Of a stretch of 50,086 nucleotides of DNA, positions 1-50,086 are shown piece after piece; the stretch's first letter is position 1, and every line of letters starts with the position of its first letter. Source of the DNA: Porphyra umbilicalis (lineage: Eukaryota > Rhodophyta > Bangiophyceae > Bangiales > Bangiaceae). The notes beneath the pieces are model-generated. The model did not search any database and was not told where the DNA came from. It worked only from the letters and a program-made list of their open reading frames with translations. Where the stretch lies: assembly GCA_002049455.2 (NCBI GenBank), contig KV919199.1, forward strand, positions 1 through 50,086, written 5' to 3'. Both the position numbers and the translations under genes were made by a program.

Positions 1-1600
1 GTGGCGGAGGTGGCGCAGACGTTGGGGATGGCTGTCTGCGGGGGCGGGCGTGGCGGTGACGGCTGGAGCGGTGGTCGGGCGGCGGCAGCCGACGGCAGTT
101 CGGGCGGCGGCGCCTGGGGAAGTGGGGCGGCTGTGGCGGAGGCGGCGGCGGTGCCCGCCGTCGGCGTCGACGGCAGCCGTGGTGGGAGCGGCGACGTCGG
201 GGACGGGGGCTGGAAAGGGATTGGCGGTCGACGGGGCCGACGGTCGGCGGGGGTGGTGGCGGCGGCAGTCGGCGGCGGCCGGGGGGGGGGCGACAGCGGG
301 GGCGGCGGTCGGAGGCGGCGGCGAGGGAGGTGAGCGGCGACGGTCGGGCCGGTGGCCTCGGCTTTCGGCGGCGCCGGGGGCGGCGCCGGGCGCGGCGACG
401 GCGGTGGCGGCCGTCGCCAACGCCGTGGACTGGGGCGGTGGCGCGGACGGCGGTCGACCGAAGCGGCGGTCGGCCGGGACGGTGGCAGCGACGATCGGCA
501 GCGGCGGGGAGGCAGCGACGGCGGGGGCGGCGGTGGGGGCGGCAGCGGGAGGGCTAGCATAAGACGCCGGCGCCGGTCGCGACGGCGCCGGCGGTCGACA
601 GCGGCGGGGGCGAGGACGGAGATGGCGGGAGCGGCGGCGGCATCAAGCGGTATGGGCAGGTAAAGCGGGGGCGTCCGATAACAGCGACGGCGGAGGGTTC
701 AGCCGTGGCGGCGGCCGCGGACACCGGCGGTGGCGGCCGACGGTGGCGGGGGCGGCGGGGGAGGCGCGGATGGTGGCTGGCGGTGGCGGCAGTGAGGGCG
801 GCGGGGGTGGCGGCTGCGAGCGGTGGCGGCGGGGGGGCGGCGACGGCGGGGGCTGCGGTCCGAGGTGGCGGCGGGGGGGGCGATTGGCGACGGTTAAGGA
901 CGGGGGCGGTGGCGGTCGGCGGCGGCGGCGAAGGCGGCGACGGCGGGGGCGACGGTTGCCAACGGTGGGGACGCGGGCGGGGTGCCAGCGGCAGACGGCG
1001 CCGGCGGCCGACAGCGGCGGGGGCGGGGACGGCGGCGGCGGGAATGGCGGCGGCAGCGAGCGGCATGGGCAGGGGAGGCGGGGGCGCCCGACGACGGCGA
1101 CGGCAGCAGGGTCAGCGGGGGCGACGGCGGCGGACACCGGCGGTGGCGGCCGACGGCGGCGGGGGCGGCGGGGGAGCGGCTGCCGGCGTCTGGCGGCGGC
1201 GGCGGTGAGGGCGGCGGTGGTGGCGGTTGAGGACGGCGGCGGGGGAGGCGGAGGCGGTGGCCGACGTCGGTGGCGGAGGGGGGGGCGGCGGTCCAGGGGG
1301 CGGCGGGGCCGGGGACAACCGACAGCCGCGAGGGCGGCGGCAGCCGGGGGGGGCGCGGCCAATGGCGGTGGGGGCGGCCAGGACGGCAGGCGTTCCGGTG
1401 GGCGGGGTGGGGTCGGCGGCCGTGGGCGCGCGGGGGCGGCCTGCGCGGTGCCGGCGGTGGTGAGGGCGGCCGTGGGCACTGCCGTGGGCCACTGCCACTG
1501 CCGTTCGGTGCGGCGGGGGTGGGGCGGGCGCGCACCGGCGCTGGCGGGCACGCGTGGCGGCCTGAGCGGCCGCGTCGCAGCCTGAGGAGGGCCTGACGCG
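1..1600. repeat. GC-rich low-complexity tract with a diverged ~413-bp direct repeat
   Basis: The tract is almost entirely G, C and GGN/GCN triplets. Several reading frames stay open on both strands simply because stop codons are rare, and none encodes a recognisable domain. Two stretches align as diverged direct copies: about 560-900 and about 975-1310. Shared landmarks include the block around 'gacaccggcggtggcggcc' (near 720 and near 1134) and 'atgggcagg' (near 652 and near 1065), giving an offset of about 413 bp. Related GCC-rich sequence in the opposite orientation occurs at 13.9-15.7 kb. I see no gene. GC drops sharply after about 1620. Confidence 0.6.
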
Positions 1601-1936
1601 GGGCCGCTGGGCGCAGCCCCGCCTCGTGTGCCCCCTCATTCGCTCAGATCCACGTGCTTTTCCAGTGTCGGTGCGATCGCGCCGCGTGTCCGACAGGCCC
1701 GCAAGCGCGTTCGGCCACACGCCACCGCACGAGAGATACGTGACACACTTCAACGATCCGGGCTCTGGGGTCGAGATGGCATGCGGCCGTCCAGTTCCGA
1801 GAGGTACAATATTCCATCCGTGGGTGGCTGTCGAAACAAAAATATGATAAATTGGGCAATCTGAGGACAATATGAACTGCCACTTGTCACTCTTTTAACC
1901 CCGTGAAACCGCGATGGACCAATCAGAGCACAGAAC

Positions 1937-2007
1937 CCGTTGGCCCCAGGGCCAACGAGTTGCCAACGGAGGCTCCGTTGGCAACTCGTTGGCCCTGGGG
2001 CGAACGG
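1937..2007. repeat. Near-perfect hairpin, 35-bp arms
   Basis: The left arm is 1937-1971 and the right arm 1973-2007, separated by one base. The arms are reverse complements with a single mismatch near the base of the stem. Each arm contains shorter nested inverted repeats of the 'ccgttggc'/'gccaacgg' type, and the same word recurs nearby (about 2060 and 2110). This matches the hairpin-rich ends of the two elements at 12.3-13.9 and 14.1-15.3 kb, so it may be one end of a third such element. I could not identify a second end. Confidence 0.75.
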
Positions 2008-2389
2008 CTCCGACCCCGAATCGGGCGCAAGTACATTCGCGTTTTAACTCGCTTGACCTCCGTTGGCAACGCCGCGTGCACGTTCGACATTGTTACCCGC
2101 CCCGATAACTGGCCAACGGCGAATTTGAGACACGTTTCTGCAACGTGTGCCCAATATGGCGTTGGCCCGACATTGTTGGGAATGCTCTGAGACGTGACCT
2201 TGGCGTGTGCCCGCGTGATGTGGGCGCCACCTCTTTTTTGAGTCTGTCGGTGCCACTGAAAGGAACCCTGCGGGTGTTTTGCGGCAACGTGTTTGAGATA
2301 CTTCTAGGTGCTACAGCAACCTTGCTTTTTTGTCCCATCCCCATGAGCACGGTCTCAAATGAGCTGTGCGTGTGTTCTTGCTTTGTTTT

Positions 2390-2760
2390 GCTTCGTGCCT
2401 TTTTGTTGCAGGGTCCGCATGCATGCGCACGATGTTACGTCTTTCGATTTATGGTTACCAAAGTAGGACGTGCATGATTCATCAAACTGGGTATGTGTGG
2501 TCACGGTGTTCCAGTTTGATTACGGTATAACAGGTCTCTTATATTGTCACATGTCGCTTGAAAGTTTTAGAGAGATGTTTTCCCACCGTGTTTGTCAACA
2601 CGGTGCTGCGATCCGGCCGCTCTCTTCGTGCACATCCCGCCTTTTTCTTCGTTGTGCACTACTCGTTTACAGGTCCTTTTAGACGCTTTCGTCGTTCCGC
2701 AAGCAAAAGTTTGCTCAGACAGGCGCCAAGATCGTGCCATGTACTTTGGAACACCCTAGA
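2390..2760 (+). repeat. Diverged direct repeat, copy 1 (partner 3395-3750)
   Basis: This copy begins with 'ttgttgcagggtccgcatgc' at about 2403. The same word starts the partner at about 3403. Collinear but diverged matches follow: 'gattcatcaaactgggta' versus 'gattgataaaactgtgta', 'gtcacatgtcgcttg' versus 'ctcacatgttgcttg', and 'gacgctttcgtc' versus 'aatgctttcgtc'. The two copies lie about 1000 bp apart in the same orientation. The pattern fits an old tandem duplication or old LTR-like ends. No internal retroelement protein is visible. Confidence 0.55.
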
Positions 2761-3394
2761 GGTCGTCAAACCCCGCGTCAGTGACCATGTCATCACCGAT
2801 GCGAGCTTCAGCGAAGACGAAGAACAGATGCCAGCTTCAGCGGAGACGACGCAAAAACATTGTGAGCCCGGAAATAGCTCTTCGGCTTCAGCATGCCGCA
2901 TAGCACTCTCTTTCTTTCGTGTACTTACATGTCAAGGGAGGCGGACGTGGTGTAGAGGCTGAGGGGTTGTGCGCATGCCGGCTACAAACTATGGCTTACT
3001 GACCGACTGTTACGGTGGAAGCGCCACGTTGCTCGTGAATGCCTTGCGGGCGAGCACCCTGCGCTGATGACTTCACTTCGTGTTGGATGGCTTTGGCATG
3101 CGACAACGCGCGTGCTTGTGAGCACGCAGACACCAGAGAAAGCACGTTTTGGTGCTCCCGCTGAGCCCAGCACTCAGCCCCCCAGAAGGCAAGCTGTTCC
3201 GAATGAGAAAGAGAGGCGTTCGCCCAGCCCTAGTGAGACACCTGCATACGCGAATCGCGCAGCGGGCGCAAGGCTGAGCGCGGATGAGCTTGCTGTAGCG
3301 ACGCGTTTATTTTTGGTGTCTTTTTTCCTGGCGTTTGACCGCCAGATGTGGTTGTTACCTCTTGCTTTAATCTGTCTGTGCTGTGCCATCTACA

Positions 3395-3750
3395 AGAATG
3401 TTGTTGCAGGGTCCGCATGCATGCCCAGGACGGTGCTTCTTGTTTTTCAAGGCTACTAGATTACGATGGACAGGATTGATAAAACTGTGTAGGTCTAGTC
3501 CTTTTATGTAGCTTCATGTACCATATGACGAGTCTTTTCTCACATGTTGCTTGGTAGCCTAAGAGAGCTGTTTTGTTGTCTTGTTTGCCGAGACGCCGCT
3601 AGAACACCGCCGCTCGTCTCATGCGTGTCTCGTCTTGGCCTCTTTCTCGCACCAGTCGTGCAGAGGTATTTTTGAATGCTTTCGTCTCTGTGCATGCGAA
3701 GCTACGCTCAGACGGTCCTCAAGAACGCGCCATGGACATTGCATCCCACT
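3395..3750 (+). repeat. Diverged direct repeat, copy 2 (partner 2390-2760)
   Basis: This is the partner of the copy at 2390-2760, in the same orientation and with the same order of landmarks. It is too diverged to be a recent duplication. See copy 1 for the shared words. Confidence 0.55.
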
Positions 3751-5120
3751 TATGGCCGTTGCGCCCCTAAATCGGGCGACAGCTACCGGGCCCAGCGCGG
3801 TCGAGCCTATCGGTGAGACGCCATTTTTTAACGCCCTCGGTAGAGCGACCGAGACCACCGTGCGCGCGCGCGCTTCCATATGGCCGCAAGAACACAACAG
3901 CAGAGTACCACGTCTGTGTGGTGCTGGTCCGCTCAGGAACGAATGCCAGCGTGCGTGCCTGCGGCGGCAGGCCCCGCCGCCCCGCCAGCGTCGACGCGGC
4001 GGAGGCCGCCCCCCCCCCCACTGGCCGGACGGGGGCCACGTACGGCTGCCGTTAAGAGCAAATAGGGGGTGGCCGCCTGTGTCTGCGCACGCGTGCACCC
4101 CGATGGGTGCGCGTCGCGCGTGTGTGTAGGGCGCCGCCGCCATTTTGAGGGGCAAGGCGCCGGCGGCGCGTTTTACGCGGGAGGTCGGCCGGCCAGTGCG
4201 GGCAGCGTGCTTTCAACGCACACGTGCCATGCTCGGAACACCAATTGCAGCTGCGCGACATATGCTTTCAAGCTCCGCACGTGAAGTCAAGTCATGAATA
4301 GTTCCGAAAGAAGTGCACGAGCACCGTCCTAATGGGCCGCGTATCCGGCCAGCTGGCTGCCTAATACATGCGATCGACTGATCCGACTGAGCGATTACGT
4401 GCGATCAAGCTGGTTAAGAGGTCGATCACATGCCTGGTAATCCGCGATCGGCCAGATTGACGCCGCCAGGGCACCCCCTCGCGGAAACGCAATCGGGAGC
4501 CTGTAAGCCGATTCGCGCTTCCTGAACGCCTCTAACCCCCAGATATCCACGATTGCATCTCCTGATGTGTGACAAGGAGTGAGCGAATCGAGGTCTGAGA
4601 TCCTGAGGCGCTGGACAAGAAAGGGTGCGAAAACGTCCAGTGCGCTGCCCAAGAGGCACCCCGTGAGAGGGGACACGTCCAACTGGTGTTTCACCCCCCC
4701 CCTAACCCCCCAGTGTGGCGTTGCTATCCATTGATATGGTCTGCGTTGGCGTGCACCCTTGCTGGCAGACCGTCGCGGAGAGCACAGGGGTCCGGGTTTG
4801 GTCGCACCTCACAAGTGGGCCTCAGCGGCCCCTCTGGGAGGGTAGCTCATCGCATTGCCTCGCTGCCTGTCGTTGGGGCCCGCGACAGGGGCCCCTCCCT
4901 TGGACTCAGCAGTGCGAGTGAGGACGTAAAACCGACCGCTGGTGGGAGCTGCACTTAGGGGGCACTTTGCAAGTGCCTCTTCCGACGGGCGGGCGACGCC
5001 CGTTGTAGTGCGAGACGGGAAGAGTGCGCCCGCGGCGGTCGGGGTGGGGCCAGCCCGCTTTGACACGGCAACGGCGTCGACGAAGCGTCCGTGACGCGCG
5101 TCTGACCCCGTCGCCACAAG

Positions 5121-8100
5121 ATGGTTTGGCGGTGGCTCGCGTGCCTCGGCGGCCGCCACCGCCGCCAGCAGGATGGGGAACAACAGGGCAGTTCTTTGCC
5201 CGTGGGGAGCAGCAGCGGGGATCCGCAGGCGACGGCACCCGTCGGCGGTGGCTCCGGGAGTGGGAGCCTAGCGGCTGTGGTGGCTGGTGTCTCTGCTCCG
5301 TTACCATCTGTGGCGGCCGATGCGGCGGCCACGGGCACCCCCCTACCCGTTGCGGGCGTTGCAGGCGGCAGCGGCACGGTGCCAGTGGTGGCCACCGGCA
5401 GCGGGCCTTGCGGCAGCGACGGCGCGGGCCGGGGTCTTGCGGAGGAGAGCGCAGCTCGGGGAAACTCGGCTGTTCGCAGCGGTGGTAGGGGGAGTGCGGG
5501 CACCGGCGGTGGTGGGGGTGCGGTCGGTGCCGGCGGGGGTGGCGGCTACCCGCTGGTCACTTTTACGGTCCGGTATTGCTATTCAAATACCCGGGAAGCG
5601 CGCACCGGCTCCTCCGTGCGCGCCTGCCTCGGACGCCACTTGTACATCGTGTGGGGCGTCAAGCCGGGGCGGGGGTCACCAACGGTGGACGCCTTTCGGG
5701 CCGAGAACCCAACATGCGTACGGCTGGTGCGTGGGAGCAGCGACCTGCGGGCGGCGGTGCAAGCCAGTGCGGCGGAAAGTTCGGCGGCGGCGGCGCCGCT
5801 CTCGGCTGACGCGGCTGCCGCAATAGCACGGGCGCCCCATCCCGACCGACTGCTGTTGGTGCGGGGCAAGGAGGGCAGCTCCGTCACTGGCGGCGAAGAC
5901 CTGTCGTCCATCACGCTGCTGCTGGAGGCCCCTACAGCCGCCTTGTGCGCGGCGTGGGCCGCGGCGGGGAGCTCCCTCGTGTCCCAGTGGGAGCCACTTC
6001 TGCGCTCGTCCCTGAGTCGCGGGGACGAGGCGGCGGCGGTGAAGGCGATGCTGGACTGGACGGCGGCGACCGGCGCCCCTGCCGCAAACGACAAGCCCGG
6101 GGCGGCGTCGGCGGTGGCGGGGCCTAGTAATCGACGGCGCCTGCTGGAGGCCGCCAATTGGCTGAATGTGGCGTCGCCGACAGCGGTGGCCACCGCGAGC
6201 GTCCTCCGCAAGGGCGCCGACGCGGTGGACGCGGTGACGGGTGTGCCGGCGGTGGGTCCGGCGGTTCGACTTGCCTTGCTGGCGGTGCAGGCGGGGGCAC
6301 TGGCGGTGCGGACCGACGAGCACGGCGACCTGCGGGTGGAGGCTGCCAAGAAATGTGGGGAGGTGGTGCGCCGCTTGTTGGGGCGCACCCTCCACACGAT
6401 GCGGCTTGCCGAGACGGAGTTTGGAAGCGTGCACGTGGAGCAGCTTTGCGGGCTGCTGGATCGGGCCGAGGCGGTGATGGAGGAGGTGGAGGGCACCGTC
6501 TTTTCATCTGGGTGGAGGGCCGCGCTCCAAGGCGACTCCATGCGACGGTGGGGGGGGAGGTTGACACCCTACACACTGAAGTGCTCAGCGTTTGCGCGGT
6601 GGGCGCCATCGGCGTCGGGGTGGACGAGCTGAAAGTGGAGATGTCTTCCATATGGCGCTCCATGCACGCGGCGCGCGCGTTGCCGGCGGTCGACCCCGAG
6701 CTGGACGCCCACGACCTGGGCTGGCGTGCGATCACGACCGTCCCCGGCTACGTGTCGGGCGTGGACAGCCCAGAACGCGCAGAGTACTCCATTGTGCAGG
6801 AGCTGCTCCAGTACAAGGCCGGCGGCAGCGATAAGGCCCCCCGGGTGGGCGTCTGTGCGATTGGCGGCAGCGGCAAGACGACGGCGTGCGCCGGTGTGGC
6901 GGCCAGCGCGCCCGTGCGCGAGCACTTCTCCGTCGTGTGGATCCACATGGGCGACACCGTCTCCCCGCAGATGATCGAGGATGCGGTCGTGGCCCTGACG
7001 CTGCGCTTTTGCGGCCGAGACACCGCCCGGCGGCTGCTGCGCCTGCCTACGGACGCTGACGTTGTGGGCACCGCGGCTCGATACATGCAGTCGGAGGGGG
7101 TGCCCGACGCGGCCAAGTGGTTGGTGATCGTTGACGACGTGGTGTATGGTAAGCATGATTGGCTGTTGCGTCTCCTTCAGGTCGTGCCGACGGCTACCCC
7201 CGTCCTGTTCACCACGAGAGCCGAGCCGGTGGTGGCCCTTGTGAGCGGGGCCCAACTGGTGGCGTTCGATGCGCTGCCTGCGCGGGACGCCAAGGCCCTA
7301 CTGGCCAAGGCGCTGCGTAGGCCAGTCAACGGTGGGGGGCCCCCATTTTCTTCCACCGAGGAGGAGGCGTGGGTGGACTCGGTCTTGGACATGACCGGGC
7401 GGCACGCATTGTCATTGAGCATCCTCGGCGCCGTGATTGCCGCCAAGCGCGGCGCCTGGCACCCGGTGCTACAGGCCATGAAGGAGCAGTTGAAGCACCT
7501 GGACTATTCGCTGCCGCCGGGCGGCCTCGACTCGCCACGGTCGGTACGGGCCACTCTCGCCACCAGCCTCGCGCTCCTCCCCGACGAATCGTGCCGGGCG
7601 GCGTTTGCGGCAGTGGGGGTGCTGCCGACCAGTGTGCTGGTGGGCGTGCCTGTGCTGGCCCGACTGTGGCGCCCGCAGCTAGAGGTTGCTGGTGCCCCGG
7701 GTCAGTGCCGGGCCGACGACGACCGTGGTAGAGGTGTTTCCGGTGGTGGTCGAGGGTATGCGGTGGCTGCCAGTGACGTAGACGAGCTGGTGGACGTGCT
7801 GGTGGGGGCCGGGCTGATACGCTGCGAGTCGGACGCTGACCGTGGCCTCGTGACGGGCGTGGTGGTGCATCCCGTCGTTGGGAGCTATGCGCGGAGCCTG
7901 TTGGGTGACGCCTGCCCCTCCACCCATCGGCGGCTGCTGATGGATGAGTACCAGGCCGGGGTGGATGGCGGTCGTTTGGATTTTTTTGGGTGGAGCTCAT
8001 GCCCCTTTTGGGAGTTGCGGCACGACGACGGGTACCTATACGACAATGTTGCTCGCCACGCGGCGGCGAGCCGGGACGTAGCTGCCCTGATGTCGCTGCT

Positions 8101-10768
8101 GAGCAGCGAATGGCAAGACACGCGAGTGCGGACCTGCTCGCCGCTAGCGTATCAAGGGGATGTAGAGGTGGTGTTGGCGTCGCTGGTGGGGGTGGTCAAC
8201 GACGCTAATCACGTGGTGCACCGCACCCCCGCGCTCCTGTGTGGTGTTCTGTACGGGGTCTCCGTGGCCTTCAGCGATCGGATTGCGGGTAGCCGACGCG
8301 TCAACATTGAGGCGGCCATCAACCACCTGCAGCGTGCACTCAAGCTCGTGACACGTGCCGATTCACCCTGTCGGTGGGCGCAGCTTCAGCACACTTTGGG
8401 CAGCGCGTACAACAACCGCGTGCGCGGGGACCGGGGGGACAACGTCGAGGCGGCCATTGCGTGCTACCAGGCGGCGCTGGAGGTGCGGACGCGGAAGGCG
8501 GCGCCGCTGAACTGGGCAATGGCGCAATCCAACCTGGGCAACGCGTACAACGACCGCGTGCGCGGGGACCGGGGGGACAACGTCGAGGCGGCCATTGCGT
8601 GCTGCCAGGCGGCGCTGGAGGTGTGGACGCGGGAGACGGCGCCGCTTGACTGGGCAATGGCGCAATCCAACCTGGGCGCCACCTACAGCGACCGCGTGCG
8701 CGGGGACCGGGGGGACAACTTGGACGTGGCCATTGGGTGCTACCAGGCGGCGCTGGGGGTGATGACGCGGGGCACGGCGCCGCTGATGTGGGCAATGGCG
8801 CAACATAACCTGGGCAACGCGTACAACAACCGCGTTCGCGGGAACCGGGGGGACAATGTGGAGGCGGCCATTGGGTGCCACCAGGCGGCGCTGGAGGTGC
8901 AGACGCGGAAGGCGGCGCCGCTGGACTGGGCGACGACGCAAAACAAGCTGGGCAACGCGTACAACAACCGCGTGCGCGGGGACCGGGGGGACAACGTCGA
9001 GGCGGCCATTGGGTGCCACTAGGCGGCGCTGGAGGTGCGGACGCGGAAGGCGGCGCCGCTGGACTGGGCGAGGACGCGATCCAACCTGGGCGCCGCGTAC
9101 CACGACCGCGTGCGCGGGGACCGGGGGGACAACGTCGAGGTGGCCATTGCGTGCTGCCAGGCGGCGCTGGAGGTGTGGACGCGGGAGGCGGCGCCGCTGA
9201 ACTGGGCAATGGCGCAATCCAACCTGGGCGCCACCTACAACAACCGCGTGCGCGGGGACCGGGGTGACAACGTCGAGGCGGCCATTGCGTGCTACCAGGC
9301 GGCGCTGGAGGTGCGGACGCGGAAGGCGGCGCCGCTGAACTGGGCAATGGCGCAATTCAATCTGGGCAACGCGTACAACGACCGCGTGCGCGGGGACCGG
9401 GGGGACAACGTCGAGGCGGCCATTGCGTGCTGCCAGGCGGCGCTGGAGGTGTGGACGCGGGAGACGGCGCCGCTTGACTGGGCAATGGCGCAATCCAACC
9501 TGGGCGCCACCTACAGCGACCGCGTGCGCGGGGACCGGGGGGACAACTTGGACGTGGCCATTGGGTGCTACCAGGCGGCGCTGGAGGTGATGACGCGGGG
9601 CACGGCGCCGCTGATGTGGGCAATGGCGCAACATAACCTGGGCAACGCGTACAACAACCGCGTTCGCGGGAACCGGGGGGACAATGTGGAGGCGGCCATT
9701 GGGTGCCACCAGGCGGCGCTGGAGGTGCAGACGCGGAAGGCGGCGCCGCTGGACTGGGCGACGACGCAAAACAAGCTGGGCAACGCGTACAACAACCGCG
9801 TGCGCGGGGACCGGGGGGACAACGTCGAGGCGGCCATTGGGTGCCACTAGGCGGCGCTGGAGGTGCGGACGCGGAAGGCGGCGCCGCTGGACTGGGCGAG
9901 GACGCGATCCAACCTGGGCGCCGCGTACCACGACCGCGTGCGCGGGGACCGGGGGGACAACGTCGAGGTGGCCATTGCGTGCTGCCAGGCGGCGCTGGAG
10001 GTGTGGACGCGGGAGACGGCGCCGCTGAACTGGGCAATGGCGCAATCGAACCTGGGCGCCACCTACAACAACCGCGTGCGCGGGGACCGGGGGGACAACG
10101 TCGAGGCGGCCATTGGGTACTGCCAGGCGGCGCTGGAGGTGCGCACGCGGGAGGCGGCGCCGCTGAACTGGGCGATGACGCACAATATTCTGGGCGAAGC
10201 GCACCACGACCGCGTGCTCGGGGACCGGGGGGACAACGTGGAGGCGGCGATTAGGTACTACCAGGCGGCGCTGGAGGTGTGGACGCGGGAGACGGCGCCG
10301 CTGGACTGGGCAATGGCGCAAAGCAACCTGGGCAAGGCGTATGTCAACCGCATGCGCGGGGACCGGAAGGACAACGTGGTGGCGGCGATTAGGTGCCACC
10401 AGGCAGCGCTGAAGGTGCAGACGCGGGAGACGGCGCCGCTGCAGTGGGCGAGGACGCAAAACCACCTGGGGCTAGCGTACGTCGACCGCGTGCGCGGGGG
10501 CCGGGGGGAAAACCCGAGGGAAAACGTGGAGGCGGCGATCGGGTACTACCAGGCGGCGCTGGAGGTGCGGACGCGGCAGGCGGCACCACAGGACTGGGCA
10601 GATACCCATTTGAACCTGGCGTTTGCGTTCCGTCAAGCCGAGCGGCGGACAGAGGCGCTGGCGGCCCTGCGTGCCGTGCAGCACTTCGGGTCGCAGTGGG
10701 CGAGGTGGGACGAGAAGGAGGCCGAGCTGTCACGCACCCTGGATGAGCTGGAGGGCATAGTTGAGTGA
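5121..10768 (+). CDS. NLR-like protein: helical bundle, NB-ARC ATPase, TPR array (interrupted)
   Basis: Reading ATG 5121 to TGA 10766-10768 gives about 1882 residues if one base is restored in the G8 run at 6550-6557. Before the run the frame is that of 5121; after it the frame is that of 6551. Order of parts: a low-complexity N-terminus; a probable four-helix bundle (about 6180-6495) resembling MLKL/RPW8-type N-terminal domains; NB-ARC with Walker A GGSGKTT (about 6863-6883), Walker B LVIVDDVV (about 7122-7145), FTTR (about 7207-7218) and a GLPL-like GRHALSLS; a winged-helix-like segment with VVHPVV (about 7861-7878); then 17 TPRs of 46 residues from about 8300. Two identical TAG codons (9020-9022, 9848-9850) replace a conserved Gln codon. 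Such STAND ATPases act as switch-like receptors with repeats as the sensor; a role in immunity or cell death is inference. It could be a pseudogene, a polymorphic allele or partly mis-assembled. Confidence 0.8.
8464..10119 (+). repeat. 828-bp tandem duplication (six 138-bp TPR units) within the NLR-like gene
   Basis: 8464-9291 and 9292-10119 are near-identical. I see only a few substitutions, for example 'caatccaacc' versus 'caattcaatc', and one Gly/Glu change near 8754/9582. The 828 bp equal exactly six 46-residue TPR units, so frame is preserved. The block carries a TAG in place of the CAG of the conserved 'CxQAALEV' motif, present once per copy at 9020 and 9848. The nonsense change therefore preceded the duplication or was spread by gene conversion. 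The smaller 138-bp units also repeat beyond the block on both sides (about 8300-10580). Confidence 0.9.
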
Positions 10769-12332
10769 TGTGGTGGAGCTGCCGGCGGCACCCGCCGCCG
10801 CGCCATGGACGGTCGGATTGGCGGCGGTCCCCGCTCGTCCCGATTGCTTGCGTGGTCCTTTCTTGGCGCAGCACCACGGTTTGATTTTGTCTCCCGCTTG
10901 CGTTTCTTTCTGTGCTACCCCATCAATGGCGGCCGGCCTGCCGCTTGGCGCACGGCCACCACGTGGGCCACTTGACCGGCACCCCCCCCGCCCCCCACCT
11001 GCTCGCGCGCCGCTTTTGGCAGAGCCGATGCCCCCACCAGCTCCCTGTTCCCCACCGCCCCCCCCCCTTCTGGTAGGGTGTGCCGGCCAAAGCCCCCCCC
11101 CGCCCCCCCCTCCCCCCCAGCCGTGATATGGTCGGCACGCCCCAACGCGTGGCCGCACTCGCAGCCCGCCGACGCACCCTCCTTCCACCTCCGTGGAGGC
11201 GGAAGCGCTGCCCGCCGCGCCGCGACGCGCCGCCGGCGGCCCGCCGCAGCGTCCACCACCCCCGACTCTTGCCCACCGTCGGGGGAGGGTGCGGCACACC
11301 GGGGGAGGGGCAAGGTGGCGGGGGCGCCACCCGCCGACACACGTGTGGTCGCGGCGGCGAGGGGCTCCCCGACCCCCCCCCCCCCCCCGCCCACCGCCAC
11401 GACCGTCGCCGGCCGGTCGTGGAACCCCGGTGGGTCCTTGTGGGGACGGGCGCAGCAGCCATCCGCCAGGGCGTCTGGCTGCCCCCGACGGTGGTGATGG
11501 ACCACCGCTCCTCCGGGGCAACGACGGCGGGGCAGTGCGGCCACCCCCCCCCCACGTCGACACCGCCACGGCGGCACGGGGAAGATCCGCCGCATCCCAC
11601 GCACCGTGCAGCGCGGCGACAGTGTGACGGCGGGGGGAGGGGGGAGGAGCGTGCAAGCAGCAACAATGGAGGGGGTGCGGGGAGGTTGGCAGCCGCCCAC
11701 CCACGGGCGCACAGCTCGTCCTCGACACGTCCAGGCGAGCCAAACGTATTAGACGGAAGGGGAAGAGCGGGGCGTAGGGAGAGGGAGGGAGCGCCCCCAC
11801 GGGGACCGCCACCGCCGCGTGCCGCACGCCGCCTCGGCGCTCCCCCCCGCGCGCCCGCGGGGTACCGACGCCCCGCCCGCCGTCCCGGCGGGCGGCGCCC
11901 CCACCCGCGCCCGCCCGCCCCACCGCCCCCCCACGGCGATAGGCGCACGCAGGCGGGCCCGCACGCAGCGGCTGACGAGGTGGTCGACCCGCCACGCCCG
12001 CCGGCCGGTGCGGTCGGGCGGTGGGGTGGAGGGGGGGAGGGCGCCGAGAGGCGGGGGGGGGGGGGGAAGCGGGCGGGACGACCCCACCGCCCGCACCGCG
12101 CGGCGTGATCAATCCCCGTCGGAGACCCGGCGGCGGTGACGCCACCGGCGGCCGGCGGGCGGCCGGGGCGCTGCGTGCACTTCCCCCCCCCCCCCCCCGA
12201 CGCCCGCCCCGCGGGGCGGTCGCGCCGTGCGGCCGGCGGGGCGGTCCCCCGCGGCGCGTGCCCGGCCGCGCGCGCAGCGGGCACGGCCGCGGGCCGCGCC
12301 GCCGCGGCGGGCGGCGGGTGGCGGGCGGCCCC
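10769..12332. other. GC-rich intergenic DNA with long C runs; no gene recognised
   Basis: A short ordinary stretch (10769-10920), probably the 3' flank of the NLR-like gene, is followed by about 1.4 kb of Pro/Arg/Gly-coding low complexity with many runs of 8-14 C. Frames are open on both strands without any domain-like stretch. I see nothing else. Confidence 0.5.
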
Positions 12333-13893
12333 ATCGTCAGAACAATGGTCATCCTGGACGGGAGGAAATCCCGTTCAGGCCCCTGTTACGGCACGGCGCC
12401 TGAACAAGGGAATTCCTGTTACAAACGTTGTTCAGGTGCACGGACCTGATCTCGAGGTCAGAAGTTAGCAGATCGCGAGACACACACTTAATGCTCCTGT
12501 TAACCAGGGTCGATTATTATTGCGCTAATCTCTTGACGATGACAGGTACCTGGCGGCCCATGCACACCACTCGTTGATGCTGCTCTGTTTTATGTTTGGA
12601 GGGACTACGGCTGGGACTACGGCCATGAGGACAACCAAACGGTGCACCCATCACAGCTGACCATGTACTAACGGCGGCAGCAACACAAGGGGGGGTGCCA
12701 GTCGGTAGGTAGTACCGCGAACAAGGCACAAAGACCGCGACAGATGCCGTACCATCCAAACCCACATCAAACGAGAGTTCGAGATATCGAGAGAGGAGAA
12801 GACTTAAAAACAAGAGCAACGATACGATGGGACAAAACAGGGGACATACTAGAAAGAGGGCAGGAAGTGGGGGACGGATGTAGGGAGGAGGGGGGAGAGA
12901 GAAATCCACTCAGGAAGTGGGAGAAAGACATACACGATACGCAGGAAAAAAACATGCATGGACGGTAGCACATGTCGGCACGATTCAGATGCGAGCTACC
13001 ACAGATGCCAGTGAACGAGGGCTCTCTGTACGCTTGCGCAACATCCGGTGCAATGACCTCGATGAAACACACGCAATGACAGACAGACGAACGATAGACA
13101 GGAGAGGAACCAACCACAAACAGCGCACAGCATACCTGCTGGAAGACTGGCTCAAAGACCCAGCATGGTAGGGGGATGCCCAGTTGGGGAGGGGGACGTT
13201 GGTGCACGACAGCTAGAGCCGGGAGGGATCGGCACGGGCGCACCGATCTCGGATGACGACTGCAGTGGTCTTGCTCGCCGGCGGCGCGGTAGTGGAGGGT
13301 CGGGTCATCACAGGCTTTAGCCCGTCACTCTGAGTCGTCTCCAATTGACAAGATAAGTCTGTTTTCTCCATGGAGACATCCGACCTACCACGAGGGCTAC
13401 GTGTGGTATAGCTCAGTTTGATTGGCCGGCCATTCCCATACATGCTTGACATCATTCGTCGTCTCACGAAGTTTACAAATATTTGGTCATCGATCGACTT
13501 TACAGAGCAACTCAGGGTAAGTTCTGGAGCGGCGGCCGCGGTCTCGCGCGTGCACCTCAGGTCCGAGAACACGCCTTGGCGTCCACTTATTGTGCACCGC
13601 GCGTGTGTGGCCAAGAGACATCCAGGCCCATGCAGGACCCCGACCTGGACAGTTTACGTCTTCGCAATCTATTGCAGGAATATCATTGGCTTGGATTAGC
13701 GCGACAGTCTTGCATGACCTCGGGATCATCAACGAGATGGTTCAGGGCCTGGCACAGCTTTCCTGAACGGGAACTCCTCCCGTTCAGGCCTTTGTTACAG
13801 CACAGACGCCTGGACGGGAAACCTCCCGTTCAAGGGCTTCTTGAACGGGACTCCCGTTCAGGCTCCCGTTCAAGTGTCCACAGTTCTGACGAT
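12333..13893. mobile_element. Putative non-autonomous element with hairpin-rich ends (element A)
   Basis: The ends carry the inverted 11-mer 'atcgtcagaac' (12333-12343) and 'gttctgacgat' (13883-13893), followed on each side by diverged matching sequence leading to a GAACGGGAG-type word. Just inside both ends are clusters of short palindromes of the 'cctgaacggga'/'tcccgttcagg' type (12354-12440 and 13763-13870). About 44 bp also match in direct orientation (12369-12412 versus 13779-13822). The interior is AT-richer than the surrounding GC-rich repeat and has no transposase-like frame. No convincing target-site duplication is visible. The structure recalls foldback or other hairpin-ended DNA elements; the family is unknown. 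Confidence 0.5.
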
Positions 13894-14049
13894 TGCTGGC
13901 CGCCGCCCCCCGCTGCCGGCCGCCGCCCCCGCTGCCGGCCGCCGCTCCTGCCGCTCGCTGCCGCCCCCACTGCCGCCCGCCGACGCGGCTGCCGGCCACC
14001 GCCCCCACCACCGGCCACCCGCTCCAACCGCTCGCCGCCGCCCCCACGG
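13894..14049. repeat. GCC-rich repeat separating elements A and B
   Basis: This stretch consists of variants of 'gctgccggccgccgcccc'. The same type of sequence resumes at 15290 on the other side of element B, suggesting that B was inserted into a continuous GCC-rich repeat. Confidence 0.5.
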
Positions 14050-15289
14050 CGTCGCAACTGCGACGCCCCCAACAGAACGTGATTCTGTTCGGGTGGCTGT
14101 TGCCGAACAGGCGCCCAACAGAGGCCATTCTGTTCCATTATTGTTCGGTGCTGAGCTCTGGATCTCGTGGTTGCGTCCGAAACATGCGGGTCAGCCCCGG
14201 CAAGCAGGCTGGCATACCGTAAAAAGAGGCATGCCATGGTACGACTTATTCAGACGTATTGAGGTTTCGGATTGAGAGTCCACGGCCCGGCCGCCAAGTA
14301 CATGTTTTGTGTGGAGCAGTAGCTTCGTGCTTACCGTTGCAGGGCTGCGCCTACCCGATGCGCCTAAACTGTGTTGACACATACCAACAATGCGCTCAAC
14401 GCACGTACTCCTTACCCGGAAGACAGAAACATAGCACAGACATGAGACGTAGCGTCCAATAGAGCAAACTAAACACATGCCGGAGAGAACAGCAAGTCCA
14501 AGTGTCGGTACAAACAGTTAGAGCGGCCCTCAAGGAGAAAACGGTCGCTCGCGGTGAGCGAGGACATGGTCTTATCGCGAAAGCACGATGGTCGTGCGAG
14601 AACAAACAGTCCGTGGAAGATGAGGGGGCGGAGGGGGCAGAGCGGGCAGACACGAGCGGGTTGAGGGAAAATGCATGGAGGCGCGGAGAGTGAGGCACGA
14701 CCAGAATGATGCGCGGGAGAGAAGTGCCTTTGGAACAGATGCACGCACGGAGAGGGTCCAAAGAAGCGGTAGGGGTAATGAGTCGAAAGGGGGGGATCAA
14801 GAACGGGAAAAGGGGGTGTGAGGGAAACAGCAGCAGTGTCAGGCGAGAAATGTGGCGGTGACATCCGGACAACGACAACGACGTGGAGGCAACGACGCAT
14901 GCGGTGTGGGTGGCTGTGAGCTCGAGGTTGGCGACCGTCTGCTGCGCTGGTCCGTCGAGAGATCGTCGAAGGTTCTACTGTATTTGTTCGTGAAGTGCGT
15001 GAAGATAGCATGAAGTGTTGACAATGTGTTCCTCTTTGACTTCCTAATGTGCTAGGCACCTCTGATTTCTTCCTTCTTGTCTAATGCGCGGACTTCAGGC
15101 GTTACAATCATCAGCTCCTGGCACATGCATGGTTCTCACTCGAGAGAGGCAAACGGCAGCACCGAACAGAATCGCATTCTGTTCGGGCTCTGTTGCCCGA
15201 ACAGGCCGCCCAACAGAAGGGCGTTTGTTCGCCTGTTGCCCAACAGCCGTGCTGTTCGGCGCTTTGTTCGGCCGCCGCCAGTTGCGACG
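14050..15289. mobile_element. Putative non-autonomous element with hairpin-rich ends (element B)
   Basis: The termini are the inverted pair 'cgtcgcaactg' (14050-14060) and 'cagttgcgacg' (15279-15289). Subterminal regions (14070-14160 and 15150-15270) are packed with inverted words of the 'aacagaa'/'ttctgttcgg' type and carry the inverted pair 'ttcggtgctg'/'cagcaccgaa'. A stretch of about 55 bp also matches directly between the two ends (about 14082-14136 and 15176-15232). The interior is AT-richer and noncoding. Architecture parallels element A, but the repeated words differ, so the two are of the same type and not copies of one sequence. Confidence 0.5.
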
Positions 15290-15855
15290 ACGGCCGCCCG
15301 TCACCCCTACCGCCCGCAGCCGCCCCTGCGGCCGGTGCCCGCGTCTGCTGCCGCCCGCCGCCCACGCAGCCCGCCGCCGCCCCTGCTGCCGGCTCCCGCA
15401 CCTGTGGCCGCCCGCCGCTCGCGCGGCCGGCCGTCGCCGCCGCCGCCGGACGTCGCCCCCGCTGCCGCCCGCCGCCCCCGCTGTCGCCCGCCGCCCCTGC
15501 TGTTGCCCGCCGCCCCTGCCGCCCGCCGCCGCCCCGGCTGCTGGGCACCGCCCCCACCACCGGCCTCCGCTCCTGCCCCTAGCCATCGACCCCGCTGCCG
15601 GCCACTACTGGCTGCCGCTCCCGCTTCCGGCCGCCACCCCAGCCGTTTGCTGCGGCCCCCTGCCAGTGCCTCCCCTCCCCACCCCATCCGCAACAGTTTA
15701 GGTAGAGGCGTCGGCGGCAAAGGGCGAGTGCGGTGGTCGGCAGCAGCAGCAGTCGCTGGCAGCGGCGGCGGCTCCACCCACCACATGATCAGACGAATTC
15801 CAAACTGACCAATGAGGTGTCGTTAAAAACCTTCGTCACGATTGTCCGTGTTTGG
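15290..15855. repeat. GCC-rich low-complexity repeat, then a short unique stretch
   Basis: From 15290 to about 15680 the sequence is built from variants of 'gccgcccctgctgccggc'. It keeps frames open on both strands but encodes only Pro/Ala/Arg. From 15700 to 15855 it becomes mixed unique sequence that contains the left copy of the MITE target site. I see no gene. Confidence 0.5.
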
Positions 15856-16248
15856 TAGGGCTGTTAAAGCGGACGTTACGGACAAAGCGGACGCGTCAGC
15901 TTTGTCTTATGGTCCCACGCCTGTCCGTTTCCCATCGGACGCATTACGGACGGTCCGTAATGCTCAAACAGTAGACCCCCCTCCGGCCGTCACGTTACGT
16001 AGCGCTCGGCAGCCCCGTGGGAGGGGGTGGCTGACAGAAACAGCACAGTCTCGGATCACAAGCCATTACAGCGAGTGTCAGCAAAACGACAGCATCGGCT
16101 GAGTGCGGATGAGAGACCAATCAGACGGCAAAGGACAATCGTTCAGGATCTCAGATGCACCCAATGAGACGAAGCGGACGATGCGGACCGTCTCGGACGG
16201 TCCGCGTCCGAGTCCGTCTTTTTTGTCCTGTCCGCTTTAACAGCCCTA
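15856..16248. mobile_element. hAT-type MITE, 393 bp, with 8-bp target-site duplication
   Basis: The terminal inverted repeats are perfect over 19 bp: 'tagggctgttaaagcggac' at 15856-15874 and its reverse complement at 16230-16248. Both sides are flanked by 'gtgtttgg' (15848-15855 and 16249-16256), an exact 8-bp duplication. An 8-bp TSD with TAGGG-type ends is the signature of hAT-superfamily elements. Subterminal 'ggac'/'gtcc' words form further inverted pairs. There is no coding capacity, so a hAT transposase elsewhere would have to move it. The perfect ends and TSD suggest a fairly recent insertion. Confidence 0.88.
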
Positions 16249-17162
16249 GTGTTTGGTGATGCTCATCAGACCATCAAACGGTCTAGAAAACTGTGCATCG
16301 AATCGAAGGGCTCGATGGGCGCTGTTGATGGTCATATCGAAGAGCGATTTCGATGGTCTGATGGGGCTTGATGGGGCCAGATGGGTGTTGATGGGAAATC
16401 CAGTCCAAGTCGACGATCCACCACCCACTGCGACCGAGAGACCACACATGGCAAGAGTCAGGCAGGTGTGGGCCAATTTTTTTTCTTTTTTTCGTAGCCT
16501 ATAGGATGCACAACCAAACAGACGAAAAACAAAGGAGAACAAAAGCAAAGTGAGTGGGAACATGCCCATCCGCAACGCGCCTCACGACGCACCGTCCACC
16601 GAGAAAAAAGACACACCGCCGCTCGTTAGAGAGGAAGACATACACGCCGTCTCACCGCTTCACCACAGTCAACCGCGTCGCGTAATCCCGTGCAGAAGCA
16701 TCCAGCAAGCGGTTTGGATGCAAACAGCCAGCCGCCACCACTCCTCCACAACCACAGTAGCTCCTCAAGCAGCTCCAGGTTGTTGACGTCGAACAACGAG
16801 TGGCGCCGTCGACAGATCTTGTGTCAGCCACCTCCTTGAACTTGATGTTGCCAGGTCCAGCAACAGCACAGACACGACATCACACTGGGGCTCACTCACG
16901 AAAACAGACGCTCCCCGCCCACCGCACGCACCACGCAAAAAAAGAGAAACATTACAAAAACACACACTCATGGCAAACAAAACAACGAACACAATGCGGT
17001 GCGGAGCCGTGCAAGTGCAAGAGCGCATGCCGCATACAGCAAAGAGGAAGAGCAGTCGCGCCGCGCCACAATGGCAACCAGCGCCAATGAGACCAGGCGC
17101 AATACCAGGAGTCTCCTCCGCAGCCACCAGAGCCCAGGCTTCCCGCGCACACCGCGCTACGG
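16249..17162. other. Intergenic; 3' flank of poly(A) polymerase gene
   Basis: The left part (16257-16410) has repeated 'gatggtctgatgg'-type words with inverted partners ('cagaccatc'), perhaps another decayed small element. The rest is ordinary sequence downstream of the poly(A) polymerase stop. No coding frame looks real. Confidence 0.4.
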
Positions 17163-19400
17163 CTACAACCCAGCTAGCTTCACGCTAATAATCGGCTTGG
17201 CACTTGTCGCTGCCGCAACCGCTGGCGCCCCGACGCCCGGATCCGCTTGCAGCTCGTCGTCTTCCGGCTCCACGCTCGGCACGGCGTCCTCAGCAACCGC
17301 CGCGGCCACGGACGTGGGCGCCGTGCTGACGGCGTCCGCGGTCGTCGCCGCTGTCGCGGTGGTTGCGTCCCCGGCCGCTGCACCCGCCGCCAGTGGCCCC
17401 GCCGCGCTGGCGGGCTCATCTGCCGCCGCCGTCGCCTCCATCCGTCGCCGCTTGGCGTCCCGTGTGTCACCGTCGTTGTCCACACCTCCGACTGCCGCTG
17501 AAGACGGTGTGGCCGCAACCCCACCGGTCTGGGTGGACACGCCGGGGGGAGCCCCATTGGCTGCGCCCGCACCCGCCTTGGTCGCCGCCCCCGCTGCCGT
17601 TGACACGCTCTTCTTCCGCTCCTTCCGCCGTTTCTTGGATGCGGACGTGCCCCGAGCGGCGCGCCCAAACGCCGAATCGACGGCGCACGGCGGGAGGCCC
17701 TTGCGCTTGACGTGTGCGACAGATACGAGCATCGCCGCCGTGCGTTCCTGCCAGTTGGTAACCAGGCCAATCCACTCATCCACAGGCTGTGTGATGTCCA
17801 CTGTCCGCTGCACGGGCGCGCCGTCCACCGATGGTGGCGGTACGGGCTCGGGGCGGCCACCGCGCGCCGGCACAGAAAAGTCGAGCCCGAAAAAGAAGGT
17901 TGCCCCGCACCCCTCTGGGTAGGCCGTGGCCGACACAAACTCAGGGGGGAAGGGATGGACGCCCACCCGGGGGAGCGCCTCGAGGCGGTGAATGAAGAGG
18001 CGAAGTTTGGACTCCACCCAGCCACGCCACTTCTTTTGGGTCGGCGACTCGGCGGCGAAGACGTCAATCTGCAGGAAGTGCGAGTGCTGCGAGAAGAAGT
18101 CGACCGTGTCAAACAGCGGTGCCCATGCAGCGCCGGGGGTGGGGGAGGCGGATGACGGCTTGACAGGCGTCTTGGCGACATCTGAGGGAGGGCTGCCATT
18201 GGCGATGGCCTTCCCTGGCGCGGCGTCGATGCTGGCGTCGGCGGGGGTAGCAAGTGCGGCCGCAGCCGGCGTCAGGGTTGCCTTGACGGCCGGCGGTGAT
18301 GAGGATGGCAGCGATGCGCCATCAAACACTTCGTTGACGATGCGGTTGCCCCGAGAGATCTCCTCCTTCATCACCTTGAGCGTGGACTGCGACACGTTGT
18401 GGGTGGTGTTCATGGACGGGTAGGAGGGCGTGACAATGGGCATCAAGTGCCGCCGGTCGCTCATATTCATCGACGGGTTCCACAGCTTGAAGCCCAGATT
18501 GGGGTTGCCCGTCGAGATGGACCGCAGCAACACCGGGTTGGGCCACTTCCACTGCTCGTACACGCGGAAGAAGCGGGAGAGGAGCGTCGCGGGCGCTGCA
18601 TTGGGGTACAGTTGGCAGATGCGGGCGACAAGGATGGCCCACGCCACCCCGCCGAGGTAGCCGAGCACGTTGGAGTAGACCGCCCGCTTCTTGGCCCACA
18701 ACTTGATGGCTCGTAGCGTCGTTCGGAAGTGAGGTATGTTTGGTACTAACCGTAAGATCGCATCCGTAACACGCACGCCGTTGATAGAGCGCTGCGTTGA
18801 ATCGTCCACGTTGCGGAGGATACTGTCGTCGAGGATGTCGAGCTTCTCGGGGATGGACGACATTTGCAGGCACGCGCACAACAGGTCAATCTCCACGCCC
18901 GAGTACTCAAACTTGATGATGGGCACATACGCGTCTGCGACAGCCACAATGTCCGTGGCGAGCGGTTTGCGGCGGAGCATCTCGACGAGCACATTGTCAG
19001 GGTTGGGCGCCACGCCCCCCGGCTCAGGGATGCCAAAGACATCCCGCTTGCGATCGACGTGCCGCGGCGCAATGCACAACGTGTCGATATCTGCACCCGG
19101 GCCGTTGACCCCAAGGCGGTAGGAGCCAAACGTGAAAATGCGAGCCCCCGTCTCATTGGCCATGGCGTCGGTCATGCCAGCTGCCAGGGACACCCGCCGT
19201 ACCCACTCGGTGACAAGCTCGGAGAGGTCCGAAAGCACGGTTTCCCGGTGTTGTTGCTCCGCCACCGACTCGTACAGGCGATTGGCACGGAGGTAGGCTT
19301 CCAGCTCGTCCGACAAGTGCTGGTCCAGCGGCTCAGGGGATGCAAGCGAGATGGGCTCCGTAACGCCATAGGAGCGCCCGGGCACCGCCCCGCCGTCCAT
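17163..19400 (-). CDS. Canonical nuclear poly(A) polymerase
   Basis: This 745-residue protein adds the poly(A) tail to pre-mRNA 3' ends in the nucleus. ATG at 19398-19400 is chosen because the sequence that follows aligns with the family N-terminus (SYGVTEPISLA); an upstream in-frame extension looks like leader sequence. The nucleotidyltransferase motif GSYRLGV...GPGADIDT spans about residues 92-107, with metal-binding Asp104 and Asp106; the third Asp is in EIDLLCA (Asp172). The central domain follows (RAIKLWAKKRAVYSN, about 230-244), then the RNA-binding domain (about 440-560). A Lys/Arg-rich stretch (SKKRRKERKKS) and DAKRRR are likely nuclear localisation signals in the low-complexity Ala/Thr-rich tail. 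Intact single exon, divergent from TRAPPC2. Identity is secure. Confidence 0.95.
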   Translation of the reverse strand: MDGGAVPGRSYGVTEPISLASPEPLDQHLSDELEAYLRANRLYESVAEQQHRETVLSDLSELVTEWVRRVSLAAGMTDAMANETGARIFTFGSYRLGVNGPGADIDTLCIAPRHVDRKRDVFGIPEPGGVAPNPDNVLVEMLRRKPLATDIVAVADAYVPIIKFEYSGVEIDLLCACLQMSSIPEKLDILDDSILRNVDDSTQRSINGVRVTDAILRLVPNIPHFRTTLRAIKLWAKKRAVYSNVLGYLGGVAWAILVARICQLYPNAAPATLLSRFFRVYEQWKWPNPVLLRSISTGNPNLGFKLWNPSMNMSDRRHLMPIVTPSYPSMNTTHNVSQSTLKVMKEEISRGNRIVNEVFDGASLPSSSPPAVKATLTPAAAALATPADASIDAAPGKAIANGSPPSDVAKTPVKPSSASPTPGAAWAPLFDTVDFFSQHSHFLQIDVFAAESPTQKKWRGWVESKLRLFIHRLEALPRVGVHPFPPEFVSATAYPEGCGATFFFGLDFSVPARGGRPEPVPPPSVDGAPVQRTVDITQPVDEWIGLVTNWQERTAAMLVSVAHVKRKGLPPCAVDSAFGRAARGTSASKKRRKERKKSVSTAAGAATKAGAGAANGAPPGVSTQTGGVAATPSSAAVGGVDNDGDTRDAKRRRMEATAAADEPASAAGPLAAGAAAGDATTATAATTADAVSTAPTSVAAAVAEDAVPSVEPEDDELQADPGVGAPAVAAATSAKPIISVKLAGL

Positions 19401-19986
19401 GATGACAGTGAAAAAGGAGGAAGGGGTACTGGAGTGGTCAGGGGAGCCGCGGGGGGCACCCGCCGCGCCCACAACCGTGGTCCCTAAAGGTAACGCGGGT
19501 GACCAGGCCAAAAAGGTAAAAGGTGTACAAGGAGAGAACGAAATGACGCAGCTCACGTCACGACTGGCCCGCTACGCAAAACAACAACACTGGGGTCGGA
19601 TGCACGAAGCCGACCCCGACAGTCACAGGGTCATTACCACCTCCGCCGCTCCAAGCTGCACCAGCGGGCGTGTCCGCGTGTGCCCTTCTCACGCTTTGCT
19701 GCGCGAGCGTCTCCATGCCGGGAGAAACAGGTGTGCCAAGTGCATGGTGTTTTGACGAGGTACTACTTTTGTGTACTTTTGTATTTGTGAAAACTTGTTC
19801 GAATGTCAGCCACCGCCATTCTGTGTAGCCTTCTTCTTGGTCACTTTCACAGTCAACGAGCAAGACAGCCGGACGTCGTCTTCGTCACGCCACGCTCGGT
19901 TGCTCTTCGCACTGGAAGTGCTCTTTATCTCAGAGCCACCACGTACGTTCTTTTTCTCTCTGCTGCGGCCCCCCCATCCTCCGGCG
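19401..19986. promoter_or_regulatory. Divergent intergenic promoter region, poly(A) polymerase / TRAPPC2
   Basis: 586 bp separate the two divergent start codons. The stretch is less GC-rich than the genes (notably 19740-19970), as expected for a promoter. I cannot point to a clear TATA box or a named factor site. Confidence 0.45.
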
Positions 19987-20418
19987 ATGCCTACGCTAGT
20001 CATCATCGCGTCCCAGTCCGACACCCCCGTGTACACCCGCACCTTCCCCCCCTCTGTCGCCGCGGCGGTGGGCGCCCCGCCCCCGCCCGCGCCCTCCACT
20101 CTGGAACTGCTCGTCCTCAACGCCGCCCTCGATGCGGTCGATGAGGCTGCCTGGGCGACCCGCGACAGCTACCTCCGGACGGTCGACACGTTCAACGACC
20201 TGGTCGTGTCTGCCTACATCACCGCCGCGGGCGTACGGCTGCTGCTGTTGCACGACGGGCGGGGGGCGTCGGAGGAGGGCGTGCGCGCCTTTTTTGTCGA
20301 CGTCCACGAGCTGTGGGCGCGCGTCGCACTCAACCCACTGTACACCGAAGGGGAGCCCGTGACGAGTGCGGTGTTTCACGACCGCGTCGGCACGGCGGCG
20401 GCGCGGCGATGGCCGTAG
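19987..20418 (+). CDS. TRAPP complex subunit 2 (sedlin-like)
   Basis: This 143-residue protein matches the length of the family (about 140). It is a longin-fold subunit of the TRAPP complex, the tethering factor and Rab1/Ypt1 exchange factor at the Golgi. ATG at 19987 is chosen because MPTLVIIASQSDTPVY fits the family's first beta strand; an upstream in-frame extension does not. Family landmarks: LNAALDAVDEAAW, YLRTVDTFNDLVVSAY, RLLLLHDGR, FFVDVHELWARVALNPLY and SAVFHDRV, in the order seen in human sedlin. The C-terminus ends in a Gly/Ala/Arg stretch shortly after, slightly diverged. Intact and in one exon. Confidence 0.95.
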   Translation: MPTLVIIASQSDTPVYTRTFPPSVAAAVGAPPPPAPSTLELLVLNAALDAVDEAAWATRDSYLRTVDTFNDLVVSAYITAAGVRLLLLHDGRGASEEGVRAFFVDVHELWARVALNPLYTEGEPVTSAVFHDRVGTAAARRWP

Positions 20419-21197
20419 GCGCGGCGGTGGGAAGGACACATCGCCGCCGCGGGATGGAAGCGATGTGGCGCGGGGCGGCTGTGGCCGCATCCAAGAGGCT
20501 GCTCGGTCGGGAGGGAGGGAGGTAGCGAGGGGTGAGGGGAGAGCATGGACGCCAATCGCGCGGGTGGATGACGAGGTCCCGTATGTTGAAGGGTGGGGCC
20601 GGGCGGGCTCGCGATCGGAGGTGCCCCGCCGGCGGGCTGTCGCGCGTGACGCGGGTCATTGCACCGGCGTCGGGCGGGCGCGTCGCGGCGCCCGGCCCTC
20701 GGGCGTGCCCGCGTCGGCAGCGCCCACGCGCGCGCGCCGCCTGCACCCAGGTGGGAGGCGGGCCGACTCGCCGGCCACCGACGGGCTGCCGCCCCGCGTC
20801 GACGCTGCTCCGGCTCTACGCCGGCGGCCAGTGGTGGCGCGGCGGCGGCGGCGTGTCGGCGGGCTCGGTGCGGGGCGCTCGGTCGGCGGGGGGTGGTCCC
20901 CGCGCCGGGTCGGCGGTTGGGGGACCGCGCATCGAGCGGCGGGTGCGACGCGCTGACGTTTGCGCGCGGGTCGTTTTGGTGACGGCACCCGTCGCCTGCG
21001 GTGCCCCCCACCACGGCGACTGCGCGGTCGAGAGCCGCCCGTGGCGTCCCTGGGGCGGCTCTGCCCGGCACCCATCGATAAAACGAGCGCCCCCCCGCCA
21101 AAAAGGACGCGTGCACCGCCGACCTACCGCCAGAACAGAACCCAACCGGCTCCCTATGCAGCCCCCCCCTGTTTAGCCCCCCCCCCCCCCCCAGGTG
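20419..21197. other. Convergent intergenic region, GC-rich
   Basis: It lies between the 3' ends of TRAPPC2 (+) and the WDR44-like gene (-). GC-rich, with frames open on both strands but only Arg/Gly/Pro/Ala composition. It contains a 15-20 base C-rich stretch near 21175-21194. I see no gene. Confidence 0.5.
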
Positions 21198-21447
21198 TCA
21201 CCGCCCGACCATCCGGCCCGACGCAAACACCCGCACGTCCCCCCCAGCCGACGCGGCGACAATCACCACTGGCAACCGCCGCCGCCGCCGCCCGCCCGGC
21301 CCGACGAGCGGCGACGCGCGCACCGCCGCCGCCGGCGCAAACGCCGCGTACGTCACGGGCGCCTCGTCAAACGCCACAAACGACTCGTGGCCCTGCGCGT
21401 ACAGGCCGTCCGCGTCGGTGGCGGCGGCGGCGGCCACGCCGCCGCTC

Positions 21448-21482
<35 letters not shown>

Positions 21483-21512
21483 CCCCCCCCCCCCCTTTGC
21501 CATGCCACCGCT

Positions 21513-21559
<47 letters not shown>

Positions 21560-23046
21560 CGCCCGCCCCGCCGCCGGCGAGCCCCCCCCCCCCCCCGCGC
21601 CGTCGCCCGTCGCGCCGCCGCGCGGCGACGGGCTCGCCACCGGCGGCGGCGCCATGGCCATCCCCGTCACCGCCGCCGCCGGCCACACGACGATCTGGCG
21701 GTTTTCCCCCCCACACAACAGCAGCCGCCCGTCGGGCGAAAAAGACGCGCGCAGCTGCGAGTGCGCATTGACGTGGCCCCGGTACTTGGCGACGAGGCTC
21801 TTATCGTCGACGCGGAAGAGGCGGATGCGCGAGTCGTTGGAGGAGACGGCAAACTCGTCGCGCACCGCGACGGGGGCGGCAGACGCGGCGGCGGCCGCCG
21901 CCGCCGCCGCCGCCGCCGTGGCCGCCGCCGCCGCCGCCACCGCCGCGCCCGACCCGGGCACCGCGGCGGCGGCCGCAACGGCGGCGGCGGCGGCGGCGGC
22001 CGCCGGCGCCGCCGGCGCCGGCAAAAAGGTAATCCCCGCAATCTTGCGCCCGACCGCGTTGCGCCCCCGCCGCGACCGCACGTCGAGTTGGGTCGTGTGT
22101 TTCAAACTCCAGTCCCCCCCCAGGTCATTGACGAGGCCGTAAAACTTGACGTGCCCCGCGAGCGTGCCGACGAGCGCCGTCCGCCCGTCGCGCGTCACCG
22201 CCGCCGCCGTAATGATCTCGTCCGTGTCGGCCGTCGACAGCAGCGCGCCGCGGCGCGCGTGCCACACCGACACGCGGCCGTCGAGGGAGGTGGAGAGGAA
22301 CACCCCGTCGGCTGCGGGGTGCGCCGTGACGGTCGTCACAAAGTCCGAGTGCCCAAAGCAGCGCAACGCCGACGCGCCCGTCGGGTGCCACAGCCGCACC
22401 GTCTTGTCCATGGACGCGGAGAGGAGGAAGCCCGACGCCGTCCACGACAAGTCGAGGATGTCCGACCCGTGGCCGCGCAACCGTTGGCGGGGGGCGAGGC
22501 CGAGGAAAGGGCCATCGGCCGCCGCCGCCGCGGCGGCAGCGGCGGCGACGGCGGCGGCGGCGAGCCCGCCGTCGGCCACGGCAGCGTCGCCGCCGCCGTC
22601 ACCGCCCGCCGCGTCCGCGTCCACCCCCGGCGGCGGCGGCGACGGCGGCAGCGGCGGCACGACCGCCACGGCCAACCCGTCGGGCCCGACGGCGCGCTGC
22701 TCGGGGGGGAAGCACAGGGTGCCCTCCTCCGCGGGCGCCTCGCCCCCCCCCCCCCGCCGCGTCGCGTCGGCGACGGCGCCGCCACCGCCGGGGCGGCCAC
22801 CCCCCACAGCGCCACGACCGTGTCGTTGCCGCCCGTCGCCAGCACCCGCCCGTCGGGCGCCCACGCCATGGCCCGCACGGGCCCGTCGTGGGCGGGGAGG
22901 GCTTGCACGCGGCAGAGGCCGCCGAGCAGCAGCCGCTTGCCCTTTTTGCGGTGCGCAACGACGCGGACGGGGAGGGCGGCGGCGGCCCCCGCGGAGGGGG
23001 AGGGGGGAGCGCCACCCCCGCCACCGCCGCCGCCACCGCCGCCGCC

Positions 23047-23124
<78 letters not shown>

Positions 23125-23182
23125 GCCGTAGTCACCACCGCCGCCGCCGCCCCCACCGCCCGCGACGGGTACGCCGTCGGCG

Positions 23183-23222
<40 letters not shown>

Positions 23223-23576
23223 TGGCGGCGGCCACGGCCTTGCGGTGGTGGCGGGCGGTCATCCCCCCCCCCCCCCATTGACCCCCCCCCCCCGCGCGGC
23301 GCACCGCCGACGCCCGGCGGTGGGCCCTCGGCGTCGGCCGAGGCGCCGCGCGCCACGGCGGTGCTCGCTTTGCGCGCCGCGCGGCGGGCCGCCCACGACG
23401 GTTTGCGGCCGAGGGGCTCGGCGGCGACGCGGCCGCCGGGCGCCTCGGCGCCCGCGTCGGCCGCCGCGCACCGGGGCTCGGGGCGGTCCTCGAGGGGGGG
23501 TGAGGGAGGGGGGGGGGGGGGGGGGGGGCGCCCCCGCCGCCTCACCCACCCCCGCGTCCGCGTCGGTGGAGGGGAA

Positions 23577-23612
<36 letters not shown>

Positions 23613-24474
23613 GCCCTCGGGCGACGGCGCCGTGGCGGCTGCGGCGGCGGCGGCGGCGGCGGCGGCCTTGTCCGCCGCCGCCCCCTTTCGAAAGAGCCCC
23701 TTGAAGCGGGACGGGGGCTTGGCGGGCGCCCCCGCCGCGCCCCCCGTTGCGCGCGTCGGCGGCCGCGCGCGGGTGGTGGCGGTCGGCGGCGGCGGCGGCG
23801 CCGCCGCCGCCGCCGCAACGGGCGCGCGTCCCCCCCCGAAAAAGCGGGCGACGCCGCCGCCCCCGCGGGCGGGCGGCGGCGGGCGGTCCCCGCCCGCGGC
23901 GGCCGCCCCGCCGCCCCCCCCTGCCGCGGCGCCACCGTCCCCCCCGCCGGCGGCGGCACCACCCCCCCCGCCGCCGCCGGCGCCGCCCCACTCGCGCCAG
24001 CCGTCAGGACCGCCGCTGCCGCCGCCGCCCCCGCCGCCGCCGCCGCCGCCGCTGCTGCTGTCTGCCTCTTCCGCGCGGCCGCCACCGCCGGCCGGCGCCC
24101 CCCCGTCGGCGGGGCGGTCGGCGCCCTTGGCGCCGCCCCCCTCCCACCGCAGCGCCCGCCGCACGCCCGCGGCGGCGCCCGCGGCGGCGCCCGCGGCGGC
24201 GCCCGCGGCGCCCGCGGCGGCGCCCGCAACGCCCACCGCCGCGCCCGCAACGCCCGCGGCGGCGCCCGCGACGGCGCCGGCGGCAGCGGCGGCCCCCCCC
24301 GGGCGCCCCCCCCCCTCCTCCCCCCCGACGAGGGGAGGGAGGAGAGGGAGCCCGACCCCGACGAGCCCCCCACCCCGTCCGACGCGTCTGACGCGGAGGG
24401 CGCCCAGTAGTGGTCGCCCCCCAACACCCCCCCGTCCGTGTCACTGTCCGACTCGCCGCGGTGGCCGTCGCCAC

Positions 24475-24513
<39 letters not shown>

Positions 24514-25097
24514 TGTCGCCGCCGCTGCCCGCGTCGGAGGCGTCGCCAAACCCTGGGGGCAACACCAGCGGCGCCGGCACGGGCGCGCCGCCGCCACCCG
24601 CGCCGCCGAGGGCGGGGGAGGGCGGCGGGAGGCCCGCCGCCGCCGCGACCAGCGCCACCGACGAGGTGCGGGGGGAGGCGGAGAGCGCGTGGAGGTGCGC
24701 GAGTTTGGACATGGACGCCCGCGCTTGGATGCGCCGCGCCACCACCGCGGCGGCCGTTTCCGGACCCGACCCGCGGGGCGTGCCGGCCGCGCCGGCCGTG
24801 CCGGCCGCCCCACCGCCGCCGCCGCCGCCGCCGCCGCTGCCGCCGCCGCCGCTGCCGCCGCCCCACGCCCCCGACGAGCCGGCCGACGCGCCCGGCGCGC
24901 CGCGGGTCCACTCGCTCGAGCGGGACGGCCACAGGGCGCCGGGAACAGCAGCGTCGGCCGCTTCCCCGCCGCCACCGCCGCTTCCGCCGCCGCCGCCGCC
25001 GCCGCCGCCGCTGCCGCCGTCGCCACCGCCACCGCCGAGCGCACTGCCGGCGGCGGCACTGCCGCCGCCACCCCCCCACCCGCCGCCGCTGGCGGCA

Positions 25098-25134
<37 letters not shown>

Positions 25135-25276
25135 GACGACCGCCACCGGCCGCCGCCCGTGGGGGCACCAGCGCCGTCACGTCGAGCAGCGGCAAGGGGG
25201 GAGGCGGCGGCGGCAAGCCCCCCCGACCGCCCGTCGGCGGCGCGGGCGGGGGGCGCGGCGGGCGCACCCCCGCCAC
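21198..25276 (-). CDS. WDR44-like WD40-repeat protein, low-complexity N-terminus (frameshifted)
   Basis: The protein reads right to left and ends at the stop 21198-21200. The first WD repeat (about 22875-22795, VRAMAWAPDGRVLATGG) follows VRVVAHRKKGKRL. Repeats 2 onward (about 22490-21690) include LRGHGSDILDLSW, SASMDKTVRLWH, FVTTVTAHP, SLDGRVSVWH, HVKFYGL, RSRRGRNAVGRKIAGI, SSNDSRIRLFRVDDKS and GGENRQIVVW. These match WDR44 (animal Rab11 effector, with plant homologues) repeat for repeat. The last blade (SFVAFDEAPVTY, DVRVFASGR) closes the propeller. Frame changes fall at long runs: C13 at 22743-22755, C15 at 21582-21596 or 21481-21495, and earlier runs including G21 at 23508-23528. The N-terminal half is Gly/Ala/Pro repeats with islands such as MSKLAHLHALSASP (Met at 24712). 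The 5' limit is uncertain. Homology of the propeller is secure; role in trafficking is by analogy. Confidence 0.8.
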
Positions 25277-25583
25277 GCCGCCGCCGCCGCCGCCGCCGCC
25301 GCCGTTGCCGTTGCCGTCGCCCGCGGCGGCGGCGGCGGCGGGCCCCCCCCCGGTGCGTCACTGCCGGCGGCAGCGGCGCCGGCGGCGGCGGTGGCGGTGG
25401 CGGCAGCAGCACCACCCCCACCGTCGCTGCCGTCGCTGCCGCCGCCGGCATGGCCATTGGCGCCGCCGCGGTGGTCGTCGGCCCCGGCCGCCGGCGGCGG
25501 CATGCCCGCGCCGCGCCGCCGCCGCGGCCCCGCGCCGCCGTCGCGCCGCGGGGGGGGCGCCCGCCGCGCGCAGCCGTGGCGGC

Positions 25584-25633
<50 letters not shown>

Positions 25634-25746
25634 TGGCGGCGGTGGCAGCGGCGGCGGCGGCGGCGGCGGCGGGCGCGGGGGGGGGGGGCGGCCACTCGCG
25701 CGGCAGACGGCGCGCATCCCACGTGGGCGCGGGGGGGGGGGGGGGG

Positions 25747-28089
25747 ATGGGGCGGGGGAGGGAGGGGGGGGAAACCGGGGTCGGGCGACCGCGTGGTGGC
25801 CACACCTGCGCCGCGATGCGCCGCGCAGCAGCGTACAGTGCAGTCCAGTCCGCGGCGCGAGCTGTTTGCTGCCCACGGTCGCTGCGCGACGCAAGCGGGG
25901 GGTGTGTTGTTCGCTGTCGGCGGGAATTAACGAGGACTCCATCGAGGAGGGGCTGAACAAGTTCAGCGCATTCCACAACTACACACACCACGCACGGAGC
26001 AATTGCGTTGGGGCTCGATCCGTTTGACTTGATCTGCGCACGTGATTCAACCAGAGTGCCGGTGCACGTGGAGGCACCTCGGATATTTCTTGTGCGCCGG
26101 GTGGGCAGAAATCTCGCGCGGCGGCGCCTCAGCGCCCGCTAGCCACGCCCACCACGCGGCCCGCTTCCACACAGCGCCCCACCGTGTGGCCGGTTGGGCC
26201 AGTGTGAGCCCCGCCCGAGCCGCCCGAACCAATCTCCGCGCGCGACCGCATTGCGACGGGGGGGGTGCGGCCGCAGCTCCCAGGTGGAGATGAGGCTGCT
26301 CCCGCCGCTCTGCCAGTCACTCATGCAGGCCCGCCAGGCGGGGTGCTGGGGCGTGTGGGCGGGGGGGGGGTGGCACCACCGAGAAAATATCGTCGTGGTG
26401 TGCCACGCAGGAGCTGCCCAGCCACGCTCGCTGCAGGCTGTTGGCGCCGGCCGGGAGCTGAACCGGCGGCACGATGGCAAAAGCCCATCGCCCCACTTGC
26501 GCAAGTGGCGGTCATTGGCCAGGAGCTACTGGGGGAGTGAGACGACCCGGCAGCGAGCCCACGAAGCGGCCGGGACAGCGGCTCTACGGTAGCTGTGCAG
26601 CAGGAGCCGGAATCCGCATGCAATGAACCTGTGCGGATGGGCCGGCCCGCGTGGGCCCGCGACCGTGATCACGGCGGTGGCCGAACCGAGCGATTTGGTG
26701 GCGGTTGTTCGTGGTGGCCCAGAGCCATGTAACTAATATGGGGATCCAGCCTGCCAAAAGTGCCTTTTGTGTTGATAGTGAATATTTCAATGTAGTATCA
26801 TCATACCCCAGGTTTATCACTCGTGGCCACCCGCGCATGCTGTTGTTGGACCAGAGAGCAGAGCCGATGCAGCCGGTCATCGATAGACTTGCTTTCATAC
26901 TGATTTTTTGAATATATATGGGGCGGGGGAGGGCGGGGGGGGGAAACCGGGGTCGGGCGACCGCGTGGTGGCCACACCTGCGCCGCGATGCGCCGCGCAG
27001 CAGCGTACAGTGCAGTCCAGTCCGCGGCGCGAGCTGTTTGCTGCCCACGGTCGCTGCGCGACGCAAGCGGGGGGTGTGTTGTTCGCTGTCGGCGGGAATT
27101 AACGAGGACTCCATCGAGGAGGGGCTGAACAAGTTCAGCGCATTCCACAACTACACACACCACGCACGGAGCAATTGCGTTGGGGCTCGATCCGTTTGAC
27201 TTGATCTGCGCACGTGATTCAACCAGAGTGCCGGTGCACGTGGAGGCACCTCGGATATTTCTTGTGCGCCGGGTGGGCAGAAATCTCGCGCGGCGGCGCC
27301 TCAGCGCCCGCTAGCCACGCCCACCACGCGGCCCGCTTCCACACAGCGCCCCACCGTGTGGCCGGTTGGGCCAGTGTGAGCCCCGCCCGAGCCGCCCGAA
27401 CCAATCTCCGCGCGCGACCGCATTGCGACGGGGGGGGTGCGGCCGCAGCTCCCAGGTGGAGATGAGGCTGCTCCCGCCGCTCTGCCAGTCACTCATGCAG
27501 GCCCGCCAGGCGGGGTGCTGGGGCGTGTGGGCGGGGGGGGGGTGGCACCACCGAGAAAATATCGTCGTGGTGTGCCACGCAGGAGCTGCCCAGCCACGCT
27601 CGCTGCAGGCTGTTGGCGCCGGCCGGGAGCTGAACCGGCGGCACGATGGCAAAAGCCCATCGCCCCACTTGCGCAAGTGGCGGTCATTGGCCAGGAGCTA
27701 CTGGGGGAGTGAGACGACCCGGCAGCGAGCCCACGAAGCGGCCGGGACAGCGGCTCTACGGTAGCTGTGCAGCAGGAGCCGGAATCCGCATGCAATGAAC
27801 CTGTGCGGATGGGCCGGCCCGCGTGGGCCCGCGACCGTGATCACGGCGGTGGCCGAACCGAGCGATTTGGTGGCGGTTGTTCGTGGTGGCCCAGAGCCAT
27901 GTAACTAATATGGGGATCCAGCCTGCCAAAAGTGCCTTTTGTGTTGATAGTGAATATTTCAATGTAGTATCATCATACCCCAGGTTTATCACTCGTGGCC
28001 ACCCGCGCATGCTGTTGTTGGACCAGAGAGCAGAGCCGATGCAGCCGGTCATCGATAGACTTGCTTTCATACTGATTTTTTGAATATAT
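25747..28089. repeat. 1172-bp perfect or near-perfect tandem duplication
   Basis: Copy 1 is about 25747-26917 and copy 2 about 26918-28089. The copies look identical from 26042-26911 versus 27214-28083; the only difference I notice is one G in a G run near the left end (8 versus 9). Both copies end in 'gatttttt gaatatat', and the junction runs through a short AT stretch that may have provided microhomology. The unit contains short open frames in several directions (up to about 130 codons) but no recognisable protein, and a 16-bp palindrome, 'ccacttgcgcaagtgg', near 26497 and 27669. It lies just upstream of the WDR44-like gene, so promoter sequence may be duplicated. Confidence 0.92.
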
Positions 28090-29020
28090 GCATGCCCATC
28101 CATCCATATGAAATGTTAATTCGGAAATGATGAGAACACGACTTTGCGATTGTGCCTCGAGGCTCGAACAAGAGATTGACTTCCTGCCACACAACAGAGG
28201 CCCCCCAACCCACCCACCGTGGGCTGTGCCTGGACGGGCCGCTCCCGAGGGGCCCGGGAGCGCCGCCGGTGGCGGATTTCTGCGCCAACCACCCCCCGTG
28301 TGGCGTGGTCAGAGAGGGGGGGCCGGCTGGAGCAGCCGCCCGCTCAGGAGCACGCCCCGCTGCCGGCCGCCGCTGGGAGGGGCCCCCACCCCGCCCGACC
28401 GGCACCGCCGCGGGCGCGCCGCGTGCACCACGGCCCGCCCGCCCGCGCGCTCGGCCCCGCGCTCCCGCCCCGCGTTGCCCGCCCGCACGCCGCCACGCGT
28501 CGCCGCGTCGCCGCCGACGGCGCGTGTGCCCTGCACGGCGCGTGCTTGGCAGCGTGCGGCCCGCGCGTCGGCTCACGGGCGCCGGTGGGCGGCCTATTAA
28601 TACCAACGCCCTCCATACGGACACGCACGTGCTGCCCGGGGCGACGCCCAGGTGCCGCCGACGGCTTGGTCGACGCGCCGCCCTCCCGGTCGGCCGCCGA
28701 GGGAGCGTGCGCGCCCGCTGCTGCCGCGTTGGCGCTGGGGGGGGGAGGCAGGTGCGATTGCGCTGTCCGCGCCGGGGCGGTGGAGCCGCCGTCACCGGCG
28801 GGTGACGGCGGCGAAGCCGTAGGCGCGTGACCGACATCGCTCGGCCCTATCGCCCTTGGTGTCTGTTTTTCGACACCTTGCCCTATCGGCCCTTTCTCGT
28901 CTTCTCCCACTTCCCCTTTGGCCAAACGCGTCCGCCCATTCCCCCTTTCCTCCTCCATCGTCTCTCCTGTTCCTTTCCCCTCTCCCTCCTCCCCTTTCCC
29001 TGGTGCCGTTCCTTGTCATC
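28090..29020. other. Intergenic and 5' flank of the TspO gene
   Basis: An AT-rich patch (28090-28190) precedes GC-rich sequence to about 28830. Then comes a pyrimidine-rich stretch (28860-29015) immediately before the TspO start codon, likely its 5' leader. No coding frame here looks real on either strand. Confidence 0.4.
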
Positions 29021-30151
29021 ATGGCCACCTCTGTTGCAGACGCGTCGACGACGCTGGGCGTGTGCTCCGCCGCTCCACCTACCCCCATCTCTTTTCTGGC
29101 ATCCCTGCCTCCCGGGGGTGGCGTGCCGGGCATGGTCCTCATGGCAGCCCCGCTGGTCTTGACGCTATCGCTGCTGCTGTACACGGAGACCCCGGCCCGC
29201 CCGTGGCACCGTGCGCTGTCCAAGTCCCCGTCAGCGCCGCCGCCCGCCTTCCACGCCCTCGCCTGGGTTGTGTGCCTGGTTTCCACCGGCTGGGCAGCGC
29301 GCCTCGTCCTGACTTCCTTGACTGGCGAGTTTGGCGAGGAGCTGCTCGAGGACGACGTCCTGCTGGCGCTTGGCGCCTTTGCGGTGCAGCTGGCCATTGC
29401 CCTGAGCTGGCTGGTGGGCTTCTTTGGCATGCGCCGCGTTGTCCTTGGTTACGCCATCATGCGCGCCCACTGTGTGGCCGCCGGCATTTGCGTCGTGGCG
29501 TTTGCACGCGTGAGTGGCTTGGCTGCCTCGCTACTCGTGCCGTACCTGGGTTGGCTTATCTTCTTGACCTACCTCAACGGCTACATGGCGCGCAACAACC
29601 CACCATCTGGGGCGATCAAGAAGGTCGTGTCGCCGCCGGTCGTCGGCGGTGTGATGATGACTCACCCGCCGTCGTCACGTGGGGCAGCCAGCGCGGGCCG
29701 GCGCGATGTGGCCGCGTTGCTGCGGCAGGAGAGCAGCTGCCGCTTGCGGTTGCGTCCATGCGGTGCGGGGGCCTCTAGCTTGTCCAAACCGGCTCCCGGT
29801 GGTTGCAGCCCCGTGACCCCTGTGGCGTCGGCGGCGCCTCTGCCCAGAGATGACGATGACCGGGATCCGCTTACCTCGTGGGACATGCTCAACGAGTCCT
29901 TGCCGGCCCGCCGGTCGCCACCCGCCACGCCCGTCTGCGGGCCGAGTGAGGATGCCGACTGGCCACCTCTGCCCGAGGACGGTGATGGCGCTGGGATGCC
30001 GGGCCCGCCCTCGCCCCCGCAGCTGGGGCCGTCGCGGCCGCCTCATGGCGATGAAGCGGCTGGCGCCAATGCGGGGGAGAGTGCCCACAACGTCAGTGAT
30101 GGGGAGGTGCAAGAAGCGGGCAGCGCCGTCACCACCGACGGGGATAGATGA
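29021..30151 (+). CDS. TspO/MBR (translocator protein) family membrane protein with long C-terminal tail
   Basis: 376 residues from ATG 29021, which sits in a good context (atcATGGcc); sequence upstream in frame is pyrimidine-rich leader. Family hallmarks: PWHRALSKSPSAPPPAFHAL (about 61-80), the aromatic and Pro-rich first loop; GAFAVQLAIALSWLVGFFG (about 118-136); and the C-terminal helix VPYLGWLIFLTYLNGYMARN (173-192). Five membrane segments fit between about 36 and 190. TspO proteins bind tetrapyrroles and sterols and act in porphyrin and stress responses in organelle or plasma membranes. The tail (194-376) is unusual: Pro/Ser/Asp/Gly-rich and without a domain, roughly doubling the family's usual 160-190 residues. 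Intact single exon. Confidence 0.88.
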   Translation: MATSVADASTTLGVCSAAPPTPISFLASLPPGGGVPGMVLMAAPLVLTLSLLLYTETPARPWHRALSKSPSAPPPAFHALAWVVCLVSTGWAARLVLTSLTGEFGEELLEDDVLLALGAFAVQLAIALSWLVGFFGMRRVVLGYAIMRAHCVAAGICVVAFARVSGLAASLLVPYLGWLIFLTYLNGYMARNNPPSGAIKKVVSPPVVGGVMMTHPPSSRGAASAGRRDVAALLRQESSCRLRLRPCGAGASSLSKPAPGGCSPVTPVASAAPLPRDDDDRDPLTSWDMLNESLPARRSPPATPVCGPSEDADWPPLPEDGDGAGMPGPPSPPQLGPSRPPHGDEAAGANAGESAHNVSDGEVQEAGSAVTTDGDR

Positions 30152-30221
30152 ACTCGTGCGGCGGGTGCGGGCGCTCGGGCGTTGGGCGACGATGTCAGGC
30201 TGGTGGGCGGTAGCGGCGATG

Positions 30222-30372
30222 ACGAGGACGAGGACGCGAGTACTCGTGACTCGTCGGCTTCTTGCCGCGTACCCGTCGGTGTAGATGTGACACATTGGAC
30301 GAGGATGCGGGTACCCGTGACTCGTCGGTCCATAGCCTCGTGCCCGCCGCTGTACACACGACACGTTGGCAC
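30222..30372 (+). repeat. Two-copy 73-bp tandem repeat
   Basis: 'gacgaggacgcgagtactcg' at about 30223 and 'gacgaggatgcgggtacccg' at about 30297 each continue into 'tgactcgtcgg', and later into 'gacacattgg' or 'gacacgttgg'. The copies are moderately diverged. It lies just after the TspO stop. Confidence 0.65.
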
Positions 30373-31036
30373 ACTGGGGTTTGAGCTCGTCTGGGGTTTG
30401 TTCTGTTCTCTTTTTCTGCCTTTCATGTCCGATACTCTTTTTTCTCTCCATTTTTCTGCTTCGCATTGCTCTACTTGGTTCTCTCTTTTGCTCCGCCGGG
30501 TGCGTGATGTGTCGGGACAGTTGCCGTTCGGCTTGTTCTTTCCATCGCCATACACTCCATGGTTCTGGTCCTGCTCCGACTCTTTTCTTTTTTTGGTGAT
30601 TGCGAGGGCTACTGCGTTCATCAACGACGTTGCTCTTTCTCTGCCCATTGCGTGTCTCTCACGGGGTGTGTTCCAGGGCATGGGCCGGGCTCTGCCGGTA
30701 CTTTCAAGCACCAGCGTTCCGTTGGTGAGCCCCAATGGTTGCTGTGTCACCTGTAGCGCCGGGCAAGCATGCACCAACGGGAGTGTCGTACCAGAGACAG
30801 AGGTGTGATTAAATCAACAGTAGGCCCAATTTTTGTGACTTAAATTTCCCGGTGATTTGTACTCACATCAAATGTTTAAGTACCAGATAAGTGGGATCCA
30901 GAAGCGAATGCACGGTGGCGGCCACCGGTTTCGCCCTCACCGGAGGTGTGATTAAATCAAGATTGGGTCGGATGGCCTCAATCGACGAACAAGCACGAAA
31001 GATATGGACAGCGCCAACAACACCCCAGCTGTACAT

Positions 31037-31288
31037 GAACAAAGTGCGGAGCTGTATCTCGAACTGCACGTCTGGCATGACAGCACTCTGGGCACCTGAC
31101 TGCAAGCATGCCTGAAGGGAAAGGACGTGGAGAATAGGCCCGGCGTGGCACTGTATGCTCCTGGTGGCAGAATGGTGCCATTCTCTGACACCCGAGGAGT
31201 TCCCAGAGCTGTGAAGATGTTGTCTGATGGAAACGGAGGACAAGGCCATCACGACGAAGCGCACTTGATGACGCCTGAACTAATGTAG
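31037..31288 (+). pseudogene. Possible coding relic of unknown origin
   Basis: An 84-codon frame ending in TAG at 31286-31288 has amino-acid composition unlike the surrounding noncoding DNA (for example ALYAPGGRMVPFSDTRGVP). One in-frame TGA follows LELHVWHDSTLGT. It sits in an AT-rich patch with other repeat traces, so it may be a fragment of a transposon or of a decayed gene. I do not recognise a domain, and chance cannot be excluded. Confidence 0.25.
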
Positions 31289-33230
31289 CACCCGTTTGCC
31301 GCCTCTTAACTTAATATTTTGAGAAAAGAAGGGGGGCTATACGAAAGAGGACAAGGGATTTAAATAAACCAGGCCTCGAGTTCTATAGATTTAATCCTTT
31401 AAAATCGGCTTGATTGAAATCATGTTGAAATCACTCAACTTCTCTGACCAAAGAGGATCAGAGACGTTTTCGAAGAGCAGAATCCACGCGAGCCGTGCAG
31501 TACACATGGACTGCATCGCATTTTCTCTGGGGCGAATTGTCGTCAACAACAACACAATTGTGTGTGGTGACGTAGTTTTTTCTCATCACGAGAGAGATGA
31601 CATGGCCGAGGCTCTTTCGTGTCCATTGCGCGTGGAGCTCTCATCCGTGGGCCGGCCGTCGTCCTGTTCTCTCCCGCGCTCGAGACGCTGCCATCATGAT
31701 AGGCGCCATGCGGCCATGATCTGGCACCTGCGAAATTATTTCCCGCCGCTACAACACCACGCAGCGCGCGACGGCCGGCACGTTGGGACCGGCGACGGGT
31801 CTCTGGCGCGGGACGGAGCAACCGGCGACGGGTCTCCATGCTCCCCCTCGGCGCTGCAGTGGCGGCGGGGCTCTGTCGCTGCGCCTGCCGCCTTGCCTGC
31901 CCCCCGCCGCACGTGGGCGGCCGCAAGGACGCGGAGGCACGAAATTCCGTCGCTGGTCGGTGTGCGTTGCCCGCGCCCCCCCCCCCCCCTGTGGGGGCCG
32001 CTCCCCCGCGAGACCTCCCCCGCCGGGGTCCGCGCCCTCCTGCGTTTCGAGGGAGCGCCCCCCCCGCCCCGCCCCTGGTTGGTGGCTGGGACTCCTTGCA
32101 CCGCAGCTGCTTGTCGCTCTGCCTTTGGCAGATGGTCTCGTGGACTGGCGTAGCCACTGATGGGAAGGGGGGGGGGGGGGTGGGGGGTGGAGTCGTCGCC
32201 CGTGCGCTGCACCCTGCCACAGCGGGACGGGGGGGGGGCGGGCACGTGGCTGCGCGCCACAGCCGCCGCTCGGCCCGGCGGCGACTCATCGACCTGCCGG
32301 TTGTGCTGGGCGCAGCACCCTTTGGGTCGCGGGTCGGCGGGCGTGGTCGTGCGCAGATGCTTTTGGCTGCCGCCGGTTGCGTGCTTTGGCGTTGGCGGCC
32401 AAGCCTCGCCGCGTCTGCCACAGCGGTCGCGGCCGCTGCCCCATCACCCTGTTTTTGGAAGAGTACCTCCCGTTTTTGGCGGGGTGCCGCCCGGCGCCTG
32501 CCCGGTCGACTTGATTCCCGTGTTGTCTTTTTTTCTTTTTTTCTTTTGCGGGCCGTTTTGTTGGGCGCGCTCCACGTCGCTCCTGCACCCCGCGTGTCTC
32601 TGCGAAAGCACCTGTGTGCGGCCGAGGCCGGGGAGGGGCGGGAGCCGGGGTGGCTTTGCCGGCCCGTCGGGGCAGCCTGCGTGCCTGCGTCAGTGTCTGG
32701 GGCGCACGGGCGCTTGCCACGAGCCACGCCCGTGTTTGCGTGAGCGTCGGCACGACGTGGGTGGGGTGCGGCACGGAGGGCACCTACCTTTGGTGGAGCC
32801 GTCCACCAGGTGGGGTGGCGCTACCGAGGTGGCGTGACTGTTGTTGCGGCGGCTGGGTTAGCGGCCGGGCTCTATTGGGCGCGTGCTTCCGCGCGCGGAG
32901 CGCTCGTACTCGGGTGCCGGCTTTGCGGACGCGGGGAGGGAGCACGGGTCAGGGACGGGGGGGGGGAGGGCAGCCTGCGGCGTGGCGCGTCGCAGCGTCG
33001 ACGCCACTGGTGGGGGCGCGGCGGTCGCTGTCTGACTGACGGGGCGGTCGGGGCGCTAGGCGCTTCTGCGGTTGCAGAGACGGTTGCTCGGTCCGGCACC
33101 GGGTCGGCCGTACCGTCGCCTTTCGAGGTGGGGGGCCGCTGCCCTTGGTGGGTGCTCGCCGTCGGGCACCCCCCTCCACTCCCGTCGGGACGTTGTTTGT
33201 TGACGTGCTGGCCTGGCGCTCGCCTCTGCC

Positions 33231-35270
33231 ATGGTGCAAAACCAGCCCGATGACGATGGGACGAGCGTCGTGAGTGCGGGCGAGAGCGGGGGCATCAGCT
33301 CCCCCGACGCGCGCCCGCGCATCCGCCTCAACAGCAGCAAGGCGGTCAAGGGGATGGGGAGCTTTGTCATTCGGAATAAGCTCCGCGCCGGCACCGCCCT
33401 GACGCGGGTGCCGAGCCGCTCGCGGGAGAGCAGCTCGGGGCGCCACCTGACGACGAGCAAGCTGCGGTGGGGCAAGGGCAACCGCGTCGCGCAGATGCGT
33501 AAGAACCGGGAGCACTCCTTCACCCTCGCGGCGGACGATGAGGACGCGACGGCGGGCGTCCCGTTTGACCCCCTGGCGCTGCTCCGCAACACCCCGCCGA
33601 CCGACGCGGTGCCCGTGCAGCTGCGGCACGGCCGCATGTTCCGCGGCTGGGACAGCTTTGTCCTGGAGCTCCGCGCCGAGACGGTGCTCCTGTACGAGCC
33701 GTCGGTTGGGGAGTGGCAGGAGAGCGAAAACTACACCTCCCTCGTCGGCCTCTTCTCCCTGATGAGCACCCGCGTGTCGCGCAAGGACAGCTCCACGGTG
33801 CGGGTGCGCAAAGACGGGGAGTCGTCGTCCATTGACCTGCGCTTCTCGACGGACCAGCTAGCCACCCAGTGGGAGGAGCTACTCAGCGTAACCGCCGGCG
33901 TGCGGGTGGTCGGCGTCAGCGACTTTCGCGTTATTGCGGCTATCGGCAAGGGCGCGTCGGGCAGCGTCTTCCTCGTGCGGGACATGAAGACCGGCTCCAA
34001 GCTCGCCCTCAAGGCCATTGAGAAGAAGCACTCGGTGTTTGAGAGCCGCAGCAGCCACCGCCACGCTGTGGATGAGCGGCTGGTGATGGGCCTGACGGAC
34101 GGCCACAAGTGCTTTGTGCAGCTGCGGTATGCCTTCCAGACCAAGCGGAAGATCTACCTGGCCACCGAGTTTTGCGAGGGCGGCGACGTCTTCTTCTACA
34201 TCATGCAGAACAATGGGGGGCTGGACGAGGAGCGCGCCTGCTTCATCGCCGCAGAGGTGGTGCTCGCGTTGGAGAAGCTGCACGAGATTGGCATCATCTA
34301 CCGCGACCTCAAGCCCGAGAATATCCTCCTTGACGCAGAGGGCCACATCCGCATTGCAGACTTTGGGCTGTGCAAGCTCCTCAAAGACGACAAGCTGACC
34401 AACACGGGCACCGCGTCGCCCGTTTCCCCCGAGGCGGCCTCCTTCTTTGCCACTTCCCCGTCGGCCGCGAGGCCATCCAGCGGCGCCCCGTCGACAGCAA
34501 CAGAAGCGGACAGAAGGGAAAAGGGCCGCCTCCGCCGCACCAAGACCGTCTGCGGGACGCACAGCTACGTGGCGCCCGAGATGCTCAAGCCCGGCGGCTA
34601 CGACCAGTCGATTGACGTGTGGTGCCTGGGCATCTTCATTTACCACATCATGGTCGGCCGGCCGCCCTTTGATGCCCAAGACATTGACGAGGTGAAGAAG
34701 CAGTTTGAGGACTTTGACGTGCCCTACTATGACGACATCATGTCTACAGACGCCATGTCCCTCCTAAAGGGCCTCCTGCACCCCAACGTGACCAAGCGCC
34801 TCGGCTGCGGCTCGTCGGGGATTGCGGGCATCAAGCACCACCCCTTCTTCCGGGACATTGACTGGGGTCTCCTGGCGGCGCGCAAGGGGAAACACGCCGG
34901 CGGCCTCTTTACGGGCCCCTACGCCAAGCCGCCGACAGCGTCCAACGCTGGCGACAGCCGCAACGTCTCCCACGATAGTGGCAGCGGGCGGGGCGATGGC
35001 TCGCACGACAAGGAGGTGGCGAGCCCCGTCAGCGGCCTCAGCGACAAGGTCGTGTTCCTCGACAACAAGAGCGAGGACGACAAGAAGCTGCTGCGCAACT
35101 TTGACCTCTCCGAGTGGGCCCACGTCAAGATGGAGGACGACAAGGACGAGCCGACGTACGGGGACGGCAAGCTCTTCCCGGTATTCAAGGCCCGCAAGCG
35201 GGAGATGGACGTTGACTACATTGCCAACTTTTCCTTCTGCTGCGCGTCGAGCCGACAGTTTGAGCACTGA
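33231..35270 (+). CDS. AGC-family Ser/Thr protein kinase with PH-like domain
   Basis: 679 residues, single exon, ATG 33231. A basic N-terminal region (1-125) is followed by a PH-like domain (about 127-220; RMFRGWDSFVLELRAETVLLY) and a kinase domain from about 232: glycine loop GKGASGSV (239-246), Lys261, helix-C Glu282, YRDLKPEN (357-364; Asp359) and DFG (377-379). The activation loop carries an extra segment of about 45 residues, rich in Ser/Pro/Ala (about 390-432), before the PDK1-type site KTVCGT (Thr439) and APE (448-450). The C-terminal tail ends in a hydrophobic motif, YIANFSF (Ser668). PH plus AGC kinase plus hydrophobic motif is the AKT/PKB layout, suggesting phosphoinositide-regulated signalling; substrates are unknown. 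Gene intact. Confidence 0.93.
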   Translation: MVQNQPDDDGTSVVSAGESGGISSPDARPRIRLNSSKAVKGMGSFVIRNKLRAGTALTRVPSRSRESSSGRHLTTSKLRWGKGNRVAQMRKNREHSFTLAADDEDATAGVPFDPLALLRNTPPTDAVPVQLRHGRMFRGWDSFVLELRAETVLLYEPSVGEWQESENYTSLVGLFSLMSTRVSRKDSSTVRVRKDGESSSIDLRFSTDQLATQWEELLSVTAGVRVVGVSDFRVIAAIGKGASGSVFLVRDMKTGSKLALKAIEKKHSVFESRSSHRHAVDERLVMGLTDGHKCFVQLRYAFQTKRKIYLATEFCEGGDVFFYIMQNNGGLDEERACFIAAEVVLALEKLHEIGIIYRDLKPENILLDAEGHIRIADFGLCKLLKDDKLTNTGTASPVSPEAASFFATSPSAARPSSGAPSTATEADRREKGRLRRTKTVCGTHSYVAPEMLKPGGYDQSIDVWCLGIFIYHIMVGRPPFDAQDIDEVKKQFEDFDVPYYDDIMSTDAMSLLKGLLHPNVTKRLGCGSSGIAGIKHHPFFRDIDWGLLAARKGKHAGGLFTGPYAKPPTASNAGDSRNVSHDSGSGRGDGSHDKEVASPVSGLSDKVVFLDNKSEDDKKLLRNFDLSEWAHVKMEDDKDEPTYGDGKLFPVFKARKREMDVDYIANFSFCCASSRQFEH

Positions 35271-36091
35271 CGCGCGGAGTGGTACGCCCGTGTGTCGGGT
35301 GGGTGTGCTGATTTCATTCTTGCGTTGCTTGTCATTTCCGTCTTCTCGTTCCCTTCCGTTTGTCGGTCCGTCTCGCCAGCATCTCAGCGCTTTCCGCTGC
35401 AGCGCCCTCGCTCAGGCGACGGTCTCGTGTCCGAGATGCAGGCCAGTCGCGGTCTCCATCAGTCGCACGCGGTCGCTCGCCTCCCCCCATCCGTGGCAAT
35501 GCAGCGCGAGATGGGCCGCACAGCTGTCCAGCAAACGGTATTTTCTTTGGTCATGAAGCAACCAACAACGGAGAAGGTTGCCCGAGACCAAACCACTACA
35601 CAGCAGCACGTTGTACGTACAGGGCAAGCAAAGGTCGGGGCCGCGCCAACGAGATGGCCCCTAGATGGCTCGCTGTGCAGTGCACACGCGACATCAACCA
35701 CACACAAAAGACAAAAGCAAACACACCCGGAGCACCCCAAACGCACGCGCACACACAAAGATACTAGTACAATAAAGCAAACATGCAACCCAAAAAGAAC
35801 AGACAAAGGAAGAAAAACTCTTAGCCGACGACAATGGCCGCCGACCCCGCACCGTGGCAGGCAGACCAGTGGTCCGTCCAAGTACCAACAGCCGTGGAGA
35901 CACGCGGCTCGACCCGCGTGGACGCAAGGCCAGCCGCTCGCGCTTGCTCAAGTCCCAAGACACAGGGACAAAAAGAGAAAAAAAAAAAAAGTACAAGGGG
36001 GCGGCACGCACCACGGGCGACGGACGGCGCCGTCCCGCTGGCGCACACCCCCACACAAAAGGGAAACCCCAAAACCATTCAAGCCGCCACC
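35271..36091. other. Convergent intergenic region, kinase / thioredoxin
   Basis: Less GC-rich than the genes, with an A-rich stretch at 35975-35995 and a possible AATAAA at 35771-35776 that could serve kinase mRNA ends. No coding frame looks real. Confidence 0.4.
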
Positions 36092-36451
36092 TCACAACCC
36101 CGCCTCGGCCACCGGCGCCAGCCGCGTCAGCTCCTCCATCACCCGCAGCTTGACCGTGTTGACGCCAAAGGGCCCCGTGGAAAACAGCTGGCAGGTGCCC
36201 CGCCCCTCGGCCAGCAGCACAAACGACGGTAGGAGTTTGACGCCGAGCTCCTTGCACAACCCCCCGTGCGCCGTACAATCCACATCGTACCAGTCGACGC
36301 CCGTGCCCGGCGGCGGCGACAGGCCGGCGGCGAGGCGGCCGACCTTGGGGCCGAGCGTCTTGCACGAGCGGCAGTGCGGCGCAAAGGCGCGGAGGGCGAC
36401 GAGGCGGTTGGCGGCGCCAGCCGCCGCCACGGCGGCGGTCACGTCGGCCAT
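36092..36451 (-). CDS. ACHT-like thioredoxin, atypical CRSC active site
   Basis: 119 residues from ATG 36449-36451 (context tccATGGcc). It has a thioredoxin fold with the active site PHCRSCKT (Cys27, Cys30), not WCGPC, the cis-Pro region LLPSF (Pro75), and the C-terminal FSTGPFGV. The vicinal-Cys positions (CxxC, a further Cys at about 59 and 66) and overall pattern match plant ACHT (atypical Cys/His-rich) thioredoxins, which regulate chloroplast targets. An upstream Ala/Pro/Arg-rich stretch (about 36785-36500) could be a transit peptide but lies in another frame across a G-rich run (about 36481-36497). The true start is therefore either 36451 or further upstream. Disulfide reductase function is expected; targets unknown. 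Confidence 0.78.
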   Translation of the reverse strand: MADVTAAVAAAGAANRLVALRAFAPHCRSCKTLGPKVGRLAAGLSPPPGTGVDWYDVDCTAHGGLCKELGVKLLPSFVLLAEGRGTCQLFSTGPFGVNTVKLRVMEELTRLAPVAEAGL

Positions 36452-37824
36452 GGACGCGAGGGGGGGAAGACCCCCGCCTCGGGGGGGGGGGGGGGGCCGC
36501 CGACGACGCGGGCGGCGCCGCCGGCGGCGCCGCCGTCGTCATGCGGACGGCGGGGAGGGTGGCGGTGGGGGGGGCGGCGCGCGCGCGGGTGGTCGGCAGC
36601 CGTCCCCGGCGGTCGCAGACGGCGGCCGAGCGGCCGCCGCTCGTCGGGGTGCCCGCCCGCACGGGCGGAGGTGTGAGGAAGGCGGGCGCGCGGGCGCGCC
36701 CGTGTGGCGACGCCGCCGCGTCCACGTCCGCGTGTCGGCCGCCACCGCTGCGTCGCAGCGACCGCGCCGCGGCCGCGTGGCCGACCATCACGACCGCCGG
36801 GAGGGGGCGCCGAGGCGCAGGAAGCCGACCGTGGCGGTGGGGCGGGCGGGGGCACCACCAACCGGCGGGGACCGCGTGCCTTGGCCCAACAAAACAAGCA
36901 AGCGAGGAGCCAAGAGGGTGGACAAACAAAACACGGCCGTGTGACAAGACCGCACGCACAGCACGGTGGATGCAGGAGGGGGGGGGGCGGGCGCACGTAC
37001 GCGAGCGCCGTGCGGCACACGCAGGTATGGGTGACGCACGGCCCCTTTTACGAGACGAAAAAAACGTACCCAGACCCAACGGCGGCGCACACGGCCCACT
37101 GCGGCGGCTGGCCTGTCAGTGTGGCACCCGCGTCGGACCGACCCCCCCCCCCCTGCTGGCGGGGTCGCCAACGGGGCCTGGTTGACGTGTCGGACGGGCC
37201 CAATCCGGTCGACGACCGTATCTGACCGTCACGCCCCCCTCCCGCCCAATCAGACGGCGGCGAGGGGCGGCTGAATCACGCCGCGGCCGCGGGCGGCCGG
37301 CGTTTGGCAGAGTGGAAGGCGCCCCCGACGACTGACGGGGCGCGGGGGGGAGCGGCGGGACGGCGTCCAGCGCGGCACCTCGGCGGGGCTGCGCACGTGG
37401 GATACTTCACAAAGTACCAGTGGAGTTGCGGAATGGGTGCGGCCATTGGCCGGAAGCGCCGTCTGCACCCGCGCCCGTGGACGAGTGAACAGTACGCGCC
37501 ACTGTCGCGGCCGGCGTCTCGGGCGGGCGCGCGCGCCGCGCGCGCAGAGGGCACCGTCGCCGCGGTCCCGCCGCGGGTGGTCAGGATCCCCCCCCCCTTA
37601 TCCTTGACGGCGGCGGCCGCCGCATCCCTGGCACTGCGTCGCTGACGGTCCCTCGCAACGCACGGCCACCGGCGCGCGGCGCGGCGGCGGCCACAATGCC
37701 GACGCCCTGCGGTGGTCGTGGCGGGTTTTTTTTTTTGCGAGGCGCCGCCCCCCGTCGCCGTGGTGCCGCGGCGGCCCGCCCCGCGTCGCCCCAACCGGCG
37801 GCACGCCACGCACGGTGCGGCGAC

Positions 37825-37916
<92 letters not shown>

Positions 37917-39041
37917 AGCGCCCTCGTGGCGAGCCGGCGATGCAGCCTCAGCGTGGCCGCTCGGCCTCCATGTCGGTGGCCGGCCGCACGCGCGCCGCCG
38001 CCCGGTCGGCGGCTGGCGGGGTGGCCACCGCCGCACGCCCCCGTCGCCGCTGTCACCGTGACGGGTGGCCGCTGGTAGGGTGCCCCACCCCCGTGCGGCC
38101 GACGCCACAACGGCAGCGGCGGCGGCGGCAGCGGCGGCGGCGGCGGCGGCGGCGGACGCGCGCGTCGCCGTCTATTGTGGTCCCGTGCGCGTCGGCGGCG
38201 GCCTGCGGGGGGGCGCCGCCGTCAGCCCGCACGTGGGAGGCCGCCGCCACTGGCGGCACCGCGGGTGCGTCGCGCCGTCGTGTCGCGGCGGGCACGGCGG
38301 CGGCGGCGGAGGTGGGGGCGGGCGACCCGTGGAATCCGCGCGGGGTGCCGCCGCCATTGACACCGCGGCCGGCGCGGCGGCGCGGCGCGGCGCGGCGCGC
38401 GGCGCGGGTGCCGCGCCTCGACGCGTCGGGCGGGTGGCCGACCGGCCGCCCGCCCGCGGCGCGTCGGCGACGCAGCGGGCACGGGCGGCGGGGGGTGGCC
38501 ACGCGCACGCCGCACGCAGGGTGGCCGCGCGCCGACTGCGGCGAGACGCGCCATGGCGGGCGCCGGCGGCGCGTCGCGGGCGGCGCGGCGGCGGTGGCGG
38601 CGGCGGTGGCGGCGGCGGTGGCGGCGGGGGGGGGTCCCCGTTGGGGCCCGCCCGAGCGGCCGTGGGAGGCGCGCCGCTCGGCAGACGGCGGCGGGTGGGT
38701 GTCGGGTCGCCGGTGGCCGCCCGCTCGGGTTTTTTCCCTGGGGACGGCGTGCGCGCGCGTGGCGGGGCGGGACGGTGCGGCCTGCCGCCCGCCCGCCCGG
38801 CGGGGGCACGCGGGAGGGCCCCCGCGGCCCCGACGCGCCGCTGCTGGTGATCCAAAGGCGCCTCGTGGGCGGCGCGTGGGCCGGCTTTGGGAACCATGGG
38901 GGGGATGCGCGCGGGCGGGGCGGCGGCCAGCAGCGGCAAATACCAGTTGCGGACGTGCGCACGCCGCCGCAAGCGGCGCGGCTGTCTGAACCCTGCCTCC
39001 CGCACTCCCCCCCCCCCGCCGCCCCCCCGCTTTGACCCGCC
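36452..39041. other. GC-rich intergenic region with microsatellite; possible thioredoxin transit-peptide sequence
   Basis: Its left edge (36452-36800) may encode the transit peptide of the thioredoxin gene on the minus strand. From 36850 to 37650 it is mixed unique sequence without a gene. From 37650 to 39040 it is very GC-rich, with a (CGG)28 tract and shorter GGC runs (38120-38155, 38580-38630). Frames are open on both strands without domain content. Confidence 0.45.
37825..37909. repeat. (CGG)28 microsatellite
   Basis: About 85 bp of uninterrupted CGG triplets. Flanking sequence is GC-rich and noncoding as far as I can see. Such tracts are expected to be length-variable and hard to sequence. 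Confidence 0.95.
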
Positions 39042-40395
39042 TCACGCGCGCAGCGGGGCCCCCCGCCGCACGAGCGCCCGGTACTCCCCCCCCCCCCCCC
39101 ACCGCATCACTTCCACGGCGCGCAGGACCAGGGGGGGGTGGTCCCCCCCCCCCAAGCCGCCGAGGACGCCCTCCCCCCCCCCCCCCCCAGGCCGCGCAAG
39201 CGGCGGCGCACGTCCTCCGCCTCGGCCGCCTGGTCGAGCCACTCGTCCAGGCGGACGCCCTCCCCCCCCCCCCCCCCCCCCCACCGCCACGCGGGGCCCC
39301 CACCCCCCCCGCCAGCTTCATCAGCGCCGACGCCACCACCGCCGGGTCTTGGGCGACGAGCACCGCCGCGCGGTCGGCGGTGACCTCCGCCGCCCGCGCC
39401 CAGCGGCCGAGGAGCCCCGCCCGCACCGCCCCCCCGAGGGGCAGCAGCGACAGCGGCAGCGCCGCCGCACGCCCCGCGCCGAGCGTCACCCCGTGGCCGC
39501 AGAGGAGGTGGCCGAGCTCGTGGCCGAGGACCGCTTGGAGTTCGGCGGGGGTGAGGAGCTCCACGAGGCCGGCCGTGACAACAATGGCCGCACGGCGGGG
39601 GGGGGGGCTGGCGCGCCCGCCACCGCTGCGGCGGCGGGCGGTGGTGGTGGTGGTGGTGGCGGCCGCCGCCGCCGCCCCCCCCGTCCCCGCCGCAGACGCC
39701 GCCGCATTGCCGCGCAGCCTCTGCCGCGCCGTGCCGCCGCCGCCGCCGCGACGCCCAAAGGCCACTGGCGGCGGCGGCGGCGGCGGCGGCGGCACCAACT
39801 CCACCGCGAGCGTGTACGCATTGACCCCCCCCCCCCCCGCACGTACAGCTCCGGCACCGCCTCGGGGGGCACGCCGAGGATGCCCGCCGCCTCGTCGAGG
39901 AGCCCGTACAGCCCCGGCAGCGTCGACGGCGACGCGCGCACGGCGGCGGTGAGGTTGTCAACGGCGAGCGCGGCGGCGGCGACGCCGAGCGCCCCCCGCA
40001 CGGCGGCGGTGGCGAGCGGCAGCCGCCGCACGGCGGCGGCCGAGGCAGCGTCGAGGGGGTGCTGAAAGTCGGCGGGGGTGAGGGTGGGGAAGCGCACGCG
40101 GGGGGGGGGGGGGTGGGGGGGGGGGGGGGGGGTGGGGGGGGGCGACCGTGGCCGCCGGTGTGGGGGGGGCGCCGGTGCCCCCGCCACCGCTGCCGCTGCC
40201 GCCACCGCCGCCACTGGCGGGGGAGGAGGGGGTAAAGAGCCGCGGCAGCGGCAGCCGCCACACGGCGGTCGGCGCCCACACGGCGGGGGGAGGGGGGGGG
40301 GGGGCGCCACGTCGGCGCGCGCCGCCGCCCACGGCGGCGGCGGCCGCCGCGGGGCCGCGCACGGGCAGCGGCGGCAGCGGCACAAAGGCGGCCAT
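39042..40395 (-). CDS. Plastid-type M48 family metallopeptidase (frameshifted)
   Basis: ATG 40393-40395 opens an Ala/Pro-rich transit-peptide-like stretch (MAAFVPLPPLPVRG). After G runs (40100-40142) the mature part follows: FQHPLDAASAAAVRRLP, LYGLLDEAAGILGV, ELYVR; after C14 (39825-39838) VNAYTLAVEL; then VVTAGLVELLTPAELQAVL, zinc site HELGH (39508-39522), AEVTADRAAVLVAQDP with the third-ligand Glu, and SALMKLAGG. After C21 (39262-39282) comes LDEWLDQAAEAEDVRRRL, and after further C runs PLVLRAVEVMRW...EYRALVRRG to the stop at 39042. The whole order matches the plant plastid protein of the At3g27110 type. Four frame changes, all at homopolymers of nine or more bases, indicate sequencing error rather than decay. 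Function: membrane-associated zinc protease, probably plastid; substrates unknown. Confidence 0.85.
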
Positions 40396-40510
40396 GGCGG
40401 CCGCGCGCGCGGGGCGGGGGGCGCGCGGCGGTCGGCGGGGCGGGCGCGGCACAAGCGCCGGGCAAGACGCGGGGCGCGCGCGCGCGCGTGTTGCGACCGG
40501 GCGGGCGGCG

Positions 40511-40905
40511 CGGGTGGACGGGGGCGGGGGGCGGGGACGTCCGCCGCGTCGACCGACGGTTGCGGGGCAAAGCGGGGGGGACGGCGCGGCGGGGTGCGCC
40601 GGCGGCGCGGGTGGACGGGCGGGGGGCGGGGACGGCGGCCGCGTCGCCCGACGGTCGCGGGGCAAAGAGGGGGGACGGCGCGGCGGGGTGCGCCGGCGGC
40701 GCGGGTGGACGGGCGGGGGGCGGGGACGTTCGCCGTGTCGACCGACGGTCGGGGGCACGCGGGCGGCGCGGGGGGGACGGGCGGCGCGACGGGGTGCGGC
40801 GGCGGCGCGGGGGGACGGGCGGGGGGCGGGGACGGCGGCCGCGTCGACCGACGGTTGCGGGGCAAAGAGGGGCCGCGCGCGCGGGGGGACGGCGCGACGG
40901 TGCGG
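40511..40905. repeat. Minisatellite, four units of ~94-106 bp
   Basis: Units begin with 'cgggtggacg' or a variant at 40511, 40608, 40702 and 40808. Each carries a conserved 'cgtcgaccgacggt'-type core followed by 'gcggggcaaag'. It lies upstream of the M48 start codon (on its 5' side), so it may be in or near that gene's promoter. Unit length is not a multiple of three overall, which argues against a protein repeat. Confidence 0.8.
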
Positions 40906-41807
40906 CGGCGGGCGCCGACGGGGAACGGTGCCGTCGCAGCGGGGGCGCGTGGACGCGCCGTGAGGGGCACCCCCGCCGCGCCGTCGCGGTGCCGCAGCAG
41001 AGGCCGCGCGCCGCGGAACGTCGCACCCGCCCAGCGCGGCGGCCGAGGCGCCGGTCGGTGGAGCCACGCGCGCGGGAAGATTCATGCGAGGGCGGTCGCG
41101 AGGCCCGCCTCCACGGCCATTGTCGGCCCCCTGTGCGGGGGGTCTGTCACGTGGCGGCCAGTATCTCGTCGAGATATTTAAGCATGCAGATCTTTCCGAC
41201 ACCTCAACCGATTGCCATATGGGAGATAGTTGTATCACAAAAATTGATCACGGCAGGTACTTGTTTGCAGGAGGGATCCGAGGGAGCCACTAGGACGGTT
41301 CAATAAGTCGGAACGGGGGGGGTCAAAAAGCCCTGTTGGAACCGGCCTACTGGGCGTCGCGCCTGGGCGTCTTGCGCGGGCGCTGCTCCCACCTTATGGC
41401 GGGCCAGCCACGCCGACGGGGCGGCAGGGGCAGCGGGCAAGACCGGCACCGCGCAGTGGCGGTCACTTTACTTGTCCTTTTGACACGCAAGGAATCTCGG
41501 GTCGGTCACAACGGTGGGGCTCGGCGGGGGCGAGCCCCGCATCTCGCCGCTGTCCTTGTGGTTCCGAGTCCCAGACGAGCGTGGGCCGGTCCGCGCGGTG
41601 GATTCTATGCACGGGCTCAACAGCGTGGTCCGCACCGCCACCTGGAGGGACTCGATGCAGTCGGGCGTTTGAAATCTTGTTGCATGATCTTACTACTTGC
41701 GGAGGGGCGTCGGGCCCCTCTCTGCCCCTCTCTGTTGTACGCTCCAGTCATTTGGCTTCTCCTGCCCCCACCCCCACGCTGCTCCCCCGTCGCCCCGGTG
41801 GCACCCT
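40906..41807. other. Intergenic region between M48 and carbonic anhydrase-Hint genes
   Basis: GC-rich to about 41060, then an AT-richer stretch (41150-41320) containing 'gagatatttaagc', possibly part of the M48 promoter on the minus strand. 41330-41800 holds no recognisable gene. Confidence 0.4.
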
Positions 41808-43849
41808 CTACACCCATGACACGGCCGCGGTTACGGCTGCCACGGCCCACCGCACCGCCTCGGCGACGCGCCCGCCGTCGCCGTGGAGCCACCCGACGCT
41901 GCCCCACCCCGCCCGGTACGCCCAGCGGAGCGGCGCCATCAACGCCACCGCCGCCGCCGGCCGCACCGCCGTCGTCAAAGTCGACACGCGGAAGCCGTCG
42001 ACGACCACGTCGACGCCGTCGAGCACCTGCGGCGCGTACAAGCCCGTCGCCATCACGGCGCCGACGGCCACGACCGCGTCGGCCGTCGCCGCGCAGGTGC
42101 CGGCGGCCGGGCACACGCCAGACACACGCTCCAGGGTGTCCCCGACGCGGACGGACCCCGCCGCCACCAAAGCCCCCGACGCGTAGATGAGGTGCCCCGC
42201 CGAGGCGGTGAGCGCTCCCCCCGACGCGGTGCGGAGGCGCACGAATGGGTACTCGCCGACGTGCAGCCGGTGGGACCACATGAATACGGGCGACGTGCCG
42301 CCCGCCGCGTCGACGACGAGCGCGTCGCCAGTGTCCACCTCCCGCAACGCCACCGCCGTGCCGTCGGATCGTGTGACGGACGCGGAGCCCGGGAAGCACG
42401 TCGGGTTGATAGTCGTCTCGTTTTCCGCGGGTACGGGCTCCCCGCCGGCGCCGGGCTGCAGGGGCACCCCCCCGGGACCCATGGGTGGTGCGCCCGCCGG
42501 CCCGAGGGGCATTTGTGGCTGCTGCGGGAAGGGCGCGACGGGCATCTGCGGTTGCTGCGGGAAGGGCGCGATGGGCATCTGCGGCTGCTGTGGGAAGGGC
42601 GCGACGGGCATCTGCGGCTGCTGTGGGAAGGGCGCGACGGGCATTGCCGGTGGCATACCCCCGCCGTGGCCGGGCGCCGGCATCGGCGCCATGGGCGGCT
42701 GCATCGGCGGGAGCATTCCCCCCCCGTGGCCGGGCGCCGGCATCGGCGCCATGGGCGGCTGCATCGGCGGGAGCATTCCCCCCCGTGGCCGGGCGCCGGC
42801 ATCGGCGCCATGGGCGGTTGCATGGGTGGGAGCATTCCCCCCCCGTGGCCGGGCGCCGGCAGCGGCGCCATCGGCGGCTGCATGGGCACGACCGGCTGCA
42901 TGGGCGCCATGGGTGGCTGCATCTGCGGCACCGCCGACGCGCCGAGGGTGCCGACCGGCCCAAAGCACGTAATCTGCCGCCCGTTGGTCGGCTGCAGCGG
43001 CCGGTTGTTGCCGAGCTCGTTCAACCCCGTGTTGCGGGTGCGGTAGTCGCGGAAGCGGGCGACTTGCCGCGCCGAGATGGGCATGACTTGCATTTCGATA
43101 AACCACGCGAGCTGCTCCGTACACGGGGGCGTCGTGAGGGAGCCCATGTGGTGGCAAAAGCCCGCTTGTGGGCGCTCGATCGTGCCCCACTCGGCGCCCG
43201 ACACACCGACGCCCGGGTCGCCCGTCCCGGCCGCCGCGTTCTGCTCCGCGTCGAGGAGCTTGGTGATCAGCGGGTTGTCCACGGGGGAGAAGTCAAAGAG
43301 CACGCCGACGACCGCAATGTGGTCGCCGGGCGCAATGTGCACAAAGTGCATTTCAAACGGGTAGGCCCGCCCGTTGATGGTGTGCTCGGCCGGCGCGTGC
43401 CCGTGCACGTTGACGAGGTTGTACGTTTGGAACTGCCAGTTGAGGGTGCCGCACGTGTCGGACGTGCACTTGAGCGGCACATTGTTGATCGACGTCTTGG
43501 CGGTGAAGGAGGCGGTGCCGGGCGTCAGCAGGGAGAAGAGGGTGACGCGGGGGTAGTTGGTCGGCGACACTTGCACGTTGATGGGGGACTGCTGCCGGCC
43601 GGTGCCGCAGGTGGCGAAGGCAGGGTCGAGGCGGCCCCAGTTGTTTGGGCCCGTCACCCCGGAGTAGTTCCACGGCGAGTTGGTGTCGGCGCGCATCGTC
43701 GGGTCCCAGCGGGCGGGCGCGCCAGCCGCCGGGGGAGGGACCAACGCCGCCACCGCGATGATAGCGACGGCGGCCGCAGCGAAGAGCAGGGGGGGACGGC
43801 TGGCCGACCGCCGCACAGTGCAGGGGGGAGGGTCCCCGGAGAAGGCCAT
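41808..43849 (-). CDS. Secreted alpha-carbonic anhydrase fused to Hedgehog-type Hint (Hog) domain
   Basis: ATG 43847-43849 starts a hydrophobic signal peptide (about 20-43). Alpha-CA domain, about 48-295: SPINV (88-92); zinc ligands His149 and His151 (VHGHAPAEH) and His168 (EMHFVH); SLTTPPC (237-243); NNRPLQP (281-287). Linker: four 20-residue MQPPMAPMPAPGHGGG units, then four to five copies of PVAPFPQQPQM. Hint domain from Cys485 (CFPGSASV), with VDTGDALVV, MWSHRLHVG, Thr548/His553 in LTASAGHLIY, SVRVGDTL and VVVDGFRVST, then a hydrophobic tail to residue 680. CA interconverts CO2 and bicarbonate outside the cell; Hog domains cut themselves from the N-terminal part through a thioester, in animals with sterol attachment. 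The two halves are in different frames only because one linker repeat has C7 (42778-42784) where its neighbours have C8; one restored base joins them. Confidence 0.88.
42507..42638 (-). repeat. 33-bp coding tandem repeat, four units (PVAPFPQQPQM)
   Basis: Units at 42507-42539, 42540-42572, 42573-42605 and 42606-42638 encode an 11-residue Pro/Gln repeat in the linker between carbonic anhydrase and Hint. They differ only by silent or conservative changes. Confidence 0.93.
42661..42900 (-). repeat. 60-bp coding tandem repeat, four units (MQPPMAPMPAPGHGGG type)
   Basis: Four units encode a 20-residue Pro/Met/Gly repeat. The intervening C runs are 8 (42718-42725), 7 (42778-42784) and 8 (42837-42844), so the third unit is 59 bp. 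The missing base sets the frame break between the carbonic anhydrase and Hint halves. The same amino-acid repeat is found on both sides of the break, showing they belong to one gene. Confidence 0.93.
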
Positions 43850-45658
43850 GGTGGCTGGAACGGTCCGCCAGGAAGAAACAGCCAAATGGTCCGGATGATG
43901 GTTGAGGGGAAGTGGGCAAGGTAAGAAAACAAACAGTGGGGGGGTGGGAGGGCGGCGGGCAGCACACGCTGCTCGCTTCCCACGGTGCGGGAGGGCGGAA
44001 GGCTCGTTCGGTGCGGCAGCGTCAGGAGCCCCCGAGCAGGGTCGCTGGCTTTTATGCCTCCCCAGACCGAACCACCTGAAACCAGTGGATGGGCTCGCTC
44101 TGCCACCCTCTGCCGGGGTAGGACCATAGCTTAACACCTACAAGGGGGTCTGGCTCGACCCGCATCTGCAAGAGCCAGAAGGCCTCTGGCCGGCGCCGTC
44201 GGTAGTCAGAGGCAGACGCCGGCGGGGCCAACTTCTGCTGGCCGTGAACGCCCTGGCAGACCAGACCGCTACTGGATGCACAAACGAGGTGCATATAGCG
44301 GGGCGAGATAGACACGAACGGCTACAAGCGCTCCTCTAGGCGTGCGCCGCGGGCGACTCGGCGGGGTGCAGCGCCACGGGATTCGCCGGTCGGGGGAGCC
44401 CAAAGGCGGTCACGTCTGCCGACCGCTCGACGGTCTCTTGCACCCGGTTGCGCGCTTCGTGGCCACACGCACCCGGCAAATGGCCCAAGCCGATGGGGCG
44501 CACGTGCGGCAGTGAGGGCAGAGGCTGTGGGCCGTCCCCAAAAAAGCCGCCATACAACAGCCGCCGACCATGAGGCGCGCCGGTTCGGCGATCAGAGTGC
44601 CCCTGCCCGGAGCGCAAGTCAGGGTTGACTGGCTGACGCGGGCCCGCGCGGCACGCATCGTAGAAGGGGCCCGCTTCGACCAGCCCGACGATCTGGGCCC
44701 GCCGCCGTAGGTACCACAGTACCAGAAACCCACGAGATCTATGACGACAGCGCTTTTCAGCCGTCAATACTCCCTACCCCCCGCGGTCAATGCTCAGACG
44801 CTCCCTTTCGATGGGGCCCCCAGTGGCGGTCGTGGCGGGGACGGCTGCTCGCCGTGCGGCCGCCGCCACCCATCTGAATCCACGAGCCAGGGCGTGCAGC
44901 CCGCCGCCTAACGTTTCCGTGATTGGTTGGTCGATCTGGACCATACGAAACAATGCGTACCGGAGACTGCCACGGCGCCTTCAAGTGAAGGAGACGTGTC
45001 TAACCGAAGGCACCGCAACGGTGGATGCGAAGTTGTCCATAGGAAGTGCCGATTGTGGCGCTTCCTGCCACAGAGACGAGCGGAAGGGGGCGAGCACGGG
45101 AGATGCTTTCGGGCGGGGCGCCCTTCGGGGAAGACGCTCAGCCACCTGTCCCAGGAACCTCAGCGCGCGCCGCGGTCGATTGGCTGGGGTTTGTTCAGTC
45201 GATACGAACCGTGGAAAACGAGGGGCGGAATGCACGTGTGGTTGTGGTCAAAGGGTCGATGGCCCGCGGCACAGCCAAAATCCAGTTGATACACAAGGTA
45301 GAAGTGCGTCGGCTTGTTCGGACTTGAGGCTGCATTGAACAAGTGTTAGTTTCAACTGCTGACAATAAGCACCCCTGTTGAGGCCCGCGGCAAGTTTGGG
45401 AATTGAGTGCCTGTTCGTCCGACCCGCGCTGTGTCTGCTGTAGCCTTGGCGGTGCTGTACGCGGCTACGTACTGCAACGGCTGGGCGGAGAGGGGGCGAG
45501 GCGGTGGGCCCGGGGCTCGTCTCCGTTGGCACCAGCCGTTGCCCGGGGACGCTGCTGCTGCTGCTGCTGCTGCTGGTATTCCCAGCCTACCCACTGCCTC
45601 CATCCGTAGCCTTCCTCCCCCTTTCCGAGCCGGTGGCTGTTGCGTCTCTTTCGCCGTC
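43850..45658. other. Divergent intergenic region, carbonic anhydrase-Hint / SAC1
   Basis: Contains a minus-strand TATA-like box (44049-44056, separate entry) and a GCT microsatellite (about 45551-45575) in the leader of the SAC1 gene. Frames such as that at 44336-44767 (-) have no domain. I see no gene. Confidence 0.4.
44049..44056 (-). promoter_or_regulatory. TATA-like box for the carbonic anhydrase-Hint gene
   Basis: The minus strand reads 'cataaaag', 200 bp upstream of the start codon at 43849, within otherwise GC-rich sequence. Position and sequence are reasonable, but there is no transcript evidence. Confidence 0.3.
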
Positions 45659-47782
45659 ATGTCGTTCGAACGGTATCGGCTGCGGATGTCTCCGCGGTGG
45701 ATGACGCTCGAGCCGGCGGACTCTACGCTACAGGTGCGGCAGGTGCTGTTCATCGACCGCACGTCGTGCGAGGTGTCTTTGCGGGAGCGGCTGGAGGTGG
45801 CGGCGTTGAGCAAAGCCACCTCGGATGAAATTGTGTACGGGCTCGTTGGCATTGCCAACTCGTACATTGACAGGTATGTGACTGTCACACGTCTACTTGT
45901 CTCGTCTATGGTGTGTCAAGCATTCTTCACGCAGTCTTCCATGGACTCTCTGCCTTTCTGGGGGCTAAGCTGACTCACTAATTCGTTGCTTCTTTACTTC
46001 TTCGCGGGTATGGCTCTGTTCTTCTATTGGATTGTTGCCCACCCCGCCAGGTATCTTATTGTGGTGCGGAAGCGTGAGGTGGTTGGCCGCTTCATGGAGC
46101 AAACGGTCTATCGAGCAACCAAAATGGAAGCCATTTCCGTACTCGCGCCTACCTTGACGGTCCCCCCCAACAAGACCCTGTACACCAAAGCGGACAAGAA
46201 GGCCGAAGCCGCCGCCAAAAAGGCGCTTGACACGGTCCTCGGCCTCGGAAACTGCTACTTCTCCTTTGATTTTGACATGACGCGGCACCTGCAGGCGCGG
46301 AGCACGACCAGCGGCGGCACTGTTTCGCCCGCGCTGCCATCTCTGACGCGCGCCGATAACCGGTTTGTGTGGAACCGCCACGTCGCCACGGACGTGGTAC
46401 GAATGGGGCTGGTCGACTGGGTGTTGCCACTCGTCCTCGGCTACGTGGGCGTCGGCTCGGCGATTGTCGCTGGCAAGTCGGTGCGGCTGGCTCTAATCTC
46501 CCGCCGCTCCGCCGACCGCCCGGGCCGCCGCCTGACCGTCCGCGGGGCGGACATGCAGGGGGAGGTGGCCAACTTTGTGGAAACGGAGATGCTCCTGAGC
46601 CACTCCGAGTCCGTCGCCTCGTTTGTGCAAGTCCGCGGCTCGATGCCCCTCCTGTGGGCGCAGCCGGCGGCGTTGACGCTCAAGCCGCGGCCGACGCTCA
46701 AGCACCTCCCAGTCGGGGGGGCGGCCGATGCGGGCATGGGCGGTGCGCCGCTCGCGACGGCGGTTGCCGCCGCCAATGGCGACGCGCAGCTGGCGCCGCC
46801 CCTCGCCGGCGGGCCGTCGCTGTCGACCACCCCTGCGGCGCGGCACTTTAAGAAGCTGACCGACACGTACGGCTCGGTGACGGCTGTGTCGCTCATTGAC
46901 AGCACGGGCCCCGAGGCGGTGCTCGGGCGGGAGCTCGCGTCCATCCTGTCGGTCGGCGTCACGTCGGGCGTGCCCCCATCCGTGCGGTACCTGGCGTGGG
47001 ACTTCCACACCGAGTGCGCGGGGATGAAGTACGACAAGGTCGGCGCGCTCCTCGCCTCCATCCGGCGGGACGTGGAGGCATACGGGGTGTGCCGCCTCCG
47101 CGCGGGGCGGCTCGTCAAATCCCAGTCGGGCGTCGTCCGCACCAACTGCGTCGACTCCCTCGACCGCACCAACGTCGTGCAGTGCGCGCTCGCGGCGACC
47201 GTTGCGGACGACGTGTTGCGCGCGTTTGGGGTCCTCCTCGTTGGCGGTACCGCCACGGACCGGGCGGCGGTCGGCCCCCGGGGGGCCCCCTCCTTTGCGA
47301 CCGTCTTTCAACACCTGTGGGCGGACAATGCGGACGAGATGTCGAGAGTGTATGCGGGCTCCCCCGCCCTCAAAACCGATTACACGCGCACGGGGAAGCG
47401 GTCCAAGGTCGGCGCCGCGCGAGACGGGGTGAGCTCCGCGCGGCGGTACGTTGCCAACAACTTTTCCGACGGGGGGCTCCAAGACGCCCTCGACGTGTGG
47501 GCGGGCGTCGCGTCGGCGCGCAAAGCCGACGCGCGGCCGCCGGGCGCGGACGAGACGCCCGAGGAGGTGGCGCTCAAGCAGACGGGCAAGGACAAGGCGC
47601 TGCTGCCGGCGGTGGCCGTGTGCTTGGCGCTGGCCGTCGTCGGCGCCATGTACGGGCGCCGTTGGTACGTGCGGGTCGGCCTGGCAGTCGCTTTTTCGGG
47701 CGCCGCCGCGGGGGCCGGGTACATGGTGGTCAAGAATGGGCGCAAGTACGTGAGCCGCCCGAAGTTGCAGGGCACGGCTTGA
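45659..47782 (+). CDS. SAC1-type phosphoinositide phosphatase (two exons)
   Basis: Exon 1 is 45659-45873 and exon 2 46051-47782; joined they give 1947 nt, 648 residues, with no frame error. SAC1 removes phosphate from phosphatidylinositol 4-phosphate in ER/Golgi membranes. N-terminal SAC fold: IVYGLVGIANSYIDRYLIVV bridges the intron; also FSFDFDMT, FVWNRH, VTAVSLIDSTGPE and YLAWDFHTEC. The catalytic motif RTNCVDSLDRT has Cys438 and Arg444 (CX5R); most relatives have Cys where this has Ser441. Two C-terminal hydrophobic segments (about 589-608 and 613-633) form the membrane anchor typical of ER SAC1. It is the only long gene here with a clear intron. Identity is firm. Confidence 0.93.
45874..46050 (+). 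other. Spliceosomal intron of the SAC1 gene (177 bp, GT-AG)
   Basis: Donor 'gtatgtg' follows 'gacag'; acceptor 'ccccgccag' precedes 'gtatctt'. Removing it joins a split Arg codon (phase 2) and restores the conserved SYIDRYLIVV segment. A 'gctgactcac' stretch about 80 bp from the acceptor could hold the branch point. Confidence 0.88.
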
Positions 47783-48865
47783 GGGTCGCGTCGACGACAT
47801 AGAGGGGACCATGGGTTGGGGAGGGCGAATGCGGAGCACGGGAGGGGGAGTGGAGGCCTTGTGGCCGGCCATCCCTCATTTTTGTCCAAATTTTCGCTGT
47901 TGCTTGGCCGCCTGACGGTCTCGTACGTGCCGGGCTTGGCCTTCTCTCGTTGTCTGCCTCTGTTGACGTGCGCTCGCTGGTACAGCATCCGTGGTTCGTG
48001 CATTACAATGGGGCATGGTCCACGGACGCACCCAAACATAGTGCTGTGGTGTAGGCCTCGTCACCCACGCCACGAACAACATGTCGTGCACTGCCACAGC
48101 CAAACGCCAATGTTTGCATCGCGCTCAACGTCCTGGCCGCCTCCCCAGCGCAGAGGGATGCGGGGTGGGGCGTGCAGCGCGTGGAAGTGTTGGGAAGTCG
48201 GGTCGACCATCCGTCGCCGCCGCCTTTCGGCCGAAGCGTCAGCGCCAACGAGAGTATCGAGCCGGCTGGGGAGCCGTCTACCTGCGCCGGGCGGGGACAG
48301 TGACGACAGCGGGGGGTTGGTTGCGCTGGGAAGAAAGACGCCACCCTGCCCGTGTTGTGTGCCAATGTCAACCACCATTCGGTCGCGGTCACGTACGTGC
48401 CAGATTGAGTCTGCCCTTTCATAGTACCGACGACGGCAGTCTGCTGCTGGCCACCGAGCCGTGCCACCCCGTTTATGGACGGAGAGCTCTCTAGAGAGCG
48501 CCGACGCAGTGGAAGCGCCCGCGTCGAGCCGAAACGCGTGCGGGACGGCCTCGTCTGGACCAATGGGGTGCGACCACGCACGCAGATACAAGTTTGGTCA
48601 GCTTCCCGTTCCAGCACAACAAAGCGCACGGAGAGTGATCATTGCAGCGTGCTCGTCCAGCGGCTGCCTGCCGGTGCGACCGTCGCACGTCGTTCGCACC
48701 CTCTAGCTAGCTGGGGTTCCACTCTTTGCTGCGTGTTGCGTCTTGACCTCAGTTTCCTGTGCTCTGGACACTGCGTGTTTGCGTCTTGGCCTCTGTCTCC
48801 CGCGCTCTCGACACTGCTTTCGCCGCTCGTCCGCTGCTCGCCGCCCGCGGCCTCCCCCCCCCACG
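47783..48865. other. Intergenic region, SAC1 to CRAL-TRIO gene
   Basis: Moderate GC, unique-looking sequence. Open frames on both strands are below about 210 codons and have no recognisable domain. The last part is probably the promoter and leader of the CRAL-TRIO gene. Confidence 0.4.
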
Positions 48866-49907
48866 ATGGACCCCCCCCCCCCCCCACCCCCGCCGCGGCC
48901 TTTACCGCCGCCACCGCCGCCGCCGCCACGACCGCCGCCGCCGACCTCGTGTCGTCGAGCTTTGTGCGCCTCTCCGTCACGGCCGCCGGCCGGCCGCTGC
49001 TCGTCGTCACCCTCGGCGCCCTGCCCGCCGCGCCGTCGGCCGCCGACTGGGCCGCCGCGGGCGCGCACTTTGTCGACGTGGCCGCCGCCGTGGCCGCCGC
49101 CGCCCCCGACACGGGCGTTGGGGTGTTGGTCATTGCGTCGCGCGTCGACGGGGGGGCGGTGCTGCCGCCGCTCGGCGTGGCCGCCCGCGCCCTCCGCGCC
49201 CTGCCGCCGCCCGTGCGGGCGGCGGTGGCCGAGGTCGGCGTGTTGCACCCGACGGTCGGGTTGCGGGTCGGGCTGTGGGCGACATGGCCGTGGCTGGGGG
49301 GGGGGGTGTGGTCCCGCATGGTCGTTGCCGACCGCATGGATGTACGGAGGTGGGGGGGCGGGTGGCGCGAGAGGCGGGGGGGGGTGAGGGCGTCGCGCAG
49401 CAGTGGGGCGGGTGCAGATTGCTGCAATGCCCGGTCGAGTCGTCGGGCTCGGCGTGGGGGCCGCCAGTCGCGCCGGTCAGCCGAGACTCGTCCGCATCCG
49501 AGGGGCCGCCGACCTCTGACCGTGCATTGCTCCTGTCGTCTCTCCCGCGAAATCACCCGCGCCTTGCGCTTGGCGGGCTGTTCGCCGCCTCTGCTTTCTT
49601 GCGTCATGGCTCCGACGCCACCCCCCCCCCCCCCCCCCCTCCCCCCGTCTCTGCTGGCACACCCACCGCTGCCGTCCGCACCCCCCCCCCCCCACCACAG
49701 GAGCTGTGGACCGACGGGCTGGTGCGGCCGCGGGACCTCCAACTCCCCCCCGAGTGCTTTGCGTACGAGCGGTCGATCGCCGACGGGCAAGCCGCCGCCG
49801 CTGCCATGATGGTCGGCAGCGGCGTCGCGCCGTCGTCAGAGCTGCCGCGGCCGTCAGAGGCGCCGCCGCCGCCGTCCATGCCCCGCTTTCGCGAGGAGGG
49901 GGGGTGA
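48866..49907 (+). CDS. CRAL-TRIO/BCH (Sec14-like) domain protein, two exons (frameshifted)
   Basis: ATG 48866 is followed by a run of 15 C (48871-48885), after which the real frame changes. Exon 1 to 49341 encodes SSFVRLSVTAAGRPLLVVT, AHFVDVAAAVAA, ALRALPPPVRAAVAEVGVLH, PTVGLRVGLW and VWSRMVVADRMD; exon 2 from 49701 encodes ELWTDGLVRPRDLQLPPECF and a short Pro-rich end with stop at 49905-49907. The series 'LP...VLHPT...W.W' then 'vaDrmdELW...LPPE' is that of the BNIP2/Cdc42GAP-homology branch of CRAL-TRIO domains, which bind lipids or small GTPases. About 227 residues, so little beyond the domain. A missing downstream part (such as RhoGAP) cannot be ruled out because a G run precedes the stop. 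Confidence 0.65.
49342..49700 (+). other. Probable intron of the CRAL-TRIO gene (359 bp, GT-AG)
   Basis: Acceptor 'caccacag' at 49700 is preceded by a long C-rich tract. The donor that keeps phase is 'gtacgg' at 49342, directly after the Asp codon; a 'gtgggg' donor at 49350 would break the frame. Splicing joins RMD to ELWTDG and completes the domain. Confidence 0.6.
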
Positions 49908-50086
49908 GGCGCCGCCGCCCGCGGGGCGCACCCCGGCGGCGGGCTCCCCACGCCGTCGCCGTCGACGACCCGGGCCGCGTGTCGGTGCGAGTTGTTGGGG
50001 GGGTCCGCTAGAGGCTTTGCGGCACAAAACACGGGGACCAAACGCACGGCCCCGGGCTGGCCGGCGACGATGGCAGGGCGGGCACG
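49908..50086. other. Window edge; no feature recognised
   Basis: A minus-strand frame stays open to the window end, but nothing in it resembles a known protein. It is too short to judge. Confidence 0.4.

Follow-up and report, generated by a model that had tools for sequence, protein, structure and literature searches.

The red alga Porphyra umbilicalis has a gene in which an α-carbonic anhydrase (CA) domain and a C-terminal Hint (Hedgehog/intein) domain are, near certainly, parts of one joined precursor. The gene is on the minus strand of the window, a stretch of 50,086 nucleotides that makes up the whole of contig KV919199.1 (C439) and is taken to be nuclear DNA because its other frames encode common eukaryotic domains (protein kinase, SacI, sedlin, poly(A) polymerase and TspO). 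The extent given in the initial annotation, 41808..43849, is exact, with an ATG at 43847-43849 and a TAG at 41808-41810. The features of the gene are as follows.

41808..43849, minus strand: whole CA-Hint gene, ATG through TAG, the frame changing within the linker (reading of open frames and comparison with P0010)
43718..43849, minus strand: signal-peptide-like start with a charged stretch, a hydrophobic core and small residues (judged by eye)
42968..43651, minus strand: α-carbonic anhydrase domain with three zinc His (Pfam and alignment)
42499..42887, minus strand: Pro/Met/Gln-rich linker with 33-bp and 60-bp tandem repeats (repeat search)
42760..42800, minus strand: region in which the frame changes; the upstream frame is identical to P0010 as far as 42779
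41916..42401, minus strand: Hint domain (Pfam, alignment and predicted structure)
41811..41960, minus strand: tail with two predicted helices, resembling a sterol recognition region, the second helix at lower confidence (predicted structure)

The upstream frame alone matches the Pfam family Carb_anhydrase (PF00194) with an E-value of 3.2e-29 and 102.7 bits, against a curated cut-off of 27; this is its sole Pfam match, and no Hedge signalling domain is found in it. The downstream frame alone gives a Pfam Hint match with an E-value of 1.1e-13. Alignment of the active site to a solved CA places the three zinc His codons at 43403-43405, 43397-43399 and 43346-43348, and the α-CA described initially is borne out. 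The repetitive Pro/Met/Gln linker described with it is also found, as 3.9 copies of a 60-bp repeat and 4.4 copies of a 33-bp repeat, while the signal peptide is seen as a signal-like start by eye alone.

In the 83.8 Mb P. umbilicalis assembly there are 16 matches to CA and 80 to Hint, counts that include separate fragments of single genes. At three loci (C439, which is the window, C455 and C220) a CA and a Hint match follow each other in the same order and on the same strand, separated by gaps of 566, 249 and 104 bp. The number of same-strand pairs expected genome-wide within 600 bp, calculated as twice the figure for 300 bp, is about 0.005 versus the three observed. Chance adjacency of the two domains is rejected on this ground, and also by the presence of relatives in Pyropia.

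In the window gene the CA and Hint halves are in different frames, the change falling within the 60-bp repeats, where the lengths of the C-runs vary between units. P0010 (source 'ena', 11 member sequences) holds both halves in a single open frame of 629 residues; it matches the upstream frame exactly over its first 357 residues and the downstream frame exactly over its last 267, and has fewer linker repeats. Since P0010 carries both halves letter for letter in one frame, the break is, on this sequence comparison, not a fixed property of the window gene, and is most readily explained by an assembly error or a repeat length variant. At C220 the frame likewise shifts between CA and Hint, and these two broken frames would be expected if the halves were two genes, or a pseudogene, from which a joined protein is never made. 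P0009, which is 83% identical to one half of the window gene and 82% to the other, is unbroken, as is C455 in this same assembly, whose single open frame spans 547 residues when counted from the probable start codon. P0017, which shares about 87% identity with each half of C220, also runs in one frame, though its start is cut. Together with P0010, these unbroken relatives rule against separate genes or a pseudogene, a reading that we consider very improbable. The joined precursor claimed initially is thus supported by the unbroken frames of P0010, P0009 and C455 and by its occurrence in two named genera, and the fixed frameshift, which had been named as the main finding that would count against it, is countered by the same sequences. 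The contigs of P0004, up to 2092 bases long, could be transcripts.

A search covering about 5.8 billion proteins, which scored the 7999 candidates with the most shared words, listed 31 matches, and 13 of these carry both domains; the other protein searches were likewise limited to 7999 or 8000 such candidates. Among the named CA-Hint matches are MMPV_007914, MMPV_004974 and MMPV_000425 from Pyropia vietnamensis and BU14_1457s0001 from P. umbilicalis, in records labelled, for example, hypothetical protein. The search of other red algal proteomes that the initial annotation had suggested thus has an outcome in these three proteins of Pyropia vietnamensis. No CA-Hint protein of Pyropia yezoensis is among the matches listed, its two named matches being Hint only. 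In the CA tree, from which C220 is absent and L013 was left out as too short, the window gene, represented by P0010, joins MMPV_004974 with support of 95/98, and C455 is unplaced. In the Hint tree, from which L041 was left out because its tail runs into repeats, C455 groups with MMPV_007914 and its kin (83/87) and C220 with MMPV_000425 and its kin (97/86); the point of P0010 and MMPV_004974 is open, inside a supported group. Based on these sequences, each of the three P. umbilicalis genes is likely to have an orthologue in Pyropia vietnamensis. The two trees, each partly unresolved, are compatible and pair Porphyra with Pyropia copies, so the fusion is most likely older than the split between the two genera and would have been retained in three lines. 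The fused domains fall on one side of a branch of the Hint tree in 78% of bootstrap trees, a bootstrap that had not settled. On the CA tree two changes are required, since L015 and L016, which are unfused and long-branched, fall among the fused CAs; a single change suffices in 22% of its bootstrap trees. Taken at the level of sequence, a single origin of the CA-Hint pair is likely.

The CA half of the window gene is an α-carbonic anhydrase by its Pfam match and zinc His, and is predicted to hydrate CO2. All three zinc His are present in it and, among 12 aligned proteins that cover the site, in 11, which include the near-copies P0003 and P0004. Two of the three are lost in P0016, and the third is missing from P0018, which is partial; the Hint residues are intact in both proteins. 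The best match of P0018 in the P. umbilicalis assembly has 47% identity; it is without a counterpart there, which indicates that the assembly is incomplete. In all five CA loci without Hint that were examined (L009, L010, L013, L015 and L016, of which L015 and L016 are near-copies), the frame ends 4 to 30 residues past the CA match, and three of them (L009, L010 and L016) have a signal-like start by eye. These unfused CAs provide natural controls for the fused ones. One further locus, L028 (C145:135500-137368), has two tandem CA domains in an open frame of 1132 residues, and a Hint match lies apart from this frame, about 3.3 kb to its upstream side.

In the window Hint domain the Cys1 codon is at 42396-42398, and a His, at 42270-42272, is in the position of Hedgehog Asp303. 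Block B reads SAGH, with Ser at 42201-42203 and His at 42192-42194. The Cys and His that had been assigned to the active site stand; the third assigned residue, Thr548, does not, since it lies five residues before the His and the threonine position of TxxH is occupied by Ser. The His at the Asp303 position was absent from the initial annotation. The residues were read in 23 Hint loci, the 20 with the best scores plus the three next to a CA, a choice that biases the counts towards good matches. Cys1, which served as the anchor of the reading, the His at the Asp303 position and a [T/S]xxH motif (Thr in 12, Ser in 11) occur in all 23. At the Cys400 position there are 16 Thr, three Ser, two Cys, one Glu and one Val, and the Gly before Cys1, which is retained in the Hedgehog sequences aligned, occurs in none. 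We know of no description of a uniform His at the general-base position of Hint domains. In Hedgehog, according to a review, the D303A mutant retains thiol cleavage and does not complete cholesteroylation, while D303H retains activity and accepts more sterols (PMC9163320). Because D303H keeps its activity and the alga has a natural His at this position, the algal active site is likened to that of a working mutant.

The predicted structure, which covers the Hint half of the precursor, has a fold nearer to Hedgehog than to inteins, with the D303H mutant (6TYY) and the wild type (1AT0) tied as best structures. The tail of about 53 residues that follows the Hint fold has two helices, 41913-41960 and 41814-41873, the block means of the second being 52-70. 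The first helix is hydrophobic, with an AP.R stretch, and keeps the Pro and Arg of the H..P.R motif, the His being absent; no HWY motif is seen by eye. As modelled, the tail resembles the helix-loop-helix of the sterol recognition region, with the second helix at lower confidence. A self-splicing intein is rejected, there being no C-extein: the frame stops about 53 residues past the Hint fold, with the tail helices only.

From the joined gene, the conservation, the predicted fold and the active-site residues, we infer a route for cleavage, for the nucleophile and for the location of the CA. The CA-Hint precursor would enter the secretory pathway, and the Hint domain would convert the peptide bond preceding Cys1 to a thioester. 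The helix-loop-helix tail would deliver a hydroxyl nucleophile, and the natural His at position 303 would activate it; the likeliest candidate is a sterol of the alga itself, red algal sterol being predominantly cholesterol (PMC10817344). The CA and linker would be released, esterified at the new C-terminus, and would reside on the outer face of the membrane or within the wall space. Self-cleavage of the precursor is likely, and the identification of the nucleophile as a sterol is about even; for the whole reading, self-cutting at Cys1 with transfer of the CA to a small nucleophile for which a sterol is the likeliest candidate, the chances appear evenly balanced. The Hog-type processing proposed initially agrees with the Hedgehog-like fold, the intact Cys nucleophile and the tail resembling a sterol region, and is weakened by the changes at the Asp base, the Gly, Cys400 and the TxxH Thr. 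The points against the whole reading are the Gly before Cys1 (0/23), Cys400 (2/23) and the replacement of the TxxH Thr by Ser throughout the 14 CA-Hint proteins, together with the HWY motif not seen by eye, the missing His of H..P.R, the short tail and the low-confidence second helix.

The same residues bear on other fates of the thioester. It may only be hydrolysed, freeing a soluble, lipid-free CA into the wall space, with the tail serving for membrane docking or retention before the cut. Thioester chemistry needs Cys1 and TxxH-type residues, which are present or conservatively replaced; Hedgehog D303 mutants cleave better with thiol (PMC9163320), and non-splicing Hint domains are credited with hydrolysis or ligation (PMC7242414). 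However, the His at position 303 and the sterol-region-like tail are retained, and a cutter that serves only for release seems needless in a genome with secreted-looking Hint-less CAs, so simple hydrolysis is unlikely. Passing of the CA to another hydroxyl or amine, such as a wall polysaccharide or another lipid, would couple it to the wall and not the membrane. The sterol-region residues missing from the tail, the tolerance of D303H for more substrates (PMC9163320) and the secreted-looking set of Hint partners with long Pro- or Asp-rich linkers are in keeping with such coupling, but the hydrophobic first helix with its AP.R stretch suits membrane docking and a sugar-coupling Hint domain was not found in the literature covered; we give this fate somewhat less weight than hydrolysis.

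The changes at several Hedgehog positions would also fit a Hint domain that is unreactive and retained as a folded C-terminal part. Yet Cys1, the His at position 303 and the SxxH of block B are invariant in all 14 CA-Hint proteins, whose mean column identity is 47%, and these residues are kept even in P0016 and P0018, where the zinc site is degraded. An inert Hint domain is thus improbable, slightly more so than coupling to the wall. Self-cleavage with transfer of the CA, most likely to a sterol, is the preferred reading.

Like Hedgehog, the CA-Hint precursor has a secreted-looking N-terminal part, a C-terminal Hint domain with Cys1 and the block-B His, and a tail predicted to resemble a helix-loop-helix, and its nearest structures are those of Hedgehog (6TYY and 1AT0). 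Unlike Hedgehog, its payload is an enzyme, His replaces Asp303 and Ser the TxxH Thr, and it is without the Gly before Cys1, without Cys400 and, as seen by eye, without HWY. Animal surface α-CAs such as CA IV and CA IX are extracellular, like the proposed algal CA, and are held there by a GPI anchor or a transmembrane helix rather than through a self-cutting domain. In the Cyanidiales, a red algal Hint domain is joined to another domain through a low-complexity linker, as in the present gene; the linkers there are Thr/Pro/Ala-rich, the partner is kelch and not CA, and the kelch-Hint genes are in subtelomeric multi-copy sets (PMC9812998). The Hog genes of Cyanidioschyzon are near chromosome ends (PMC5405695), and more than 290 Hint genes are known from a diatom (PMC12803021). 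Hog domains were described from red algal ESTs, including Porphyra, in 2008, with no known partner identified; they share with CA-Hint the motifs J and K, the Cys of motif J being replaced, and the word 'carbonic' is absent from the main text of that paper (PMC2362128). Hog fusions in red algae were thus already known, and no description of the CA-Hint pairing was found in the open-licence literature searched.

The CA gene belongs to a wider set encoding Hint proteins in the alga, many of them secreted-looking by eye. Among 20 further Hint loci, a front domain that is over the Pfam cut-off and belongs to the protein is found in one, L050 (1464-3950, plus strand, on C21). Here an imelysin/M75 domain, a second recognised payload, is joined to a Hint domain identical to that of P0152 (BU14_0060s0018 from P. 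umbilicalis). A thymidylate kinase at L035 was rejected as a Hint partner; it sits downstream in a run-on frame. Eight of the 20 loci (L032, L034, L036, L037, L042, L043, L047 and L051) have a common front domain without a Pfam match ahead of Hint, which also occurs in six database proteins (P0024, P0147-P0150 and P0153).

That laver seaweeds run a general route for tagging secreted proteins with sterol, or another ester, by a Hog domain with a natural His, with tens of proteins and CA as the first recognised enzyme, is a tentative proposal that we rate below even. If it is correct, sterylation would be a means of positioning proteins at the surface far beyond the animals; in the literature covered, covalent attachment of cholesterol to protein is described for Hedgehog only. 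It would also give the seaweed a new means of keeping CA at the surface, where bicarbonate use starts. A cholesterol-rich red alga with a conserved, easily assayed enzyme that is Hog-tagged would make the age of Hog chemistry relative to animal signalling, and its original role, directly testable. The genome has three matches to the Patched and sterol-sensing families, on C190, C5 and C3, of which the two strong ones may be NPC1-like. Elsewhere in the window, on the plus strand at 6131-9019, an NB-ARC domain is followed by TPR-like repeats, here in a red alga, the TPR-like frames running on to 10765.
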